In this document: positions 1-64,000 of the stretch, in pieces | How positions within the stretch are numbered: the first letter of the stretch is position 1 | How the letters are laid out: each line of letters begins with the position of its first letter | Position numbers and translations under genes: made by a program | Source: Chryseomicrobium sp. FSL W7-1435 | GTDB taxonomy: Bacteria; Bacillota; Bacilli; Bacillales_A; Planococcaceae | Direction: 5' to 3' | DNA: 64,000 bases | Assembly: GCF_038595005.1 (NCBI RefSeq) | Contig: NZ_CP151997.1 | Location: 1,116,001 to 1,180,000 of the forward strand | The notes under the pieces: model-generated | The model's database searches: none | Seen by the model: the letters and a program-made list of their open reading frames with translations, nothing else | What the model was told of the DNA's origin: nothing

Positions 1-960
1 ACCAGGACGAACTGGGATTCGGCCAAGCGAGGCTAACTGTTGATTGTTCATTTTCTGCAACGTTTCTTTTATAGTAGGAAAACGTTCATCTAGGTTGTCT
101 ATATGGGCAACGTTTAAATAGACAGCAAAGCCTCTTTGCCAATATTCTTCAACCGCTCGTGCAGTTGCGTCACGAGGAGCCAGTGGGTTAATAGGAAGTG
201 ACTGGCCAAACACGTCACAAAACGTTGCGCCAGCTCCGCGAACCGCTTCTGTGACCAACCCGATTGTCTTATTGTCCTCGACTGCAACTGTCGGATGGAA
301 TTGAATAAATTCTAAATCACTTAAGGCGGCCCCTGCGTGATAGGCCAACGATAAACCGGTACCTGAAGCAGCGCGGGAATTGGAAGTGACAGAAAATAAG
401 TCTCCAATTCCACCGGTTGCCAGAATGACCACCCGTGCAAAAATGGTCTGAATTTCATGACTGGCTGAATAAATGCGGACACCTTGACAACGACCGTTGT
501 CGACTACTAATGAATGGACGCGAACGTTTTCAATGCGCTGCAACTTGTTTGTTAGCTCAGTTATGTGAGTCATCCAGTGATAACCTGTTTGATCTCCTCC
601 GGCATGAAGGATGCGCTTTGAGGAGTGAGCTGCTTCAGTCCCTAAGTTCAACGACCCATCTGGCATTCGATCAGCGGGAAAACCTTGGTGAAGAGCTTCT
701 CTGACAAATTCTTTTCCGTATTCCACTAAATAGCGGGCAACCTCACCATCCACATGGTGATCACCAGCATCTAGTGTGTCGGCTAGATGGCGTTCGGTAG
801 TATCCGAGCTATCTAGAGCGGCTGCGATGCCACCTTGTGCGAGCCAGCTGTTGCCTGATGTAGCTGCGTCTGACACGATCAAACAAGAGAGATTTGAAGG
901 AAGATGAGCAGCCACAGTTAATCCAGCTAACCCAGATCCAATAATACAAACTTCGACCAT
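1..960 (-). CDS. nadB: L-aspartate oxidase NadB (3' part cut by window edge)
   Basis: FAD enzyme that oxidises L-aspartate to iminoaspartate, the first step of de novo NAD synthesis in the cytoplasm. Read on the minus strand from ATG 958-960, the frame is open to the window edge (320 codons). The N-terminus has the dinucleotide-binding motif GSGLAGLTVA, then SWLAQGGIAAAL and, further on, the fumarate-reductase/succinate-dehydrogenase-type stretch VILATGGIGDLFSVTSNS and LEFIQFHPTV, all typical of NadB. The C-terminal part lies outside the window. It is divergent from nifS with only about 90 bp between the start codons, the arrangement seen in Bacillus, where NifS serves the NadA iron-sulfur cluster. 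The palindrome at 981-992 probably controls both genes. Identity is strong; only the length is unknown. Confidence 0.93.
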   Translation of the reverse strand, partial: MVEVCIIGSGLAGLTVAAHLPSNLSCLIVSDAATSGNSWLAQGGIAAALDSSDTTERHLADTLDAGDHHVDGEVARYLVEYGKEFVREALHQGFPADRMPDGSLNLGTEAAHSSKRILHAGGDQTGYHWMTHITELTNKLQRIENVRVHSLVVDNGRCQGVRIYSASHEIQTIFARVVILATGGIGDLFSVTSNSRAASGTGLSLAYHAGAALSDLEFIQFHPTVAVEDNKTIGLVTEAVRGAGATFCDVFGQSLPINPLAPRDATARAVEEYWQRGFAVYLNVAHIDNLDERFPTIKETLQKMNNQQLASLGRIPVRPG

Positions 961-980
961 AATTTACACCAACTTTACAA

Positions 981-1014
981 GTGTCTTGACACCTATTATG
1001 AACCGAGAGAAAAT
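981..1014 (+). promoter_or_regulatory. nifS promoter overlapping a NiaR/NadR-like operator palindrome
   Basis: GTGTC-TT-GACAC is a perfect inverted repeat at 981-992 between the divergent nadB and nifS starts. It contains a consensus -35 (TTGACA, 986-991); 17 bp later comes a -10-like GAAAAT (1009-1014). In Bacillus the NAD-biosynthesis repressor NiaR (YrxA/NadR) binds TGTC..GACA-type sites in this same intergenic region, so I infer a NAD-responsive repressor site. The overlap with the -35 fits repression. The site was recognised by eye, not scored. Confidence 0.55.
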
Positions 1015-1048
1015 GAAAGACAAGTCACAAACAAAGGTTGTGAAAAAG

Positions 1049-2173
1049 TTGAACTATTTTGATTATGCCGCGACTACTCCAATGCGCGTTGAAGCAATAG
1101 AAGTCTATTCAAAAGTGGCACGTCATTACTTTGGAAATACACAAAGTCTCCATGATCAAGGAACCTCAGCTATGGGATTACTTCAGAAGTGTAAGGGAGT
1201 TTTGGGGGAGTTGTGGGACGTCGATCCCGATTCCATCTACTTTACAGGAAGTGCTAGTGAGGCGAACCAATTGGCTATTCAATCATTAGTTAAAGGGAAA
1301 AAGGGAAGGATATTAGCGAATCCACTGGATCACGCCAGCGTTCTGACGGTTTTAGGAGAACTGCAACAACAAGGTTATCAAGTGGAATGGCTGCCACTAC
1401 TCCCGTCAGGACAACTAGCACTTGATAAACTCACTGAGTTAGTAGATACCGATGTGTTAGTCATCATCTGTCAGTGGGTGAATTCAGAGACCGGCATTAT
1501 CCAACCACTGCAAGATATTGTAAAGATAGCCAACGCCTTTGATGTGCCCGTGCACTGCGATGCCGTTCAAGGATTCGGGAAGTATGCTATGGGTTCTTGG
1601 ACGAAAGAGCTAGGAAGTTTGGTTGTTTCCGGCCATAAATTTGGAGGGCCCAAGGGATGTGGAGTCGTTTGGATGAACCCAAAGAATCATTGGCAGTCTC
1701 TTTATGAGGGGACGACTCATCAGAATGGATTTAGAGCGGGCACACTTGATTTGCCTAGTATCGCTGCTACGACTGAAGCAGCTATCCTTGCAGTAAAGGA
1801 ACAATCAAAGTTGCTTGAACAAGTAACTAGTTACTATCAACAGCTTCGATCAGCTCTTCCTCAAAACTTACTTGTCGTTGGTGAACAGGCAGAAAAATCT
1901 TCGTACATAATGGGGATTTTAGGGTTTGGTATCGATGGTCAGCATACAATGCTCGAAGCCAACCGAAATCAAATAGCTTTTTCAACAGGCAGCGCTTGTA
2001 AAATCGGTCATGGTGAAGCCATGTCGGCTCTCACAACTTTAGGTTACGCCAGCGATGAGGCCCGTCAGTTCGTGCGTATATCGTTCGGTTATCAAACGAC
2101 ACAAAAAGAAGTTCACCAACTTGTGGATTGGCTAAAGCTTTACAATATAGTAAAAGAGTTTGGGACAAAATAG
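1049..2173 (+). CDS. nifS: cysteine desulfurase NifS, NAD-biosynthesis type
   Basis: PLP-dependent cysteine desulfurase that delivers sulfur, here probably for the [4Fe-4S] cluster of quinolinate synthase NadA. The protein begins LNYFDYAATTPMR, the usual NifS/IscS start. It has the PLP-lysine region VSGHKFGGPKGCG and the active-site cysteine loop AFSTGSACKIGH. The frame is open from TTG 986, but that codon lies inside the promoter/operator, so I chose TTG 1049: it follows AAAGG (1033-1037), lies about 28 nt after the predicted transcription start and gives the standard N-terminus (374 aa). ATG 998 and ATG 1013 are less likely alternatives. It is divergent from nadB. Function is well supported; the start is moderately certain. 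Confidence 0.88.
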   Translation: MNYFDYAATTPMRVEAIEVYSKVARHYFGNTQSLHDQGTSAMGLLQKCKGVLGELWDVDPDSIYFTGSASEANQLAIQSLVKGKKGRILANPLDHASVLTVLGELQQQGYQVEWLPLLPSGQLALDKLTELVDTDVLVIICQWVNSETGIIQPLQDIVKIANAFDVPVHCDAVQGFGKYAMGSWTKELGSLVVSGHKFGGPKGCGVVWMNPKNHWQSLYEGTTHQNGFRAGTLDLPSIAATTEAAILAVKEQSKLLEQVTSYYQQLRSALPQNLLVVGEQAEKSSYIMGILGFGIDGQHTMLEANRNQIAFSTGSACKIGHGEAMSALTTLGYASDEARQFVRISFGYQTTQKEVHQLVDWLKLYNIVKEFGTK

Positions 2174-2198
2174 AGTAATAGAGCTCACTGGTTAGAAA

Positions 2199-2322
2199 GT
2201 TGAGTGGAGTGTAGGGGTTGACTCCAGTGGGATCAAAAGTCGGAATGTGAGACCCCGCAGGAGCCTGCGACGAGGAGGCTCACAGCGCGCCCACGGAACG
2301 CAGCCCCGGAACGGAACTCAAC
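2199..2322 (+). repeat. interspersed palindromic repeat, copy 1 (plus orientation)
   Basis: 124-bp element beginning GTTGAGTGGAGTGTAGGGG and ending GGAACGGAACTCAAC, so its ends are complementary (GTTGAG/CTCAAC). Inside, GTGAG pairs with CTCAC and CGCAGG with CCTGCG, which suggests a branched hairpin RNA or DNA structure. Other copies lie at 10827-10949, 14498-14734, 42889-43487, 44893-45015 and 48491-48615. This copy lies between the convergent genes nifS and the CdiI-like gene and is followed 6 bp later by a terminator-like hairpin. Confidence 0.9.
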
Positions 2323-2328
2323 ATATAC

Positions 2329-2384
2329 AAATAAATCAGCAAGTTTTCTAGAATTTACCCTAGAGAACTTGCTGATTTATTTTT
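2329..2384. terminator. bidirectional hairpin terminator linked to repeat copy 1
   Basis: A long stem starting AAATAAATCAGCAAGTTTTC pairs with its complement ending TTGCTGATTTATTTTT, with a short loop and T-runs on both strands. It can end transcription of nifS (plus) and of the immunity-like gene (minus). The stem sequence recurs next to other repeat copies. Confidence 0.8.
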
Positions 2385-2398
2385 GTCCGAACCTTTTT

Positions 2399-2833
2399 TT
2401 ATGTCGTGATTCTATTTAAAAACTCTAACGCATATAAATAATCTTTTTTCTCCACGTCATTCTTCCAAATAAAAGTTTCCGCAATACGAAATGTTCGCAT
2501 CATCACCAAAAACTCTTTCATTGAATTATGGATTTCAGGATTCTCTATCCAAAAATTAATCGGGATGTCTAAAGCCACTGTTTGAAGTAGTTGTCCATCG
2601 TACGTAGCACCAATTACCGGATTTTTGTAGAGACGATGCAAGCTCTCAGGCAAAAGAAATTCTGTTAGCACCTGCAATTGAATTAGTCGACACAAGTCGT
2701 GAGTAGATAGATGACAAATTTGTTGATGTTCAATTGACTTGAACCAGAATTCGACATAATCAGTTGAAAGCAGGGAAGAAGGGACTGTACTTGAGTCGTG
2801 CTGAAGATCATACAACGTATACGTTCTGTGCAT
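2399..2833 (-). CDS. CdiI-like contact-dependent inhibition immunity protein (orphan)
   Basis: 144-aa protein. The segment STHDLCRLIQLQ...LPESLHRLYKNP...GATYDGQLLQTV...INFWIENPEI resembles the immunity family that follows contact-dependent growth inhibition toxins in Firmicutes (pattern: DLCRLI, then an L..NP..G..YDG.LL block, then FW). Members neutralise a cognate toxin tip in the cytoplasm. No toxin, WXG/LXG or polymorphic-toxin gene is visible nearby, so it would be an orphan immunity gene. The start is ATG 2831-2833, eight bases after GGAGG; the frame is open further upstream from a TTG that overlaps the ribosome binding site. Family assignment is from remembered motif patterns and is moderately certain. 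Confidence 0.55.
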   Translation of the reverse strand: MHRTYTLYDLQHDSSTVPSSLLSTDYVEFWFKSIEHQQICHLSTHDLCRLIQLQVLTEFLLPESLHRLYKNPVIGATYDGQLLQTVALDIPINFWIENPEIHNSMKEFLVMMRTFRIAETFIWKNDVEKKDYLYALEFLNRITT

Positions 2834-2968
2834 CGTACATTCCTCCAAAATCTATTCAATTGATGAATCACTCTCGCAATGTATTCAGTTTTCCCAAAAT
2901 GATTGAAAAATAAACAAAACTAATTCAAAGTACAATTTACCGAATGAAGAATAGTGATTTAAGAGCAT

Positions 2969-3040
2969 AAAGTACTAATAAAATAAAAAAATTTTTAAAA
3001 ATAAATTGAAAATTAATTTATAATAATGCAAAAAGTACTA
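2969..3040 (+). promoter_or_regulatory. AT-rich upstream region with AAAGTACTA direct repeats
   Basis: The AT-rich leader before the exopolysaccharide cluster has AAAGTACTA at 2969-2977 and again at 3032-3040, 63 bp apart, each with the palindromic core AGTACT and followed by A/T-rich TRTAAAA-like sequence. A TATAAT hexamer lies between them at 3019-3024. I infer a promoter region with possible regulator sites; no clear -35 was found. Confidence 0.3.
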
Positions 3041-3107
3041 GTAAAATTTTGTGGAAGGTGCTATTGTATGGGTACAAATTAACTTTACGAATTGGAAGGC
3101 GATGACT

Positions 3108-3938
3108 ATGGGGAAAAAAATATTTTGGGCGGACGAGGCGGAATCAGTCTTTTCTTTGTTACAAGGAGCCCTGGAGCGCAACAAATCGCCAATTGCTGTT
3201 ATTTCTATCTCTCCGTTGGATGGTCTAGCTAAGATTCAAGATGATGAAATAATTTCCTTTATTCGTAATTCTGATCTAGTGTTTCATGACCCAGAAAAAG
3301 ACGGTTGGTGGGCTGTTTTGCCGAATAGTGGCAAACGAGAAGTTATAGCTTTTTTAAAGAGACTTGAGAAGCACTTTGAAGTAGATGAACACGCGCAATA
3401 TCGCGTATTGTTCACAGAAGTACGTGACCCTGAAGTGAAGCTTTTAACAATTGTTAAAGCGTTTAAAAGTCATACTCCTTCATTAGAAGCTAATAAAGCG
3501 GAATTTGTAGATGGAGAATGGGTGAAAGGGGTAAAAAGTACTATTCGCGTTAGTCTTATCGTGAATGAACCGATAGTAATGGAAGTACTCAAACGCTCCA
3601 TCACTACCATGAAACTTTCCAACTTTGATTTAGACTTACAAACTTATGGAGACGGTTTGGCCTTTGAAACATCTGAGTGGTACACAAGTGCACACACGCA
3701 TTTAGTTATCTTGGATGATGTGCTTCCTAAGAAAAATGGCATTGAAATTGTCCATTTTTTGCGCAATCTACCAAGCAATCAGAAGTTTCATATCTTCATG
3801 TTGACGGATCGAGTCTCAGAAGAAAATTTAATCAATGCGTATCAAATGGGGATTGATGAAGTCATTCAAAAACCTTTTAATCTAAGGTTGTTTGAAGCAT
3901 TGTTTCGCAGAACAATTGAGAGGTTGTGGTTTGAATGA
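3108..3938 (+). CDS. degenerate GGDEF-like / receiver domain regulatory protein of the exopolysaccharide cluster
   Basis: 276-aa cytoplasmic protein without a membrane segment. The first about 120 residues look like a collapsed GGDEF fold: a hydrophobic IAVISIS strand, a helix, then SDLVFHDPEKDGWWAVLP where R.GGDEF.VLLP would be; the signature itself is gone. Residues about 148-270 form a receiver domain with phospho-acceptor Asp203 (LDDVLPKKNG), the conserved Thr in FMLTDR and Lys255 (QKPF), but the N-terminal acidic pair is Asn-Glu instead of Asp-Asp. ATG 3108 lies eight bases after GGAAGG; GTG 3051 is less likely. It overlaps the HEAT gene by 4 bp. By analogy with Bacillus YdaK, a degenerate GGDEF receptor in an exopolysaccharide operon, it may sense c-di-GMP and control the synthase. 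That role is inferred. Confidence 0.65.
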   Translation: MGKKIFWADEAESVFSLLQGALERNKSPIAVISISPLDGLAKIQDDEIISFIRNSDLVFHDPEKDGWWAVLPNSGKREVIAFLKRLEKHFEVDEHAQYRVLFTEVRDPEVKLLTIVKAFKSHTPSLEANKAEFVDGEWVKGVKSTIRVSLIVNEPIVMEVLKRSITTMKLSNFDLDLQTYGDGLAFETSEWYTSAHTHLVILDDVLPKKNGIEIVHFLRNLPSNQKFHIFMLTDRVSEENLINAYQMGIDEVIQKPFNLRLFEALFRRTIERLWFE

Positions 3939-4984
3939 CGGTTTCAAGCATAACACTTTTATGGATCATTCTCACACTACTCGTGCTACTTCTTCTATTT
4001 AGCGTATATTTAACAATTCTGAGGTTACTTGAGAAAAGAAGGTTGCAACGAGAAGAATCTTACCTCTCACGAACTAAAGAGCATTGGATGAGCTATCTGT
4101 TTTATAACGGGAATTGGGACGCTACTCTAATTCCACAAGATTCCCATGAAATGAGAGCTGCTGAAAGACTTCTTGTGAAGCTTTTAAATAGTGTATATGT
4201 CGAAGGTACGCGACAAAAAATATACTTGTTTGTAAATGAGTATATGGAGTCTTACTACAGAAAAATGCTTTCAAGTCCTGAGTGGAGTCACCGCATGAAC
4301 GGGTTGTATCGAACGATAGATTTTCAGTTGGTGGCATTAGGGGAATCGCATCTCGCTAAATGGTCAACTAAAAAAACACGTACTATAGAAGAAACTTATT
4401 ATTTAGCGCTATTAAAAATAATGGTAGGGAAAACAACCGCACTTCAATTGATCAAAGAGTCTACTCATGAGTTCTCTGAGTATCAGAACCGGGCACTGCT
4501 ATTAAAACTAGATAACCGCCAACTTCAAGAATTAGTTGAGAATTATAGTTATCTAACACGTGCTGCTAAACTAGCTTTAATCGATGTTATTGGAGAAAAA
4601 AATCATATTATTTATCAAGATTTTTTACTTCAGCAATTGAGTAGTGAAGAAGAGTCGGAAATTCGGATTCGTATTCTAAAATCTTTGGAATTAATCGGCT
4701 TCCTACAAGATTATTCAGCTATCACGGTTTTTTTAGATTCTCCTCATTGGGAAGAGCGAATGCTGGCTACTCGTTTGATTGGTAGTTTCCCACTTCAACA
4801 AAGTGGTCATTACTTATTGCCGATGCTCGAGGATAGTAGCTGGTGGGTGCGATCAACAGCTGCTCGATCAGTAGCTAAACAGAAAACTGGCGTAGAATTA
4901 TTACTGAATTTTAAAGAACGTACAACCGATCGTTTTGCAATGGAAATAATTGACGAGCAACTCTTGAAGGGGGTAATCGCATGA
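3935..4984 (+). CDS. membrane-anchored HEAT-repeat protein
   Basis: 349-aa protein with one N-terminal transmembrane helix (about residues 6-30, very Leu-rich) followed by a basic stretch (LEKRRLQR), so the rest probably lies in the cytoplasm. The C-terminal third has HEAT-like helical pairs, for example IRIRILKSLELIGF, EERMLATRLIGSF and WWVRSTAARSVAKQ. HEAT proteins are scaffolds. Placed between a regulatory receiver protein and a GT2 synthase, and overlapping each by 4 bp (ATGA), it may couple the regulator to the synthase. No enzymatic motif is seen. HEAT assignment is moderately sure; the role is inferred. Confidence 0.7.
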   Translation: MTVSSITLLWIILTLLVLLLLFSVYLTILRLLEKRRLQREESYLSRTKEHWMSYLFYNGNWDATLIPQDSHEMRAAERLLVKLLNSVYVEGTRQKIYLFVNEYMESYYRKMLSSPEWSHRMNGLYRTIDFQLVALGESHLAKWSTKKTRTIEETYYLALLKIMVGKTTALQLIKESTHEFSEYQNRALLLKLDNRQLQELVENYSYLTRAAKLALIDVIGEKNHIIYQDFLLQQLSSEEESEIRIRILKSLELIGFLQDYSAITVFLDSPHWEERMLATRLIGSFPLQQSGHYLLPMLEDSSWWVRSTAARSVAKQKTGVELLLNFKERTTDRFAMEIIDEQLLKGVIA

Positions 4985-6405
4985 CAGCTGTCTGGGAAGC
5001 AATATTAATTTTCTTTGGGCGCTTTCTAATTTTTTATATGATTGGTGTCATCGTTATCTACACTTTTATGTTGCTCATGTCATTACTGAAATTAAGAAAA
5101 GAGTACCAGTTAGATAAAGAAGAACTGGATGATGACTTTCTCTCCAGTTATTATTCAAAACCGGTCTCAATCCTAGTGCCAGCATTTAATGAAGAAAAAG
5201 GTGTAGTGGATAGCGTGAGATCGCTACTCAGCTTGCGCTATCCCCAATTCGAAATAATTGTTATCAATGATGGATCTACAGACTTAACAAAAGAAACCAT
5301 GATAACTTACTTTGCTATGAAAAAAATGAACAAAGTCATTCGACGTCAATTAGAGAGTGAAGAAATTGAAGCCGTTTATCAATCCTCCATTCACCCCAAC
5401 CTCCTTTTGGTAGACAAAGTAAATGGAGGAAAGGCAGATGCCCTAAATGCTGGTATTAACGTTTCACGCTTTCCGTATATCTGTTCAATCGATGGGGATT
5501 CCATCCTTGAGGAGCGTTCATTGTTACGTATTATGAAACCGATTGTTGGTTCAAACGGTCAAGTAATAGCAGCAGGAGGAAATGTGCGGATCGCCAATGG
5601 CCTTTTCGTGGAACACGGTTCCATCTCGAGTCCTGCGTTACCTAATAACTTGATTGTTGTTATGCAGGCCGTGGAGTATTTACGAGCATTCCTAATGGGC
5701 AGAATTGCACTCAGTCAGTTCAATCTAGTGTTAATTATTTCAGGGGCATTCTCTGTATTTTCTAAGGCCTGGGTGATTCGTGCAGGTGGCTATGCCAAAA
5801 ATACAATTGGAGAAGACATGGAGCTGGTCGTAAGGCTGCACCGTATACTAGCAGAGAGTAAAGAGAAGAAACGAATTGAATTTGTTCCAGACCCAGTGTG
5901 TTGGACAGAAGTTCCTTCTAAGTTATCTGTTCTACGAACGCAACGCAGAAGGTGGCATCAAGGATTAACGGAAAGTCTTTGGCGGCATAAGCGTATGACG
6001 TTCAACCCAAAATACGGAGCTGTAGGTATGGTGTCGATGCCGTACTTTTGGCTAGTGGAATTTTTAGGACCGATTATTGAAATCGGTGGATACATTTATC
6101 TGGTCTTCGCTTTGTTTGCTGGAGAGGTGTATATCGAAATAGCTATTTTACTTGCACTGCTCCTGATCTTATACGGAAGTGTTTTCTCAATGGGGTCTGT
6201 TTTAATGGAAGCGTGGAGTGTAAACCGCTATCCGAGGATTCGAGATATTTATCGCTTACTAATTATGGCTTTGACTGAAATCTTCTGGTATCGTCCTCTT
6301 ACATTGCTATGGCGAGTAGAAGGGTTAGTGCGCACTTTGTTCCGAAAAAGGGAATGGGGCAAAATGGAACGTACTGGCTTTCAAAAGAAGGAGATGACAC
6401 CATGA
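4981..6405 (+). CDS. processive family 2 glycosyltransferase (PgaC/BcsA-like polysaccharide synthase)
   Basis: 474-aa membrane synthase. One transmembrane helix (about 10-35) precedes a GT-A domain with SILVPAFNEEKGV, VINDGSTD, GGKADALNAG, the metal-binding CSIDGDS, the catalytic-base region GEDMELVVRLH and the processive signature QRRRWHQGL. Two or three further helices follow near the C-terminus. The full D, DxD, ED, QxxRW set marks an enzyme that polymerises a sugar nucleotide and translocates the chain, as in poly-GlcNAc or cellulose synthases. The sugar cannot be told from sequence. It overlaps the HEAT gene and the next gene by 4 bp each, so the four genes form one operon. Confidence 0.88.
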   Translation: MTAVWEAILIFFGRFLIFYMIGVIVIYTFMLLMSLLKLRKEYQLDKEELDDDFLSSYYSKPVSILVPAFNEEKGVVDSVRSLLSLRYPQFEIIVINDGSTDLTKETMITYFAMKKMNKVIRRQLESEEIEAVYQSSIHPNLLLVDKVNGGKADALNAGINVSRFPYICSIDGDSILEERSLLRIMKPIVGSNGQVIAAGGNVRIANGLFVEHGSISSPALPNNLIVVMQAVEYLRAFLMGRIALSQFNLVLIISGAFSVFSKAWVIRAGGYAKNTIGEDMELVVRLHRILAESKEKKRIEFVPDPVCWTEVPSKLSVLRTQRRRWHQGLTESLWRHKRMTFNPKYGAVGMVSMPYFWLVEFLGPIIEIGGYIYLVFALFAGEVYIEIAILLALLLILYGSVFSMGSVLMEAWSVNRYPRIRDIYRLLIMALTEIFWYRPLTLLWRVEGLVRTLFRKREWGKMERTGFQKKEMTP

Positions 6406-9320
6406 ACCGATTCTTGATTGTCGTTCTTGTAGTGGCGGGCGTATTTGGCCTGCCCTATTTGCTTTGGGTGACATCGCCTAATTCTTCTGTAACTGCTTCA
6501 GAGAGTGTTCAACAAGATTTAGATGAGTTTGAAGGGATTAACTGGTTTTTCCAACACAATAAGTTATCAGATGCTCAAGATGCAACTGTTGAATTAGATG
6601 TGTTATCAGGTTCTTTTTCACAAGCAGAGTGGGATGCTGCTAGCGTTGCTAATGAACGCAATAAATTATTGTTGGTTCAACCGCTTGAGTGGTTAGCTAT
6701 TCAAAATGAATTGTTAACGCGAGAAATAGAAGATTTTACTGGTGTTCGATCTACAGGGTGGATGATGCATTATTTTGAGGATCTTTCGAATTCAAATCCC
6801 GATATTCCGAAATCCACTAAGGCTTTAGTGGAGGGGGAGTGGGATTTTCAGGGCTCAGGCTACGTGTTTACCAATGAAAGACTTGAAAAAACAGTCGTCC
6901 TAGAATCCACTGAAGTTTACGAACAAGGTACTACTGATCAATGGCAAGAGAGTAATTATCGAGGCTGGATCCAGCTGCTAACTGTTCCCATTGAAGAGGA
7001 TGTGACGTTTTGGTTCAAACTACCGCAATCTGTAAGCGAAAAAGCGCCTACTACTTTAGCGGATGGGATGATACCAGGTGTCGTTGAACGCTCCCATCCT
7101 AAAGTACATGCAGTCTATATGGCAGGTGACTATCAACAATTAGAATCACCACCTGCACTTTATCAAGTGTTTGGTCTATCAACTGTCTATGATTTCTTTT
7201 ATGAAAATCGAAAAGATGGCTTTTATTGGTCGTTTTTTGCAAGTCGATTAGATGATTTTGTTTCTGACGCTGAAAATCTTCCGGGTTATCCCGAGCGACA
7301 GAACGAGGAGCTAGTTCATCATTCGCGGGTGCAGGGCAATGAGTTTGAAGTGCAAGTAAACGGAGAGTGGGAAAAGCTTACTGTGAAAGGTGTCAATATA
7401 GGTATGGGGAAACCGGGCTTTTTCCCTGGTGAAGCAGCTATAACAGAAGAAGAGTATTATCGCTGGTTTCAACAAATAGGAGAGATGAATGCCAATACAA
7501 TTCGGGTCTATACTGTTCACCCACCTGGCTTTTATCGTGCTTTAAAACGATACAATGAGGAGCATGAAACGCCGCTCTATGTTTTTCACGGGGCTTGGAC
7601 AGAAGAAGAATTGCTTGAAGAAACACAAAATGCTTTTAACGAAGAAACTGTGAAGCGATTTGAAAAAGAGTATAAAGACATTGTTGATATCATTCACGGA
7701 AATGCACGCGTTCTTCCACAGGTTGGCCATGCCTCTGGTACATATGAAACAGATATATCTGAGTATGTGATAGGGTGGATTATCGGTATTGAATGGTATC
7801 CAGAGATGGTCGTAGGGACAAATGAAGAAAACAAAGATGTAGGCCAATATAGAGGGCGCTTTGTAGAAACTGACCAATCGTCACCCTTTGAACATTGGTT
7901 AGCAGAACATATGGATGGTATTTTGACATATGAATATGAAAATTATAACGAACTCCGACCTATCAGCTTTACCAATTGGGTCACAACGGATTTGCTTGAA
8001 CATCCTTCAGAACCTAATGTGGATGAGGACTTAGTTAGCGTAAATCCAAATGTCATCTCGCTAACAGATGAAATGACTTCGATAGGCCAATTTGCATCGT
8101 ATCACGTCTATCCTTATTATCCAGACTTTTTAAATGTGGACAAAACCTATTTGGAATACGTGGATCAAGACGGTGAAAAAAACAGTTATGCGGGGTACTT
8201 GAATGAATTGAAAGCGGCGCATGACATGCCAGTATTAATCGCTGAATTTGGCATACCTGCTTCAAGGGGCGGAACTCATGTGAATCCCTATGGCTGGAAC
8301 CAGGGGAATGTAACCGAAGAACAGCAGGGGGAAATCGTATCAAAGTTATTCCGAACAATCGTAGCTGAAGACTATTTGGGAGGCCTCGTTTTTAGTTGGC
8401 AGGATGAATGGTTTAAGCGAACATGGAATACTCAAGAGTACGATAATCGTGAACGTCGCCCTTATTGGTCAAATCGACAAACCAACGAGCAAAATTTTGG
8501 ACTGCTTAGCTTTGACTCGATGAAAATAAAAATTGACGGAGAATTCTCGGATTGGGACGAATCTGCGCTAGTGGAGAGTTCGAATCTATCCCTTTACGTC
8601 ACACATGATGAGACAAATCTGTACTTGCGAGTTGAAGGAGTCCAGGATTCAGACAAGGCTAAAATTGTAATGGATACTATTCCTGAGCAAGGAAACAGTG
8701 CGATTGAAGGCCTCAACGAGAGTACGTTTAATGAAGGGATCGACTTCGTAGTTGATATTGATGGAGCGGATACACGGTTACTCGTTGACAGTTACTATGA
8801 TTATTACCATTTCCTTTATGGCAATGAAGAGAATATGATTGAACCCGTATCAACCGGCAAAAAAAATTCAGGTGAATTTACACCTATTTATTACGTGCTG
8901 AACAAAGAGCTTTATTATCCAGAGCTTGATAGAGTAGATCCATTCCAATTCTATGAAACTGGGAAATTACGCCGAGGGAATGGTAATCCAGAGTCTATGG
9001 ACTACGATTCGTTAGCGGATTATGAATACGGTGAAAATGCAGTGGAGATACGTATTCCGTGGCTGTTGCTCCAATTCCGAGACCCGAGTCGATTAGAAGT
9101 CATTGGCGATGTCTTTAAAGATGGAGAGACCGCTAGTAAATTTATAGAATCAATTGGACTGGGGCTTATCGTTGATGATGAACTAGTCGCTAGTAATGGA
9201 AGTGGGCAAGTGGCGTCATTGCAACGGTATACATGGGAGAGTTGGAATTCACCGACGTTCCAAGAACGGTTAAAACCATCCTATTATATTTTGCAAGAAA
9301 CCTTCTCTGAATCAAATTAA
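6402..9320 (+). CDS. large exported glycoside-hydrolase-like protein of the exopolysaccharide cluster
   Basis: 972-aa protein with an N-terminal membrane anchor or signal (FLIVVLVVAGVFGLPYLLW). The N-terminal third has no family I recognise. A TIM-barrel glycosidase-like domain follows (NTIRVYTVHPPGFYRAL), with candidate catalytic acids in VIGWIIGIEWYPE and PVLIAEFGIP; the latter resembles clan GH-A nucleophile strands (GH2/GH5). The C-terminal part (IDGEFSDWDESAL ... NLYLRVEG) resembles a CBM9/DOMON-type beta-sandwich. ATG 6402 overlaps the synthase stop (ATGA) and follows AAGGAG; the frame is open upstream from 6309 inside the synthase gene. It probably trims, binds or modifies the polymer outside the membrane, comparable in position to YdaJ-type or PgaB-type partners. 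Confidence 0.72.
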   Translation: MNRFLIVVLVVAGVFGLPYLLWVTSPNSSVTASESVQQDLDEFEGINWFFQHNKLSDAQDATVELDVLSGSFSQAEWDAASVANERNKLLLVQPLEWLAIQNELLTREIEDFTGVRSTGWMMHYFEDLSNSNPDIPKSTKALVEGEWDFQGSGYVFTNERLEKTVVLESTEVYEQGTTDQWQESNYRGWIQLLTVPIEEDVTFWFKLPQSVSEKAPTTLADGMIPGVVERSHPKVHAVYMAGDYQQLESPPALYQVFGLSTVYDFFYENRKDGFYWSFFASRLDDFVSDAENLPGYPERQNEELVHHSRVQGNEFEVQVNGEWEKLTVKGVNIGMGKPGFFPGEAAITEEEYYRWFQQIGEMNANTIRVYTVHPPGFYRALKRYNEEHETPLYVFHGAWTEEELLEETQNAFNEETVKRFEKEYKDIVDIIHGNARVLPQVGHASGTYETDISEYVIGWIIGIEWYPEMVVGTNEENKDVGQYRGRFVETDQSSPFEHWLAEHMDGILTYEYENYNELRPISFTNWVTTDLLEHPSEPNVDEDLVSVNPNVISLTDEMTSIGQFASYHVYPYYPDFLNVDKTYLEYVDQDGEKNSYAGYLNELKAAHDMPVLIAEFGIPASRGGTHVNPYGWNQGNVTEEQQGEIVSKLFRTIVAEDYLGGLVFSWQDEWFKRTWNTQEYDNRERRPYWSNRQTNEQNFGLLSFDSMKIKIDGEFSDWDESALVESSNLSLYVTHDETNLYLRVEGVQDSDKAKIVMDTIPEQGNSAIEGLNESTFNEGIDFVVDIDGADTRLLVDSYYDYYHFLYGNEENMIEPVSTGKKNSGEFTPIYYVLNKELYYPELDRVDPFQFYETGKLRRGNGNPESMDYDSLADYEYGENAVEIRIPWLLLQFRDPSRLEVIGDVFKDGETASKFIESIGLGLIVDDELVASNGSGQVASLQRYTWESWNSPTFQERLKPSYYILQETFSESN

Positions 9321-9462
9321 TTTGATGAAACCTCAAAAAGGTATACAATAGATTTATAACATATTTTGGGCGAAACTAGTTTTTTGTACCTATATTAATT
9401 TTGGTGCTGCCATTGTTTAATTAGGTATATAAGTGCTAGTTTTTTTAAAGGGGGAATGTGAC

Positions 9463-10743
9463 ATGCTTAGACAGTTGAAAAATGAGAGTGGTTACACATT
9501 GTTGATTACGCTTGGTCTCATTTTGATGCTTATGCTATTTATGTTCTCCTTCACACGAATTGCGGTATCACAAAAAGTTCAAGTGGAGAAAACTGACTCT
9601 ACATTAGTAACGACTGCCCTTGCTGAGATGGGCGCAGAGTATTATAAAGAGCAAATTATTGCTGAAGTAAATGCCTTAATAAATGATACTTCAATTAAAA
9701 TGGACGGCATTAAGAGTACGGCAACTAGTTACTCAGATTTAACTTCAAAAATGAATCAATTAGCAAATACACAAAATACCAATCTACTAACTTATTATAC
9801 TAGTAATCAGTACTTTGAAACGGATGCTACACCAGAGTCCTTACGTACAGCTAATACAACTTTTGTAGAAAATCCAGGAATTGGGTATCGTTTGATAGAG
9901 CGTTCTACTTTAGACATCACGACATCAACACTCTCCTTAAAAGTTGTGGGATTCACACCTCAAGAGGTGAGTGAACCGATTGAAATTTTCCTGACTTTGC
10001 CTAAACAACTCATGTGGCAGGGGGATAAGACCGAAACCTTCACTGCAACCTACTCATTTGAAGAATACGCAGATTTACCAAACGAGAAAACCATTGTTAT
10101 AAACGATCCCAATTCAATTGGATCTAGCACGTATACGTTTCAACAAGAGCACTTTTATCATTTTGTAAGTGGTGCTTTGTTTGATAAACAGCAATTTGGA
10201 ACGGACGGCAGCTTAGTGAAAGTAAATGTTCTTTCAGGTGCACCATTGGAATTTGACAAGCATTTTCAAGTTTTAGATTCTAATCTTATTACTACCACTC
10301 TTACTTTAGATTTCAACTCAAATTCCCAAACGGAAATTGTGAATTCGCATATTATTGCTAATAAAATTACCATTACCAAAGGCGATGTTGTAATGGAGAA
10401 TGTTGACCCTAATAATAATTCACAAAAAGTCGACTTCACAAATGCATCAACAATCTGCTTGAAACCGAGTGATTCGGTGACCGCTGATGCCTATGACAAG
10501 AATGTTGTGAATTTAAAAAAGGTACTTCTCTATAGCGGAGACTCTAAATTAGTCTACAAGAAAAGTAATGGATTGTATTATTATTTCACTGGAAGTAACG
10601 AGTTTGTTATTCCATCTCCTCAGCTAGATAACGCTATTTATAAAGAAGCGTGTATGATTACGATGACAGCTCAGGAACAAAAGACTGTTTTTGAAGCGTA
10701 TGATCCAAACAATATGAGATTAAGTGATGTCATTTATCAATAA
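9463..10743 (+). CDS. PilX-like pseudopilin / membrane-anchored surface protein
   Basis: 426-aa protein beginning MLRQLKNESGYTLLITLGLIL. A short basic leader, a Gly at a possible prepilin cleavage site, then a hydrophobic helix of about 25 residues is the class III signal layout, although the usual Glu at mature position 5 is missing, as in PilX-like minor pilins. The rest is Asn/Thr/Ser-rich and likely beta-structured outside the cell; it has only two Cys and no recognised domain. ATG 9463 has an AAAGGGGG site eight bases upstream. It follows the glycosidase gene after 142 bp and may share its transcript. No prepilin peptidase or pilus ATPase gene is nearby. Function unknown. Confidence 0.6.
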   Translation: MLRQLKNESGYTLLITLGLILMLMLFMFSFTRIAVSQKVQVEKTDSTLVTTALAEMGAEYYKEQIIAEVNALINDTSIKMDGIKSTATSYSDLTSKMNQLANTQNTNLLTYYTSNQYFETDATPESLRTANTTFVENPGIGYRLIERSTLDITTSTLSLKVVGFTPQEVSEPIEIFLTLPKQLMWQGDKTETFTATYSFEEYADLPNEKTIVINDPNSIGSSTYTFQQEHFYHFVSGALFDKQQFGTDGSLVKVNVLSGAPLEFDKHFQVLDSNLITTTLTLDFNSNSQTEIVNSHIIANKITITKGDVVMENVDPNNNSQKVDFTNASTICLKPSDSVTADAYDKNVVNLKKVLLYSGDSKLVYKKSNGLYYYFTGSNEFVIPSPQLDNAIYKEACMITMTAQEQKTVFEAYDPNNMRLSDVIYQ

Positions 10744-10764
10744 TTAAAGTAGACAGACAAAAAT

Positions 10765-10812
10765 AAAATCAGTAGATTCTCTACGTTGTATTCTAGAGAA
10801 TCTACTGATTTA
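10765..10812. terminator. hairpin terminator linked to repeat copy 2
   Basis: The stem AAATCAGTAGATTCTCTA pairs with TAGAGAATCTACTGATTT around a short loop, 22 bp after the pseudopilin stop. It should end the pseudopilin transcript. The stem is nearly the same as those at 45018 and 48618. Confidence 0.78.
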
Positions 10813-10826
10813 TTAGTTTACGTTGT

Positions 10827-10949
10827 GTTGAGTTCCGTTCCGGGACTGCGTTCCGTGGGCGCGTCGTGAGTCTCCTCGTCGCAAGCTCCTGCGGGGCCTC
10901 ACGTTCCGACTTCTAATCCCACTGGAGTCAGCCCCTCCACTCCACTCAA
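10827..10949 (-). repeat. interspersed palindromic repeat, copy 2 (minus orientation)
   Basis: Reverse-oriented 123-bp copy: it starts GTTGAGTTCCGTTCCGGG and ends TCCACTCCACTCAA on the plus strand. It lies between convergent pseudopilin and mqo genes, and its hairpin partner lies on the pseudopilin side. Sequence differs from copy 1 at scattered positions. Confidence 0.9.
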
Positions 10950-11000
10950 AATGCCAGTCATTTAAGTTTTATAATTGAGTTTAATTATAGCCAGTTTTAA

Positions 11001-12545
11001 TTAAGTAGTTTCTGGTGTTGCAGGGACCGTAACGGTTTCTTGTTCTTTTTTAGCCAGTTCCATCTCCGTTAACTTTAACGTTCGCGCTGTTGAGTTTAAT
11101 AGATCAAAGAACAGTTCTCGGTCATCCGATAAAGAGACTCCGTAAGATGGGACCATTTCTTTCACTCGTGGGTACCACTCTTCAATAAACTCTGGGAAGC
11201 AGCGTTCAAGAACTTCTAACATAACGTGAACAGCAGTAGAAGCACCAGGAGAGGCTCCTAATAAAGCGGCTACAGAACCATCAGTTGCACTGACAACTTC
11301 CGTACCAAATTGAAGAGTTCCTTTGCCACCGATTTCGGTGTCCTTGATGACTTGGACGCGTTGACCGGCAACAACTGTTCCCCAATCCTCAAGTTTTGCA
11401 TCAGGGATAAATTCGCGTAATTCTTCCACACGTTTTTCATTCGACAGCATGACCTGCTCAATCAAATATTTGGTCAGAGACATTTCTTTAGCCCCTGCAG
11501 ACAACATGGTAAACACGTTGTTTGGTGTGACCGACTTAATCAAATCAAGATTCGATCCTGTTTTTAAGAACTTTGGAGAAAAGCCTGCGAACGGACCAAA
11601 CAGTAAGGACTTTTTGCCATCTATATACCGTGTATCTAAATGCGGAACAGACATTGGCGGCGCGCCGACTTTTGCCTTTCCGTAAACTTTTGCATGGTGT
11701 TTTTCAACTATTTCTGGATTATTACATACTAAGAATAAACCACTTACAGGGAAGCCACCGATGTTCTTCGATTCATGAATGCCTGACTTTTGAAGTAAAT
11801 GAAGACTACCACCGCCTGCACCGATAAAGACGAAATCTGCTTGATGGTATTCCCATTCTTTCGTTTCATGGTTGGTCACTTTGAGTTCCCAGCGACGATC
11901 CTCTAGGCGTGTCAGGTTGTCTACACGGTGTTTGTAATTTACTTCGACTTCTTGCTGTTGAAGATAATCAAAAAGCATACGAGTCAAAGCACCAAAGTTA
12001 ACATCTGTTCCAGTGTCAATCTTAGTTGCCGCAATTGGTAGACCATCCGTGCGGTTGTTCATGATTAATGGAATCCATTCGGCAAGTTTTTTAGGGTCTT
12101 GAGAAAATTCCATCCCTTCAAACAATGGGTTCGGAGAAAGTGCTTCAAAGCGTTTGCGTAAAAATTCTACGTCTTCTTCACCTTGCACCATACTCATATG
12201 GGGGATAGGCATAATAAAGTCTTGTGGATTTTTTAATAATCCTTTTTCCACTAAAAATGACCAGAACTGGCGTGATAGTTGGAATTGTTCATTTACTTTA
12301 ATTGCTTTCGTTATATCAATTGAGCCATCTTTTAATTGAGGTGTGTAATTTAGTTCGCAAAGAGCCGCGTGACCTGTACCCGCATTATTCCACTCATTTG
12401 AGCTTTCAATACCGGCTGCATCTAGTTTTTCGAATACTTTAATGTTCCAGTGAGGGACAAGTTCTTTCAGAAGGGCGCCTAAAGTTGCACTCATTACGCC
12501 GGCACCAATCAAAATGACATCCATTTGTTTATCTTGACTGTTCAT
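11001..12545 (-). CDS. mqo: malate:quinone oxidoreductase
   Basis: Peripheral-membrane FAD enzyme that oxidises malate to oxaloacetate and passes electrons to menaquinone, replacing or backing up malate dehydrogenase in the citric acid cycle. The 514-aa product starts [20 protein letters not shown], with the FAD-binding [10 protein letters not shown] motif, then [19 protein letters not shown] and, near the end, [19 protein letters not shown], all diagnostic of Mqo. ATG 12545 is favoured because it matches the family N-terminus; ATG 12560 in frame has no spacing from its AAGG. It is convergent with the pseudopilin gene across repeat copy 2. Monocistronic by layout. Confidence 0.95.
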
Positions 12546-12673
12546 GATTGCGTTCCACATCCTTGAAAGTTATTAAGCACTTTTCGCTTATCAAAAAAAA
12601 AGCAGGTTCTCCCGCTAATGGGGACCATACTTCGAGAATTGTATACGTACATTCCCTATTATACGCCTGTTCA

Positions 12674-12701
12674 TTGACAAATTTCTACTATTATTTATTA
12701 G
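12674..12701 (+). promoter_or_regulatory. putative sigma-A promoter of the macro/VWA operon
   Basis: Consensus TTGACA (12674-12679) is followed after 16 bp by TATTAG (12696-12701), about 58 bp before the macro-domain start codon. The -10 is weak (four of six). Confidence 0.45.
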
Positions 12702-12758
12702 ATAGAAAGCATGAAAAAATTAGGATATGATAGAGGAAATACACATTGGAGGCTCATT

Positions 12759-13757
12759 ATGCCCTTTTATATAATAAGAGATGATATAACAAAAGTGAAA
12801 GTTGATGCTATTGTGAATGCCGCAAATCGACAATTGCAAGAAGGTGGGGGTGTCTGTGGTGCTATTTTTGAAAGTGCTGGTCGCCAACAATTGACAGAGG
12901 CTTGTCAGCTTGTCGCTCCAATCAAAACGGGAGAGGCCATTTTAACGCCAGGTTATCAGTTACCGGCAGCCTTCATTATCCACACTGCGGGACCGAAGTG
13001 GAGTGGGGGACACAATGATGAAGAATCCCTACTCAGAGCCAGTTATCAAAATTCACTAGAACTGGCAAGTCGACATCAACTGAAAAGCGTAGCCTTTCCC
13101 TTAATTTCTTCAGGGATCTATGGCTTTCCAAAAAAACAAGCATTCAAGATTGCTCGCGACGTAATTGGCAAGTATGTTGAAACACACGAAATGACGGTTT
13201 ATTTGGTCCTGTTAGATCAAAATGCAATTACAGTAAGTGAAGAATTAAAAATAGCCATTGAACAATTCATTGATGAAGAAGCGGTTCATCATCTTGAACA
13301 ACGTTATAGTCGGTCTCATGCCAACGTAAGAGAGGAAGGGACATTTTCTTTTAAAGAACTGCCAGATATACACGAAGAAAAGCGCTCGACACTTGATCAG
13401 TTTTTGACGAATGCGGAAGAAACCTTTTCTCAAAAGTTATTGCGTTTAAATGATGAAAGACAACTATCAGACCCTGAAGTATACAAACGAGCTAATTTAG
13501 ATCGTCGACTATTTTCAAAAATTCGCTCCAATAAAGACTACCAACCTAAAAAAGCAACGGCATTAGCTTTGGCATTGGCTCTTGAACTATCACTTGAAGA
13601 AACGCAAGATTTATTAAGTGCAGCAGGGTATTCCTTATCGAAAAGTACCAAATTTGATTTAATTGTAGAATACTTTATTCGTCAACAAAATTACGACATA
13701 TACTTGGTGAACGAAGTATTGTTCACGTATCATCAACCGCCACTCGGAACTTTTTAA
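12759..13757 (+). CDS. macro-domain ADP-ribose-binding protein with C-terminal HTH-like helical domain
   Basis: 332-aa protein. Residues 1-about 165 are a macro domain with AIVNAANRQLQEGGGVCGAI (adenosine and ribose loop) and SSGIYGFPKKQA (phosphate loop), the features of enzymes that bind or remove ADP-ribose or deacetylate O-acetyl-ADP-ribose. Residues about 225-330 are all-helical: DPEVYKRANLDRRLFSKIRS, then KKATALALALALELSLEET and STKFDLIVEYFI, which looks like a helix-turn-helix fold. This fusion is common in Firmicutes but its role is not known to me. ATG 12759 follows GGAGG by six bases; an in-frame ATG at 12711 lacks this. The next gene, VWA, begins 79 bp later and is probably co-transcribed. 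Confidence 0.85.
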   Translation: MPFYIIRDDITKVKVDAIVNAANRQLQEGGGVCGAIFESAGRQQLTEACQLVAPIKTGEAILTPGYQLPAAFIIHTAGPKWSGGHNDEESLLRASYQNSLELASRHQLKSVAFPLISSGIYGFPKKQAFKIARDVIGKYVETHEMTVYLVLLDQNAITVSEELKIAIEQFIDEEAVHHLEQRYSRSHANVREEGTFSFKELPDIHEEKRSTLDQFLTNAEETFSQKLLRLNDERQLSDPEVYKRANLDRRLFSKIRSNKDYQPKKATALALALALELSLEETQDLLSAAGYSLSKSTKFDLIVEYFIRQQNYDIYLVNEVLFTYHQPPLGTF

Positions 13758-13836
13758 CTGTCGCTTCGCAAGCGACCAGTTGTGTTAAGAATTTTCGTAT
13801 CCTTTAGTTACTAACTAATTAAAGGAGGAACTACAC

Positions 13837-14454
13837 ATGAAAACTGAAATTTTGTTTCTAGTAGACCGCAGTGGTTCAATGCAAGGTTTAGAAAAAGATA
13901 CGATTGGTGGCTACAATAGTTTGCTACAAAAACAGCGTGAAGTAGAAGGGGAAGTTATTCTCTCTACCTTATTGTTTGATAATGAAATCGAATGGTTGCA
14001 TGACCGAATGAAGCTGGAAGAGATTTCACCCATTACACAAGCAGATTACTATGTAAGGGGAAGTACAGCTCTTTTAGATGCAATCGGTATAGGAATTCAG
14101 AAGCTAATCAATGTTCAAAAGCAACAAAAAGCAAAAGTCCTGGTTGTTATCACAACAGATGGGATGGAAAATGCAAGTCGAGAGTATAATGCAAAACAAA
14201 TTCGAAAGATGATTACTGCCCAAAAAGAACTGGGTTGGGAATTTCTATTCTTAGGTGCCAATATTGACGCAATTACCACAGCAGAACATTTTGGTATCCA
14301 CCGAGACTTTGCCGTCAATTATCATGCAGATGCAAAAGGGACGGAATTAAATTTTGCATCCGTGAATGAAGCAGTCTCTGCTGTCCGGTCGGGGAAGAAA
14401 ATGTCGCGTGAATGGAAGGCGCAAGTCGAGCAAGACTTCAAAACTAGAAAGTAA
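13837..14454 (+). CDS. von Willebrand factor type A domain protein
   Basis: 205-aa cytoplasmic protein that is almost entirely a VWA domain. It begins KTEILFLVDRSGSMQG, an intact MIDAS (DxSxS with RSGSM), and has the second MIDAS Thr in YYVRGSTALLDAIG and the Asp in VVITTDGMENAS, so metal-ion-dependent ligand binding is expected. No signal peptide or membrane helix. AAAGGAGG lies eight to ten bases before ATG 13837. Neighbouring macro-domain gene suggests a two-protein module acting on an ADP-ribosylated or nucleic-acid ligand; this is inferred from the pairing. Confidence 0.85.
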   Translation: MKTEILFLVDRSGSMQGLEKDTIGGYNSLLQKQREVEGEVILSTLLFDNEIEWLHDRMKLEEISPITQADYYVRGSTALLDAIGIGIQKLINVQKQQKAKVLVVITTDGMENASREYNAKQIRKMITAQKELGWEFLFLGANIDAITTAEHFGIHRDFAVNYHADAKGTELNFASVNEAVSAVRSGKKMSREWKAQVEQDFKTRK

Positions 14455-14497
14455 GAAATTGGTACAAAAAACGCTTATAAAACTCTATTAATTACAA

Positions 14498-14734
14498 GTT
14501 GAGTGGAGTGTAGGGGTTGACTCCAGTGGGATCAAAAGTCGGAATGTGAGACCCCTCTTAGATGTGGAGAACGTCATGCTAGAAAGTCCGAGAAAATCAG
14601 GCGTGCCAAGTGAGGCGCTCTTGGCCTCGGTTGGTGCGACTGCTTTTGGAGCGTCTTTCTGACGTTCGCAACTCGATTACAATGAGTTGAAAATAGACGC
14701 GCCCACGGAACGCAGCCCCGGAACGGAACTCAAC
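14498..14734 (+). repeat. interspersed repeat copy 3, with 125-bp module in place of its centre
   Basis: The outer arms match copies 1 and 5 (GTTGAGTGGAGTGTAGGGG at the left, GGAACGGAACTCAAC at the right), but after GTGAGACCCC the usual core is missing. In its place lies about 120-135 bp (about 14556-14690) that is the reverse complement of the unit repeated in tandem at 42936-43428, in single copy. It agrees with the fourth, divergent unit of that array (AAAAGCAGTCGC variant). It lies between convergent VWA and symporter genes and accounts for the 326 bp without a gene here. Confidence 0.9.
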
Positions 14735-14736
14735 GT

Positions 14737-14779
14737 AAAAACAAGTGTTCTCACTATTCAGCTGAGAACACTTGTTTTT
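14737..14779. terminator. hairpin terminator linked to repeat copy 3
   Basis: AAAAACAAGTGTTCTCA pairs with TGAGAACACTTGTTTTT around an eight- to nine-base loop, directly before the symporter stop codon. It serves the minus-strand symporter and probably also the VWA transcript. The stem differs from the other repeat-linked hairpins in its outer part but keeps the TTCTC/GAGAA core. Confidence 0.82.
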
Positions 14780-14780
14780 G

Positions 14781-15947
14781 TTATGCCATTTTAGCGCCTG
14801 TGATTTTATTGACAATGACTGTAAGTGCACCGTCACCTGTAACATTTGTTGCTGTTCCAAAACTATCTTGAGCTAAATAAAGGGCAATCATTAGTGAAAC
14901 CATAGTTGGATCAAATCCAAGCATTGTCTCAAGTAAACCTGCTGCTGCCATAACTGCTCCACCCGGAACTCCTGGTGCAGCTATCATCATAACTCCAAGA
15001 AGAAGAATGAATGGGAACATTTCAGATAAGGTTGGAGAACCACCTGTTAACAGGATTACTCCCATAGAACAGCTAACAAGTGTGATCATGCTTCCTGATA
15101 AGTGAATCGTAGCAAATAATGGTATGGCAAATTCGGCCACCTTTTCGTTAACGCCAGTTTTCTTCGATGACTGCAATGTAACTGGAATTGTAGCAGCTGA
15201 TGATTGCGTTCCAAGTGCTGTGAAGTACGCTGGTAACATTGTGCGTAAAAGGTGTAGTGGATTTTTTCCACTAGAAATTCCTGCAATCGTGTATTGCAAG
15301 AGTAACATTGTCAAATGCAAGGCAATGATCATGATGAACACTTTCGCAAATACGGATAGAATGGATTGGACTTGCCCTCCATAAGTCATGTTCATAAAAA
15401 TCCCTAGAATATGAAGAGGTAATAGTGGAATAATCACATAAGTAATCAATTTTTCAATAATGCGTTGGAATTCATCCATGATTGTCCGTAGCTGAGTACT
15501 ATTTGTTGAAGAGATTCCAATGCCGAGAACGAAAGAGAAAATAAGAGCCGTCATGACACCCATGATTGGTGCGATTTCTAATTCAAATAGGCCTGATAAT
15601 AAAGCCTCACCAGGGTTTACAACATTCCCTGCAGTCGTGTTTTCGATGAAGCCAGGTAATAAAAGTGTACCTACAGTAAAAGCGAGAGAACCTGCAATTA
15701 TCGTAGAAATATAAGCAGTTGTAGCTGTAATTCCTAGTAATTTACCTGCGCCTTTACCAAGGTGTGCGATTCCTGGAACAATGAACCCGATGATGATAAG
15801 TGGAATGGCAAATCCTAAAAAGCCGCCAAATAAGCTATTAAATGTAGCAAAGTAGCGTACAACGATTTCTGGTACGAATGATCCCAGGGCAACTCCTAAT
15901 AGGATAGCTAAGATAATTCGTGGCAATAGACCAAATTTAATTTTCAT
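14781..15947 (-). CDS. dicarboxylate/amino acid:cation symporter (DAACS family)
   Basis: 388-aa integral membrane transporter, Na+- or H+-coupled, for C4-dicarboxylates or acidic amino acids. It has about eight hydrophobic helices, the serine-rich reentrant-loop signature TQSSAATIPVTLQSS and a late loop DSFGTATNVTGDGA, typical of the family. It is somewhat shorter than the usual 400-450 aa. ATG 15947 has GGAGG about eleven bases upstream. It is divergent from the nuclease gene and convergent with the VWA gene. The exact substrate cannot be told. Confidence 0.85.
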   Translation of the reverse strand: MKIKFGLLPRIILAILLGVALGSFVPEIVVRYFATFNSLFGGFLGFAIPLIIIGFIVPGIAHLGKGAGKLLGITATTAYISTIIAGSLAFTVGTLLLPGFIENTTAGNVVNPGEALLSGLFELEIAPIMGVMTALIFSFVLGIGISSTNSTQLRTIMDEFQRIIEKLITYVIIPLLPLHILGIFMNMTYGGQVQSILSVFAKVFIMIIALHLTMLLLQYTIAGISSGKNPLHLLRTMLPAYFTALGTQSSAATIPVTLQSSKKTGVNEKVAEFAIPLFATIHLSGSMITLVSCSMGVILLTGGSPTLSEMFPFILLLGVMMIAAPGVPGGAVMAAAGLLETMLGFDPTMVSLMIALYLAQDSFGTATNVTGDGALTVIVNKITGAKMA

Positions 15948-16052
15948 GTGCAGTTAGTCCTCCTTAGAAATACATTTGTTTTTCATGAGCGTATCATATC
16001 ACAGAATAGTAGAAATACTTATTTTTTGAATAAATAGAATAATAATATGGTA

Positions 16053-16071
16053 CTCAAACTAGTAGTTTGAG
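16053..16071. promoter_or_regulatory. 19-bp palindrome in the symporter/nuclease divergent region
   Basis: CTCAAACTA-G-TAGTTTGAG is a perfect inverted repeat with a one-base centre, about 105 bp before the symporter start and 195 bp before the nuclease start. It has the form of a dimeric repressor site. The rest of the 319-bp gap (15948-16266) holds the nuclease -10 and nothing else I recognise. Confidence 0.4.
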
Positions 16072-16222
16072 AAGTAGAAAATCATTGTCTTCTTAAAATT
16101 AATTTGGTTTAAAAATAGAATTGGTCTAGTGAACTTGACCTATACAGCAAAGTTTCTACGAGAAATTCAAGCAAAAATGTAACCGATTTCAAAAAATAGA
16201 CGCTTTCTTTACAATTTTCAGA

Positions 16223-16228
16223 TATAAT
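16223..16228 (+). promoter_or_regulatory. -10 element of the nuclease promoter
   Basis: Perfect TATAAT at 16223-16228. The transcript would start near 16235, so the ATG at 16237 would be almost leaderless; this favours the later start at 16267. No good -35 is seen at standard spacing. Confidence 0.5.
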
Positions 16229-16266
16229 ATACTAGCATGATACTAAAGATGGAAAGGATGAACATA

Positions 16267-19200
16267 TTGAATTTGTTCAAACGTGCTTGGAGTAAGAGTT
16301 TTATCGCACTTGTCCTGGTTGTCTCATTAGTAATGCCATACATACCGGCACAAGCAAAAGGCGAATTCCTATCAACGAAAAGTACTACGATGACATTAGG
16401 AGATCGTACAATTTCCAAAACCGGTATGCTGACTGGTACAACTACAGCAGTAGTACAAAACACGCCTATTACAGTTGCCGATGCAATCGCCAATAATGTA
16501 GGGGCAGCCACAGTGGAAGGTTATCTAGTCGGAGTGGCCGTTTCAGGCACAAACTACGATCAAGAGCCTCCGTTCACAGGAGCAACAAATGTAGGTATTG
16601 CTGATTCTCCTACAGAAACAGATACAACAAAAATTCTTCCGGTACAATTACCATCAGGAGCAGTCCGGGCAGGATTGAATTTAGTAGATAACCCAACTTT
16701 ATTCCAAACAAAAGTTCAAATTACAGGTACACTTGGTGCTTACTTTAGCGTTCCGGGACTTCGTAGCGCATCTGCTTATACATTAGTAGCAGAGGAAGAA
16801 GAAGTGGTTGTAGCTGACGATTTATTCTTCTCGGAATATATTGAAGGTAGTGCAAACAATAAAGCATTAGAAATTTACAATGGCACTGGCCAAGCAGTTG
16901 ATTTAACGGGTTATGTTGTCGAGCTATACTCAAATGGTGGTACAACAGTACAAAATTCAGAAACTCTTTCAGGAACACTTGAAAATGGTGATGTTTTCGT
17001 TCTATATAATGCATCATCAAATGATGCTATCAAAGCTGTAGGTGATGTTGCTTCTACGACAACCTTCTTCAATGGAGATGACGCAGTAGTATTAAAGAAA
17101 AATGACGTCATCATCGATTCAATCGGTCAAGTAGGAACAGATCCTGGTACAGAGTGGAAAGCAAATGACGTATCCACATTGAACCAGACACTTGTGCGTA
17201 AAGCTTCTATCACGGGTGGGGATACAGATGCATCAAACGCATATGATCCTTCAGTGGAATGGAACTCATTCCCGATTGACACAGTTGAATACCTTGGTTC
17301 ACATCTTATGGAAGGTGGCGAAACAACGCCTCCACCAGCAGAAACTAAAGTGGCTGATGTAACAGTTTCACCTGCACCTGGTGCTGTGACAGCTGGAACC
17401 GAAGTAACACTTGCTACAGCAACTGCTGACGCAATTATTTACTACACGACAGATGGTTCTACGCCATCAGTAACAAGCACACGTTACACAACACCAATTG
17501 AAATTTCACAAGCGACTACTATTAAAGCAATCGCTGTAAAAGATGGCCTAGAATCAAGTGAAGTGAAAACATTTGACTATTCTATCGTAGCAGTCAGTAC
17601 GGTTGCAGAAGTTCGTGCAGCTGCACAAGGATCGACTGTCATCACAGAAGCAATCGTTACAACGGATATTCAAAAATTCGGTAACAACGGTTTCTATATT
17701 CAGGATGAAACAGCAGGTATTTATGTGTTTGTGAGCAGCGATACAGGGGTTAAGCAAGGCGACCGTATCCAAATTCAAGGAACTCTTGGCATTTACGCGG
17801 GCGATATTCAAATCACAAACCCAGTAATTACGAAAATAGACACGAATAATGCACTACCAGAAATTCAAGTAGTGAACGCTGCAGGTGTCAATGCAGAGAC
17901 ACAAGGTGAGCGACTTCTTATAGAAGATGCAACTATTTCTGCAATTCGTGATGCAGGTTTTGGCACAATCGAATTAACGGCTACAACGGAAGATGGTTCT
18001 TCTGTTCTTGTCCGAAATGATAATCGTAACGGCTATACGTACGAAGATTTCATGCGCCAATTTAAAGAAGGCGACGTTCTTGATATCTACGGCTTTGCAG
18101 GTATCTTTAATGGGACTTTCCAGTTCAAAACAGTTGGAGCTGAAAGCTTTGAGTTATCTGTAAAACCAGCTGTCTTTACAAATGTATTCCCAGGTACAGT
18201 AAATGAAGGACAAGCGATTGAACTTCTAACTGAGTGGGAAGATGCTACGATTTATTACACGCTTGATGGGACAACACCAACAACTGCAAGTGCAGTATAT
18301 GAGTCACCAATTGTTCTTGATGAGTCAACAACAATTAAAGCAATCGCGGTGACAGCAACTGAAACTTCAGAAGTATTCTCATTTAAATTCACAGTTTTAA
18401 AGACTGAAAACGTAACAATTGTAGAGATTCAAGGAGAAGATCACTACTCGCCATACACAGGTGCAGGTGTTTCTGGAGTTACAGGGGTCATTACACACTT
18501 CTATAATTCGGCTAACTTCTTTATTCAGACTTTGACGCCTGATGACAATCCAGCGACTGCTGAAGGTTTAGCTGTAAATCTACCAAGTGCACAAAGTAGT
18601 TTCTCAGTAGGGGATGTAGTTACAGTTAATGGTACTGTACAAGAGCATTTCTATGAAGGGTACTCAGATAATCGCCAAACAGATTTACCAATTACTCGTA
18701 TTGGAAACTCTACAGTAGTGAAAACTGGTACGGCAGCTCTTCCAGAACCAATTAAAATTGGAGAAGATCGTATTCCTCCAACGAAAAATATTGACAATGA
18801 TAACCTTACTTCATTTGATCCAGATGAAGACGGAATTGACTTCTGGGAATCATTAGAAGGTATGCGCATCTCCGTCCCAAATGCACAAATTGTTGGACCA
18901 CAGAAATACGGTGAAGTGATTGTGGTAAACCCAGATGCAACTAACAATCCATTTAACCTATTAGGTGGAATTAACATTTCTGCAGACGATTACAATCCAG
19001 AGCGCGTCATTTTCGATATTGATAATGAAGCGTATGTAGCAAAATCTGGTGACCGATTTGCGACAGCTCCAGTTGGAGTCGTTGGTTATGGTTTCGGGAA
19101 CTATAAAGTATTTACAGCAGTAGAGCAGTTACCTGAACTTATCGAAGGTACTCATCCAGATGAGACAACTGCAATCACGGCAGCGGAGCAAAAGTTAACG

Positions 19201-21249
19201 GTTGCCACATACAATGTAGAAAACTTCTCAGCGAATAGTGCAGAAACATCTGACGAAAAAGTTGAGCGCATCGCAAAATCATTTGTAGATAAGATGAAAT
19301 CACCTGACATCATTGGTCTTGTTGAAGTACAAGATAACGACGGATCAACTGATTCTGGCAGCTCTGACGCATCTCAATCTTATGAGCGTCTAATTGCAGC
19401 AATTAAAGCAGCTGGTGGACCGGAATATGCTTACACAGATATCGCACCAGAGTATAACAAAGACGGTGGACAACCAGGCGGTAATATTCGTGTAGGTTAC
19501 TTGTATAATCCGACTCGTGTTGACTTAGTAGCGGGTACTAAAGGTACATCTACTCAAGCTACACAGTGGACGAACTCAGGTTCACTTACATTGAATCCAG
19601 GTCGCATTTTAGACTTACCACAACCAAATACTCGCAAGCCTCTTGCAGCAGAATTTATGTTCAATGGTGAAAAAGTAGTTGTCATCACGGCTCACTTAAA
19701 TTCTAAAGGTGGCGACCAAGGTTTATTCGGAAAGAACCAACCACCAGTCCTTGGCTCAGAACCAGAGCGTATTGAATTAGCAACAATGATCAACGAATTC
19801 ATTCAACGTGGTTTAGAGAAAGATCCTAATTTAAATGTGGTAGTTGCAGGGGATATGAATGATTTCGAGTTCACACCTGCTATTACAGCTTTAAAAGGTG
19901 ATATTCTAGCTAACATGATTGAACAAGTTCCAGTTGAAGATCGCTTTACGTATTACTACCAAGGAAATAACCAAGTTTTAGATCACATTTTAGTAACAAA
20001 AAATCTTCTTGAAAAGACTGTAGTTGATATTCTTCATATCAACGCCAATAAAATGGAAGAGCATGGTCGTGCATCAGATCATGATCCAGTATTGATTCAA
20101 GTAGATTTCACGAAAGAAGTTGTACCACCGGTACCACCAGTTACGCCAATCACATACTCAAGCTATGTGACGTATGAAAATCAAAAATTAAGTAAAATCA
20201 ACATCACACAAAACAGTGTCCATGTAACAGTAAAAGATAATGTGGTGACAAGATTCGGTATCAACATTCTCTCGCAAGTTGCTGGATTGACAGGTTCAGG
20301 GTTGGCAGACAAAACTGTTTCACTAAATCCTGCTAAGCCTGGCGCAGTATATGATTTTGAAGGTGCAGAAATTAAAGAAGTTATTGTCTTAAGTCGACAC
20401 AAAATGGAGATTCGCAATGCACAAAACGTACAGAAATTTACGTATGTGAAAGTTGCAAAAGAATCAAACATTACCTTTGTCTCTACAATGGAACCTCCAG
20501 CTGAAGAGCCAGTAGAACCAACAGAACCAACAGAACCAACAGAACCAACAGATTATAATACAGCTGACGGTTACTACACAGGTCTTGAAAATTTATCAGG
20601 TGAAGCGCTGAAAGACGCGCTTCACGATATTATTGACGAGCAGATCGTCCTTTCCTATTCACAAGTTTGGGAAGCATTGAAATACACAGATGAGGACCCA
20701 AACAACACTAATAATGTGTCACTCTTTTACTCAGGAGTTTCACGTTCGAAATCTTTAAATGGTGGGAACGTAGGAGATTGGAATCGTGAGCACGTATGGG
20801 CGAAATCCCATGGAAATTTTGGGACAAGCAATGGTCCAGGTACGGATATTCATCACTTACGTCCAACAGATGTTCAAGTGAATAGCTCACGAGGCAATTT
20901 AGATTTTGATTGGGGTGGAAATGCAGTTACAAACTGCCCTGATTGCAAACGTGATAGCGATTCATTTGAGCCGCCAAACCGCGTTAAAGGCGATGTAGCT
21001 CGTATGTTATTTTACATGGCTACACGTTATGATGAGACAGATCGAGTGGATTTAGAACTTAATGAAAAAGTAAACAATGGATCGGCTCCTTACCACGGTA
21101 AACTATCTGTCTTACTTGAGTGGCACGAACTTGATCCAGTAGATGCTACTGAAATTGAAAGAAATAACCGCATCTTTGAAGCGCAAGAAAATCGTAATCC
21201 GTTCATTGATAACCCTCAGTGGGCAGATATGGTATTTGGAGCTAACTAA
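16267..21249 (+). CDS. giant secreted dual nuclease (EEP-type plus endonuclease I-type)
   Basis: About 1660 aa with a Sec signal ending near AQAKG. Order by rough residue: DUF6359-like OB-fold domain (65-175), lamin-tail domain (185-300; FFSEYIEGSANNKALEIYN), chitobiase-C-like beta domain (363-445; YYTTDGSTP), OB-fold domains (445-620), second chitobiase-C-like domain (637-710; YYTLDGTTP), ExeM-type OB-fold (715-860), endonuclease/exonuclease/phosphatase domain (976-1281; ATYNVENFS, VVAGDMND, ASDHDPV), beta domain (1300-1400), EPT linker, and endonuclease I domain (1434-1660; NREHVWAKSHG, DIHHLRPTD). It should degrade extracellular DNA/RNA for nutrients, like YhcR and ExeM. There is no LPXTG anchor. 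I prefer TTG 16267, nine bases after GGAAAGG; in-frame ATGs at 16237, 16249 and 16258 lack spacing. Confidence 0.88.
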   Translation: MNLFKRAWSKSFIALVLVVSLVMPYIPAQAKGEFLSTKSTTMTLGDRTISKTGMLTGTTTAVVQNTPITVADAIANNVGAATVEGYLVGVAVSGTNYDQEPPFTGATNVGIADSPTETDTTKILPVQLPSGAVRAGLNLVDNPTLFQTKVQITGTLGAYFSVPGLRSASAYTLVAEEEEVVVADDLFFSEYIEGSANNKALEIYNGTGQAVDLTGYVVELYSNGGTTVQNSETLSGTLENGDVFVLYNASSNDAIKAVGDVASTTTFFNGDDAVVLKKNDVIIDSIGQVGTDPGTEWKANDVSTLNQTLVRKASITGGDTDASNAYDPSVEWNSFPIDTVEYLGSHLMEGGETTPPPAETKVADVTVSPAPGAVTAGTEVTLATATADAIIYYTTDGSTPSVTSTRYTTPIEISQATTIKAIAVKDGLESSEVKTFDYSIVAVSTVAEVRAAAQGSTVITEAIVTTDIQKFGNNGFYIQDETAGIYVFVSSDTGVKQGDRIQIQGTLGIYAGDIQITNPVITKIDTNNALPEIQVVNAAGVNAETQGERLLIEDATISAIRDAGFGTIELTATTEDGSSVLVRNDNRNGYTYEDFMRQFKEGDVLDIYGFAGIFNGTFQFKTVGAESFELSVKPAVFTNVFPGTVNEGQAIELLTEWEDATIYYTLDGTTPTTASAVYESPIVLDESTTIKAIAVTATETSEVFSFKFTVLKTENVTIVEIQGEDHYSPYTGAGVSGVTGVITHFYNSANFFIQTLTPDDNPATAEGLAVNLPSAQSSFSVGDVVTVNGTVQEHFYEGYSDNRQTDLPITRIGNSTVVKTGTAALPEPIKIGEDRIPPTKNIDNDNLTSFDPDEDGIDFWESLEGMRISVPNAQIVGPQKYGEVIVVNPDATNNPFNLLGGINISADDYNPERVIFDIDNEAYVAKSGDRFATAPVGVVGYGFGNYKVFTAVEQLPELIEGTHPDETTAITAAEQKLTVATYNVENFSANSAETSDEKVERIAKSFVDKMKSPDIIGLVEVQDNDGSTDSGSSDASQSYERLIAAIKAAGGPEYAYTDIAPEYNKDGGQPGGNIRVGYLYNPTRVDLVAGTKGTSTQATQWTNSGSLTLNPGRILDLPQPNTRKPLAAEFMFNGEKVVVITAHLNSKGGDQGLFGKNQPPVLGSEPERIELATMINEFIQRGLEKDPNLNVVVAGDMNDFEFTPAITALKGDILANMIEQVPVEDRFTYYYQGNNQVLDHILVTKNLLEKTVVDILHINANKMEEHGRASDHDPVLIQVDFTKEVVPPVPPVTPITYSSYVTYENQKLSKINITQNSVHVTVKDNVVTRFGINILSQVAGLTGSGLADKTVSLNPAKPGAVYDFEGAEIKEVIVLSRHKMEIRNAQNVQKFTYVKVAKESNITFVSTMEPPAEEPVEPTEPTEPTEPTDYNTADGYYTGLENLSGEALKDALHDIIDEQIVLSYSQVWEALKYTDEDPNNTNNVSLFYSGVSRSKSLNGGNVGDWNREHVWAKSHGNFGTSNGPGTDIHHLRPTDVQVNSSRGNLDFDWGGNAVTNCPDCKRDSDSFEPPNRVKGDVARMLFYMATRYDETDRVDLELNEKVNNGSAPYHGKLSVLLEWHELDPVDATEIERNNRIFEAQENRNPFIDNPQWADMVFGAN
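20518..20550 (+). repeat. in-frame GAACCAACA tandem repeat (Glu-Pro-Thr linker)
   Basis: About four units of nine bases encode a Glu-Pro-Thr linker between the beta domain and the endonuclease I domain of the giant nuclease. Such a tract can vary in length by slippage without changing frame. Confidence 0.8.
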
Positions 21250-21326
21250 AGATAATTTTCTTTCATGAGAAGTGAAACTTTTTAATTAGTAAAACGTACT
21301 ACTAATTGCCAACCATTGTCTGGCAT

Positions 21327-21366
21327 AGAAAAAGAGAGCGCTGTCCAACCAGCACTCTCTTTTTTG
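21327..21366. terminator. bidirectional terminator between nuclease and YflT-like gene
   Basis: AAAAAGAGAG-C-GCTG pairs with CAGC-A-CTCTCTTTTTT around a short loop, with T-runs on both strands. It ends the nuclease (plus) and the stress protein (minus) transcripts. Confidence 0.88.
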
Positions 21367-21399
21367 TGTTCAGGCGATAATGGCAGCATTGTCACCTTA

Positions 21400-21738
21400 T
21401 TAGATTGGTCTACGACCGTATTCACGGTCTGCATAAAGTAAATGCTTGCCGCCTGATACATCATCATAATACTGTTTTCGTTCACTCTCTTCAAAACTCA
21501 TCCGATTGAAATGCTCATTTGTCTCATCATCACCTGTGACAAACTCCTTGAATTTCTCCCACAGTCCTTCTTTTTCATGTCCTTCATGTTCATTGTGACC
21601 CCGATAAATTCCTACTTTGTCGTCACGTTTAGACATGATGTACATGTCTTCATCTGTATATCCCTCTGCACGTAGTCTGTCCATTTCAGTTTGAAGGTCT
21701 TGCTCATTGTCAAACGTTTTGTAATAACGATTTTCCAT
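21400..21738 (-). CDS. YflT-like general stress protein (17M-like domain)
   Basis: 112-aa small acidic cytoplasmic protein. It begins NRYYKTFDNEQDLQTEMDRL with YTDEDMYIMSKRDD following, the pattern of the general-stress 17M/YflT domain, then a glycine/glutamate-rich hinge and a charged tail. Its molecular role is unknown; relatives belong to the sigma-B regulon of Bacillus. GGAGG lies nine bases before ATG 21738, and a sigma-B-like promoter lies at 21797-21822. Convergent with the nuclease gene. Confidence 0.8.
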   Translation of the reverse strand: MENRYYKTFDNEQDLQTEMDRLRAEGYTDEDMYIMSKRDDKVGIYRGHNEHEGHEKEGLWEKFKEFVTGDDETNEHFNRMSFEESERKQYYDDVSGGKHLLYADREYGRRPI

Positions 21739-21796
21739 AAATGAATTGCCTCCTTAAATGTTTTGAAATGCGAAATACTGTGCTGCCATTCTTACA

Positions 21797-21822
21797 ATTC
21801 CACATCTAGTAATCGGTTAAAC
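21797..21822 (-). promoter_or_regulatory. putative sigma-B promoter of the YflT-like gene
   Basis: On the minus strand GTTTAA is followed after 14 bp by TGGAAT, near the sigma-B consensus GTTTAA-N12-15-GGGTAT (the -10 matches four of six). It lies about 60 bp before the start codon of a gene whose relatives are sigma-B-dependent. Confidence 0.45.
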
Positions 21823-21940
21823 GTATTTTCGCAAATCAAGGAATATTATCCTAGTTAAGAGTATGATTTGAAGTTCTTGCGTCGTTTATGATTCTACTGA
21901 TAGACTAGACAAAGCAAACTAGTAAAAAGGAAGTGATGAA

Positions 21941-22495
21941 TTGATCGATGCTCTTATTATCTTCATTGCCCAACTGATCTATGTGCCCATTTTGACATTA
22001 AGAACAATTATGATGGTAAAAGGCATGAAGGCTAAGGCAGCCAGTTTTGGTATTGTAGAAGGGATAATCTATGTAGTAGCACTGGGTATAGTTTTCAGTG
22101 ATCTTTCTAATTATATGAATATGGTGTCGTATGCATTAGGTTTCGGTATTGGAATCTATTTAGGTCAGATTTTAGAACAGCGCCTAGCAATAGGTTTCGT
22201 GTCGTTAGAAGTAAATGTAATGAACAAAAATGAAGAAATGATTGACCGTTTGAGAAGTGAAGGGTTCAGTGTTTCTACTTCTGAAGTAGAGGGTATGAAT
22301 GAGGCACGGCGCTATCGTTTAGATTGTACAGCTCGTCGTGACCGTGAGCAGGAATTTATACGCATTGTTAGTCATCATGAGCCAAATGCATTTATCGTTT
22401 CCTATGAACCAAGAAACTTTAAGGGCGGCTATATTACAAAATCAATGAAACGAAATAGAAAACTAGCTAAAGAAAAGCAGCCGGGAGGAAGCTAA
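21941..22495 (+). CDS. DUF2179/UPF0316 membrane protein
   Basis: 184-aa protein with three N-terminal membrane helices (about 1-75; the start [23 protein letters not shown] is typical of UPF0316) and a cytoplasmic C-terminal domain of the DUF2179 type ([22 protein letters not shown] ... [20 protein letters not shown]). Function is unknown. The start is TTG 21941, about ten bases after AAGG; the nearby ATG 21934 runs into a stop at once. Its stop overlaps the next start by one base (TAATG), so it is coupled to the HAD gene. Confidence 0.8.
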
Positions 22496-23130
22496 TGGAT
22501 AGCATTATATTTGATTTAGACGGTACATTGTGGGATTCACGACAAACCATTGCAGATGCATGGACGCAGGCGATACAAGGTGAAATTACAGGGCACCCTG
22601 GGTTTACGAAAGACGATATTGGAAACTTGATGGGATTGCAAATTCCCGTAATTGCTGAGAGGTTATTTCCAGATGCCTCACTTGAACGACGCAAAGAGTT
22701 AATGGATGCATGCGCAACAGTTGATCAACAACTTATTAGACAAGTGGGCGGGACCTTGTTTGAGGGAGTAGAGCAGACCCTACAAACGCTCTCGGAAAAG
22801 TATCGTTTATTTATCGTCTCTAATTGTGAGGATGGATACATTGAGGCGTTTTACGCAGCTCATGGACTTGAAAAGTATTTTGAAGACTTTGAGAATCCTG
22901 GTCGCACAGGTTTATCGAAAGGAAAAAATATTCAGCTTGTCATGGAAAGAAACAATCTAAAAGAGGCAGTATATGTGGGAGACACGCAAGGGGATCTAGA
23001 CGCCGCAAGATATGCAAACATCCCATTTATCTACGCTTCGTATGGTTTTGGTCAGCCAGAAGAATTTGATTATCAGTTAAATCTATTTAAAAACTTGCCT
23101 GAGTTAATGACGCTAAACGTTGGAAAATGA
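22495..23130 (+). CDS. HAD-superfamily hydrolase (phosphoglycolate-phosphatase-like)
   Basis: 211-aa phosphatase of HAD class IA. Motif I FDLDGTLWDS, motif II IVSNCE, motif III Lys in GLSKGKNIQL and motif IV VGDTQGDLDAA are intact; the helical cap occupies about residues 15-85. Substrate unknown. It begins at the A of the previous gene's stop codon and has GGAGG in the end of that gene. Confidence 0.85.
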   Translation: MDSIIFDLDGTLWDSRQTIADAWTQAIQGEITGHPGFTKDDIGNLMGLQIPVIAERLFPDASLERRKELMDACATVDQQLIRQVGGTLFEGVEQTLQTLSEKYRLFIVSNCEDGYIEAFYAAHGLEKYFEDFENPGRTGLSKGKNIQLVMERNNLKEAVYVGDTQGDLDAARYANIPFIYASYGFGQPEEFDYQLNLFKNLPELMTLNVGK

Positions 23131-23187
23131 AACTTTTTCGTAAGTCATTCGTAGAATAGCTATCTCTTTAAAAAGGAGCGGAAAAAT

Positions 23188-23478
23188 ATGAGTAATTTAC
23201 GTGTTGTAAAAATAGTAGCTTTACTATATCAAGTTATTCTAGCGGTTCCTCTGTTAGGTGGAGCAATTGTAGTTTCTACTGGATGGCAGGCCTTGACTGT
23301 CGCTTTCTTCATCCATTTAATTGTGTTCATTTTGGCACTTAAAAACAATGGTGCAAAATTAGCTTCTATTATGGGGATGATTACAAGTGTACTAGCCTGG
23401 ATTCCTGTTGTCGGTTGGGCATTGCATACAATCACAGCGTTGCTTTATGCATATGAAGTGTTCATTCGAAATAAATAA
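23188..23478 (+). CDS. small membrane protein
   Basis: 96-aa protein with three hydrophobic helices (about 8-30, 33-53, 57-85) and short loops; no family recognised. AAAAGGAGCGG lies just before ATG 23188, giving a good ribosome binding site. It follows the HAD gene by 57 bp and precedes a strong terminator, so it may be the last gene of a three-gene unit. Confidence 0.7.
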   Translation: MSNLRVVKIVALLYQVILAVPLLGGAIVVSTGWQALTVAFFIHLIVFILALKNNGAKLASIMGMITSVLAWIPVVGWALHTITALLYAYEVFIRNK

Positions 23479-23525
23479 AAAACTGTCGGCAAACTTCTTT
23501 TGGGAAGAAGGCCGACAGTTTTTAT
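23479..23525. terminator. bidirectional terminator
   Basis: ACTGTCGGC pairs with GCCGACAGT around a 20-base loop containing a second CTTC/GAAG pairing, with A-run before and T-run after. It separates the small membrane protein (plus) and the diguanylate cyclase (minus). Confidence 0.85.
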
Positions 23526-24829
23526 TTTGTAAATAGTTGAAAACCAACACCGGATTTTTCTTTAATTTCATAGAGTGCATGGTCAGCTTCTTTTAAAAGT
23601 TGATTTTTGTTAAGTGCCGTTCCAGGGAATGCGGAGGCGCCGATGCCAAGTTTAATTTGAATTTCTTTATTTTTGTAGATAAAGGGCTGTTTAAATTCTG
23701 CCAATATACGATTCGCTACTTCATGAATCACTTCATTACTTTTTATCTGAGGTACAAGCACAGCGAATTCGTCCCCGCCAAAACGTGCGACTAAATCGTT
23801 GTCTCGAAGAACTCTTTGAATACGAGAAGCTGCCTCTTTAATCACAGCATCACCAGCGTCATGTCCATAGGTATCGTTAATTGATTTAAATTTGTAGCCA
23901 TCTAATAGAAATACTGCCAAACGTTCAGTCGTTCCGACCGTCTGTTGAAGTAGATAATCCAATTTATCATCAAAGGCTCGTCTGTTTGGAAGACCTGATA
24001 AATGGTCAATAAATGCCATGCGCTGCAACTCATTTTGGAGGTTGGTCTCAATCGTTGCATCACTTAGTAGCGCATACCAGCCTTGTTGATTATTTTCTAC
24101 ATAAATAGGAATAAATTTAAGTTTAATATATTGTCTATCACTGGTATTTTTTCGAGTTACCCAAAGTTCATGACGCGCACTTTGCTGGGGGAAATGGGAA
24201 TCTGAGAACCACTCCGTAAAAAATGTTTCTTGAAACCATTCGGCTAACAAAGTATTTTGAATTTCACTTGAAGTGGAGTTCAAAAATTCTTTTGCCTCGG
24301 GATTACATTTCACGATAAGCCCCTCATTATCTACTTGAAAGATGGCTTCGTTATTATATTCTATAAGAGATTCTAAGCGTAGTCGTTCATCGTCCAGTTG
24401 TTTCTGTGCGGCTTGTAAATCACGCAAAGCTTGTTCATGATCTGTAATATCACGGACGATAGCTAAAATAAAATGAAGATTGTGTTTTTCCATATAGATA
24501 GGAGTTAAAAGACTCTCTCCGATAATTTGTTTTCCACGGTGCTCGATGGGAGCTACATACCGCACTTTTTCTAAAGTAGTACGGGCTTTGTCATAGTGGG
24601 CTCGTAGGTTGCCATATGCATCTTCTGACACAATACTCTTTAATGATACATGGCGAAGTGTAGAGGGCAGGTTGACAGTGTCCTTTGCTGCTTGATTGGC
24701 ATAGACGTACTCATAGTCTTTTCCGTTGTAGCTCATCACAAACACTAGATCGTCGATTTGGTTAAAGGTTTGAATCAATAAAGAAAGAAAATCACTACCT
24801 AATTCTTCAAATATCTCTTTAATTCGCAT
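23522..24829 (-). CDS. PAS-PAS-GGDEF diguanylate cyclase
   Basis: 435-aa cytoplasmic enzyme predicted to make c-di-GMP from two GTP. Two PAS domains (about 15-130 and 145-260) sense an unknown signal. The GGDEF domain (about 268-435) has DHLSGLPNRRAF, an intact FGGDEF near residue 350, the Mg-binding Asp of LLDGYKFKSIND and an inhibitory I-site RDND five residues before GGDEF, so it should be active and product-inhibited. The second Asp of the usual DxD in that strand is Tyr, a small deviation. It ends in the shared terminator with the small membrane protein. It may supply c-di-GMP to the exopolysaccharide cluster at 3-10 kb. Confidence 0.9.
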   Translation of the reverse strand: MRIKEIFEELGSDFLSLLIQTFNQIDDLVFVMSYNGKDYEYVYANQAAKDTVNLPSTLRHVSLKSIVSEDAYGNLRAHYDKARTTLEKVRYVAPIEHRGKQIIGESLLTPIYMEKHNLHFILAIVRDITDHEQALRDLQAAQKQLDDERLRLESLIEYNNEAIFQVDNEGLIVKCNPEAKEFLNSTSSEIQNTLLAEWFQETFFTEWFSDSHFPQQSARHELWVTRKNTSDRQYIKLKFIPIYVENNQQGWYALLSDATIETNLQNELQRMAFIDHLSGLPNRRAFDDKLDYLLQQTVGTTERLAVFLLDGYKFKSINDTYGHDAGDAVIKEAASRIQRVLRDNDLVARFGGDEFAVLVPQIKSNEVIHEVANRILAEFKQPFIYKNKEIQIKLGIGASAFPGTALNKNQLLKEADHALYEIKEKSGVGFQLFTK

Positions 24830-24956
24830 ACCCTCACCCCTTAAAGACTGTCTACTTCTATTATGCCATAGAATGAATACTTGAATGTAAGTTTTTGATG
24901 TTTATACTAAGAGTAGAATCTAATTACACAACTAAACGACAGAATGGACCGATTGT

Positions 24957-25388
24957 ATGACTATTTCTAAACGAACGAAACTATCTTTATTTATTTTAAT
25001 AGGCTTACTTGCTGCTTCTTCACTTACACTTCCTTTTCTATTTATCTTTATAACGGTGCCTTTACTGTTACTGGCTGTAGGATTTTTTACAGCTAAAAAA
25101 GTGCGTTCCCAGTTACCAGAAGGACTCCTATTTTTGTTGATTTCCGTGCTCATTGGTGGAGCAAGTGTATTTTTATCAGCTGTAATTCTGTATACTGCTA
25201 TAGAAATGGGATACAATGGGAAAAGTAACGAAGAACTTGACCGCATGGATGTTCTGCAATCAGCAGGGGAAACTGCTCGAAATGTTACCGTTTTTCTTGC
25301 TTTCTTGTTCAGTTATATGAATTTCCTTGCGTTTCTAGACGATAAAAGGGAAAAGAAAGCAGCGAAAAAGCAAAACGAGGAAAGTTAG
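24957..25388 (+). CDS. hypothetical membrane protein
   Basis: 143-aa protein with four predicted membrane helices (about 9-28, 29-46, 57-80, 108-125) and a Lys/Glu-rich tail (DDKREKKAAKKQNEES) on the cytoplasmic side. No recognised family. The ribosome binding site before ATG 24957 is weak. It is followed 9 bp later by the VanZ gene, so the two are probably co-transcribed. Confidence 0.6.
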   Translation: MTISKRTKLSLFILIGLLAASSLTLPFLFIFITVPLLLLAVGFFTAKKVRSQLPEGLLFLLISVLIGGASVFLSAVILYTAIEMGYNGKSNEELDRMDVLQSAGETARNVTVFLAFLFSYMNFLAFLDDKREKKAAKKQNEES

Positions 25389-25397
25389 GGGAAAGAA

Positions 25398-25856
25398 GTG
25401 AATACTAAAATCTGGTGGGGTATAGCCGTAGTTTTTATGGGAGTTATTTTTTATCTATCCCATCAACCGGCTATGAATTCCAATGCTTTAAGCTCTCAAC
25501 TTACAAGAGTTCTATTAGAAGTTATCCCTTTTGTAGATCCGAGCACTCATAGCAATCAATTCAATCATTTATTAAGAAAATCCACTCATTTTTTGGCCTA
25601 CTTCGGGTTAGCAATTATCTTTTGGTTCGTACTTCCATACAGCAAGGATTCAGTTAAAAAATACAGTATTGCTTGGTTGCTAGCTACTCTTTACGCCTGT
25701 ACGGATGAACTGCACCAACTATTTGTTGATGGACGTGGAGGTCAATTGTCTGACGTACTACTGGATAGTAGCGGTGCTGCTCTAGCTATGGCCTGTCTGT
25801 TTATACTTCACAAAAAAACTCGGAAACATTTGTCTCCGAGCGTATCAAACGATTAA
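25398..25856 (+). CDS. VanZ-family membrane protein
   Basis: 152-aa protein with four membrane helices. The motifs MGVIFYLSHQP, LRKSTHFLAYFGLAI and TDELHQLFVDGRGGQLSDVLLDSSGA are diagnostic of the VanZ-like family, named after the teicoplanin-resistance accessory protein; housekeeping members have no known function. GTG 25398 follows AGGGGAAAG. Its last codons overlap bioY by 4 bp on the other strand, and they contain the bioY terminator. Confidence 0.85.
   Translation: MNTKIWWGIAVVFMGVIFYLSHQPAMNSNALSSQLTRVLLEVIPFVDPSTHSNQFNHLLRKSTHFLAYFGLAIIFWFVLPYSKDSVKKYSIAWLLATLYACTDELHQLFVDGRGGQLSDVLLDSSGAALAMACLFILHKKTRKHLSPSVSND
25812..25840 (-). terminator. bioY terminator inside the VanZ coding region
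   Basis: On the minus strand CTCGGA and TCCGAG form a stem with a ten-base loop followed by seven T. It lies just after the bioY stop codon and inside the last codons of the VanZ gene. Confidence 0.75.
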
Positions 25857-26413
25857 TTTGTAGCAACTTGTAAAAGACGAGCGCTTTGAAGGCGTTTTCT
25901 GACAGCGATTCCACCCATGGCAGCTAGTACAGCTTTCACAATGCCTAGTGGAATAAATGGTGTTACACCACCAGCAATCGCAGCAGTCCAGGACAATTCA
26001 AGAGCTATTTTTAACCAAACTGTACCAAATGCCAATGTAACTATCATACCGAGTATGTTTGCAACGATGGCTTGTTTTACAGTAAAGCTAGTCTTTTCTA
26101 AATAAAGGCCAATCAAATAGGCTGTCGGTAAGAAACCGATCAAATAACCGCCAGTTGGTCCTACTAGAGATGCTAGGCCACTACTCATCCCGGCAAAGAC
26201 AGGAACTCCGACTGCACCAAGTAATAAATAAATGGCAACTGAAAGTGTTCCATAGCGGCTTCCTAGAATGGTAGCTGCTAGACCAATAGCCAATGTTTGG
26301 CCAGTGATGGGAACTGGTGAAAAGGGAAGAGGGATAGTGATTTGAGCAAACACCGCAATAATAGCGGCAAAAAGGGCACTAACAATCATCATTTTTAACT
26401 GTTCGTTTCTCAT
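25853..26413 (-). CDS. bioY: biotin transporter BioY
   Basis: 186-aa integral membrane S-component of the biotin ECF transporter. It has six hydrophobic helices with FAQITIPLPFSPVPITGQTLAI, ASLVGPTGGYLIGF and PFIPLGIVKAVLAA, all typical of BioY. ATG 26413 is nine bases after AAGGTGG; the first in-frame ATG at 26422 overlaps that site. A BirA operator lies just upstream, so it should be repressed by biotin-loaded BirA. The shared EcfA/T energising genes are not in the window. Confidence 0.95.
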   Translation of the reverse strand: MRNEQLKMMIVSALFAAIIAVFAQITIPLPFSPVPITGQTLAIGLAATILGSRYGTLSVAIYLLLGAVGVPVFAGMSSGLASLVGPTGGYLIGFLPTAYLIGLYLEKTSFTVKQAIVANILGMIVTLAFGTVWLKIALELSWTAAIAGGVTPFIPLGIVKAVLAAMGGIAVRKRLQSARLLQVATN

Positions 26414-26441
26414 AAATGTCATCCACCTTTATGTAAAATGA

Positions 26442-26469
26442 GTTAACCTATTTAATTTATTTGGTTAAC
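26442..26469 (-). promoter_or_regulatory. BirA (biotin) operator upstream of bioY
   Basis: GTTAACC (26442-26448) and GGTTAAC (26463-26469) form a perfect inverted repeat with a 14-bp spacer, the form and spacing of Bacillus biotin operators. It lies 29 bp before the bioY start codon. Confidence 0.88.
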
Positions 26470-26538
26470 ACATTATTAGATTACTCATTTTTATAACTAG
26501 AGTCAAGGGGAATTTTCAAGTTGAGGAGAAGTGATTAC

Positions 26539-27075
26539 ATGCTGAAAAAACGTCTAGTTTCCTTATTACTTTTAGTTATTTTTATAATTAGCTTAGCTGG
26601 ATGTGTCGTAGCTCCAATTGAGTTTGAAATTTCTCCCACAGAAAAGGTACGCATTGTATTACCAAATTCAGTGGAACCGGTAGATTTAACCACATATGAA
26701 CAATCCCTTTTAGATAAAGTCAACGAGGCAAGAGCTGAAGTAGGAGTTGATGCACTACTTTATGATCCTCATGTTGCCAAAGTGGCACAGCTAAAAGCGC
26801 AAGATCTACTGACTAGTAATTACTTTGATCATGTTTCTCCTACTTATGGGGGACCAAGTGAAATGTTGACGGAGTTCGGTGTAGAGTGGATGGCTTCAGG
26901 AGAAAATATTGCGGCTGGTCAACTGACTGTTGAAGAGGTTCATGAGGGATGGATGAACAGCCCGGGACATTATGAAAATATCGTAAATCCTATGTTCACT
27001 CATATTGGTTTTGGTTTTACTGAAGGTGGAGGAGATTACGGAACATACTGGGTGCAAATGTTTACAGCTTACTGA
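26539..27075 (+). CDS. CAP-domain lipoprotein (YkwD-like)
   Basis: 178-aa exported protein. The signal peptide ends in a lipobox (LAGC, about residue 21), so it should be lipid-anchored by the Lgt encoded at 61.2 kb. Residues about 55-178 form a CAP/SCP domain with LLDKVNEARAEVGV, NYFDHVSPTYGG, GENIAAGQ, VHEGWMNSPGHYENI and HIGFGF, which keep the conserved His/Glu cleft residues. The biochemical role of bacterial CAP proteins is unclear. ATG 26539 follows GAGGAG by about eleven bases; the frame is open back to TTG 26521. Confidence 0.88.
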   Translation: MLKKRLVSLLLLVIFIISLAGCVVAPIEFEISPTEKVRIVLPNSVEPVDLTTYEQSLLDKVNEARAEVGVDALLYDPHVAKVAQLKAQDLLTSNYFDHVSPTYGGPSEMLTEFGVEWMASGENIAAGQLTVEEVHEGWMNSPGHYENIVNPMFTHIGFGFTEGGGDYGTYWVQMFTAY

Positions 27076-27082
27076 TCAAAAC

Positions 27083-27107
27083 GTTTAAAGCTAGTCGACG
27101 AGGGAAT
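27083..27107 (+). promoter_or_regulatory. putative sigma-B promoter of the PNPOx gene
   Basis: GTTTAA (27083-27088), 13 bp, then GGGAAT (27102-27107) match the sigma-B consensus GTTTAA/GGGTAT in 11 of 12 positions. It lies about 40 bp before the start codon of a general-stress-protein-26-like gene. Confidence 0.7.
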
Positions 27108-27145
27108 ACTTATACTAATTCGACAGACAAGGAGCGTGTTTTAAG

Positions 27146-27559
27146 ATGGATGCTAAACAAACTGCACTTCGTATATTAGAAGAAAGCCGATTAGGTACAA
27201 TGGCCACGGTCAATGAAGGGAAACCTCATAGCCGTTACATGACATTTTTCAATGAGGAATTTACTTTATATACACCAACGAACAAAGGGTCTGAAAAAGT
27301 GGATGAGTTAGAGTCTAATCCTTACGCGCATATTTTAATTGGCTATGAAGGAGAGGGCTTTGGAGATGCCTATCTTGAAATTTTGGGACGTGTATCAATT
27401 TCTGAAGATGAAAGCTTGAAAGAAAAGGTATGGAACGATCGTATGAAAGCTTGGTTTGATGGATCTCATGACCCAAACCTCGTCATACTAAAAGTGACAC
27501 CTGAATCTGCGCGCTTAATGAACAAGGGCGGCGAAAAACCGCAAGAAATTACTTTCTAA
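27146..27559 (+). CDS. pyridoxamine 5'-phosphate oxidase-like stress protein (general stress protein 26 type)
   Basis: 137-aa split-barrel flavin-binding-type protein. It begins ALRILEESRLGTMATVNEGKPHSRYM, the usual N-terminus of the general stress protein 26 family, followed by FTLYTPTNKGSEKVDEL and PYAHILIGYEG. Members bind FMN or F420-like cofactors; the substrate is unknown. It has its own sigma-B-like promoter and an AAGGAG site before ATG 27146, and it ends in a strong terminator, so it is a single stress gene. Confidence 0.85.
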   Translation: MDAKQTALRILEESRLGTMATVNEGKPHSRYMTFFNEEFTLYTPTNKGSEKVDELESNPYAHILIGYEGEGFGDAYLEILGRVSISEDESLKEKVWNDRMKAWFDGSHDPNLVILKVTPESARLMNKGGEKPQEITF

Positions 27560-27582
27560 GATACCTTAAGTTTGATTAAAAT

Positions 27583-27630
27583 AAACCAGTATTTTTCTGA
27601 GTGAACTTCAGAGAAAAATACTGGTTTTTT
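27583..27630. terminator. terminator after the PNPOx gene
   Basis: AAACCAGTATTTTTCT pairs with AGAAAAATACTGGTTT around a short loop, followed by T. It serves the plus-strand PNPOx gene and can also serve the minus-strand GDYXXLXY gene. Confidence 0.87.
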
Positions 27631-27661
27631 AATTGAGTATCGTTTCATTGGCAAAGTAATT

Positions 27662-28120
27662 TTATTCTTCTCGGACGCTTAAATCAACCGCACGAAATGT
27701 TCCCCAAGGACTTACATGAATAGTTGCCTGCAAATCGATCGCTTCTTCAAGAGCTAGCCCTTGCCCTTGTTCAACATAAAATTGTTCTAAGTTTTCAACA
27801 GTCAATCGACCGTCCCATACCGTTCCGTGAAGAGCACCGATAAAATCTTCAGTACCTATTCGACCGATTGTAGCAAAGCCATCTGCTTGCTGTTCAAGTG
27901 AAAAATAGACGGTTGAACCATCCGGGAAATTACTTGCTTCTGCGGCTTCATTGAGATCGGGGTATTGAAGCAATACATACTCCCCATAGAAGGGGTCCCA
28001 AGGATCAAAAGGCTCTGCGCGCAGAGTGAACTGTTCACCAAACCAAGATGTTGCATAATAGCTGAGGAGAATGGCAACTACAACTACAGTTTGTACGATG
28101 GGAAGTAACCATTTAGTCAT
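27662..28120 (-). CDS. GDYXXLXY-domain membrane protein
   Basis: 152-aa protein with one N-terminal membrane helix (WLLPIVQTVVVVAILLSY) and an extracytoplasmic domain. The name-giving motif is present as GEYVLLQY, preceded by DPWDPFY. These proteins are usually encoded next to DUF2157 proteins, as here; function unknown. ATG 28120 follows GGAAGG by nine bases and overlaps the DUF2157 stop (ATGA); the longer frame to 28156 lies inside the upstream gene. Confidence 0.8.
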   Translation of the reverse strand: MTKWLLPIVQTVVVVAILLSYYATSWFGEQFTLRAEPFDPWDPFYGEYVLLQYPDLNEAAEASNFPDGSTVYFSLEQQADGFATIGRIGTEDFIGALHGTVWDGRLTVENLEQFYVEQGQGLALEEAIDLQATIHVSPWGTFRAVDLSVREE

Positions 28121-29289
28121 GTCGCCGCACCTTCCTTCCGACGATTTAACCACCAACCTATGCCTGCTAGTACAAAGAGCAGGATAGCTCCAATTAGGAA
28201 GAATAACGCCATATCAAGTCGTTGCCAAGCGTAAATAAAGTAAATGACAAATTGGATCAGAATAAAGAATATAAAGCCCCCACGAAGTGAACGACCTTCT
28301 CTTTGCGCCACGATTAGGTAGCCAAATCCAATAATTTCAGCTAATAGAGTTAAGCCGATTGCGGTTTCGTCGAAGAGCAAAAATCCTATGCTACCTAAGG
28401 CACTGATCCATAAGACATCCCGATGTGATTTAAAGAACAGCACTGCTAAACCTATGGCAACAGCTAGAAGTAGTGAAGCCTCCAGCCAACTTAAATGGAC
28501 TATTGATAAATTTGTTTCAGCCCGTGCAATTAAATAGCCGATTCCAGTCAATCCAGCAAAAATCTGAATGAGTGGTTTTAAAATTACTGCCTTTTCTTTC
28601 GAAACAAAAATCAATCCAGTGAGAGCGAAGAGGGTCCAAATTGGCCATAGTGCACTTTCGTACTCGACCAGTACCCACAGTAACAAGCCTGCACCAAATA
28701 GGTGAATGAAGCTGAATGCTGTTGCTTCTGGACGTTTTGTAAAATAAAAATGAGTTAAAGTGACCGCTACAAATGCACTCCATTCTAACCAACCGAGATC
28801 AGGTAAAAACGTCGCCAGTAGCATAGCGCCTGCAATGAAACTCGCTAATGAAAATACAGGATGTTTGAGTAAATAAATATGGGCAAGTGCTGCTAAGTAA
28901 GCTAACCACGGTAACACCGAGTTAAAGACCGAGAAATGAAATGTTTGAAGAGTAACTAAGACGGCTGCTAAAAAGAACAAATAGCCTGTTACGTAAAAAA
29001 TAATAGGCTGACCAATTTGTTTCTTTTCAGTGTATCTAGCAATCCCATAAGCTATCCACATAAACACTAGGATGGCGCCAGTCTTCAACACATCAGGTAT
29101 CACACTCCAATTGGCCGCAATAAAACTAAAAACAGCTAGCGTCAAGAAGATAAGTCCAATAGTTAGTAATAGCGGAAATTTCGTTTTTTGAGGCTGTTTT
29201 TGTTCATAAAAAACAATGGCATCAACGGTTGGTTGATCAAGTAAACCTGCACCTTTCCATTCTTCTACTTTCTTTTGCCATTCGTGCAT
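28117..29289 (-). CDS. DUF2157 multispanning membrane protein
   Basis: 390-aa protein. The N-terminal cytoplasmic part (WQKKVEEWKGAGLLDQPTVDAI) is the DUF2157 signature; it is followed by about ten to twelve hydrophobic helices and a basic tail. Function unknown. ATG 29289 has AGGAGG eight bases upstream; GTG 29298 would overlap it. It is transcribed with the GDYXXLXY gene and is divergent from pcp. Confidence 0.82.
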   Translation of the reverse strand: MHEWQKKVEEWKGAGLLDQPTVDAIVFYEQKQPQKTKFPLLLTIGLIFLTLAVFSFIAANWSVIPDVLKTGAILVFMWIAYGIARYTEKKQIGQPIIFYVTGYLFFLAAVLVTLQTFHFSVFNSVLPWLAYLAALAHIYLLKHPVFSLASFIAGAMLLATFLPDLGWLEWSAFVAVTLTHFYFTKRPEATAFSFIHLFGAGLLLWVLVEYESALWPIWTLFALTGLIFVSKEKAVILKPLIQIFAGLTGIGYLIARAETNLSIVHLSWLEASLLLAVAIGLAVLFFKSHRDVLWISALGSIGFLLFDETAIGLTLLAEIIGFGYLIVAQREGRSLRGGFIFFILIQFVIYFIYAWQRLDMALFFLIGAILLFVLAGIGWWLNRRKEGAAT

Positions 29290-29396
29290 TTTCCCCACCT
29301 CCTACTTGTAGTATACTGCTAAAAATTGACTGCTACCTATCTGTTTTTTTCCTAATTTCCTGTATACTTAACTAGGATAAGTTTAGGAGGAATTTG

Positions 29397-30020
29397 ATGA
29401 AGAAACTACTACTTACAGGCTTTGAACCATTTTTAACCTTTTCACTCAATCCGACGATGCAAATCGTGAAAGAGTTGCATAATTCTGAAATAAATAATTT
29501 TCAAATCGAAGGTCATATTCTGCCAGTCGATTTTAACCATTCTGAAAAGGAATTGCTTGTTCTGCTAGATAAAGTGAAACCAGATATTCATATCTCTCTT
29601 GGTCTGGCAGGGGGACGCTCTAAAATTACACCTGAACGCATAGCTATTAATATTAAAGATGGTGATGCAGATAACGAAGGGCATAAACCGCAAGATGAAT
29701 GGATTGATCCCGACGGAAGAGAGGCTTATTTTTCGACTTTACCGGTTCGTGAGTTTGTAGACGCGCTAAATGCAGCAGGGTACCCCGCAGAAATTTCAAA
29801 TACAGCAGGTACCTATTTGTGTAACAACATTATGTATGTCGGACGTAAATATGCTGAAGAAACTGCCCCTCACATGAAGAGTGGTTTCATCCACATCCCT
29901 GCGTCGCACGAGCTGGCCATTGAACATGGGCGCATGCCGAGTTGGTCTCATGCAGACTTAGTGGCTGCAATTCGAATTTGTCTTGAGACAATTACGAAGC
30001 AAGAGGAGAACAAACAATGA
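29397..30020 (+). CDS. pcp: pyroglutamyl-peptidase I
   Basis: 207-aa cytosolic cysteine peptidase (C15) that removes N-terminal pyroglutamate from peptides. It starts KKLLLTGFEPF, has the Glu-region GGRSKITPERIAIN, the catalytic Cys in AGTYLCNN and the His in FIHIPASHE, so the Glu-Cys-His set is complete. AGGAGG precedes ATG 29397 by seven bases; the TTG three bases earlier is not needed. It overlaps pgcA by 4 bp. Confidence 0.93.
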   Translation: MKKLLLTGFEPFLTFSLNPTMQIVKELHNSEINNFQIEGHILPVDFNHSEKELLVLLDKVKPDIHISLGLAGGRSKITPERIAINIKDGDADNEGHKPQDEWIDPDGREAYFSTLPVREFVDALNAAGYPAEISNTAGTYLCNNIMYVGRKYAEETAPHMKSGFIHIPASHELAIEHGRMPSWSHADLVAAIRICLETITKQEENKQ

Positions 30021-31732
30021 GCGTTCACTATGAATCTTGGTTAGCCTCTTCATCTATTGACGAGGCAATGAAGAAAGAATTACGAGAAATGACGAAAGAA
30101 CAGATAGAAGATGCGTTTTATCAGGACTTGGCATTTGGAACGGGTGGCATGCGTGGAGTTTTAGGGGCTGGTACCAATCGATTGAATGTAGCTACAGTTC
30201 GTCGGGCAGCACACGGGATTGCCAACTATATCTCTTCTCAGGGAGAAGAAGCAAAGAGTCGTGGGTTTGTTATTGCTTTTGATAATCGTCGTATGTCTAA
30301 AGAGTTTTCACAAGAAGTAGCCTCTGTATTAGGTAGCAATGGAATTCAAGTTTACTTATACGAACAACCACGCACAACCCCACAATTGTCGTTTTCGATT
30401 CGCCAATTGAACTGTTTTATGGGGATGATGATCACAGCTAGCCATAACCCCCCTGAATACAATGGATTGAAAGTATATGGGGAGGACGGTGCACAATTAA
30501 ATCTTGAAGATGCGGAACGAGTAGTTGCAGCTATTCAACAAGTGGCAGCACCTGAGACTATTTCATCGCTCAGCTTTTCTGAGTCATTCCGTGATGCCTC
30601 TATTCAATATATAGGGCAAACGTTAGATGAGGCTTATCAACAACAAGTGGCCTCTGTTGTTTTTGATTTAGAGAGTTTACAAAAAACAACTTTAAAAACT
30701 ATTTTCACTCCGCTGCACGGTGCTTCAGGGAGTACTGTGAGGGCTTTGCAAGATAAGCTTGCCATTCCTCACTTTAGTTTTGTCGAGGCTCAGATGGAAC
30801 CAGATTCTGAGTTTTCTACGCTTACTTCTGCAAATCCGGAAGATGAAAGTGCATTTGCACTGGCTATCGAGCAGGGAATTGCGCAACAAACAGACCTTTT
30901 AATCGCTGTTGATCCAGATGGTGACCGTGTAGGATTAGCGGTTTGGACAGGTTCATCCTACCAACTGTTAAATGGGAATGAAACAGGTGCGCTTGTCCTG
31001 CATTTCATTCTTTCCCAACACCAGCAACAGGGGACACTTCCTACAAACGGTATCGTCTACAAAACGATTGTGACTTCCGAAATGGGACGAATGATTGCTA
31101 AAAGTTTTGGAGTTACTACAGAAGATGTGTTAACTGGCTTTAAATTTATTGGTGAAAAAATCAGAGAGATTGAACACGACTCTTCCTACAAATTCCTATT
31201 TGGCTATGAAGAGAGTTATGGGTATTTGGCAAAACCGTTTGCTCGAGATAAAGATGCCATTCAATTAGTGGTGTTATTAACTGAAATGGCAGCATACTAC
31301 CATGCACAATCCATGACATTGATGGAGGCTTTAGATGCGTTGTATGAAACCTACGGCGTGTTTAAAGAAAAACTCATTTCAGTGACAATCAAGGGGATGT
31401 CGGGAGCTGCTCAAATTCAACAAGCCCTTCAAAGTGTGAGAAAAGAGCAGTTGACTCAAATGGCCGGATCACAAGTTATTCACTTCGAAGATTATCTTTC
31501 CCAAGTCCGAAAGTCCCACGATGAGCAAGAGCAATTAACGCTGCCACCAGCAAATGTACTCAAATTTGTCCTTTCAGACGGTACATGGGTGTGTTTACGT
31601 CCAAGTGGGACGGAACCTAAGATAAAGTACTATATTGGTGTGCAAAAAAACACTGCCACCGAAGCACAAACTAGACTGAATGAAGTAGGTGAATGGGTAA
31701 ATGGGTGGATGGAATTGAAATTGAAACTTTAA
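30017..31732 (+). CDS. pgcA: phospho-sugar mutase (alpha-phosphoglucomutase PgcA)
   Basis: 571-aa enzyme that interconverts glucose-6-phosphate and glucose-1-phosphate, feeding UDP-glucose for teichoic acid, glycolipid and polysaccharide synthesis. It has the catalytic phosphoserine loop ITASHNPPEYNG, the metal-binding loop VDPDGDRVGLA, the sugar loop GYEESYGYL and the phosphate-binding loop RPSGTEPKIKYY. Length fits Bacillus PgcA. It is coupled to pcp by an ATGA overlap. Confidence 0.92.
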   Translation: MSVHYESWLASSSIDEAMKKELREMTKEQIEDAFYQDLAFGTGGMRGVLGAGTNRLNVATVRRAAHGIANYISSQGEEAKSRGFVIAFDNRRMSKEFSQEVASVLGSNGIQVYLYEQPRTTPQLSFSIRQLNCFMGMMITASHNPPEYNGLKVYGEDGAQLNLEDAERVVAAIQQVAAPETISSLSFSESFRDASIQYIGQTLDEAYQQQVASVVFDLESLQKTTLKTIFTPLHGASGSTVRALQDKLAIPHFSFVEAQMEPDSEFSTLTSANPEDESAFALAIEQGIAQQTDLLIAVDPDGDRVGLAVWTGSSYQLLNGNETGALVLHFILSQHQQQGTLPTNGIVYKTIVTSEMGRMIAKSFGVTTEDVLTGFKFIGEKIREIEHDSSYKFLFGYEESYGYLAKPFARDKDAIQLVVLLTEMAAYYHAQSMTLMEALDALYETYGVFKEKLISVTIKGMSGAAQIQQALQSVRKEQLTQMAGSQVIHFEDYLSQVRKSHDEQEQLTLPPANVLKFVLSDGTWVCLRPSGTEPKIKYYIGVQKNTATEAQTRLNEVGEWVNGWMELKLKL

Positions 31733-31816
31733 ACTTTCCCAACCCCAGAGACCTATCTATTTAAAAACTCGGTTGTTATACTTATAACTAAGAACAAAGC
31801 CGAGGAGGAACGCATC

Positions 31817-32128
31817 GTGAACGCAAATTCAATCTTAGCAACTAGACCTATGGACCAGCTTTACGTATCTGGATTAAAAAAGCGCTTTTTAGAGACGTTA
31901 AAGGAAGAATCGATGATCTTTTCAAGCCATGCACCCAATCGAGTGCAAGCAGTTATTCAAGCGGTATTTGACCTTATGAATCAAGAACGTGTTGTCGAAG
32001 CATCGAAAAGTGAGATTGCGGAACGTGCTGGACTAACTCTTTACTTTGCCTCTCAAATTTTGAAACAACTCGAGAACGAAGGCTACGTATTATTACGTAG
32101 AGGAATCATGGTACTTCAATTTAAATAA
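31817..32128 (+). CDS. small winged-helix protein
   Basis: 103-aa cytoplasmic protein. The C-terminal half (SKSEIAERAGLTLYFASQILKQLENEGYVLLRRG) is a winged helix-turn-helix; the first half is helical. It may be a small transcription regulator; no closer family is recognised. GTG 31817 follows GAGGAGG by about seven bases. Single gene with its own terminator. Confidence 0.7.
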   Translation: MNANSILATRPMDQLYVSGLKKRFLETLKEESMIFSSHAPNRVQAVIQAVFDLMNQERVVEASKSEIAERAGLTLYFASQILKQLENEGYVLLRRGIMVLQFK

Positions 32129-32137
32129 GACCCCCAA

Positions 32138-32178
32138 ATACGTGGTGACCACTCCTGTGGTTGCCACGTATTTTTTAT
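32138..32178. terminator. terminator after the winged-helix gene
   Basis: AATACGTGG...CCACGTATT stem with an inner TGACCA/TGGTTG pairing, then a T-run. It can also end the minus-strand sigma factor transcript. Confidence 0.85.
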
Positions 32179-32192
32179 GCAGTATTGTATGA

Positions 32193-32651
32193 TTAATCGT
32201 TTAACAATTCTTTCAAGCGTAGTAAAGCTAATTTTTTGCGTTTTTTAACACCTGGAACGGAAAGTGCTAACTTTTCAGCAACTTCAGCTGCAGTATACCC
32301 ATAGTAATAACTCATCATCAGAACTTGTTGAGAGACCTCTGGTAAGGACTGAATTAATAGAACCATTTTAGGTTCTTGTTCTACTGACGGAAAGGTGGCA
32401 AAAAAGCTGTCTTCCATAGGTAGATCCTTAGAGACTTTTTTTAATTCATCAAGAACTGCTCCATACATTGTGCGGTAAGCATACCCCGCGAAAGAGCCTT
32501 TCGATTCGTCAAAGTTTTGCCAAGCTTTCCAAAGGGCGATTGAAGCAGCTTGTCTAAAAATCTCATGATCTTTGTAGATGTGCGTTTTTCGTAAAACAGA
32601 GCTAATCATTGGTTGATAGGCATCAAGTAATTGTTCAAATGAATGCATCAT
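32193..32651 (-). CDS. small sigma-70 family RNA polymerase sigma factor
   Basis: 152-aa sigma factor. Region 2 is seen in IFRQAASIALWKAWQNFDE and GSFAGYAYRTMYGAVLDEL; region 4 helix-turn-helix in GYTAAEVAEKLALSVPGVKKR. It resembles the staphylococcal SigH / Bacillus minor-sigma group rather than the primary factor. ATG 32651 is six bases after AAGGA. It is divergent from comK, 246 bp away, which suggests a link to competence as for SigH in Staphylococcus; this is inferred. No anti-sigma gene is adjacent. Confidence 0.8.
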   Translation of the reverse strand: MMHSFEQLLDAYQPMISSVLRKTHIYKDHEIFRQAASIALWKAWQNFDESKGSFAGYAYRTMYGAVLDELKKVSKDLPMEDSFFATFPSVEQEPKMVLLIQSLPEVSQQVLMMSYYYGYTAAEVAEKLALSVPGVKKRKKLALLRLKELLND

Positions 32652-32836
32652 GGTAGTCCTTAATCGGTTGCGCAAACGGTGTAATTCCTAGGTAATACTA
32701 AGATTACTGCCTACTAAAAATCAGCACCAATCAGTGATTAGAATCTTTGTCAGTAGAAACCTATACGTTTGTGTGACAAAACAGAAATCTAGTAAAATGA
32801 AACTTTCATAAAATGAGGAAAATTCAGATAAAGGTA

Positions 32837-32865
32837 TTTACTGGCTAATTATGGAACGGTATACT
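32837..32865 (+). promoter_or_regulatory. putative comK promoter
   Basis: TTTACT (32837-32842), 17 bp, then TATACT (32860-32865) form a reasonable sigma-A promoter, about 33 bp before the comK start codon. Confidence 0.5.
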
Positions 32866-32897
32866 AGGGATATTCGAACTATAGAGGAGTCAAATAA

Positions 32898-33368
32898 ATG
32901 GGATTAAAGGAACAACTGAATCTTTGGCAAGTCGAAAGTAGAGCAATTTTTGCAGTAGCTGGTTGGTATATGCAACCTTTTAAGTCTGTTATCTTTACAA
33001 AAGATGGTGTGGTTTATTCGAAATTAAAGCCTGTGGAAGTAATGGAAGAACTCTGTGTTAGAAATGGAGCTTCCTATAGAGGGAGGGAGGAGGCGACACG
33101 TGTCCTAAGCAATCGACAATTCAACAAAAAAGTGCCTGTTTTAATCGCTGCACCAAATGTAGCTGCATTCCCCACATGTTCACCACAACAATTAGATTGC
33201 ATCTGGCTGTTTAACCATAGAATGTCATTCGACAAACAGTCTGAAACGATCACTCGCGTTACATTCCCTACAGAAGAAAGTATACTTGTACAAGCCTCTC
33301 TCAACAGTTTAGAGAAGCAACGTGGTCGTCTGTTTAGCGTTGTTGGCTATCACTCCTTACATAAATAA
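32898..33368 (+). CDS. comK: competence transcription factor ComK
   Basis: 156-aa DNA-binding activator of the DNA-uptake (late com) genes. It has the ComK core NGASYRGREEATRVLSN, KKVPVLIAAPN, AAFPTCSPQQLDCIWLF and a C-terminal VQASLNSLEKQRGRL, which match the conserved family pattern (SYRGR, K-P, FPT-SP, C-W). It is somewhat shorter than Bacillus ComK. GAGGAG precedes ATG 32898. Divergent from the small sigma factor gene. A second, divergent ComK-like gene lies at 51.4-52.0 kb. Confidence 0.87.
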   Translation: MGLKEQLNLWQVESRAIFAVAGWYMQPFKSVIFTKDGVVYSKLKPVEVMEELCVRNGASYRGREEATRVLSNRQFNKKVPVLIAAPNVAAFPTCSPQQLDCIWLFNHRMSFDKQSETITRVTFPTEESILVQASLNSLEKQRGRLFSVVGYHSLHK

Positions 33369-33404
33369 GAAAAGACCCTGTCGAAGTTGACAGGGTCTTA
33401 CTTT
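33369..33404. terminator. bidirectional terminator between comK and the subtilisin
   Basis: AAGACCCTGTC pairs with GACAGGGTCTT around a six-base loop, with A-rich and T-rich flanks. It serves both convergent genes. Confidence 0.87.
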
Positions 33405-33407
33405 TAG

Positions 33408-34730
33408 TTATTGAACGCGAGCAAATCCGAAACCTGAAGCGTAGTCATCGCCGACTGCCGCTCCACGGCCACCCAAGATATCATTTGCTTTTGCACGATT
33501 TTGAAGGTTTGTACGTAATGTAGCCGCTGTCCAAGTTGGATTTTGAGCCCAAACTTTTGCAGCTAGACCTGCTACGTGTGGTGAAGCCATTGATGTACCA
33601 CTGATTGTATTGTAGCCACCATTGTTCCAAGTTGAGTAAATTGCTGCACCTGGAGCTGAAATTTCAATGTCACCAACACCAATTACATAATCCCCATCAG
33701 TAGCCGTATAGCCACGAGAAGAGAAATCAGCAACGCGAAGTGTACCATTTTCTAAGCGGTTTTCAAGAGCTGCTACAGCAATTGCATTTCTTAGAGCCCC
33801 AGGGTAACCGATTGTACCTGCACGGAAGCCAGAGTTACCAGCTGCTGCAACGACTAGGACACCTTTGCCATAAGCATAGTCAACAGCACTTGAGATCAAG
33901 CTGTTGTTTGCTGAAGAACCTAAAGACATGTTGATAACAGTTTTTGTGCCTGTTGCAGTAGCTTGGTCAGCTGCATGACGAATGGCTGCTGCGATATCAT
34001 CTGAGTAACCAGAACCATCATCACCTAATACTTTGTAAGCCCAAAGATCAGAATCAGGTGCTACACCATAAACACCAGCTCCATCGCTACCACCATCTGC
34101 AAGGGCAGAACCTGCTACGTGTGTACCATGTCCATTAGCATCGTTACATTGACCATTTGTAAGACCAGCAGAAGTTGTGAAGTCTTTACATTGCTCAACA
34201 GTATTTACTAAGTCTAAGTGGTTCACATTTACACCAGTATCAAGGACAGCAACGTTAATGCCAGCTCCTCCAGTAGTAGTAGTTAATCCACTGTTGTTAT
34301 AGATCGCTTTAATTCCCCAAGGCACTTGTTGTGTTGGGTATTCAGCTAATGCTCCTACAGTGCCTGGCTTCTTAGCAGCGCGAAGATCGGCAGCTACTGA
34401 AACTTCATCTACTTTCGTCACTTTTAAGTTTTTATTCTTTTGAAGTGCCGTAAATTGTTTCTCTGTCATGTCGGTTGTAAAGGCGTTTCCGTTTGAAAAC
34501 TCCCAACGTTTACCGTAAGTAGCTTTTGCTGAGTTCAGCTGAGATTTTGATTGACTCATCGTTGAAACACCTGAAGGCGAAGAAGACGAAGCCTCAATTA
34601 AAACTCGAACCTTGTCACCGACATTTGCGTTCGCATTGACTTCTGCTGCTGAGACCCCAGTCACTGAACCTGCCATAGATAATGCTAATAATCCACTCAT
34701 CACGATTGCTCTTGCTTTGTTCATTTTCAT
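33408..34730 (-). CDS. secreted subtilisin-like serine protease (sphericase / S41 type)
   Basis: 440-aa preproprotease. Signal peptide to about residue 30 (GLLALSMAGSVTGVSAAE), propeptide to about 120, then an S8 domain with the triad Asp in VAVLDTGVN, His in NGHGTHVAGS and Ser in SGTSMASPHVAGL, and the oxyanion Asn in AAAGNSG. Two cysteines (EQCKDF and GQCNDAN) and the ending DDYASGFGFARVQ match sphericase and the subtilisins of psychrotolerant Planococcaceae. ATG 34730 has GGAGGAG nine bases upstream; the frame is open to 34751 but that ATG precedes the ribosome binding site. It is divergent from an RRNPP regulator, so it may be a quorum-controlled exoprotease. Confidence 0.93.
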   Translation of the reverse strand: MKMNKARAIVMSGLLALSMAGSVTGVSAAEVNANANVGDKVRVLIEASSSSPSGVSTMSQSKSQLNSAKATYGKRWEFSNGNAFTTDMTEKQFTALQKNKNLKVTKVDEVSVAADLRAAKKPGTVGALAEYPTQQVPWGIKAIYNNSGLTTTTGGAGINVAVLDTGVNVNHLDLVNTVEQCKDFTTSAGLTNGQCNDANGHGTHVAGSALADGGSDGAGVYGVAPDSDLWAYKVLGDDGSGYSDDIAAAIRHAADQATATGTKTVINMSLGSSANNSLISSAVDYAYGKGVLVVAAAGNSGFRAGTIGYPGALRNAIAVAALENRLENGTLRVADFSSRGYTATDGDYVIGVGDIEISAPGAAIYSTWNNGGYNTISGTSMASPHVAGLAAKVWAQNPTWTAATLRTNLQNRAKANDILGGRGAAVGDDYASGFGFARVQ

Positions 34731-34804
34731 AAATTTCTTCTCCTCCACCATTGTCTGATTTTGCGATTGCTATGTTTCTTAAATAAGAAGAATATGTTCA
34801 GAGG

Positions 34805-34846
34805 AACTCGTTCAGGTGTCCAACCACCTTATGTAGAGAACGAGTT
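34805..34846. promoter_or_regulatory. nested inverted repeat upstream of the protease
   Basis: AACTCGTTC (34805-34813) and GAACGAGTT (34838-34846) are exact complements; inside them AGGTG pairs with CACCT. It can form a hairpin in the 5' leader of the protease mRNA, or be an operator. The CTCGTTC core also occurs in the palindrome at 35058-35098. Within the 469-bp gap (34731-35199) this and the next two entries are the only structures I see besides the regulator promoter. Confidence 0.5.
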
Positions 34847-34955
34847 TCAAATGGAACACGATCATCTTTAAGCGAACACAACTCTCAACTGCTTGGTCTA
34901 ACTCTTATACGGTTGTGAGAAACAAAATGGATGCGCCTGCCACTCATTACTCACG

Positions 34956-34983
34956 GAAACTTTTAACATGCGGTAAAAGTTTC
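34956..34983. promoter_or_regulatory. 10-bp inverted repeat in the protease/regulator gap
   Basis: GAAACTTTTA and TAAAAGTTTC are perfect complements separated by eight bases. Either an operator or a leader hairpin; there is no T-run typical of a terminator. Confidence 0.45.
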
Positions 34984-35057
34984 AAGTCACCTTTGCAAAG
35001 ATAAATTGTTGTGGGTGTTACTAAACTGACTATACCATGGACAGAATATTTTGTTTA

Positions 35058-35098
35058 TTGGGAAAAATTAAACGAGAATACTCGTTCTCTTTTCCCAA
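35058..35098. promoter_or_regulatory. large palindrome upstream of the RRNPP regulator
   Basis: TTGGGAAAA (35058-35066) and TTTTCCCAA (35090-35098) enclose an inner pairing (ACGAGA and TCTCGT-like), giving a 41-bp dyad about 45 bp before the regulator's -35. It is well placed to control both the protease and the regulator. Confidence 0.5.
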
Positions 35099-35140
35099 CA
35101 TTTTCTACTTATTCCCTGTCTATACATTCCATTATTTGTT

Positions 35141-35169
35141 TTGTTAATTCCGAAAATTTGTTCTAAAAT
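35141..35169 (+). promoter_or_regulatory. putative promoter of the RRNPP regulator
   Basis: TTGTTA (35141-35146), 17 bp, TAAAAT (35164-35169), about 30 bp before the start codon. Confidence 0.5.
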
Positions 35170-35199
35170 GAAAGAGAGCCGAGAGGAGGTAGAGGTAAA

Positions 35200-36417
35200 A
35201 TGAAGATTGGATCCCTAATAAAATTCCATCGCACGAAGCAGGGGCTGACCCAGCAAACGCTTGCAGATGGTATTTGTTCCGTTCCTCATTTGAGTAAGAT
35301 TGAGAATAATAGCAAAGAAGCGAATGAAGAAACAATTCGCTTACTCCTAGAGCGCCTAAGCATTGACCTTCAAGATGTGGAAAAGCTGGAGGAAGAGATT
35401 AAAAATTTAATTAAACAATTTGCCGATCAGATGTATTATCTTGAAACAGATGAGGCTAATGGAATCTACAATAGACTTTTACTAAAAGAAGAATTAATTC
35501 CTTTTACCGAATATCTTTATTTATTCGAATTATATAAAACTCGTTATTTATTGCTCATTAATAATATAGAAAAAGTAGAAAAACAACTAAAGTGGTTGAA
35601 TGCCCATAAATCTAATTTTTCCCAACAAGAAGTGTATTTACATAAATACATTAGTGCATTAGTTTTAATGATAAGGGGGAATATGGAAGAGGCTGATGCT
35701 CAATTAGGACAATTAATTGAAAATAGTTTTTTAAGTTCTGAGTATATTGGTGAACTTAGCTACAACTTTTCATTGGTGAAATCATCTTTAGGAGAATATG
35801 GAGCGTCAATCTATTACGGAAAAAATGCATTGCAACAGTTTAAAGAAGATTTTAACTTTATTCGAATAGTTAATACGCAAATGTTATTAGCTGTTAACTA
35901 TTCTCGAGCAAATATGTTCAATGAAGCAGAGGAAATTTACAAGCATCTTATTCGCAACACTCGCATTTTAAAAATGGAATCATTATTACCTAGAATTTAT
36001 CACAATATGGGTGACCTCTATTACACAATGGATGAGCATGGTAAATCTTGCGGATATTTTGAGATGGCTATGGAGTATTTACCGAATAACTCGGAATTGT
36101 ATATGCTTTGTCTTTACAATAAGGCGATTTCTGAAAATCAAATGAATGAGAAAGAAAAAAGTGAAGATAGCTTTAAAGAATTAAATACCATAGCATCAAA
36201 ATCTAAGATGTTACATTATCAATTATTTTCTAAATTTTATTCCTTATATATTAACGGGAATGAAATACAAGCTATGGAGTTTCTTGAAAACAAAATCTTA
36301 CCATATACTAAGAAACATTTAGAACTAAAAGAATCTCACCATCACTTCGCCCAGCTCTTATCTGATTATTATAAGGAAAAAGGTCAATACGATAAGGCAT
36401 TAGAATTTATAAATTAA
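35200..36417 (+). CDS. RRNPP-family quorum-sensing regulator (HTH plus TPR, NprR/PlcR-like)
   Basis: 405-aa transcription regulator. Residues 1-58 are an XRE-type HTH (MKIGSLIKFHRTKQGLTQQT, VPHLSKIENN); the rest is a long array of TPR-like helical pairs (IYHNMGDLYYTMDEHGKSCGY, YYKEKGQYDKALEFIN), the peptide-binding superhelix of the Rap/NprR/PlcR group. The size (about 400 aa) fits NprR or Rgg-like members. GAGGAGGTAGAGG precedes ATG 35200. It is followed after 14 bp by a 50-codon exported peptide gene, the classic receptor/pro-peptide cassette, and is divergent from a secreted protease, as NprR is linked to NprA. I infer that the re-imported peptide switches its DNA binding. Confidence 0.88.
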   Translation: MKIGSLIKFHRTKQGLTQQTLADGICSVPHLSKIENNSKEANEETIRLLLERLSIDLQDVEKLEEEIKNLIKQFADQMYYLETDEANGIYNRLLLKEELIPFTEYLYLFELYKTRYLLLINNIEKVEKQLKWLNAHKSNFSQQEVYLHKYISALVLMIRGNMEEADAQLGQLIENSFLSSEYIGELSYNFSLVKSSLGEYGASIYYGKNALQQFKEDFNFIRIVNTQMLLAVNYSRANMFNEAEEIYKHLIRNTRILKMESLLPRIYHNMGDLYYTMDEHGKSCGYFEMAMEYLPNNSELYMLCLYNKAISENQMNEKEKSEDSFKELNTIASKSKMLHYQLFSKFYSLYINGNEIQAMEFLENKILPYTKKHLELKESHHHFAQLLSDYYKEKGQYDKALEFIN

Positions 36418-36431
36418 AGGAGAGTATACTT

Positions 36432-36584
36432 ATGAAAAAACGTGTTTTTATTGGGACATTATTTGCATTTGCATTAGTTTTTAGTCTTTCAAATGATGTA
36501 TCTGTTCTAGCGGCGCCGGAATTCTTTTCTCCATTAGGATCTTCGAAACCACCAACTATTCCAATCTTACCGCCAATCGGATGA
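36432..36584 (+). CDS. small exported pro-peptide, candidate quorum-sensing signal
   Basis: 50-aa product. A basic start (MKKR), a hydrophobic helix (VFIGTLFAFALVFSL), a signal-peptidase-like VLAA site near residue 27-28, then a short tail PEFFSPLG followed by SSKPPTIPILPPIG at the C-terminus. This is the layout of NprX and PapR pro-peptides, whose mature 5-8-residue signals come from the tail; NprX signals begin SKPD, and SKPP here is similar. AAAGGAG overlaps the regulator stop, nine bases before ATG 36432, so translation is coupled. A terminator follows at once. Too short for most gene callers. The peptide boundaries are inferred. Confidence 0.82.
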   Translation: MKKRVFIGTLFAFALVFSLSNDVSVLAAPEFFSPLGSSKPPTIPILPPIG

Positions 36585-36595
36585 TTTCTTACACT

Positions 36596-36631
36596 AAAAG
36601 CGAGGGGACTTGTTCCTCTCGCTTTTAATTT
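36596..36631 (+). terminator. terminator after the pro-peptide gene
   Basis: AAAAGCGAGGGG pairs with CCTCTCGCTTTT (one G-T pair), loop ACTTGTT-like, then TAATTT. It ends the regulator/peptide transcript before the next receptor gene. Confidence 0.82.
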
Positions 36632-36727
36632 AGCCTATTTAAATTGAAAAATGGTAAATATTGCTTTGTGTCCGAGACTTTTTTCTACTATTATTAAGAA
36701 TAATAATAAAAAAAAGAAGGTCTTTTA

Positions 36728-37939
36728 ATGAATTATAAACTATATGTCCTAAATGAATTGGAACAGCAAAACTTGTACTATGATCCCTTATCTCTTCCTT
36801 ATTCTAAATTAGTCGATGAGCGTGATTTGACCGATAAGGAATTAGAAGCTGTTCTTAAACGTATTGGAGTCAGTAATTTTGTGGTAGAGCAAAAGCTTTC
36901 ACACATAAAAAACTTATTGCAATTGTTTATGAAACACCTCATCTATACTGATTACGATAAAGCTGAATTTGTTTATTCAGAGGTTGCTACATATGACAAC
37001 TTTCTTCCTTATACGGATCACAGTCGTTTAGCGTCTTTGTTAAAAATTAGATACTTTCAAGTTAAAAAGGATAAGGGGAGAATAAAGTCTTTACTGAGTC
37101 AATTAAAAAAAGAACGAAAGTACTTTACTCCATTAGAAGAATTACTTTATGAGTACTTACAAGGGCTAAACGAGTTAAACCTAGGTGATTATGAAGCAGC
37201 AAATAAGAGGCTTGATCACGTTATTAGAAACACATCTTCTTTATATGGATTTGAGGGTGAAGTTTATTATCATTTAAGCTTAATTAAAACTTATTTAGAG
37301 GAACCTAGCCGAGCCATCTATTACGGGAAAAAGGCTTTGGACTATTTAAGTCAGCAATATAATTATAGAAGAATTTTGCACGCTCAAATGTCATTAGCTA
37401 TTAATTGTGCCTATGCAAAAATTTATGAAGATGCAATCGAATACTATGAGCATTTACTGCGCAATTCTCAATTGTTGAACCAACAAGAACTTCTTCCGCA
37501 TATTTATCACAATATGGGCGATTTGTATTTCAAAATGAAAAACTTCTCATTATCAATAGCCTATTTTAATATGGCAGTTAACCACTATGAAAAAGAAGAT
37601 GTTCATTTCGCAAGCGCGCTTTTAAATTTAGGTTTAACGGAAATGGAGATGGATAAAAAAGAGGATGCTTCTCGAACTTTTAATCGTCTGTATGATGTTT
37701 CTGAGCGTCTATCATTTAAAAATTATAGCTTATATGCTGAGTACTATTTGAAACTTCTTCTGGATGAGTATGATGGGGCCTACGAATATTTAGAACAAGT
37801 TGTTATTCCCTACACTAAGTCTCAGCCGAGTGAAAGAAACTTTGAAATCATTTTCTCCGACATGCTAGTCAACTACTATAAAGACAAAGGGCAGTTTGAA
37901 AAAGCCTTTTCCTATATCACGGATGACAAATACAACTAA
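36728..37939 (+). CDS. HTH-less TPR paralogue of the RRNPP regulator
   Basis: 403-aa cytoplasmic TPR protein. From about residue 65 on it aligns by eye with the regulator at 35200: IYHNMGDLYFKMKNFSLSIAYF versus IYHNMGDLYYTMDEHGKSCGYF, RAIYYGKKALDYL versus ASIYYGKNALQQF, and VIPYTK ... YYKDKGQFEKAF versus ILPYTK ... YYKEKGQYDKAL. The first about 60 residues no longer look like an HTH; only the last helix and the IKNLLQLF stretch resemble the regulator. So it keeps the likely peptide-binding superhelix without DNA binding, as in Rap proteins. GAAGG precedes ATG 36728. It has its own promoter region after the upstream terminator. Role inferred: signal decoy or protein-level effector. Confidence 0.8.
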   Translation: MNYKLYVLNELEQQNLYYDPLSLPYSKLVDERDLTDKELEAVLKRIGVSNFVVEQKLSHIKNLLQLFMKHLIYTDYDKAEFVYSEVATYDNFLPYTDHSRLASLLKIRYFQVKKDKGRIKSLLSQLKKERKYFTPLEELLYEYLQGLNELNLGDYEAANKRLDHVIRNTSSLYGFEGEVYYHLSLIKTYLEEPSRAIYYGKKALDYLSQQYNYRRILHAQMSLAINCAYAKIYEDAIEYYEHLLRNSQLLNQQELLPHIYHNMGDLYFKMKNFSLSIAYFNMAVNHYEKEDVHFASALLNLGLTEMEMDKKEDASRTFNRLYDVSERLSFKNYSLYAEYYLKLLLDEYDGAYEYLEQVVIPYTKSQPSERNFEIIFSDMLVNYYKDKGQFEKAFSYITDDKYN

Positions 37940-37981
37940 AAAAAGAGGCCTTGTCTAAGTAGATTAGATAAGGTCTCTTTA
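37937..37981. terminator. bidirectional terminator after the TPR paralogue
   Basis: AAAGAGGCCTTGTCTAA pairs with TTAGATAAGGTCTCTTT around five bases. It ends the TPR gene and, on the minus strand, the PAS-STAS operon. Confidence 0.85.
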
Positions 37982-38728
37982 GATGGATTGTAGAGCTGCC
38001 GCAAGTTTCGCATAGTAGTGCGTGGAACCAATTTGAATTTCAAGTTCGTTTAGAGCTTTTACTTGTTTGGGATGAAGACCAGAGACGATGACCCTGACGC
38101 CCATGATAGAAGCAGATTTAACAAATTGATCAACACCTTGCCAGTTTTCTAAACCAAAATCACCTGATGCGGTGAAATCTAAAATGGCTATTTGGGTTTG
38201 TTCTTCGACGAAATGCGTTAGTAATCGGTTGAAAATCAGAGTCATTTGGTTGAGTTCCAATGCCCCAAAGAGAGGAATCAACGTAACTCCTTCTTTTACA
38301 ACGATTGCAGGCGCTGACAGTTCTTGCATCCCTACTAACAAACTTTGCACTCTGTCTTTTTCTTCAACTAACTCAGAATTTCGAATGGATAGCTCTGTTT
38401 GTAATAAGCCAAGCTTAGAACTTACTAACGAATATTGGGAAGATTTTTGCACAACAAGGACGACACCTTCACCGCGACTCCAAGTGACAAACAAATCGAC
38501 AAACTCTAAGTTTCCAGACTTTCCTACAAGGCTCACTTCTAATGGCTCGCCAACTTTTAATTTACCAATAAACTTAGCTACTTTAGATTGACTTCCTGAA
38601 TCTACATTTGATAGGAAAGTGCGTTTCCAACCATACTTTTCAATGTATTCTTCAGAGGCATCTATCATCTCAAGTTGTTCATTAATTACAACAGCCGGTA
38701 AGGCGAACTCACGAAATCTTTTTCCCAT
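37979..38728 (-). CDS. PAS-STAS protein (RsbR-like stressosome-type)
   Basis: 249-aa cytoplasmic protein. The N-terminus (FREFALPAVVINEQLEMIDASEEYIEKYG) is a PAS-like fold; a helical linker (about 110-135) leads to a STAS domain from about residue 140 (APAIVVKEGVTLIPLFGALE, then IAILDFTASGDFG and GVRVIVSGLHPKQVKAL). STAS partners of RsbR/RsbS type carry phosphorylated Ser/Thr at loops like DFTASG. ATG 38728 follows GAAGGTGG and overlaps the B12 gene by 20 bp; the longer frame to 38815 lies inside that gene. Last gene of a four-gene operon with a cobalamin photosensor, so it may pass a light signal to a partner-switching pathway. Confidence 0.8.
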   Translation of the reverse strand: MGKRFREFALPAVVINEQLEMIDASEEYIEKYGWKRTFLSNVDSGSQSKVAKFIGKLKVGEPLEVSLVGKSGNLEFVDLFVTWSRGEGVVLVVQKSSQYSLVSSKLGLLQTELSIRNSELVEEKDRVQSLLVGMQELSAPAIVVKEGVTLIPLFGALELNQMTLIFNRLLTHFVEEQTQIAILDFTASGDFGLENWQGVDQFVKSASIMGVRVIVSGLHPKQVKALNELEIQIGSTHYYAKLAAALQSI

Positions 38729-39353
38729 TTGGTCCACCTTCTTTAATCCATTGTTCAAGTGCTGGAAGTGACTCCATGATATGCACGGAAGATGGAAGGA
38801 GAGTATGTAAATCAATTAATTCAGTAATTCGACCGCCAATAACGACTGCTAAAGAAGGGTGTTCTTCTTTCAGTTTTAATACCAGACTTTGAATGGCCAT
38901 GATGCGGTGGACAAGTGCTGCAGAGATCGCAATGACATCTGGATTCCAACGTTCAATGGCTTTTAAAGCATGTGTCTCTGGCATATTAGGCCCTAAATAG
39001 CGTACGCGCCAACCATTTTGTTTAAAAATACTGCTGACCATTTTTAAGCCAATGTAATGTTCTTCATCTTGTACACCCATCAGTAAAACGGTTTTTTCAG
39101 TGCGAAGCTGAGGTTGTAGCTGAATATCTAATCGAGATAAGATAAAGTCACAAATAGCGGTAGCTAGATGTTCGTCTGCCACAGTGATCTGATTGTTTTC
39201 CCACAATTGCCCGATGTGTTGCATAGCGGGGGTCAATAAATCATTCATCATTTGTTGTCTTGATGTCCGCTCTATCTCTTGTTCAATCAGCTGTAAAGCT
39301 AGTTCTTCCTCACCTTCTAGTAAAAGGGAGGCAAGCTGATAGATTTTATTCAA
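38709..39353 (-). CDS. cobalamin-binding protein of CarH photosensor type, without DNA-binding domain
   Basis: 214-aa cytoplasmic protein. Residues about 1-80 form the helical B12-cap domain with IGQLWENNQITVADEHLATAI; this is an exact Wx9EH motif (W51, E61, H62), which in CarH/LitR photoreceptors lies over the adenosyl group of AdoCbl. Residues about 86-200 are the Rossmann B12-binding domain with ExHxxG (E97, H99, G102), the likely lower ligand, then YLGPNMP and VVIGG. Glu in place of the Asp of methyltransferase-type DxHxxG sites is also seen in CarH-type domains. There is no MerR-like HTH, so any output goes through partners. It overlaps the PAS-STAS gene by 20 bp and follows a 118-aa helical protein gene by 5 bp. 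Confidence 0.85.
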   Translation of the reverse strand: MNKIYQLASLLLEGEEELALQLIEQEIERTSRQQMMNDLLTPAMQHIGQLWENNQITVADEHLATAICDFILSRLDIQLQPQLRTEKTVLLMGVQDEEHYIGLKMVSSIFKQNGWRVRYLGPNMPETHALKAIERWNPDVIAISAALVHRIMAIQSLVLKLKEEHPSLAVVIGGRITELIDLHTLLPSSVHIMESLPALEQWIKEGGPNGKKIS

Positions 39354-39358
39354 TTGGC

Positions 39359-39715
39359 CTAGCTCCTCTCTCTCACCACTTGTAAACCATCTTCTAGACA
39401 GCGCTCCATAAAATCACGCTGATTCTGATTTTGAACATGAGGGAGATGTCGTACAAGGCGAGAATAGTTGTCTTCTATTAATTGTACAGGAACTTGTCTC
39501 GAAGTTAAAACATCTACCAACCAATTTGTGTATTTTTTGAATACAGAAGTAGATTGAGTGAGAAAGGCAGTCTCTAAATAATCGAGATGATGGTAATTGT
39601 CTTTCAAAGTGTTTTCTTTTCCTGACTCTCCAAACTTTTCATGTAACCATGGGTAACTCTCATAAATTTCTTCTGTTACATTTCTAGCAATCTGCTCTTT
39701 CCATTCTGTCGTCAC
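39359..39715 (-). CDS. hypothetical helical protein of the B12/STAS operon
   Basis: 118-aa, all-helical by appearance, soluble. The pattern VFKKYTNWLVDVLTSRQVPVQLIEDNYSRL resembles N-terminal sensory segments fused to STAS or kinase outputs (RsbRD-N-like), but the match is weak. Overlaps the ABM gene by 4 bp and sits 5 bp from the B12-protein gene, so it is part of the operon and perhaps a partner of the photosensor. Confidence 0.6.
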   Translation of the reverse strand: MTTEWKEQIARNVTEEIYESYPWLHEKFGESGKENTLKDNYHHLDYLETAFLTQSTSVFKKYTNWLVDVLTSRQVPVQLIEDNYSRLVRHLPHVQNQNQRDFMERCLEDGLQVVRERS

Positions 39716-40017
39716 GTAGCTACCACCTCATATTGATGTATTGTTGGTACGATTCCTGCTAGTTCTTGATCTGGATACTGCTTTTCCAGCTCATGAATAT
39801 CTTTAAATTGTTGGCTGCGTACCCACGTTAAATAATCAGTACGAGTGTTCCACTCCATATAAACGGTTATCTCACCAGATTTTTTAGAATTCTGTAATAA
39901 ATGGAACCTAATGAAACCAGGTTCTTTATCAACTTTACGGGACCTTTGCTTGTAAATTGCAATGACCTCTTGTGCTTTTTCTGGTGGTACCAGAAATGTA
40001 GATGTTACAACATACAT
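39712..40017 (-). CDS. antibiotic biosynthesis monooxygenase (ABM) family protein, HmoA-like
   Basis: 101-aa ferredoxin-like dimeric-barrel protein. FLVPPEKAQEVIAIYKQRSRKVDKEPGFIRFHLLQN and the Trp...His pair in TWVRSQQFKDIHELE keep the spacing of the haem-degrading IsdG/HmoA group, but the catalytic Asn near the start is Ser/Thr. It may bind haem or a tetrapyrrole; its place in a cobalamin-protein operon is notable. AAAGGGGG precedes ATG 40017. First gene of the minus-strand operon. Confidence 0.75.
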   Translation of the reverse strand: MYVVTSTFLVPPEKAQEVIAIYKQRSRKVDKEPGFIRFHLLQNSKKSGEITVYMEWNTRTDYLTWVRSQQFKDIHELEKQYPDQELAGIVPTIHQYEVVAT

Positions 40018-40152
40018 TGTCAGTCCCCCTTTTCTGTACCATCCAGTTTACCACTGTACAACCTCATTGTCTAAGATGGTAAGTCTTAATCTGCCTATTT
40101 GTGTCCATTTCTGATACGATAATGAAAAAGCCTCATAGAGGAGTGAAATGCA

Positions 40153-40839
40153 ATGGCTGAAACAATATTAATCGTTGAAGATGAGTTGAAAATAGCGCGA
40201 GTCTTACAACTAGAATTGGAATATGAGGGGTATAAAACAAAATTGGCACATACCGGTATGGATGGACTATTACTATTTCGAGATGGTGGAATTGATTTAG
40301 TTATACTGGATGTTATGCTTCCCGAAATGAACGGTTTTGAAGTGTTGAAACGCATACGTGCAACGGATGAACAAATTCCTGTGATTCTAGTCACTGCAAA
40401 AAGCACGGTCAAGGATAAAGTGGAAGGACTTGATCTAGGAGCGAATGATTATATAACCAAACCTTTCGAAATGGAGGAGGTTTTTGCCCGTATTCGTTCG
40501 GCTTTGCGTCGTGCTAACAGTGAGAAGATAGAGGGCATTCATGTAGGTGGGATCATTGTCGATGAAGCACGCCATGAGGTGAAAGTCGATCAGCATTCCG
40601 TTCAGCTAACACCCCGTGAATTTGAATTGCTTGCTTACTTTATGAAAAATCCTCTGCAAGTTTTGACAAGAGAACAGATTTTAGATGCGGTCTGGGGCTA
40701 CGATTACTATGGAGATACAAATGTTGTAGATGTCTATGTCCGCTATATTAGGAAAAAGATTGATACGCCGGAGCGAACATTTATCCAAACGGTACGAGGT
40801 GTGGGGTATTTGTTGAAGGAGACCCGACATGAAGCTTAA
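40153..40839 (+). CDS. OmpR-family response regulator
   Basis: 228-aa two-component response regulator. Receiver (1-120) with the acidic pair ED in LIVEDELK, phospho-acceptor Asp in VILDVMLPEMNG, the Thr in ILVTAKS and Lys in TKPFEMEEV; winged-helix output (about 130-228) with LTPREFELLAYFMKNP and VVDVYVRYIRKKI. GAGGAGTG precedes ATG 40153. It overlaps the kinase gene by 11 bp. Confidence 0.92.
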   Translation: MAETILIVEDELKIARVLQLELEYEGYKTKLAHTGMDGLLLFRDGGIDLVILDVMLPEMNGFEVLKRIRATDEQIPVILVTAKSTVKDKVEGLDLGANDYITKPFEMEEVFARIRSALRRANSEKIEGIHVGGIIVDEARHEVKVDQHSVQLTPREFELLAYFMKNPLQVLTREQILDAVWGYDYYGDTNVVDVYVRYIRKKIDTPERTFIQTVRGVGYLLKETRHEA

Positions 40840-42151
40840 AGCAAAAATCCATTTATTTTCTACTGTAGTAGCGGTAGTGACATTGGTCGTCGTAAATGGA
40901 CTTTCGTATTATCTGTTTGAACAATTCTCTTATTCCAATGCTTCTGCACCTCTTCGAAATGACGTGCAACAAGTAGCTGCTGCATTTACAGATGTTACGG
41001 ACGTAACGCAAATCCCGACAGTGTTGCGGGCTTACGTGCCAGAAAATGGCGCTTTGCGCATTGTCGATGGGGACTCACTTATCTCTTCTATTGAAACAGT
41101 TGAAGGATTGTACAATTATAGAACTACGATTGCAGCAAGTGAGCCATACACTCGGACTGAAAACGACAGTGGGACGATACTCAGTGTTTCCACTACGGCC
41201 TTGTTAGGGACAGGAGAGGTTGTCACGATTGAGCTGCATCAACAAGCTGCTGAATTGGATGCTATGTTGGCGTTGTTGTTTCGAACATTTCTGATAGCCA
41301 CAGTTTTAGGTGCTGTTCTTCTATTCACCTCTAATTTCATCTTAGGGCGACAAGTGACAGCTCCCATTGAGCGCTTAATCGGTCACATGCGATCAAATCG
41401 AGAACAAGGGACCTACCAAGTCGTGGCCGTAGAAGAAGATAAGAAAGATGAACCTGCCCAAATGAGTCGAGAGTTTAATGCCATGATGGAAAAATTAGAG
41501 GAAAACTATGTGAAGCAGGAACAGTTTGTCTCCAATGCTGCACATGAATTAAAAACACCGTTAACGATTATTGAAAGTTATGCCAACCTATTAAAGCGTC
41601 GCGGAACGGCTGATGTCCACGTGACCGCAGAAGCGATTGAAGCCATTACTTCTGAAACCGAGCGAATGAAATGGTTGATTGAACAGTTTCTTGAATTAGC
41701 CAGAAGCCAACAATCGTTGGATGTTGAGTTAGAAGAACTTGATGTTGTTCCCCTAGTTACGGCATTAGTGGAACAGCTCCAACGTGTTTATGGTCGTGAC
41801 ATTCAGCTTTCAAGCCCGGAGAAAGTGATGCACAAGACAGATCCGGCAAGGCTTCGACAATTGCTTACCGTGATTATCGACAATGCCCAAAAGTATAGTG
41901 AACAACCTATTCGAATCGACATCGACATGCAGCAAATTCGGATACGTGACGAGGGAGAGGGAATACCGCAATCAGCCATTCCTCATTTATTTGATCGCTT
42001 TTATCGAGTGGACCAAGCGCGCACTCGTTCAAAAGGGGGCAGTGGAATTGGTCTAGCCATCGCAAAAGAACTAGCTACTCAACTTGCCATGACTATTGAG
42101 GTTCAAAGTAAAGAGGGCGTCGGCACAACTGTGCTTTTAACATTTGACTGA
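40829..42151 (+). CDS. HAMP-domain sensor histidine kinase
   Basis: 440-aa membrane kinase paired with the regulator before it. Helices at about 8-30 and 150-172 enclose an extracytoplasmic sensor of about 120 residues; a HAMP domain (to about 235) leads to the phospho-acceptor NAAHELKTPLTIIES. ATP-binding boxes are TVIIDNAQKYS (N), RDEGEGIP (G1), FDRFYRVD (F) and GSGIGLAIAKEL (G2). The signal is unknown; adjacent PepSY genes are a frequent companion. Confidence 0.92.
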   Translation: MKLKAKIHLFSTVVAVVTLVVVNGLSYYLFEQFSYSNASAPLRNDVQQVAAAFTDVTDVTQIPTVLRAYVPENGALRIVDGDSLISSIETVEGLYNYRTTIAASEPYTRTENDSGTILSVSTTALLGTGEVVTIELHQQAAELDAMLALLFRTFLIATVLGAVLLFTSNFILGRQVTAPIERLIGHMRSNREQGTYQVVAVEEDKKDEPAQMSREFNAMMEKLEENYVKQEQFVSNAAHELKTPLTIIESYANLLKRRGTADVHVTAEAIEAITSETERMKWLIEQFLELARSQQSLDVELEELDVVPLVTALVEQLQRVYGRDIQLSSPEKVMHKTDPARLRQLLTVIIDNAQKYSEQPIRIDIDMQQIRIRDEGEGIPQSAIPHLFDRFYRVDQARTRSKGGSGIGLAIAKELATQLAMTIEVQSKEGVGTTVLLTFD

Positions 42152-42224
42152 TTAGATTCTCATCAAATTTTAATGTAGTGTAGGTATACTGATGATACGA
42201 ACTAATTCGAGAGAGGTGAGCGCA

Positions 42225-42806
42225 ATGGCCGGTTGGAAAACGCGCCCTTGGTTTATTCCTATAGTGTTAACAGTTGTTTTGCTAATCGGAAGTTTTTTTT
42301 ACTTTCAAACGCAGACTTCAGGGGAAGAAAAAATGACTCCTGCAGATATTCAGGAACAGCTTGAACGCATGTATGGAGGCACCGTGACCCAGCTTGAACT
42401 TGTGCAGAACGATTATGTAGCACAGCTCGAGAAAGAAGACGGTCTTTATGAAGTGCGAGCTAATTCTAATTACGGAACGGTTGTCTCTATTGTTCGCACG
42501 GAAGAGAGAGAAGTGGCTACAGTGGAGACACCTGAATCGGAACCTGTCGAAGAGCGACCAGAAGAACAACCTGAATCGACTCCTGCTGAAGCACCGACAC
42601 GCCTAACGGAAGCAGAAGTTAGCGAAATCGCTAAACAGCAAGTCGCTGGTGAAGTAGAAGATGTTGATTTTGAACAGTCTGAAAGTGGTGGCTATTACTT
42701 GGTGGAAATCGAGCAACCCTCACAAGGTGATGATGATGGACCGGAAGCCACTGTGCAAATACACGCGATTACTGGAGAAGTTTTATCGGTCGTGTGGGAT
42801 GATTAG
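42225..42806 (+). CDS. PepSY-domain membrane-anchored protein
   Basis: 193-aa protein. One N-terminal membrane helix (PWFIPIVLTVVLLIGSFFYF), a PepSY-like region (MTPADIQEQLERMYGGTVTQLEL), an acidic Pro/Glu linker (about 100-130), then a second PepSY (LTEAEVSEIAKQQVAGEVEDV ... IHAITGEVLSVVWDD). PepSY domains inhibit proteases or act as extracytoplasmic sensors. ATG 42225 follows GAGGTGAG; the longer frame begins at 42192 without a site. Encoded 73 bp after the kinase gene, probably same operon. Confidence 0.8.
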   Translation: MAGWKTRPWFIPIVLTVVLLIGSFFYFQTQTSGEEKMTPADIQEQLERMYGGTVTQLELVQNDYVAQLEKEDGLYEVRANSNYGTVVSIVRTEEREVATVETPESEPVEERPEEQPESTPAEAPTRLTEAEVSEIAKQQVAGEVEDVDFEQSESGGYYLVEIEQPSQGDDDGPEATVQIHAITGEVLSVVWDD

Positions 42807-42828
42807 AGAAAGTATAGGAGTTTGGGGC

Positions 42829-42882
42829 AAAATTAATCAGCAAGTTTTCTAGGGGGAATTCTAGAGAACTTGCTGATTTTTT
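42829..42882. terminator. hairpin terminator linked to repeat copy 4
   Basis: AATCAGCAAGTTTTCTAG pairs with CTAGAGAACTTGCTGATT, then TTTTTTG. It lies 23 bp after the first PepSY gene and matches the stem at 2329. Confidence 0.8.
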
Positions 42883-42888
42883 GTGTAT

Positions 42889-43487
42889 GTTGAGTTCCAT
42901 TCCGTGGACGCTTTGTGTTTACAACTCGATGGTATCAAGTTGCGAACGTCAGAAAGACGCTCCAAAATCATTCGCACCAACCGAGGCCAAGAGCGCCTCA
43001 CTTGGCACGCCTGATTTTCTCGGACTTTCTAGCGTGACGTTCTCCACATCTAAATATAATCAAGTTGCGAACGTCAGAAAGACGCTCCAAAATCATTCGC
43101 ACCAACCGAGGCCAAGAGCGCCTCACTTGGCACGCCTGATTTTCTCGGACTTTCTAGCGTGACGTTCTCCACATCTAAATATAATCAAGTTGCGAACGTC
43201 AGAAAGACGCTCCAAAATCATTCGCACCAACCGAGGCCAAGAGCGCCTCACTTGGCACGCCTGATTTTCTCGGACTTTCTAGCGTGACGTTCTCCACATC
43301 TAAATATAATCAAGTTGCGAACGTCAGAAAGACGCTCCAAAAGCAGTCGCACCAACCGAGGCCAAGAGCGCCTCACTTGGCACGCCTGATTTTCTCGGAC
43401 TTTCTAGCGTGACGTTCTCCACATCTAAGAGGGATCTCACGTTCCGACTTTTGATCCCACTGGAGTCAACCCCTACACTCCACTCAA
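42889..43487 (-). repeat. interspersed repeat copy 4 (minus orientation) expanded by a tandem array
   Basis: Left end GTTGAGTTCCATTCCGTGG and right end (GGATCTCACGTTCCGAC ... CACTCCACTCAA) are arms of the same family as copies 1-3; the left arm is shortened. The centre is replaced by four 125-bp units. Together with the hairpin this fills the 833-bp gap between two PepSY genes; the remaining bases (43488-43639) show nothing I recognise except the ribosome binding site of the second gene. Confidence 0.9.
42936..43428 (-). repeat. tandem array of four 125-bp units nested in repeat copy 4
   Basis: Unit starts at 42936, 43061, 43186 and 43311, exactly 125 bp apart. Units 1-3 are identical as read; unit 4 (about 118 bp) has AAAAGCAGTCGC where the others have AAAATCATTCGC and ends TCTAAGAGGG instead of TCTAAATATAAT. 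Each unit is itself palindromic: GAACGTCA-GAAAG near one end pairs with CTTTCT...TGACGTTC at the other, and GCCAAG with CTTGGC inside. The same module occurs once, reversed, in copy 3 at 14.5 kb. Short ORFs across it are repeat artefacts. Confidence 0.95.
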
Positions 43488-43639
43488 TCTACTAACTAGT
43501 TTAGTTCTATTACTATATTTTGTCCTAGCCTCTTTTATTTTTGGAATAGCATTCTCATGAATTTTTAATGTTGCTCACAGGAAGCTCTCATCTGCGCTGG
43601 ATATGATAAGAGTAACCAAAAAAGAGGAGGCGTTACAAG

Positions 43640-44239
43640 ATGAAAAACATGAAATTTAACAAATGGCTATTAATACCAGCAACAGCAGGAGTTCTTGTCG
43701 TAGGAGGTGTCGCATTAGCCGATGAACGTGATGATCTTGCTAACTTTATCCCTGTCAACCAACAGCCAGCGAATGCCGAGTATATTACACAAGAGGAAGC
43801 TATGAAAATTGCAAACGAGCGAGTGGATGGAGAAGTCGTTGAATTTAAACTAGACTCAGATGATCGCCGAGTACACTTTGATGTGGAGATGCGAGATGCT
43901 ACACACGAGTATGAATTTGACATTGATGCCGTTACAGGTGACATTTATGACTTTGAAAAAGACCGTGATGATGATCGGAATCAAAGTCAAGGTCAGTCTT
44001 CAAACCCTTCAACAACTCCAGTGGCGAATGATGCAGCTGTTTTAACACAAGAGGAAGTAGTGGCCATTGCTCAAGCAGAAGCAACAGGAACTGTAACGAA
44101 ATTTGAAAGAGACGATGATCATTTTGAAGTGGAAATTCGTGACGGCAATGTGGAATATGACTTTGAAATCGACTTGTATACAGGAGAAATTCTAGAGTTT
44201 GACCAAGAGACGGATGACGATGAAGATTTAGATGACTAA
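43640..44239 (+). CDS. secreted PepSY-repeat protein
   Basis: 199-aa exported protein. Signal peptide MKFNKWLLIPATAGVLVVGG with a cleavage-like ALADE near residue 29. Two PepSY domains, ITQEEAMKIANERVDGEVVEF ... FDIDAVTGDIYDFEKD and LTQEEVVAIAQAEATGTVTKF ... IDLYTGEILEFDQE, joined by a Ser/Gln/Pro linker; very acidic tail. GAGGAGG precedes ATG 43640. Probably a relative of the PepSY gene at 42225, cut off from it by the repeat array and its terminator. Confidence 0.85.
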   Translation: MKNMKFNKWLLIPATAGVLVVGGVALADERDDLANFIPVNQQPANAEYITQEEAMKIANERVDGEVVEFKLDSDDRRVHFDVEMRDATHEYEFDIDAVTGDIYDFEKDRDDDRNQSQGQSSNPSTTPVANDAAVLTQEEVVAIAQAEATGTVTKFERDDDHFEVEIRDGNVEYDFEIDLYTGEILEFDQETDDDEDLDD

Positions 44240-44246
44240 TAACTTT

Positions 44247-44272
44247 AAAGAGGCCTAGTGCCTCTTTTTTTT
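44247..44272 (+). terminator. terminator after the second PepSY gene
   Basis: AAAGAGGC pairs with GCCTCTTT around five bases, followed by eight T. Confidence 0.87.
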
Positions 44273-44357
44273 GCTTTCTATTTTGGAAAGTCGTTTAGTG
44301 AAGAGAAAAGGTCGGGTATAGTAATAGAAACTCATTCTACATAGGAGGCAGTTGATT

Positions 44358-44843
44358 ATGAAACAGCCTAAACCAGATTACCGTATGAACCGTGGGATCC
44401 TAACTGCAATTGGAGCCATCGGTATCGCACAAGGATTAAAAATTCTTACTCATAAAAAAGTAACAGGAAAATGGGAAGTGAAAAAAGCAATTTCAACTGG
44501 AGGTATGCCAAGTTCCCATTCGGCAGGCGTTTCAGCACTTGCTTCATACGTAGCAGCAAATAAAGGATTTCGACATACAGAGACTGCATTAGCTGTCACA
44601 TTCGGTATTATTGTAATGTACGATGCGCAAGGTATTCGTCGTCATACAGGGGAGATTGCTCAGTTAGTGAATGATCTTGAGGATCAGTTCTCTAAAATCA
44701 GTGGAGAGTTTCCAAGTTATGAGTTCGTAGAGCGTGACAAAGAGTTAAAAGAGCTTCTTGGTCACCAGCCAGTTGAAGTAGTAGCAGGCGCCTTGCTAGG
44801 AACTTTATTAGGAATCGGATCAGCGAAATTAGAAGGTAAATAA
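44358..44843 (+). CDS. divergent PAP2-family membrane protein (YuiD-like)
   Basis: 161-aa protein of the DUF212/divergent PAP2 family. GGMPSSHSAGVSALA is the phosphatase-type signature; hydrophobic helices flank it and AQGIRRHTGEIAQLVNDL follows, as in family members. It may act on a lipid phosphate, but activity is unproven for the family. AGGAGG precedes ATG 44358 by about nine bases; the frame begins six bases earlier. Confidence 0.85.
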   Translation: MKQPKPDYRMNRGILTAIGAIGIAQGLKILTHKKVTGKWEVKKAISTGGMPSSHSAGVSALASYVAANKGFRHTETALAVTFGIIVMYDAQGIRRHTGEIAQLVNDLEDQFSKISGEFPSYEFVERDKELKELLGHQPVEVVAGALLGTLLGIGSAKLEGK

Positions 44844-44892
44844 GCAAAAGAAGTTGGGACACAATGTAATTATAAGAAATAGTTTATAGGAA

Positions 44893-45015
44893 GTTGAGTG
44901 GAGTGTAGGGGCTGACTCCAGTGGGATCAAAAGCGTTACGTGAGGCCCCGCAGGAGCTTGCGACGAGGAGACTCACGACGCGCCCACGGAACGCAGCCCC
45001 GGAACGGAACTCAAC
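44893..45015 (+). repeat. interspersed palindromic repeat, copy 5 (plus orientation)
   Basis: 123-bp copy with intact core (GGCCCCGCAGGAGCTTGCG, GAGGAGACTCACGACGCGCC) between the convergent PAP2 and DUF2254 genes. Confidence 0.92.
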
Positions 45016-45017
45016 GC

Positions 45018-45067
45018 AAAAATAAATCAGTAGATTCTCTGGATAACTCAGAGAACCTACTGATTTT
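45018..45067. terminator. hairpin terminator linked to repeat copy 5
   Basis: AAATCAGTAGATTCTCT pairs with AGAGAACCTACTGATTT (one mismatch) around a ten-base loop, two bases after the repeat; it serves the DUF2254 gene on the minus strand. Confidence 0.8.
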
Positions 45068-45095
45068 CCTTTAATCTGAACTATTTTTATAAATC

Positions 45096-46337
45096 CTACC
45101 TTAAAACTTTAGCTGTGATAGAAGTTACGCGCTCTTGATCAAATGGTTCTAGACACTCCTCGTTGAAATGCGCCAACATATACTGCACCATTTCCTCTCG
45201 TAGTACCGTATCCTTTATCTTACCCAAAGCTTCTAAACTTGCCATTAAAACATTCACATCTTCTCTTCCGTAATGCGCGATACCTGAAAATGTGTGGTGC
45301 AACAATTCTCTTGCGTTAATATGAGGAACAATAACTTTTCCTTTTTCAGATGAAAATTGAAGAAACTCTGCACTTTCTGCAAGAGCTAAAGGCAGCAAAC
45401 CACTAAAATGACGAATGCAAAGTATAGCTGTGTTCGGATCATTGATACCAGGAGAAATAGCTCGCAGTGCAATCTCAACTAACTTTTGTAAGGCATAGCT
45501 AACGTCTTGCTCAGAAGAAGGTTCGGGTCCGATGATAATATAATCGTCCAGTTCCAGTGTAGCCTCACCTTCTTGATAACAAATGAGTACGACATCTTCT
45601 TTCGTAACAAACGATCCAATCGGATGAATGACTTCAATGACCATATCATGAGAAGCAGCAAACGTTACCAACGCTTCAATCTCAATTAGTTGAATATACC
45701 CGACATGATTGGATACCATCTGATGGCTTTCCGGAGTTCTTTTAGCCGGTGCTTCAGCCAACCGCACATAATCATACTTTTTATAAAGACCGTCGTTTTT
45801 TTTGAAGACGGCATGAACGTCCGCAGCTAAATCGGCAACGAGATTACTTACCTGGATGGAAGTAGCGACATTATGTATAAAGTATGCAAAGAAGGCGAGA
45901 CAGACCACTGCAAAAAGGACACCTACTACTGCTGAAATAACATTGTGGTCGATTGAAGCTTCCCGCATAAACAGTAAGGATAAGATGGAATAAACGAATC
46001 CACCCATAAATATTCCCAAAACCCGCATGGTTACTTTGTCCGTGATAAAGTTCTTTAGCACACGTGGCGAAAATTGACTAGAATACGTGGTGAGCACGAC
46101 CATGATAGTCGAAAACGTGATAGTCGTCATCGTCAGAAGGGCTCCAGCAATTGTTCCTAATATAGTCTGAGCAAGATCAACGGATGTCAGTAAAAAATAA
46201 GGGAGTTGATCAACTAGTTCGCCAATGTATAATGTATCAAGCATTACGGTAGCGATAGCTAGGACGGCTGAGAACAAACTAAACATGACGGGAGTAAACC
46301 AAATACTTTCATTTAATCGAAAGAAAAATTTCTTCAA
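45096..46337 (-). CDS. DUF2254 membrane protein
   Basis: 413-aa protein with four N-terminal membrane helices (to about 160; LLTMTTITFSTIMVVLTTYSSQFSPR is the DUF2254 signature) and a soluble C-terminal part (AISPGINDPNTAILCIRHFSGLL). Function unknown. TTG 46337 is used, seven bases after AGGAGG. Divergent from the DUF1206 gene. Confidence 0.87.
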   Translation of the reverse strand: MKKFFFRLNESIWFTPVMFSLFSAVLAIATVMLDTLYIGELVDQLPYFLLTSVDLAQTILGTIAGALLTMTTITFSTIMVVLTTYSSQFSPRVLKNFITDKVTMRVLGIFMGGFVYSILSLLFMREASIDHNVISAVVGVLFAVVCLAFFAYFIHNVATSIQVSNLVADLAADVHAVFKKNDGLYKKYDYVRLAEAPAKRTPESHQMVSNHVGYIQLIEIEALVTFAASHDMVIEVIHPIGSFVTKEDVVLICYQEGEATLELDDYIIIGPEPSSEQDVSYALQKLVEIALRAISPGINDPNTAILCIRHFSGLLPLALAESAEFLQFSSEKGKVIVPHINARELLHHTFSGIAHYGREDVNVLMASLEALGKIKDTVLREEMVQYMLAHFNEECLEPFDQERVTSITAKVLR

Positions 46338-46425
46338 GACTACACCTCCTTAAAATTTAGTATAGCAGGTTTCTTGAGGGGACAACTGAGGGAATAGAAG
46401 AACAAATGGGCAAGGGGGAACTACA

Positions 46426-47235
46426 ATGGAAGAAACAAAACCATGGGTAAGACGATTTAGCCGTGTGGGCTATATGGCAAAAGGTGTCGTCTACATAATT
46501 ATCGGGGTATTGGCTCTGCTTGCGGCAGTCGGTCCAGGTGGCGAGACAACTGGCACAACGGGAGCTGTTGAATCCGTATCAACAATGCCATTTGGAAAGT
46601 TGTTGCTGTGGATAATTGGAATTGGGTTATTCGGCTACATCGTCTGGAACTTAATCAAAGCGATTAAAGATCCACAAGGAGAGGGTAGCGATGCAAAGGG
46701 ATGGATCAAACGCATCGGCTACTTTGTAAGTGCCATTATTTATGGAAACTTGGCGATTGGTGCTATTTTGCTAGCTTCGCGTCAAAAATCATCTTCAGGT
46801 GGAGGGGAGTCGGAAAAAGAAATCTCCGCTCGTTTAATGGAGCAGCCATTTGGCGTTTGGCTCATTGGGTTACTTGGTCTTATTATTCTTCTTTATGGTT
46901 TATATGAACTGCAAAGTGGAGCACGCTTGAAATTTATGGAACAACTAAAAACGCATGAAATGAATGCAAAAGAAAAAGAGGTTGCTGAAAAATCAGGACG
47001 AGTAGGCTTGATTGCACGTGGAATCGTACTTGGTATCATCGGGTTTTTCTTCACCAGAACGGCTTGGACCCACAACCCAGAGGAATCAAAAGGTGTTGGA
47101 GGCGCACTCGACGAACTTGCCTCGCAACCTTATGGGACGATTGTATTAGGAATCGTGGCGACAGGACTTATTTTATATGGTATCTACCAATTCATTCGAG
47201 GTCGCTACGAAAAAATGAATTACGGACGTCAATAA
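46426..47235 (+). CDS. DUF1206 membrane protein
   Basis: 269-aa protein made of three tandem repeats of a two-helix membrane unit: RVGYMAKGVVYIIIGVLAL, RIGYFVSAIIYGNLAIGAIL and RVGLIARGIVLGIIGFFF, each followed by PFG/PYG-containing helices (TMPFGKLLLWIIGIGLFGYI, QPFGVWLIGLLGLIILLYG, QPYGTIVLGIVATGLILYG). Function unknown. AGGGGGAA precedes ATG 46426. Confidence 0.88.
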   Translation: MEETKPWVRRFSRVGYMAKGVVYIIIGVLALLAAVGPGGETTGTTGAVESVSTMPFGKLLLWIIGIGLFGYIVWNLIKAIKDPQGEGSDAKGWIKRIGYFVSAIIYGNLAIGAILLASRQKSSSGGGESEKEISARLMEQPFGVWLIGLLGLIILLYGLYELQSGARLKFMEQLKTHEMNAKEKEVAEKSGRVGLIARGIVLGIIGFFFTRTAWTHNPEESKGVGGALDELASQPYGTIVLGIVATGLILYGIYQFIRGRYEKMNYGRQ

Positions 47236-47248
47236 ACTATACTACGAC

Positions 47249-47275
47249 TACCTTCAATTGAGGGTAGTTTTTTAT
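47249..47275 (+). terminator. terminator after the DUF1206 gene
   Basis: ACTACCTTC...GAGGGTAGT stem with a short loop and a T-run. Confidence 0.8.
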
Positions 47276-47309
47276 TGTGGGAAATTTCAAAAAAATAGCT
47301 TCCCTTTTT

Positions 47310-47337
47310 TTGAAATGAGCGTATAATTGCATATAAT
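47310..47337 (+). promoter_or_regulatory. putative ilvE promoter
   Basis: TTGAAA (47310-47315), 16 bp, TATAAT (47332-47337), about 40 bp before the start codon. A second TATAAT lies at 47322. Confidence 0.55.
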
Positions 47338-47377
47338 ATATTGCAAGATACTGCAAATCGGAAAGGTGGACAATACG

Positions 47378-48445
47378 ATGCCTGTACAAGTTGAAAAATC
47401 GATTTCCCATGAGAAGAAAAGTAAGACGCCCGATCAACAGCTCGTATTTGGTCGAACGTTTACGGATCATATGTTTGTCGCAGATTATACAGCTGGTTAT
47501 GGTTGGCATGATTTTCGCATTCAACCCTACCAACCGCTTGTTTTAGAGCCTTCTGCCATCGTCTTTCACTATGGGCAAACTGTTTTTGAAGGATTAAAAG
47601 CCTATAAATCGCCTACTGGCAAAGTTCGCTTATTCAGACCTCGTCTCAATTTTGAACGAATGAATGAATCATGTTCACGTATGTCGATGCCAGAAATCGA
47701 CCCTGATCAAATGCTTGAATCCTTAATGGAATTGCTTCAACTAGAAAAAGATTGGATTCCAACTGCTCCTGGTACGAGTCTTTACATCCGACCTTTCATG
47801 ATTGCTACGGAAGCTTATTTAGGAGTTGCCCCATCTCAAAAGTATCAATTCATGATTATTCTTTCACCTGTAGGTTCTTATTATAAAGAAGGAATTGCTC
47901 CCGTAAAAATCCTTGTTGAGAATCAATATGTACGAGCGGTGGCTGGAGGAACAGGAACCGCAAAGACTGCTGGAAATTACGCAGCTAGCTTAAAGGCTCA
48001 GGAAACTGCAGCGGCGGAAGGGTATGCTCAAGTCATGTGGTTGGACGGAGTAGAGAGAAAGTATATTGAAGAAGTAGGAAGTATGAATGTGTTCTTTAAA
48101 ATTGACGGTAAAGTCTACACACCTGCATTAAATGGAAGTATTTTAGACGGCATCACGCGTCGATCCATTGTGGATATCCTACGTTATTGGGAGATTCCGG
48201 TCATAGAAAAACGCATCTCTATGGAAGAAATTCGTCAAGCGCACCGTACAGGTTTACTAGAAGAAGCGTGGGGAACAGGAACGGCGGCTGTGATTTCTCC
48301 TATCGGGGAGTTCAAGTGGCAAAACGAGTTGTTCTATGTAAACAATGGACAAACAGGCGAGTTGTCGGCTCGTCTCTACGATACATTAACAGGTATCCAA
48401 ACAGGAGAACTACCAGATCCGTTTGGGTGGACCATCGAATTCTAA
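47378..48445 (+). CDS. ilvE: branched-chain amino acid aminotransferase
   Basis: 355-aa PLP class IV aminotransferase for the last step of Leu, Ile and Val synthesis and the first of their breakdown. FGRTFTDHMFVADYTAGYGWHD, YGQTVFEGLKAY, the PLP-Lys region GTGTAKTAGNYAAS and NVFFKIDG ... LDGITRRSI fit the long bacterial BCAT II type. ATG 47378 follows AAAGGTGGA; upstream in-frame bases belong to the promoter. It stands alone, without other ilv/leu genes or a T-box leader. Confidence 0.94.
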   Translation: MPVQVEKSISHEKKSKTPDQQLVFGRTFTDHMFVADYTAGYGWHDFRIQPYQPLVLEPSAIVFHYGQTVFEGLKAYKSPTGKVRLFRPRLNFERMNESCSRMSMPEIDPDQMLESLMELLQLEKDWIPTAPGTSLYIRPFMIATEAYLGVAPSQKYQFMIILSPVGSYYKEGIAPVKILVENQYVRAVAGGTGTAKTAGNYAASLKAQETAAAEGYAQVMWLDGVERKYIEEVGSMNVFFKIDGKVYTPALNGSILDGITRRSIVDILRYWEIPVIEKRISMEEIRQAHRTGLLEEAWGTGTAAVISPIGEFKWQNELFYVNNGQTGELSARLYDTLTGIQTGELPDPFGWTIEF

Positions 48446-48490
48446 TCGTAAAGAAGTTTGAACAATATTAACTAATAATATATTTGGTAA

Positions 48491-48615
48491 GTTGAGTGGA
48501 GTGGAGGGGTTGACTCCAGTGGGATCAAAAGCGTTACGTGAGGCCCCGCAGGAGCGTATGCGACGAGGAGACTCACGACGCGCCCATGGAAAGCAGCCCC
48601 GGAACGGAACTCAAC
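48491..48615 (+). repeat. interspersed palindromic repeat, copy 6 (plus orientation)
   Basis: 125-bp copy with a two-base longer loop in the core (GGAGCGTATGCGACG), between the convergent ilvE and proline dehydrogenase genes. Confidence 0.92.
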
Positions 48616-48617
48616 GC

Positions 48618-48672
48618 AAAAAATCAGTAGATTCTCTAGAATTTTTGATCTAGAGAACCTACTGATTTATTT
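48618..48672. terminator. hairpin terminator linked to repeat copy 6
   Basis: AAATCAGTAGATTCTCTAGA pairs with TCTAGAGAACCTACTGATTT around a short loop, with T-runs at both sides; it serves proline dehydrogenase on the minus strand. Confidence 0.82.
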
Positions 48673-48694
48673 TGTATTAATCGCTTTTAATTTC

Positions 48695-49669
48695 TTATCG
48701 CTTTTTACGCTTTGACAAACGACCAACAGCAAACGCTGCAGCAGCTAATCCTAACATCTTGTTCGTATCTTTTGTAAATACTTGTTTCACCACAAGATTC
48801 AAGTTTTGTGGGCGTTCAGCAAGACGGCGCATGAAGTAGCCGTACCAATCTTGACCAAATGGTACATAAACACAGAAGTTGTAGCCTTCACTTGCTAACT
48901 CTTTCTGCATGTCTGTACGGAATCCATAAAGCATTTGGAATTCAAATTTATCAGTCGAGATATTGTTCTCTTTCACAAACTGTTTTACATGATTGATCAC
49001 GTTATGATCGTGAGTGGCAATTGACGTAAACTTGCCATGTAATAAGTGATACTCAATCAATTGAATGTAGTTAGCATCAATGTCTTCTTTCAATTGATAC
49101 GCTACCTCAGCTGGTTCTTTATAAGCCCCTTTAACAATACGAAGACGGAAGTTTTTGTACTTCTCAATGTCTTCTTCAGCGCGGAAGAAGTAGGCTTGAA
49201 TAACAGTTCCTACATTATCATAGTCTTTAGATAGTTCATCTAAAATATCAAATGATGGTTGTAAGTGTTTGTTCGATTCCATGTCGATATTGATAAACAT
49301 ATCAGTCTTACTAGCACGTTCAACGATTTCACGTAAATTTTCATAAGCGAAATCATAATCTATATCTAATCCTAGTTGAGACGGTTTTAAGGAGATATGT
49401 GCATCTACCTGATGTTCGTTAATTGCATCAATAACAGCTAAGATTTGTTCTTTTGCTGCTAATGCCTCTTCACGTTCGAATACAAATTCACCTAAATTGT
49501 CGACGGTTGCAGAAATACCCATAGCATTCAATTTCTTGATGCTTTCGATTGTTTCTTCTACAGTTGTACCCGCAACAACGTGCTGTGCGCCCATTTTTAG
49601 ACCATAACGTTTTGCTGTAGCATTTAACGTTTGGTTTTCAGATAAAGCGATAAAAAAATCTCTTAACAT
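48695..49669 (-). CDS. proline dehydrogenase
   Basis: 324-aa monofunctional FAD enzyme oxidising proline to pyrroline-5-carboxylate, membrane-associated (FadM/PutB type). Barrel motifs: GISATVDNLGEF, HISLKPSQLGLD, FINIDMES, RLRIVKGAYKEP, IATHD, FQMLYGFR and the proline-binding YFMRRLAERPQN near the end. ATG 49669 follows AGGGGAA. The P5C dehydrogenase gene is not adjacent. Confidence 0.94.
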   Translation of the reverse strand: MLRDFFIALSENQTLNATAKRYGLKMGAQHVVAGTTVEETIESIKKLNAMGISATVDNLGEFVFEREEALAAKEQILAVIDAINEHQVDAHISLKPSQLGLDIDYDFAYENLREIVERASKTDMFINIDMESNKHLQPSFDILDELSKDYDNVGTVIQAYFFRAEEDIEKYKNFRLRIVKGAYKEPAEVAYQLKEDIDANYIQLIEYHLLHGKFTSIATHDHNVINHVKQFVKENNISTDKFEFQMLYGFRTDMQKELASEGYNFCVYVPFGQDWYGYFMRRLAERPQNLNLVVKQVFTKDTNKMLGLAAAAFAVGRLSKRKKR

Positions 49670-49815
49670 GGCGATTCCCCTATCTTTTCAAATTACTGAA
49701 AGTATATCATATATCGGTTTTGAAAACGATGATTCTGAAAATTAGGAAGATGGCTGTGAAAACGCTTCAAATTTGGCTACTCTGGGTATACTATACTAAC
49801 TAGGTATTCTGTCTT

Positions 49816-49844
49816 TTGACAATTAAATCGCCTTGCTATATACT
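49816..49844 (+). promoter_or_regulatory. tagO promoter
   Basis: TTGACA (49816-49821), 17 bp, TATACT (49839-49844): a near-consensus sigma-A promoter. The transcript would start at about 49851 and have a leader of about 105 nt. Confidence 0.75.
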
Positions 49845-49849
49845 TTCCT

Positions 49850-49877
49850 AAGGTTTCAGACTTCCATGCTGAAACTT
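49850..49877 (+). promoter_or_regulatory. hairpin at the 5' end of the tagO leader
   Basis: AGGTTTCAG and CTGAAACTT form a stem with a nine-base loop, beginning at the predicted transcription start and followed by TCTTTT. It could stabilise the mRNA end or act as an attenuator-like site. Confidence 0.4.
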
Positions 49878-49954
49878 CTTTTATGTCGACAACGTCTAAT
49901 TTGTAGCTCACTCTATGTGAAATTGAAAAGATTGAAAGAAAGAGGAGGAGAGAC

Positions 49955-50995
49955 ATGCTAGCCTATGCATTGGTTTTGGCATTTGTCGCATCCATCGTAT
50001 TAACTCCATTTGTAAAACGTTTAGCTTACCGAATCGGAGCTGTGGATCGTCCCAATTATCGAAAAGTTCATGCTCGCATTATGCCACGTCTTGGTGGACT
50101 TGCGATTTACTTATCCTTTGTTATTACGTATTTAATTTATCGTCCTGATGGCGACTTTGATAAAGCGTTATTAATTGGAGCAACTATTATCATTATTACA
50201 GGTGTTTTAGATGACATGCTTGAAATTACGGCAAAAGCAAAGATGCTTGGTCAATTAGCAGCTGCTTTAGTAATCGTCGTTTACGGTGAAATTCAAGTGG
50301 AATTCATTAATCTACCATTTGGTGGAGAATTAGATTTTGGTTACTTTGCTATCCCATTAACAATTATTTGGATCGTGGGTATCACCAATGCCGTCAACTT
50401 AATTGATGGCTTGGATGGTTTGGCAGCAGGGGTTTCCACAATAGCACTTGTTACACTATCAGCAATGGCCATCCTTATGGGGAATCCATTTGTAGCCACT
50501 GTTACGGCTATTCTTGCAGCTAGTACACTTGGTTTTCTTGTTTACAACTTCTACCCTGCACGTATTTTCATGGGGGATACAGGGGCCTTGTTCCTAGGCT
50601 TTATGATCTCGGTATTTTCACTCCTTGGTTTTAAAGGAGTTACAATGTTTGCCTTGATTATCCCTGTTATCATGTTAGGTGTTCCGGTGTCGGATACATT
50701 CTTTGCGATTGTTCGCCGACTGCGAGAAAAGCAGCCTTTATCAGCTGCAGATAAATCCCATTTACATCACTGTTTATTAAATGTCGGTTTTACACACAGA
50801 CAAACCGTGTTAATCATTTATTCGATTGCAGCCTTGTTTGGAGTTACCGCGTTAATTTTCTCACAGGCAACCGTCTGGGGTGCATTATTGCTAGTAGCAG
50901 TCATGCTAGTCATCATAGAATTATTTGTCGAAATGATTGGTCTGGCAGGCAAGAACTATCGCCCATTATTGAACTTCTTAAAGTTTACAAAATAA
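49955..50995 (+). CDS. tagO: undecaprenyl-phosphate GlcNAc-1-phosphate transferase TagO
   Basis: 346-aa polytopic membrane enzyme that attaches GlcNAc-1-phosphate to undecaprenyl phosphate, starting wall teichoic acid and other glycans. RKVHARIMPRLGGLAIY, GVLDDMLEIT (Asp pair), NAVNLIDGLDGLAAG, FMGDTGALFLGF and KSHLHHCLLNVGFTHRQ are the family signatures in order, with about ten helices. GAGGAGGAG precedes ATG 49955. Confidence 0.93.
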   Translation: MLAYALVLAFVASIVLTPFVKRLAYRIGAVDRPNYRKVHARIMPRLGGLAIYLSFVITYLIYRPDGDFDKALLIGATIIIITGVLDDMLEITAKAKMLGQLAAALVIVVYGEIQVEFINLPFGGELDFGYFAIPLTIIWIVGITNAVNLIDGLDGLAAGVSTIALVTLSAMAILMGNPFVATVTAILAASTLGFLVYNFYPARIFMGDTGALFLGFMISVFSLLGFKGVTMFALIIPVIMLGVPVSDTFFAIVRRLREKQPLSAADKSHLHHCLLNVGFTHRQTVLIIYSIAALFGVTALIFSQATVWGALLLVAVMLVIIELFVEMIGLAGKNYRPLLNFLKFTK

Positions 50996-51005
50996 AAGAA
51001 AGCAA

Positions 51006-51037
51006 CTTCCGAAGAAATTGGAAGTTGCTTTTTTTTG
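51006..51037 (+). terminator. terminator after tagO
   Basis: GCAACTTCC pairs with GGAAGTTGC around a short loop, followed by eight T. Confidence 0.88.
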
Positions 51038-51089
51038 CATTCGATGTACAATAGAATTAGAACAAGTGTTCGTTTAAGGAGTGAGGGAT

Positions 51090-51467
51090 ATGCCGATTCT
51101 TTCAGAAGAGATGCTGAATGATTTGGAAAAGCTAATCTATTTACCTATGGTAATGACTGTGTTGGCAAAGGATCGTGAGCTCATTACAAAAGCGGGATTC
51201 AAGTTACCACGCCCTTATTTAGAGCTACTTGACCATGCCGATCGTAAGGTGCAGCGTGAATTGAAGGACGTTCATGAGGCATTACGAAGTAAGGGTGTGA
51301 AAGTGATGCGCGGAGAAGGTGATGAACTGTTTACGGAGTATATTTTCTTTCATCAAGGCTACGAAGAGCACCGGCGTTATTTGAACGTGCGGCTTCGTAA
51401 CCAAGTGGAAGAACATGTGACGCGTTACTTTGGTATTGAGGGGGATCGGTATGTTAAGAATTCGTGA
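51090..51467 (+). CDS. hypothetical cytosolic protein
   Basis: 125-aa soluble, mostly helical protein with many charged residues (ADRKVQRELKDVHEALRS; RGEGDELFTEYIFFHQGYEEHRRYLNVRLRNQVEEH). No membrane segment or known motif; family not recognised. ATG 51090 lies eight bases after AAGGAG. Its 3' end overlaps the end of the ComK-like gene on the other strand by 43 bp. Confidence 0.65.
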   Translation: MPILSEEMLNDLEKLIYLPMVMTVLAKDRELITKAGFKLPRPYLELLDHADRKVQRELKDVHEALRSKGVKVMRGEGDELFTEYIFFHQGYEEHRRYLNVRLRNQVEEHVTRYFGIEGDRYVKNS

Positions 51468-51958
51468 CGGTCTTCGATTCGCTTTAAATAAGCCACGCGT
51501 AGCGCATTTGCAAGTACAAGCTGCCGGTTAAGTGTTGTAAAGGATGAATTGACGGTGATAATTTCACCATTCACAAAGTGAATATCCGTAAACCCGTTGG
51601 TTACTGAGGATTTTTTGTGCATAACGATTGTATGAAGTGAAATCCATGTGTTAAGTGGTGAGCGAGGAGACATCAACGGAATGAGCACAAAAGGCTCTCC
51701 TTTTATATTATCAACGATAATGGGGATTTTATGGTAAGGGCCGACGAGCTCTTGAGCATCTTTAATAGCTTTACCAATTGATGTTCCACAAAAATCACAT
51801 GTGTTTTTAACAAGTGAAAAGCAATCTGTTGCAAAAATGGTGGGAGGACCACTAAGTGTTAGTACTTCGGCTTGAATCCGTAAATCTTGAAAGACAGGTC
51901 GTACCATTGCTGTTTCCAACGTTAAATATGTATCTTTATCTACACGTTTCCCTTTCAA
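51425..51958 (-). CDS. second, divergent ComK-like protein
   Basis: 177-aa protein. The layout follows ComK: NTCDFCGTSIGKAIKDAQELV where ComK has the SYRGR block, then KIPIIVDN, VLIPLMSPRSPLNTWISLHTIV where ComK has FPT-SP...C-W, and INSS-like TVNSSFTTLNRQLVLANAL at the C-terminus. The RGR and FPT residues are changed, so it may be a modified regulator or a non-DNA-binding partner. The start is TTG 51958, nine bases after AAGGGG. Some Bacillus species also have a second ComK (ComK2). Assignment is by pattern. Confidence 0.65.
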   Translation of the reverse strand: MKGKRVDKDTYLTLETAMVRPVFQDLRIQAEVLTLSGPPTIFATDCFSLVKNTCDFCGTSIGKAIKDAQELVGPYHKIPIIVDNIKGEPFVLIPLMSPRSPLNTWISLHTIVMHKKSSVTNGFTDIHFVNGEIITVNSSFTTLNRQLVLANALRVAYLKRIEDRHEFLTYRSPSIPK

Positions 51959-52075
51959 ATAACATAGCCCCTTCGTATTAGATTAATTCCTATTATACCG
52001 TTAAATGGAAATGAAACAAGATGTATTATCCGATTATTTTAAATAGACTATTTAATTGAATTTTCTAAAAAGTTA

Positions 52076-52103
52076 TTGCAAAAAAAGAAAGTGTTGATAT
52101 AAT
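52076..52103 (+). promoter_or_regulatory. promoter of the IDEAL-domain gene
   Basis: TTGCAA (52076-52081), 16 bp, TATAAT (52098-52103), about 23 bp before the start codon. Confidence 0.65.
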
Positions 52104-52126
52104 AGAAATCAAAAGAGGTGAATATT

Positions 52127-52363
52127 ATGGATAAGTACTATTCATACACAGATTTTCTAAAAGCTATGTCAGACACGGGAACAGAGAACACCTCGGCAAT
52201 GCTGCTACAAGAAATCTACCTGGATATGTTCTTAGACCATATTCACCGTGAGCAAGTAGTAGAGAGACTCGAGCTGCTAATCGATCAAGCACTCGATACG
52301 GGGAATCAAGAGAAATTCATGCTGTACACAGGCCAGCTCCATGAGCTACATAAAATCGATTAA
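52127..52363 (+). CDS. IDEAL-domain protein
   Basis: 78-aa cytosolic protein. The segment MLLQEIYLDMFLDHIHREQVVERLELLIDQALDTGNQEKF fits the IDEAL motif (ID.ALD near the end of a short helical pair), found at the C-termini of several small Firmicute proteins and thought to mediate protein contacts. AGAGGTG precedes ATG 52127. Single gene with own promoter and terminator. Confidence 0.78.
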   Translation: MDKYYSYTDFLKAMSDTGTENTSAMLLQEIYLDMFLDHIHREQVVERLELLIDQALDTGNQEKFMLYTGQLHELHKID

Positions 52364-52390
52364 AAACTGCCACTTAGGCAGTTTTTTTTC
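52364..52390 (+). terminator. terminator after the IDEAL gene
   Basis: AAAAACTGCC pairs with GGCAGTTTTT around five bases, followed by T. Confidence 0.88.
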
Positions 52391-52442
52391 ATGGTTTAAA
52401 AAGGGTAAATGATTGCGAAATCCCAAGAGAAAGTCTACTATA

Positions 52443-52456
52443 AAAACATACGTTCG
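52443..52456. promoter_or_regulatory. LexA (DinR) SOS box upstream of uvrB
   Basis: AAAACATACGTTCG matches the Bacillus SOS-box consensus CGAACRNRYGTTYG in 12 of 14 positions. It lies just before the -10 TATGAT (52480-52485) and would overlap the -35, so uvrBA should be repressed by LexA until DNA damage. Confidence 0.8.
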
Positions 52457-52534
52457 TTTTTAACCTTTTTAAAAAAGGGTATGATAAAACTAAACTCAAA
52501 ATGAATGACTTTACTATAGAAGGAAGTGTGTCAA

Positions 52535-54529
52535 ATGGCGGAAGAGGTCCTTTTTGATTTACAAGCACCTTATGAACCTGCAGGTGATCAAATTTCAGCG
52601 ATTCAAGAATTGATTGCAGGAGTGAAAGAAGGAAAGCGTCACCAAACATTACTTGGAGCTACTGGGACAGGGAAAACATTCACAGTTTCAAATGTAATCA
52701 AAGAGATTAATCGACCGACACTTGTCATGGCTCATAACAAGACATTAGCAGGTCAGCTTTACAGTGAATTCAAAGAATTTTTCCCAAACAATGCTGTCGA
52801 ATATTTTGTCAGCTATTACGACTACTATCAACCAGAGGCTTACGTTCCTCAAACAGATACCTACATTGAGAAGGACTCGAGCATCAATGATGAAATTGAT
52901 AAATTACGTCACTCTGCTACTTCTTCTTTGTTTGAACGACAAGATGTCATCATCATTGCCTCTGTATCCTGTATTTACGGTTTAGGGAATCCAGAAGAAT
53001 ACAAAGAAATGGTGGTCTCATTACGCACGGGAATGGAAATCGACCGTAACCAGCTTTTGCGTCGCTTAGTTGATGTGCAGTATGAGCGCAATGACATTAA
53101 TTTTATACGAGGAACATTCCGAGTTCGCGGAGACGTTGTAGAAATCTTCCCAGCTTCCCGTGACGAGAAATGTATTCGGGTCGAATTCTTTGGAGATGAA
53201 ATTGATCGCATTCGAGAAGTTGATGCACTTACTGGAGAAATCGTTGCCGAACGTGACCATGTTGCTATTTTCCCTGCATCTCACTTCGTAACTAGAGAAG
53301 AGAAGATGCAAGTGGCGATTGGCAATATCGAGCGTGAGTTAGAAGAGCGACTAACGGTACTTCGTGCAGAAGACCGGTTACTCGAAGCACAGCGTTTAGA
53401 GCAGCGAACAAACTATGATCTAGAAATGATGCGAGAGATGGGTTTCTGTTCAGGAATTGAAAATTACTCTCGTCATTTGACGCTGCGTGAACCAGGAGCC
53501 ACACCTTATACGTTACTGGATTACTTCCCAGATGATTTCTTATTGGTAGTAGATGAAAGTCACGTTTCTCTGCCGCAAGTTCGCGGCATGTACAACGGTG
53601 ACCAAGCGCGTAAATCCGTATTGGTTGAACACGGATTCCGTCTGCCTTCTGCCTTGGACAATCGCCCTTTAAAATTTGCGGAATTTGAAGAGCGTATCCA
53701 TCAAGCGATTTATGTATCGGCAACACCTGGGCCGTATGAATTGGAACACACACCTGAAATGGTCGAGCAAATTATTCGACCAACCGGTTTATTGGATCCT
53801 GTCATTACGATTCGTCCGATCACGGGTCAAATTGATGATTTGATACATGAAATCAACCTTCGCGCAGAACGTAATGAACGAGTGCTTATCACAACATTGA
53901 CGAAGAAAATGTCGGAAGATCTAGCAGAATATTTAAAAGAGCTGCAAATTAAGGTTCAGTATCTACATTCGGAAATTAAAACGCTTGAACGAATTGAAAT
54001 TATTCGGGAGCTTCGTTTAGGAACTTACGATGTATTGATTGGAATTAACCTGTTGCGAGAGGGTCTTGATATTCCAGAAGTATCTCTTGTTGCTATTTTA
54101 GATGCAGACAAGGAAGGCTTCCTCCGTTCAGAACGTTCATTGATTCAAACCATCGGACGTGCTGCTCGTAACTCAAACGGTGAAGTGTATTTGTACGCGG
54201 ACAAAATGACGGACTCTATGCAAAAAGCAATCGATGAGACCACGCGTAGACGAACTATTCAGATGGCATATAACGAAAAGCATGGTATTACGCCAACGAC
54301 AATCGCTAAAAAAGTGCGTGAGTCCATTCGTGCCACACAGACGGCTGAAGAACCAGAGAGCTATGCGAAGAAGCTGATTTCTGGGAAGAAGCTGTCTAAA
54401 GATGAGCGCGAGACATTAATCACGAGTATCGAGAAAGAAATGAAAGATGCCGCACGCGCACTTAATTTCGAACGTGCAGCAGAGCTTCGGGATGCACTTC
54501 TCGAATTGAAATTAGAGGGAGGAAGCTAA
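52535..54529 (+). CDS. uvrB: excinuclease ABC subunit B
   Basis: 664-aa helicase-like damage-verification subunit of nucleotide excision repair. Walker [15 protein letters not shown], beta-hairpin region [32 protein letters not shown], helicase motif VI region [14 protein letters not shown] and the C-terminal UVR domain ([21 protein letters not shown]) are intact. ATG 52535 follows AGGAAG by eight bases. One base separates it from uvrA. Confidence 0.97.
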
Positions 54530-57400
54530 ATGAAGCATCAAGAAATCCGAATTGAAGGGGCAAGAGCCCACAACTTGAAAAATGTCAGCTTGACGATTCC
54601 ACGCGATAAACTTGTTGTGATGACAGGTTTATCAGGTTCCGGGAAATCATCGTTAGCTTTTGATACGATTTATGCAGAGGGGCAAAGACGTTATGTAGAA
54701 TCACTTTCCGCCTATGCCCGTCAATTTTTAGGACAAATGGACAAGCCCGACGTCGATACAATTGAAGGATTATCTCCAGCTATTTCAATTGACCAAAAAA
54801 CAACTAGTCGGAACCCCCGATCAACAGTGGGGACGGTTACAGAAATCAATGACTATTTACGACTTTTGTATGCCCGCGTAGGAAAACCAGTCTGTCCAAA
54901 TCACGGTATCGAAATTACCTCTCAAACGATTGAGCAAATGGTGGACCGTATTATGGAATACCCAGAGCGTACAAAGCTTCAAGTATTGGCACCTGTCGTT
55001 TCTGGTAGAAAAGGGACTCATGTCAAGCTGTTTGAAGACTTGCGAAAGCAAGGCTATGTTCGCGTCCGTGTAAATGAGGACTTAATTGATTTAGATGACA
55101 ATATCGAACTCGAAAAAAATAAAAAACATACGATTGCGGTCGTTATTGACCGTATCGTGATAAAAGAAGGCGTCGAACCTCGCTTAAGTGATTCATTAGA
55201 GGCTGCTCTTCGTTTAGCAGAAGGCAATGTCATCATTGATGTAGTAGGAGAAGAAGAGCTACTGTTCTCAGAACACCATGCCTGCCCTTATTGCGGATTT
55301 TCAATTGGTGAACTTGAACCACGTATGTTCTCGTTCAACAGTCCGTTCGGCGCTTGCCCAGATTGTGACGGCTTAGGAATGAAGTTAGAAGTAGATCCAG
55401 AGCTTGTCGTTCCAGACGGTTCCTTGTCATTAGCAGATGGAGCGATAGTAGCTTGGCAGCCAACCAGCTCAAACTACTATCCAAAATTGCTAGAAGCAGT
55501 TTCAAAACACTACAAAATTTCTATGAAGAAGCCTGTCAAAGATTTACCTAAAGATCAATGGGATAAAATTATGAACGGCTCTGGCAAAGAAAAGTTACGT
55601 TTCCGCTACACGAATGAATTTGGCCAAGTGCGCGATAATCTCATTTATTTTGAAGGTGTACTTGCCAATGTCGAGCGTCGCTACAAAGATACTTCATCTG
55701 ACTACATTCGCGACCAAATGGAAAAGTACATGGCCGAACATGCCTGTCCAACTTGTAATGGTTACCGATTGAAAGAAGAGTCACGTGCTGTCAAAGTGCA
55801 AAACATTCATATCGGTGAAGTGAGTGAGTTTTCAATTGAAGAAGCACAAGCCTTTTTCGATTCACTCGCACTTTCAGAAAAAGATATGCAGATTGCCCGT
55901 TTGATCTTGCGTGAAATAGAAGAAAGACTTGGATTTTTAATCAATGTAGGACTCGATTATTTAACGCTCAGCCGAGCAGCAGGAACGCTATCCGGCGGCG
56001 AAGCGCAACGGATTCGACTAGCCACTCAGATTGGTTCGCGTCTCACAGGTGTGCTGTATATTTTGGATGAGCCATCCATTGGTCTTCACCAACGGGACAA
56101 TGATCGCTTAATTGGGACTCTCCAAAGCATGCGCGATATCGGTAATACACTAATCGTTGTAGAGCACGATGAAGATACTATGATGGCAGCTGACTACCTC
56201 ATTGATATCGGACCTGGTGCCGGTGTTCATGGTGGGGAAATTGTTGCTGCAGGAACGCCTAAACAAGTGATGAAAAACAAAGCTTCTTTAACAGGGCATT
56301 ATTTAAGCGGGAAGAAATTTATTCCCGTCCCTACTGAACGTAGAAAACCAGATGGTCGCAAATTAACTATTACAGAAGCAACAGAAAATAATTTAAAAGG
56401 TGTCACGGTGGATATTCCACTAGGGCTCTTTACAGCAGTGACGGGTGTCTCAGGGTCCGGAAAAAGCACACTGATTAATGAAATTCTTTATAAGTCGTTA
56501 GCGCAGAAAATCAATCGTGCGAAAACAAAACCTGGCGCAAGCAAAGGTGTCACAGGAATTGAACAGCTAGAAAAAATCATTGATATCGACCAATCACCGA
56601 TTGGACGTACACCACGTTCAAATCCAGCAACCTACACAGGCGTTTTTGACGATATTCGCGATGTTTTTGCAGCAACCAATGAAGCAAAGGTTCGTGGCTA
56701 CAAAAAAGGACGTTTTAGTTTTAATGTCAAAGGTGGACGCTGTGAGGCTTGCCGAGGCGATGGCATTCTCAAAATTGAGATGCACTTCCTTCCAGACGTT
56801 TATGTACCTTGTGAAGTGTGCCACGGGAAACGATACAATCGTGAAACATTAGAAGTGAAATACAAAGGCAAGAACATTTCTAACATTTTAGAGATGACCA
56901 TTGAAGACGCAGTTGTATTCTTCGAGAACCACCCTAAAATTCATCGCAAGCTGCAAACCATTGTCGATGTTGGTTTGGGTTATATGACGCTCGGTCAACC
57001 TGCTACCACATTGTCAGGTGGAGAAGCGCAACGTGTAAAATTGGCTAGTGAATTGCACAAACGATCGACTGGGAAAAGCTTTTATATTTTGGATGAACCA
57101 ACAACTGGACTGCATGTCGATGATATCGCACGCTTGTTAGTGGTGTTAGAGCGCTTAGTGGAAAATGGGGAAAGTGTCCTCGTAATCGAGCACAACTTAG
57201 ATGTCATCAAAACTGCTGATTATATGATCGACTTAGGGCCTGAAGGTGGCGACAAAGGGGGAACTCTTGTGGCGACAGGTACACCGGAAGAGATCTGTGA
57301 AGTGCCAGAATCTTATACAGGGCGTTATTTAAAACCAGTATTAGAACGTGACAAAGCCCGCATGGAAGCATCTGTGAAGAAGGCAGTCAAAGCAAAATAA
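54530..57400 (+). CDS. uvrA: excinuclease ABC subunit A
   Basis: 956-aa damage-recognition ATPase. Two ABC modules: Walker [15 protein letters not shown] and [14 protein letters not shown], signatures [11 protein letters not shown] and [11 protein letters not shown], plus zinc-finger CPYCGFSIG ... CPDCDG and CEACRGDG ... CEVCHG. Length is standard. GGAGGAAG at the end of uvrB serves as ribosome binding site. Confidence 0.97.
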
Positions 57401-57485
57401 GTCCAAGGGCTGAAACTTTTTTGTTTGTCAGACGTATGAGATACTGTAGGAAGAAAGAATACCAGTAGAAAGAGGAGGCCACATC

Positions 57486-58700
57486 ATGCAAGATGAACGT
57501 AAACGTATATTAGATATGCTGGAACACGGACAAATTACTGCACAAGAGGCAATGGGACTGCTGGACGCTCTATCCAAACAACAAGAACAGACACATACGC
57601 AATTTAAAGAAGAGCCAACTTTTTCAAAAGATTCGAACCGCAATCGTGATTTCATCGAAGAAGCAAAGCGTGACTTCACAGTAGTGGGAGAGCGCGTGAT
57701 GCAAATGATGCAAGGAACGGTCGATAAAATTCGTCAGTTTGATTTTGAAAATCCATTTGGCGAAGCTGTTACAATTAAAGACAGCTACACACTTCACCCT
57801 GAAAATCTACGTTCTTTAACTGTAGATATTGCAAACGGAAAAGTGGAAATCTACTCTACAGAAACAAATGAAGTGACAGCTGACGTGACTGTGAAGTCAT
57901 ATCGTCAAATGCCGGAGGAAGAACTTCGTCAAAAGCTACACTCTGATTTTGTTTTCAAGGAAGACGACGGTCGCTTACGAGCATTCAGTGATATGAAAAC
58001 AATCGCTGTCCATATGACATTGAAAATTCCAAAGCAACAGTATGATCAATTAACTGTACGTCTCTTTAATGGAGATCTTACAGCAGGATCATTTGATGCT
58101 AAACATATCAAGATTAAAACAACGAATGGTAAAGTTTCTCTTCATCACATGGAAATCGAAGAAGTCGATATTGAGACTGTAAACGGTACTGTTCAATTAA
58201 AAGATGTGAACGGAGAAGCTGTTGATGTAGAAACAGTGAACGGTCGCATTTACGTGGAAGGCAAAATTCGAGACCTTGAAGGCACAGCTGTTAACGGCAA
58301 CCTTGTGTTGACGACTAAACACTCTACCCCTCGCAAACTCGAAGGTTCTGCACTTTCTGGAAACGTAGAACTGTACGTGCCGCGTCACGTGCCTTTAAAA
58401 GGCGAAGCTTCTACACAACTTGGCCACTTAGACGTGCAACTGGCAGATGTTACTCAAAGTAATCAATCTGAGCAGTTCATGATGAAAAAAGTCACTTTCA
58501 CTAAAGCAATCGAAGATGACCAAGCGCCACTATATGTGTCAGGTGAAGCGAAAACAGGAACAGTAGTTGTGCGTTATACAACTGTAGAAGATGCGACGAC
58601 AACGTCTACATCTACTACAACAACCGAAGAGACGTCTACAACGGAAGCACTAAACAATGCGTTTGATTCTAATCATTCGCATGATCCTGAAAATCGTTAA
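57486..58700 (+). CDS. yvlB: YvlB-like DUF4097 protein with SHOCT-like N-terminus
   Basis: 404-aa cytoplasmic protein. The start (RKRILDMLEHGQITAQEAMGLLDAL) is the short helical SHOCT-like motif; residues about 100-360 form a beta-helix-like DUF4097 repeat (VTADVTVKSYRQ, KTTNGKVSLHHME, ETVNGTVQLKDVNGEAVDVE, ETVNGRIYVEGKI), where TNGK/VNG repeats recur every about 15-20 residues. The Thr-rich C-terminus is disordered. In Bacillus YvlB is linked to envelope stress responses; function unknown. It follows uvrA by 85 bp, as in Bacillus. Confidence 0.85.
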   Translation: MQDERKRILDMLEHGQITAQEAMGLLDALSKQQEQTHTQFKEEPTFSKDSNRNRDFIEEAKRDFTVVGERVMQMMQGTVDKIRQFDFENPFGEAVTIKDSYTLHPENLRSLTVDIANGKVEIYSTETNEVTADVTVKSYRQMPEEELRQKLHSDFVFKEDDGRLRAFSDMKTIAVHMTLKIPKQQYDQLTVRLFNGDLTAGSFDAKHIKIKTTNGKVSLHHMEIEEVDIETVNGTVQLKDVNGEAVDVETVNGRIYVEGKIRDLEGTAVNGNLVLTTKHSTPRKLEGSALSGNVELYVPRHVPLKGEASTQLGHLDVQLADVTQSNQSEQFMMKKVTFTKAIEDDQAPLYVSGEAKTGTVVVRYTTVEDATTTSTSTTTTEETSTTEALNNAFDSNHSHDPENR

Positions 58701-58705
58701 TCTAC

Positions 58706-58755
58706 AAAAAGCCTTACTGGGACTGCAACTGCAGTTTTCCAGTAAGGCTTTTTTC
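58706..58755 (+). terminator. terminator after yvlB
   Basis: AAAAAGCCTTACTGG pairs with CCAGTAAGGCTTTTTT; the loop holds an inner CTGCAACTGCAG pairing. Confidence 0.88.
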
Positions 58756-58799
58756 TGTTCTATTTGTGAAAGATCTTAATTCAGAACATTGGTTTAGTG

Positions 58800-58957
58800 A
58801 ATTTGAAATCCCTCCACCCAGAACGCCATTTCCTAGGGGAGTTTCTTCGAGCCTCCCCACGTCAGCCGAAAGAAGAACGCTTTCGGCTGCGTTGCCGGGT
58901 CTCGGTGAAACTCAGTTGGCCTGGGAAATGGCATCCTGGCTTCCGGGATTTCAAATT
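58800..58957. repeat. 158-bp nested palindromic element
   Basis: AATTTGAAATCCC (58800-58812) and GGGATTTCAAATT (58945-58957) are 13-bp perfect terminal inverted repeats. Inside them further arms pair: GCCATTTCC with GGAAATGGC, GAGTTTC with GAAACTC, and CCGAAAG with CTTTCGG. The whole forms one tall hairpin or cloverleaf. It is unrelated in sequence to the six-copy family and has the form of a MITE- or BIME-like element. The small open frames in it are not genes. Confidence 0.85.
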
Positions 58958-59027
58958 GATGGAATCAGTGGCGTTAAATCTGGGATGAGCGGGGAAAGGG
59001 TTGTGATAAAGGCGGAAAAAAGTTTAA

Positions 59028-59090
59028 TGCCCGCATAAACTGATTCAGTGCCCGAGTAAACCAGTTCAGTGCCCGCGAAAAATCCTGATG
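59028..59090 (+). repeat. three degenerate 21-bp units (TGCCCGNNTAAAC type)
   Basis: TGCCCG recurs at 59028, 59049 and 59070, each followed by a TAAAC/GAAAA-rich stretch and TTCAG. Degenerate tandem copies in the 907-bp gap between yvlB and the amidase gene. Confidence 0.6.
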
Positions 59091-59453
59091 AGCGAAAAGA
59101 CAGCTGCACTATTCGCTCAGTCAGATTAAACCACTTTAAATGGTCAAGATCTTACTAGTAAGGGCTTAAGGTAATAAAGAATTTGAGTTAAAAAGCAATG
59201 TGCAGCAACCTCGCTGACCTAAATTGTGTTTGAACCGTTGCCTAATAGAGCCTCGCGTTAGCGCAGCGATCATCTGACTAGTTTAAATGGAGCATAATGT
59301 GAAAAACGCTGAATAAGTAGAGGCAGAGCCGACTCAAAGACATTGCAAGTCACCACTTCCTACAAAAAAGAACTTCAGCTATTCTGATTCAACTGGAGAA
59401 ACTTGTGTAAGCTCGAACTAAGAAGATTCGCGCTGGGCCCGCTCGATTAGAGC

Positions 59454-59586
59454 TGGCCCAGTCCTTTTCGTTCTAAATTTGAACTAGAAAACAAGTTTCG
59501 GAAGATGCATCAGGATTAGAAGAAGTTCTTGGCCCAGTCCTTTTCGTTGTAAATTTGAACTTAACAGCAAACTTCGGATGCATCAG
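59454..59586 (+). repeat. two imperfect copies of a 57-60-bp sequence
   Basis: TGGCCCAGTCCTTTTCGTT starts at 59454 and again at 59530, 76 bp apart; both copies run through AAATTTGAACT and end GATGCATCAG. Non-coding. Apart from this, the palindrome at 58800 and the units at 59028, the 58701-59607 gap shows only AT/GC-mixed sequence without a supported gene. Confidence 0.7.
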
Positions 59587-59607
59587 CATACAAATTCAAT
59601 TCACCAG

Positions 59608-60144
59608 TCAAAGAGTCGCACAAATCGCAGCAACAATCGCCATAGCACACTTCCTCTGATATTCCTCTGATAACAACAAATCACATTCGACTCGATTCGT
59701 CATGAACCCAACCTCGACCAAAATAGCGGGCATTTTTGTGCGAGTCAGAACATGAAAGTTGCCCGTTTTCACACCGCGATCCAACCGTCCTGTAGATTTC
59801 ACCAACTGAGCTTGAACAGCTTTTGCCACGATGTGCGACTGCTTGCTAGCTCTCGGTGCTACATAAGTCTCGATTCCGGACACCGCATTCCAATTCGAAC
59901 CATAAGCATTAGCGTGAATAGAAACAAATAGATCCGCTTTTAAGTGATTGGCGAGCTGTGAACGCTCCCAAAGCGGTACATCTTTTTCGCCAGTCGTTGT
60001 CAGTTGGCAATCTGCGACACCGCAAAGTGCCTCTTTCACAAACTTTGCAATGGCAGCATTCACGTGGTACTCGCGTAATCGGCCATCCGGTGACCTCTTG
60101 CCGGCAGTAAAAGGTCCATGACCAGGGTCTAACAGGATCAACAT
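59608..60144 (-). CDS. N-acetylmuramoyl-L-alanine amidase (amidase_3), no signal peptide
   Basis: 178-aa zinc amidase that cleaves the bond between MurNAc and L-Ala in peptidoglycan. Zinc ligands: His in LLDPGHG, Glu in GRLREYHVN and His in SIHANA; catalytic Glu in ILVEVGFMTN. The protein is only the catalytic domain: no signal peptide, SPOR or SH3 domain is seen, like CwlC-type enzymes released on cell lysis or exported otherwise. GGAGGAG precedes ATG 60144. Divergent from hprK. Confidence 0.9.
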   Translation of the reverse strand: MLILLDPGHGPFTAGKRSPDGRLREYHVNAAIAKFVKEALCGVADCQLTTTGEKDVPLWERSQLANHLKADLFVSIHANAYGSNWNAVSGIETYVAPRASKQSHIVAKAVQAQLVKSTGRLDRGVKTGNFHVLTRTKMPAILVEVGFMTNRVECDLLLSEEYQRKCAMAIVAAICATL

Positions 60145-60252
60145 AGAATCTCCTCCTTTTCAGAATAAATAGAGAAAAGCAGGCCGGAAGGATACAATTC
60201 GTCATAAAAAGCATGCTACAATAGGAGATATGTTTTGGAAAGGGGGAACACA

Positions 60253-61173
60253 ATGGCCCACGTCACAGCGAAAGACTTACTTGCACAATTCCCATTAACA
60301 CTAGTCAGTGGTGAAGAGGGGATTGGTCGACACATTTCCATTATTGATATTTCTCGACCAGGACTTGAAATGGCAGGTTATTTTACACACTATCCATCTT
60401 CAAGGGTGCAGTTATTAGGAAAGACAGAGTTGTCTTTTTTCGAGTTATTAGAACCCAATGAAAAACAACAGCGCATGCTGAAACTTTGTGCTCCAGATAC
60501 TCCAGCAATTGTGGTTGCGCATAGTCATGATGTTCCGGAAGAGCTGATTGCCGCATCTAACGAAAAATCGGTTCCAGTGTTTTCGACACATATTCCTACC
60601 ACTCGATTTTATAGTCAATTAACAAATTTTTTAGAGCGTGAACTGGCTCCAACGACTGCGGTGCACGGAGTATTGGTGGACATTCATGGTGTAGGTGTCT
60701 TGATTATCGGGAAATCGGGTGTAGGTAAAAGTGAAACGGCACTTGAACTGGTAAAACGCGGACATCGCTTAGTAGCGGATGATTGTGTGGAAATTCGACA
60801 AGAAGGTGAAGGGGTGTTGATTGGATCAGCACCAAAGTTGATCGAGCATCTCCTTGAAATTCGTGGGCTTGGTATCATTGATATCATGACACTTTTTGGA
60901 GCATCAGCGATTCGTAGTCAAAAGAGAATCACACTTGTCATTGAGTTAGAGCTTTGGGACGGTGCCAAGAATTATGACCGTCTGGGTATCGAAGAAGAAA
61001 CAATGCCTATCATCGATTCTGAAATTACCAAACTGACTGTTCCAGTAAGACCTGGTAGAAACTTAGCGGTCATCATTGAGGTAGCCTCTATGAACCATCG
61101 ATTAAAGAAGATGGGCATGAACGCAGCAGAAGACTTTGCAAATCGATTAGATTCAGTCATCAACTCCAAATAG
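60253..61173 (+). CDS. hprK: HPr kinase/phosphorylase
   Basis: 306-aa bifunctional enzyme that phosphorylates HPr at Ser46 and removes it, controlling carbon catabolite repression through CcpA. N-terminal domain (to about 125), then Walker [19 protein letters not shown], the catalytic-type DDCVEIRQ and the signature [18 protein letters not shown] precedes ATG 60253; the frame is open to TTG 60235, which precedes that site. First gene of hprK-lgt-yvoD-ppaX-yvoF, the Bacillus order. Confidence 0.95.
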
Positions 61174-61189
61174 AAAGCAGGAATTTTAA

Positions 61190-62002
61190 ATGTGGGATAG
61201 TGTATTACTAGCCATTGACCCAGTTGCTTTTCAACTCGGGCCATTAACGGTTCGTTGGTACGGTGTAATCATCGCTTTAGGTATTGTACTGGCGTTTATC
61301 GTGGCACAAAGAGAAATGGTGAAACGTGGATTTCATGAAGAATATTTAACGGATTTATTGCTGTGGGCAATACCACTGGCCATTATTGGGGCACGAATCT
61401 ATTACGTCATCTTTACGTGGGAAAACTACGCGGATCGACCGCTTGATGCATTTAAAATATGGGAGGGCGGCATTGCGATTCACGGTGCGCTAATTGCATC
61501 CTTCTTAACGGCTTATTTCTTCACCCGTAGACGAAAAGACTCGTTCTTGAAAATCACGGATATTACGGCACCAAGTATTTTAATCGGCCAAACTGTTGGT
61601 CGCTGGGGCAATTTTATTAACCAAGAAGCCCATGGTGGCGAGGTAACACGCAGTTTCTTAGAAAATCTATTCATTCCTAATTGGATCATTGAACAAATGA
61701 ATATTAACGGAAAGTACTACCATCCGACATTTTTATACGAATCTATCTGGAATTTGACAGGTGTCGTCATTTTAATTCTTTTACGCAAAGTGAATTTACT
61801 TCGCGGTGAAATGTTCTTGTTCTATTTGACATGGTATTCTGTGGGCCGCTTCTTTATAGAAGGTTTGCGCACAGATAGTTTGTATTTAATTGGCGATTTA
61901 CGTACTGCTCAGGTCATCTCTCTTGTGACGATTGTTGTGGCAGTTGTGATCTTTGTTTACCGTCGCTTTGTGCTTAAAGTGAAAGTACGCTACCAAGATT
62001 AA
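61190..62002 (+). CDS. lgt: prolipoprotein diacylglyceryl transferase
   Basis: 270-aa polytopic membrane enzyme that adds diacylglycerol to the lipobox Cys of prolipoproteins, such as the CAP lipoprotein at 26.5 kb. Signature GRWGNFINQEAHGGEV with the conserved HGGE-type loop, WEGGIAIHGALI and YLTWYSVGRFFIEGLRTDSL. AAAGCAGG precedes ATG 61190. 16 bp after hprK. Confidence 0.95.
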   Translation: MWDSVLLAIDPVAFQLGPLTVRWYGVIIALGIVLAFIVAQREMVKRGFHEEYLTDLLLWAIPLAIIGARIYYVIFTWENYADRPLDAFKIWEGGIAIHGALIASFLTAYFFTRRRKDSFLKITDITAPSILIGQTVGRWGNFINQEAHGGEVTRSFLENLFIPNWIIEQMNINGKYYHPTFLYESIWNLTGVVILILLRKVNLLRGEMFLFYLTWYSVGRFFIEGLRTDSLYLIGDLRTAQVISLVTIVVAVVIFVYRRFVLKVKVRYQD

Positions 62003-62019
62003 GAAAGAAGGCATTGCAC

Positions 62020-62961
62020 GTGGGGATCTGGAAACGTGGAACACAAGCTGGTTTGAAGACCGCTTGGACACTCGGGAAGATTATCTTTCCAATCACACTA
62101 CTATTAACTATTTTACAGTTTACTCCGGTCCTGCCGTGGGTGACGAATGCAATAGCGCCACTAATGCAGCTTATTGGGTTGCCTGGTGAAGCCGCGATAC
62201 CATTAGTGCTCGGCAATGCGCTCAATCTCTATGCAGGTATTGCAGGGATTTTATCTTTAGAAATGACTGTGAAAGAAGTGTTTATTCTTGCAGTCATGTT
62301 GTCGTTTTCACATAACCTCTTTATCGAGACAGGGGTAGCTTTGCGCGTTGGTGTGAAATTATGGGTTGTACTCGTAGTTCGTTTTGGGTTAGCGCTTGTA
62401 TCAGCTATTCTCATTAATTGGCTATGGAAAGGTGGAGGCGAGATTGCTGAGTATGGTGTCATACAAGCTGCTCAAGCAACACCTGAAGGATGGGGCGAAA
62501 TTGTTTGGTTAGCCGTACAAAAAGCCTCTTTAGGAGTGCTGCAACTTGCTTTGATTGTCATTCCACTAATGATTGCCATCCAGTTTCTACGAGAAAAAGG
62601 GTACATGGCCAAATTGAGTGATCGTATGGGGCCGTTGACACGTGTCCTTGGTGTACAGCCAAATGCAGCATCAACACTAGTAGCAGGCTTAGTAATTGGG
62701 TTAGCCTACGGTGCAGGCGTTATGATTCAAGCTGTGCAGGAAGATGGCGTGAGTAAAAAAGATGCCACTTTGGTCTTCATCTTTCTCGTAGCCTGTCACG
62801 CGATAGTAGAAGATACGTTGATCTTTATACCGCTGGGAATCCCTATACTGCCGCTACTACTCATTCGTTTACTGACTGCATTTGTTTTAACAATTGCCGT
62901 TGCTTATGCGTGGAGACGAGCCGAACGTAATCAACAGAAAGAGGTGACCCAACAAGGATGA
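62020..62961 (+). CDS. yvoD: nucleoside-recognition-domain membrane protein (YvoD-like)
   Basis: 313-aa membrane protein with about eight helices and the nucleoside-recognition (Gate) domain layout: GLPGEAAIPLVLGNALNLYAGIAG and ASTLVAGLVIGLAYGAGVMI. Transport substrate unknown. GTG 62020 follows AAGAAGG by eight bases; the in-frame TTG at 62014 is too close to it. It sits between lgt and ppaX as in Bacillus and overlaps ppaX by 4 bp. Confidence 0.85.
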   Translation: MGIWKRGTQAGLKTAWTLGKIIFPITLLLTILQFTPVLPWVTNAIAPLMQLIGLPGEAAIPLVLGNALNLYAGIAGILSLEMTVKEVFILAVMLSFSHNLFIETGVALRVGVKLWVVLVVRFGLALVSAILINWLWKGGGEIAEYGVIQAAQATPEGWGEIVWLAVQKASLGVLQLALIVIPLMIAIQFLREKGYMAKLSDRMGPLTRVLGVQPNAASTLVAGLVIGLAYGAGVMIQAVQEDGVSKKDATLVFIFLVACHAIVEDTLIFIPLGIPILPLLLIRLLTAFVLTIAVAYAWRRAERNQQKEVTQQG

Positions 62962-63608
62962 CACAGTATCAAACCGTTCTTTTTGATTTAGATGGCACAT
63001 TAATCGATACAAATGAATTGATTATCCAATCCTTTCAAACCGTTTTAGATGAAAGATTTCCTGGGAAATATTCTCGTGAAACTATCTTGCCTTTCTTAGG
63101 ACCACCGCTTTATGAAACGTTTCAGCAAGTGGATTCAACTCAAGTAGAGCAATTAATAGCTTCGTACCGAGAATGGAATATCGCCAACCATGATGCCATG
63201 GTAGAAGCGTTTCCTGGAGTCGTCGAGACAATTCAACAACTGCATCAGATGGGAATCAAGTTAGCTATCGTCTCAACAAAGCGTAATGAAATGATCGAGA
63301 GAGCATTAGAACTAATGAATTTACGACAGTATTTTAGTGCTGTCATAGGGTTAGATGATGTCCAAAATGCCAAACCAGACCCTGAGCCCGTGCGTTTGGC
63401 TCTAGAAAAATTAGACGCTACACCAGAATCTGCTCTGATGGTCGGGGATAATTTTCATGATATTATGGCAGCGCGGGCAGCTGGAGTCGCTTCGGTAGCC
63501 GTGGCTTGGTCATTAAAAGGACTAGATTATCTGCTTGCATTTGAGCCGATGTACTCGATTCATGCGATCGATGAAATCGTAACGATTGTTGAAGGTAAGG
63601 AACAATGA
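62958..63608 (+). CDS. ppaX: pyrophosphatase PpaX
   Basis: 216-aa HAD hydrolase that splits the pyrophosphate released when HPrK/P dephosphorylates HPr with inorganic phosphate. Motif I LFDLDGTLIDT, motif II IVSTKR, motif III Lys in AKPDPEPV and motif IV MVGDNFHDIMAA. Length and position in the hprK operon identify it among HAD proteins. It overlaps yvoD and the next gene by 4 bp each. Confidence 0.93.
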   Translation: MTQYQTVLFDLDGTLIDTNELIIQSFQTVLDERFPGKYSRETILPFLGPPLYETFQQVDSTQVEQLIASYREWNIANHDAMVEAFPGVVETIQQLHQMGIKLAIVSTKRNEMIERALELMNLRQYFSAVIGLDDVQNAKPDPEPVRLALEKLDATPESALMVGDNFHDIMAARAAGVASVAVAWSLKGLDYLLAFEPMYSIHAIDEIVTIVEGKEQ

Positions 63609-64000
63609 GAAACACACAACGATTCCCCGTAACCGAAAGCAATTCACTGTGGCAAATCTATAAAACTGTTCCACTTACGAAAGTTATGAAAAACTTTATT
63701 GTCATTCAGTTGGCTCGCTATTCACCATCCCTAAAATTCAAAAGTTGGTTGTATCGCACCTTTTTAAAGATGCAAGTGGGTGAACAAACCGCGTTTGCGT
63801 TGATGGTGATGGTGGATGTTATGTTCCCTGAAAAGATAAAAGTAGGAAGAAATTCAGTGATTGGTTACAACACGACAATTTTAGCGCACGAATACTTAAT
63901 AGAAGAATACCGATTAGGCGATGTCATTATAGGGGATAATGTACTAATCGGTGCAAACACAACTATTTTGCCAGGTGTCACTATTGGCGATGGCGCTATT
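63605..64000 (+). CDS. yvoF: hexapeptide-repeat O-acetyltransferase YvoF-like (cut by window edge)
   Basis: The first 132 residues are in the window. After an N-terminal helical part (SLWQIYKTVPLTKVMKNFIV) come left-handed beta-helix hexapeptides: EKIKVGRNSVIGYNTTIL and GDVIIGDNVLIGANTTIL, PGVTIGDGAI, typical of acyltransferases. ATG 63605 overlaps ppaX (ATGA). Substrate unknown; the position after ppaX matches Bacillus yvoF. Confidence 0.85.
   Translation, partial: MRNTQRFPVTESNSLWQIYKTVPLTKVMKNFIVIQLARYSPSLKFKSWLYRTFLKMQVGEQTAFALMVMVDVMFPEKIKVGRNSVIGYNTTILAHEYLIEEYRLGDVIIGDNVLIGANTTILPGVTIGDGAI

Follow-up and report, generated by a model that had tools for sequence, protein, structure and literature searches.

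A HEAT-anchored exopolysaccharide operon of Bacillota whose GGDEF protein may have passed from cyclase to c-di-GMP receptor

The change of a product-inhibition site into a receptor site is usually argued from distant paralogues. In Gram-positive bacteria the logic of such receptors is already known from PelD, YdaK and PssE, and to our knowledge the operons of the latter two, ydaJKLMN and pssA-E, contain neither a receiver nor a HEAT protein. PopA of Caulobacter, a degenerate relative of PleD, acts in cell-cycle control and not in an exopolysaccharide operon. In Bacillus cereus PelD, each of the mutations of R363, D366 and R395 abolishes adherence (PMC7112168), and c-di-GMP binding has been shown for YdaK of B. 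subtilis ydaJKLMN and for PssE of Listeria pssA-E (PMC7064775; PMC4125290), YdaK being a protein with four transmembrane helices (PMC7064775). The Gram-positive cellulose synthase operon ccsZABHI of clostridia includes a hydrolase of clan GH-A, the GH5 enzyme CcsZ (PMC7710045). The four genes presented here, A to D, belong to an apparently undescribed operon of Bacillota for the making of a sugar polymer. They lie in the window, by which we mean the whole stretch of 64,000 nucleotides that was analysed (bases 1,116,001-1,180,000 of the 2.71-Mb single-contig genome of Chryseomicrobium sp. FSL W7-1435), together with the following features:

2995-3024, plus strand: candidate sigma-A promoter, TTAAAA-18-TATAAT, 10/12; weak, precedes A
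3108-3938, plus strand: A, degenerate GGDEF domain (residues ~1-140) and pseudo-receiver (~144-276)
3935-4984, plus strand: B, N-terminal transmembrane helix 6-24, then HEAT repeats predicted to be cytoplasmic
4981-6405, plus strand: C, processive GT2 synthase, PgaC/IcaA-like, with transmembrane segments at both ends
6402-9320, plus strand: D, membrane-anchored or exported; D1 (~1-300), clan GH-A barrel and beta-rich tail (D2)
9433-10743, start probably ATG 9463: PilX-like ORF, ~140 bp past D

The junctions A/B, B/C and C/D are all ATGA overlaps of 4 bp; the reading frames and overlaps described for A-D in the original prediction stand, and the four genes are read as a synthase-dependent exopolysaccharide operon. 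Shuffled sequence contains matches of this promoter type at least as often, which makes the candidate in front of A a weak one. The PilX-like pseudopilin had been counted among the members of the system; in the compared loci it is found downstream of D only in the closest relative (the L035 and L087 records) and in no other member of the genus or beyond, and a gene limited to the nearest relative is not core and falls outside the system. Several neighbouring elements can be recorded in their own right. An orphan CDI-immunity-like protein (window 2399-2848, minus strand; Pfam CdiI_3, 51.5 bits) adjoins the operon and is kept in L035, an intergenic repeat GAGACCCCGCAGGAGC at window 2249-2264, followed by a GAGGAGGCTCACAGCGCGCCC stretch, has 35 copies in the genome with at most one mismatch (reversed control of the GAGACCCCGCAGGAGC repeat, 0 copies), and an intact GGDEF protein (window 23555-24016, minus strand; 459-aa open frame, E 3e-46) is encoded ~14 kb downstream of the operon.

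The A-D genes form a conserved operon across Bacillota and are not the oddity of a single genome. Searches with B found the operon in 57 of 121 genomes of the family, and the B profile matched in 129 of 261 genomes of the order; at class level there were matches in 94 of 398 genomes, the weakest spanning only part of B. Most fetched loci have A-B-C-D in the same order and on the same strand, and this order is kept across the family as well as in further families of Bacilli, a recurrence in dozens of genomes which argues against chance. At least 565 relatives of C were found in the genome collection; the best 80 of these include a few MAGs of Clostridia, the rest coming from Bacillaceae, Caryophanaceae, Anoxybacillaceae and other groups, and the nearest named relative among them is Chryseomicrobium aureum (93%). 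Identity to the window proteins is 49-93% for C, which evolves slowest, 41-74% for D, and ~20-72% for the fast-evolving A and B. Second or solitary HEAT paralogues with no synthase gene of their own were seen at L055 8518-9552, L064 6913-7950 and L070 7335-8372, each preceding the same set of genes (449/179/222/464 aa).

The synthase C contains D97, D171-x-D173, E278-D279 and QRRRW 321-325, the named residues being invariant in 27 homologues, and the full D/DxD/ED/QRRRW set of the original prediction is thereby confirmed. With D, DxD, ED, QxxRW and membrane helices it has the make-up of a processive GT2 enzyme, which would polymerise a sugar and push the product through the membrane. Its best family is PgaC/IcaA TIGR03937 (1e-37), at 130.1 bits against an equivalog cut-off of 422.3, a score so far below the cut-off that it does not make the polymer poly-GlcNAc. 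The protein encoded before it, B, matches Pfam HEAT_2 (9.5e-12), and hydropathy gives one transmembrane helix (residues 6-24) and a basic stretch ahead of the HEAT repeats, an arrangement from which the repeats should be cytoplasmic; B would thus anchor a HEAT solenoid beside C. The idea that the HEAT protein stands in place of a co-polymerase is a reasonable, putative assignment.

Protein D carries a hydrophobic anchor at its N-terminus, and its TIM barrel matches GH157, GH2 and GH5 enzymes, the best VIA-align match of its model being to GH157 (Z 29.1, 309 residues, rmsd 2.7). The catalytic Glu residues of clan GH-A occupy barrel strands 4 and 7; in D, strand 4 is closely followed by E464, and E615 stands where strand 7 ends, and both are invariant in 22 homologues, in agreement with the GH-A-like motifs noticed originally. 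For GH113 (Pfam PF22612) D scores 19.9 bits, below the gathering cut-off of 27, and a PDB profile search with D gave no matches. The tail (~720-957) is beta-rich in the model, on which ground a CBM9/DOMON-like tail is plausible; no family or fold match specific to this region was found for CBM9/DOMON. D can be divided into an N-terminal part of ~370 residues and a GH-A part of ~690, each of which is a gene of its own in some genomes, and the N-terminal part looks like an independent module. In the window's genus D is shorter at the N-terminus (window 6402-7300), where a stretch of this module present in most other genera is absent. At L049, L050, L053, L054, L056 and L068 a 350-373-aa relative of the D N-terminus lies near or just before A, and full D lies elsewhere nearby or was not seen. 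Outside the cell, D would trim or rearrange the polymer.

Among PDB sequences, PleD gives the best match to the A profile. That the N-terminus of A has a GGDEF fold, as originally proposed, is supported by intact GGDEF domains in same-locus homologues, by profile matches exceeding those of shuffles and by model topology. A profile made from degenerate forms only matches the cyclase GGDEF domain of the same operon slot with an hhalign probability of 99.1, and it scores 43.4 against the host's intact GGDEF domains, compared with a maximum of 19.3 over 30 column shuffles. The model of A (mean pLDDT 89.9) has an alpha/beta topology that fits a GGDEF domain without the substrate helix; Foldseek and VIA-align matches of this model all fell on the receiver half and none on the GGDEF half. 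All five GGDEF positions are missing in A, and across 43 non-redundant degenerate forms, which are related sequences and hence not independent, the GGDEF motif and the metal Asp are found in 0/43 each and the stretch with the substrate helix is deleted. Lacking the GG[DE]EF signature and the metal Asp, A lies outside the active diguanylate cyclases. Cyclases with altered motifs do exist, AGDEF in VCA0965 being an example (PMC3974145), but with the five positions, the metal Asp and the substrate-residue helix all gone there is hardly any chance that A has retained diguanylate cyclase activity by means of an atypical active site.

Judged by its sequence, A would be a c-di-GMP enzyme that has lost its active site yet keeps the pocket by which it could sense the messenger. 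Its residues R53, D56 and R85 align by sequence profile with R359, D362 and R390 of PleD, which we take to be the residues forming the inhibitory c-di-GMP site of that protein. Among the 43 degenerate forms they are kept in 43/43, 40/43 and 43/43, respectively, R53 and R85 being the sole invariant columns of a domain with a mean column conservation of 0.39, and R85 is thus more constant in the dead forms than its equivalent in the cyclases (24/34). Of eight additional GGDEF-less forms, taken from other families of Bacilli, six likewise keep RxxD and the second Arg. Conversion of the site into a sensor would lead one to expect such a pattern; a domain serving just as a spacer would not. A shows the sequence features of I-site receptors, namely a GGDEF fold, loss of the catalytic motif and metal Asp, and retention of RxxD with the distal Arg; since few residues of the domain are as well conserved as those of the I-site, the case for a receptor is stronger than in the original prediction. 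RxxN replaces RxxD in three genomes of one genus, all of which retain c-di-GMP enzymes; GGDEF and EAL proteins are present in 30/30 genomes checked, these three included, so a comparison with enzyme-less genomes cannot discriminate. The host genome itself has 21 GGDEF and 11 EAL matches.

R24, E78 and E104 of A are highly conserved too, and part of the conservation of the domain may for that reason be structural. The dead GGDEF could then be only a structural or dimerisation module, with A as a scaffold whose receiver alone activates the synthase via B. The receiver is indeed the most constant part of A, receiver-only proteins precede B in some loci (L144, L147, L153, L160; some Neobacillus loci and Lacicoccus), and the three RxxN forms exist; we nevertheless consider this explanation doubtful, as a structural role predicts neither two invariant columns at the Arg residues contacting c-di-GMP nor the retention of these Arg in separate degenerate lineages. 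The genomes with receiver-only forms also encode GGDEF proteins, and other lineages have no A at all, which implies that the machine does not everywhere depend on A to sense c-di-GMP.

In the receiver half of A, D203, T233 and K255 are kept and the acidic pair is replaced by V152-N153, much as first reported for Asp203 and Lys255, so that A lacks the full residue set of phosphorylatable response regulators. Throughout the window's genus the Asp is kept and the Mg-binding acidic pair lost (V-N, V-D, V-G). The cyclase forms have acidic pair, phospho-Asp, Thr and Lys in 34/34, compared with the degenerate forms, in which the phospho-Asp is Asn in 37/43. With the pair lost in the genus and Asn in most degenerate forms, phosphorylation of the receiver is unlikely here. 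From its constancy we infer that this half may serve as a docking module for B.

The A slot has a different occupant in another genus of the same family (g7) and in most Bacillaceae loci fetched, namely an intact HPt-REC-GGDEF(GGEEF)-REC protein of 530-570 aa, as in L060 and L061 (GGDEF E 7e-43 and 1e-43). This cyclase form is typically followed by genes for a receiver standing alone (118-130 aa) and a hybrid histidine kinase (~960 aa), and a complete phosphorelay may feed the cyclase in these loci. In L060 (9302-9658) and L061 (8944-9300) the stand-alone receiver, and then a kinase-like gene of ~950 aa, come directly after the synthase. Both genes are present in 33 of 40 cyclase-type loci, as against a receiver in 0/57 and a kinase in 3/57 of the degenerate type, counts which include near relatives and in which kinases were called by length and H-box string. 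The original prediction had suggested that A integrates c-di-GMP and phosphorylation, which would require a distant kinase to phosphorylate Asp203 and gate the synthase jointly with c-di-GMP. D203, T233 and K255 of the window protein, the retention of E-D, Asp, Thr and Lys in L038 of a related genus, and the kinase and stand-alone receiver at cyclase-type loci all speak for such a scheme, whereas the V-N pair of the window protein, the Asn of 37/43 degenerate forms and the lack of both partners at 54/57 degenerate-type loci make it improbable. The cyclase-type system may well integrate the two signals, and the window's system probably does not; what stands of the earlier reading is that, as in the case of YdaK, a degenerate, receptor-like GGDEF protein belongs to the operon of a polymer synthase.

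HPt, first receiver, kinase and GGDEF motif have all been lost in the window's clade. In the tree of C the degenerate forms lie on one side of a supported branch, and intermediates from Evansella and Halalkalibacter (REC-GGDEF*-REC, motif absent) are found at the base of the degenerate group; a wider tree requires five separate changes, at least three of them forced by well-supported branches. The trees are unrooted, and the direction from enzyme to non-enzyme is taken from the fact that a lost GGDEF site is hardly regainable. We lean towards a history in which, within a HEAT-anchored synthase system found Bacillota-wide, a resident phosphorelay-driven cyclase was converted in place, and repeatedly, to a c-di-GMP receptor, losing catalytic and phosphorylation sites while its inhibitory site was fixed, with the Evansella and Halalkalibacter proteins as surviving intermediates. 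It is very improbable that the operon is instead decaying and that the lost active sites of A mark a loss of function of the whole system. The cyclase, kinase and receiver parts have been lost and D is shortened at the N-terminus in the window's genus, as decay would have it, but within the genus the C sequences are still 90-93% identical, with no catalytic motif missing, D retains both catalytic Glu, and the ATGA coupling and open frames are intact.

The reading that we prefer, with a probability of roughly 0.7, is that A acts as an I-site c-di-GMP receptor, docked on B through its unphosphorylated receiver, and switches on C. The host's cyclases would set the level of c-di-GMP, and messenger made by these other cyclases would bind the retained I-site of A (R53, D56, R85), which might then change shape as YdaK does (PMC7064775). 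Held on B through the pseudo-receiver, which would serve as a protein interface and not as a phosphorylation target, A would release the synthase via the HEAT protein. If this is true, a widespread c-di-GMP-controlled polysaccharide machine is added in Bacillus, Lysinibacillus, Sporosarcina, Anoxybacillus and others, and the HEAT protein is a new kind of synthase partner. Because enzyme, intermediate and receptor are alternatives at a single position of an otherwise conserved operon, each step is open to testing by exchange, and the survival of the working enzyme in relatives makes the change from enzyme to sensor accessible to study.

Several described systems share parts of this arrangement. 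As in the Pel systems of B. cereus and Pseudomonas, a degenerate GGDEF with RxxD and an Arg at +32 would govern a synthase post-translationally, and the system includes a glycoside hydrolase (PMC7112168); the spacing of the I-site in A (+3, +32) is that of R363/D366/R395 of B. cereus PelD (PMC7112168). PelD, however, has a GAF domain and works at the membrane with PelE, PelF and PelG, whereas A is predicted to be soluble and is fused to a receiver, and the window's system has a HEAT anchor and a PgaC-type membrane GT2 synthase. No PelF or PelG genes were found among the operon genes or their near neighbours, and the operon is thus not a Pel operon. PopA and PleD of Caulobacter likewise combine a GGDEF domain bearing an I-site with receiver domains, in the reverse of the domain order of A, where GGDEF comes first. 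YdaK and PssE are, as A appears to be, degenerate GGDEF I-site receptors, and both are essential for their exopolysaccharide operons (PMC7064775; PMC4125290); YdaK differs from the predicted soluble A in its four membrane helices. The poly-GlcNAc synthases PgaC and IcaA have the same motif set as C, next to which no deacetylase gene of the PgaB/IcaB kind was found. The ccsZABHI operon resembles the window's in that both are Gram-positive and pair a synthase with a hydrolase of clan GH-A; the description of ccsZABHI mentions neither a HEAT protein nor a GGDEF receptor (PMC7710045). Among open-access papers we found none joining HEAT, diguanylate cyclase, glycosyltransferase and exopolysaccharide, and no description of the operon, of the HEAT partner or of an alternation of cyclase and receptor in one slot. 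Judged on this literature, the combination of HEAT, GT2 and GH-A proteins in one machine and the series from cyclase to receptor appear to be new, alongside a receptor logic shared with PelD, YdaK and PssE.

Follow-up and report, generated by a model that had tools for sequence, protein, structure and literature searches.

An NprR-like receptor and pro-peptide cassette in Chryseomicrobium, with its own predicted pheromone class and a probable link to a secreted protease

The DNA considered here (the window) is a stretch of 64,000 nucleotides from Chryseomicrobium sp. FSL W7-1435 (contig NZ_CP151997.1, positions 1,116,001 to 1,180,000), and all coordinates below refer to it. It harbours a cassette with the gene order R1, peptide, R2. 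R1 (35200..36417, plus strand) encodes a peptide receptor/regulator of 405 aa, formed by an XRE-HTH and nine TPRs and identified by Pfam matches to HTH_3 (2.8e-8) and TPR_12 and by an NprR-like profile and fold. After a gap of 14 bp follows the gene of an exported pro-peptide of 50 aa, MKKRVFIGTLFAFALVFSLSNDVSVLAAPEFFSPLGSSKPPTIPILPPIG (36432..36584, plus strand), recognized from the list of open reading frames and from the conservation of its tail; its ribosome-binding site, AAAGGAGAG, shares nucleotides with the stop codon of R1, and a terminator-like hairpin lies 3' of the gene (36602..36618, plus strand). R2 (36728..37939, plus strand), assigned by homology and by a fold model, is a TPR paralogue of R1 of 403 aa with a decayed HTH. 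Divergent from R1 lies a gene for a secreted S8 (subtilisin-type) protease (33408..34751, minus strand; Peptidase_S8, E=1.9e-51). The initial annotation had described the regulator, the exported peptide 14 bp later, the overlapping ribosome-binding site, the terminator and the divergent subtilisin, all of which held by coordinates and domain matches, but it was incomplete as to the extent of the cassette, having missed R2.

Two of the criteria used for RRNPP(A) systems are an N-terminal HTH with a C-terminal TPR superhelix in the receptor, which R1 has, and an adjacent small pro-peptide with a basic start, a hydrophobic helix and a C-terminal signal, which is also present, judged by sequence only, without a signal-peptide predictor. 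The closest solved protein to R1 is NprR (phmmer 7e-15; profile 1.9e-50), which is also closest by fold when a model of pLDDT 93 is searched with Foldseek, Rap being next. Among the four members of the genus the HTH is 100% identical, while the TPR blocks share only 57-84%.

The conserved signal comprises the last 7-8 residues of the pro-peptide, PI-x-PP-[IV]-(G), as shown by conservation across related receptor loci. A small ORF just 3' of the receptor ends in [PA][ITVP]xPP[ILVMG] in 41 of 56 related loci, and since just 2 of the 4488 remaining small ORFs at these loci have such a tail, the association is far beyond chance; a family survey of 26 receptor loci, partly overlapping the set of 56, found the tail in 25. 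Conservation is limited to the last 7-9 residues, which are preceded by a variable spacer; the PI-x-PP motif is repeated in tandem, three or four times, in two other genera, and in several species, with pro-peptides of 29-31 aa, nothing separates the tail from the hydrophobic segment. The predicted mature pheromone is IPILPPIG (36558..36581, plus strand), the sole part conserved across genera, or a slightly longer C-terminal piece. Members of this signalling clade are found in Chryseomicrobium, Tetzosporium, Psychrobacillus, Paenisporosarcina, Neobacillus, Mesobacillus and Bacillus relatives. A peptide gene was searched for but not recognized at loci L104, L106 and L109-L112, and the clade of L104, L106 and L109-L111 retains protease and boxes (described below) without a recognizable peptide. 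The initial annotation had held that the signal differs in class from NprX, which stands, and had labelled it an SSKPP-type, NprX-like SKP peptide, which does not: SSKPP is incidental and is ruled out as the signal core, being replaced in the three closest genomes by GSKPPT, AGRAPT and AGPAPT, with IPILPP[IV][GD] retained. Its proposal would have been refuted had the peptide ORF not been conserved with the regulator, and the peptide is kept in all close and most distant relatives. It had also asked whether the tail covaries with the TPR domain. Position 379 of R1 is always Asp in receptors whose peptide has His or Tyr ahead of PI, and never Asp where the peptide has Ile or Val there; this position ranks first among 661 column tests, but with about five independent changes (sign test p=0.125) the covariation is possible and no more than a lead.

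The association with proteases recurs among relatives, where S8 genes lie beside the receptor, either divergent from it or co-oriented with it on its upstream or downstream side, and where Bacillus infantis carries an M4 neutral protease in place of the S8 enzyme; only six S8 matches exist in the whole host genome. An adjacent protease is present in 18 of the 43 named clade loci and not at every receptor locus, and in Neobacillus many cassettes retain receptor, peptide and box with no protease alongside. Upstream of R1, no exact 6-bp palindrome was common to most loci; an 8-mer count revealed a TTGGGAAA box. The shared box, TTTTCCCAA, is found across receptor loci and lies no more than 200 bp upstream of the first gene of the transcription unit, whichever gene that is, at 41 of 43 loci, against a chance expectation from Markov simulations of 1.3 on average and 7 at most. 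If the protease gene comes ahead of R1, the box is found upstream of the former and not in the gap before R1, so that it follows the protease when gene order changes. In the window, one copy, TTTTCCCAATA (35056..35066, minus strand), is oriented to the protease and abuts a weak -35, and the extended -10 (TATAGT; 35029..35034, minus strand) of the predicted protease promoter lies exactly +31 from the start of TTTCCCAA; a second copy, TTTTCCCAACA (35090..35100, plus strand), is oriented to R1. At protease promoters the box directly adjoins the -35, and 14 such promoters, belonging to two distant clades, have a -10 hexamer at exactly +31. Both the relocation of the box with the protease and this fixed spacing are shown, whereas binding of R1 to TTTTCCCAA is inferred from association, without binding data.

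The 2.7-Mb host genome contains two sites with the box, 23 bp and TANNNT, one at the cassette; the other lies inside a SleB-like coding sequence. There are five TTTTCCCAAYA sites, three of them at the cassette locus and two within or close to ribosomal-protein and ndk-like genes, and no genome-wide regulon was found in the host. Compared with the class-II-like set, Neobacillus has the box at a greater distance from the apparent start sites. One orthologue (L160), without peptide and protease, has neither promoter boxes nor the intragenic box.

The intragenic box, TTTTCCCAACA (35617..35627, plus strand), occupies codons F140-S141-Q142 of R1 plus 2 nt. Its codons are TTT-TCC-CAA in 43/43 loci, and Ser141 is TCC in all of these and also in 25/25, although TCC accounts for 18% of Ser codons. 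Among 75 conserved columns Ser141 has the lowest synonymous entropy, with other conserved Ser columns varying, and out-group receptors with the same Ser mostly use TCT; in L009 and L010 the intragenic box is found elsewhere, at +1051. Constraint at the level of codons is shown.

Taken together, the locus is likely to be an RRNPP quorum-sensing cassette of NprR-like type that has a pheromone class of its own and controls an exoprotease, binding and regulation being inferred in the absence of binding, expression or mass-spectrometry data. In this view, the 50-aa pro-peptide would leave the cell through Sec and be cleaved outside it, and its C-terminal 7-9 residues, here IPILPPIG, would re-enter via an oligopeptide permease and bind the TPR groove of R1. 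SBP_bac_5 peptide-binding proteins, encoded at four chromosomal places in the host, are candidates for re-import, although transport is not shown. Peptide-bound R1 would then bind TTTTCCCAA just upstream of the weak -35 at protease promoters, a step inferred from association, and activate transcription from a class-II-like position. Its targets would be the divergent S8 protease and R1 itself, and probably also a promoter inside R1 feeding the pheromone gene, which would result in positive feedback. The tie to an exoprotease, already proposed in the initial annotation, is supported by comparative evidence because the protease link recurs in several arrangements and with a shared promoter box; control of the protease by the cassette is still an inference without expression data. 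The binding mode is extrapolated, since the NprX-contact residues are not conserved.

The system resembles NprR/NprX of the Bacillus cereus group in its receptor with HTH and nine TPRs, in the pro-peptide gene just 3', in the exoprotease link, and in the predicted position of the box next to the -35, as NprR-NprX binds DNA around the nprA -35 (PMC4147580). However, R1 is no more than about 27% identical to the TPR chain of 4gpk, failing the cut-off of at least 30% to reference NprR used in PMC10075063; the NprX contacts R126, W167, H201, N306 and D309 and the Y165/R343 pair (PMC4970707) are not conserved; the signal is PIxPP[IV](G) and not SKPD-type, SKP varying even within the genus; and the partner protease is S8, not M4, B. 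infantis excepted. The Spo0F-binding residues of NprR, D107, Y118, E188 and Y223, are F102, K113, I183 and F218 in R1. Given the low identity, the unconserved contacts and the absence of SKPD, the cassette is not NprR/NprX proper. No close NprR was present among 399 genomes of the class, surveyed with a view to looking for the box at the nprA promoter of B. cereus. PlcR/PapR is likewise a peptide-activated HTH-TPR regulator of secreted enzymes, but PlcR has five TPRs and a palindromic box, TATGNANNNNANCATA (PMC4147580), in contrast to nine TPRs and TTTTCCCAA here. The candidate subfamilies of RRNPP_detector and the NprR profile hits in 21 genera (PMC10075063, PMC9765709) may already include these receptors, unnamed or lumped with NprR; the terms Psychrobacillus, Planococcaceae, Neobacillus and subtilisin gave no match in the main texts of these papers (not all terms in both, supplements excluded).

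Among the alternatives, an unlikely one is that the adjacent protease mainly matures the pro-peptide rather than being a social output, the circuit controlling its own processing. Phr pheromones are matured by secreted B. subtilis proteases including subtilisin, Epr, Vpr, Bpr, NprE and WprA (PMC11343458), the tandem pro-peptides need internal cuts, and the protease moves with the receptor. Against this stand the many Neobacillus cassettes without an adjacent protease, the different protease family in B. infantis and the 29-31-aa pro-peptides, where signal peptidase may suffice because the tail comes immediately after the hydrophobic segment. It is also improbable that the intragenic TTTTCCCAA reflects only conservation of Phe-Ser-Gln plus codon bias, with no operator. 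Conservation of F140 and S141 extends to family members outside the clade that bears the box, and TTT and CAA are common codons, but this does not fit the fixation of a minority Ser codon with the lowest entropy, the preference for TCT in out-groups or the displaced box of L009 and L010. That the box is bound by another regulator, e.g. CodY, with R1 acting elsewhere, is very unlikely. The CodY motif is AATTTTCWGAAAATT, whose left half is common to the box; the left part of the box, AATTTTC, thus resembles a CodY half-site, and nprR is repressed by CodY in B. thuringiensis (PMC4147580). Yet the invariant core, CCCAA, is at odds with CodY, the concentration of genomic sites at the cassette is unlike a global regulator, and the box stays with this receptor family whatever the gene arrangement and is missing from L160. 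Also remote is that the 50-aa ORF encodes no pheromone but a secreted inhibitor of proteases or an antimicrobial peptide, regulated together with the protease: short Pro-rich peptides can act on proteases and direct signalling data are lacking, but the confinement of conservation to the tail and the tandem repeats in two lineages match the signature of RRNPP pheromone precursors (PMC9765709), and the gene directly follows an NprR-like receptor whose residue 379 may vary with the amino acid ahead of PI in the peptide.

Read as an NprR-like quorum-sensing cassette, the locus gives a widespread, undescribed signalling clade a defined pheromone code, PI-x-PP-[IV], with the same wiring in dozens of relatives forming a conserved bacterial dialect that can now be tested. 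It also offers a concrete predicted operator for NprR-like regulators, the DNA sequence recognized by NprR-NprX having yet to be determined according to a 2014 review (PMC4147580). The proline-rich signal may, by inference, resist the peptidases switched on by the circuit.

A bolder reading, which as one joint claim falls a little short of even standing, combines an in-gene operator, codon-frozen clade-wide, with the HTH-less duplicate R2 as second signal reader. The signal-bound receptor would fire an internal promoter, giving more pheromone without more full-length receptor, and the duplicate in Chryseomicrobium/Tetzosporium, having lost its HTH, would represent a separate origin of a Rap-like protein.

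R2 shares 31% identity with R1, is restricted to four Chryseomicrobium/Tetzosporium genomes and, according to the receptor tree, arose separately within the PIxPP clade. Loss of its HTH is shown: a Pfam search for an HTH in R2 gave no match, and in the fold model HTH helix 2 is absent and the recognition helix shortened from nine to four residues. The Rap criterion, absence of a DNA-binding HTH, is therefore met, and as in Rap/Phr an HTH-less TPR receptor-like protein lies beside a pro-peptide gene; R2 differs in its separate origin, its degenerate HTH remnant and in keeping two of the four Spo0F contacts (E176, Y211). Because the TPR fold and the invariant groove-type residues of R1 are retained and DNA binding is lost, it is probable, on the main reading of the locus, that R2 responds to the same peptide as R1, serving as a Rap-like partner or as a sink, its role being unknown. 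As a recent HTH loss, it is a case for studying the step from NprR-like to Rap-like proteins, and RapI and Rap3T are close matches to its structural model.

The host genome (complete, 2.71 Mb; closest named relatives Chryseomicrobium excrementi, C. aureum and Tetzosporium hominis) harbours a real and conserved quorum-sensing cassette, NprR-like yet distinct. The initial annotation had read an RRNPP quorum-sensing cassette divergent from a secreted protease, and all of its features were found in the window: the gene of the receptor/regulator R1 (HTH plus TPRs; 35200-36417, + strand); next to it the gene of a 50-aa pro-peptide (36432-36584, +), with a ribosome-binding site that shares bases with the stop codon of R1; behind this, a hairpin resembling a terminator; and an S8 protease gene (33408-34751, -) divergent from R1. 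Absent from that reading was R2 (36728-37939, +), a paralogue with TPRs and no HTH match, which adjoins the cassette just downstream.

The signal is recognizable by its tail. A single scan of approximately 85,000 species genomes yielded 56 related receptor loci, in 41 of which a small exported ORF just downstream of the receptor ends in [PA][ITVP]xPP[ILVMG]; just 2 of the 4488 other small ORFs of the same loci do so. The tail is IPILPPIG in the window, IPIHPPIG in Psychrobacillus, IPIRPPVG in Paenisporosarcina, and HPIQPPIG or HPILPPV in Neobacillus. Conservation of the pro-peptide is confined to these final 7-9 residues, and in precursors as short as 29-31 aa the tail directly abuts the hydrophobic segment; export, cutting and import of the peptide remain inferred. 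Psychrobacillus pro-peptides carry the tail unit three times, and that of locus L165, from another genus, holds FPIHPPIL in four copies with near-identical spacers between them, probably a multi-copy pheromone precursor; repeated signal units are known from other RRNPP pheromones (PMC9765709, PMC11343458). A possible covariation of receptor and peptide lies at R1 position 379, which ranked first among 661 column tests but on a basis of only about five independent changes: where the peptide residue before PI is His or Tyr, all receptors have Asp at this position; where it is Arg they have Glu, and where it is Ile or Val they never have Asp. Binding of the peptide is inferred. Gottfriedia-type relatives of R1 (L099-L103, L105, L107) have a different 50-aa pro-peptide, ending in EDDPKPPGS, whose gene overlaps the 3' end of the R1-type gene beside sugar-deacetylase and PTS-like genes; from sequence alone, these peptides would form a separate signal class.

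Comparison of upstream regions brought out a shared promoter motif, the box TTTTCCCAA, which is the predicted R1 operator. Of the 43 loci, window counted, of the PIxPP clade (pro-peptides ending in PI-x-PP-[IV]-(G)), 41 have a box no more than 200 bp upstream of the transcription unit, against a chance expectation by Markov simulation of 1.3 on average and 7 at most. Where a co-oriented protease gene precedes R1, the box stands 5' of the protease and none is found in the gap before R1; loci without a protease mostly have it 86-180 bp ahead of R1; and a large S8 gene that comes after the receptor has two boxes immediately 5' of it. The box also precedes the protease of more distant S8-linked receptors (L009, L010, L011, L016). 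The -10 hexamer begins exactly 31 nt after the start of TTTCCCAA in 14 protease promoters, drawn from two distant clades, and this fixed spacing places the box against a weak -35, by analogy the usual position of a class II activator; activation itself is inferred. NprR-NprX binds around the nprA -35, the exact sequence being then undetermined according to a review (PMC4147580). Since box + 23 + TANNNT occurs only twice in the host genome, the second time within coding sequence, the circuit is likely to be local.

A 9-mer of the box also lies inside R1 (35617-35625), where TTT TCC CAA encodes F140-S141-Q142, and each of these codons is fixed in 43/43 receptors. Yet only 18% of Ser codons are TCC, and the codon varies freely at the other invariant Ser positions; of 75 conserved columns, number 141 shows the lowest synonymous entropy when set against expectation. 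The family survey (261 genomes) gave TCC in 25/25, and out-group receptors with this Ser mostly use TCT. In L160, the sole R1 ortholog that lacks peptide, protease and promoter box, the intragenic box is gone as well (Q142K). Selection at the DNA level is well supported. By inference, the intragenic box would drive transcription of the pheromone gene from an internal promoter, for which nprX, with its separate SigH/SigE promoter, is a precedent (PMC4147580). A TATAAT-like hexamer stands at +32 of the intragenic box in many Neobacillus receptors; no match at this position was found in the window or its closest relatives. A second frozen column, codon 156 (35665-35667; Leu TTA in 41/41), about 48 nt past the intragenic box, could conceivably belong to the predicted internal promoter or a transcript start. 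In L009 and L010 the intragenic box lies at +1051, not at +418.

The protease partner recurs in several arrangements. In the Planococcaceae-like set an S8 gene adjoins the receptor and is divergent from it; nine loci (eight Neobacillus-type plus L095) have it upstream in the same orientation as the receptor; and in a clade whose receptors are just 28-32% identical it lies downstream, again co-oriented, in L111 as a PA-domain type of approximately 1000 aa. Of the 26 R1-type loci read in the family survey, 25 carry a divergent S8 gene that shares 51-70% identity with that of the window; about eight of these loci were already in the first locus set. As the whole host genome holds only six S8 matches, such repeated adjacency is not due to chance. 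In Bacillus infantis (L083) an M4 neutral protease adjoins the receptor in place of S8; at this locus two boxes, 3.3-3.5 kb past the R1 start, precede a gene for a secreted 219-aa protein. The receptors of L009 and L010, approximately 27-30% identical to R1, have a co-oriented S8 protease upstream and peptides ending in HVLPPF and TILPPL. Convergent with the window's protease is a ComK-family gene (32898-33368, +; Pfam ComK 8e-20), found at the same place in C. excrementi, C. aureum and T. hominis and adjoined by a sigma-70-like gene (32193-32675, -); a link to competence is possible.

NprR is the nearest solved relative of R1 (phmmer 7e-15; family profile 1.9e-50), with Rap second, and the AlphaFold2 model of R1 (pLDDT 93) best matches apo-NprR and NprR-NprX, with Rap next. 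Judged by the available tests, R1 is not an NprR ortholog. Identity is 27% at most, and the residues that hold NprX in NprR, R126, W167, H201, N306, D309 and the Y165-R343 pair (PMC4970707), are not conserved in R1, although the groove-type Asn is (R1 N269, NprR N275). The Spo0F-binding residues of NprR are also missing. Across the four members of the genus, identity of R1 is 100% in the HTH (60 aa) and 57-84% in the TPR blocks, a pattern that suggests, on sequence evidence only, a drifting sensor with a fixed DNA target.

R2, 31% identical to R1 across 390 residues, is restricted to the four genomes of this genus among the 261 of the family. In the tree it falls inside the PIxPP clade, close to the Planococcaceae part (the 15-row group has SH-aLRT 97; exact sister unresolved). 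Its decay as a DNA-binding protein is plain: in the model (pLDDT 92; NprR and Rap as best structural matches) HTH helix 2 is missing, and 4/9 residues of the recognition helix are left. N219, R222 and N269, which are invariant among the receptors, are kept as N212, R215 and N262. Most likely R2 reads or soaks up the same peptide without binding DNA, a role that is inferred and whose target is unknown. The host genome encodes Spo0A. Beyond R2 lies a gene for a YtvA/RsbR-like STAS protein (37979-39353, -; YtvA_fam 5e-14), which overlaps a B12-binding-domain gene and is kept after R2 in C. excrementi and T. hominis.
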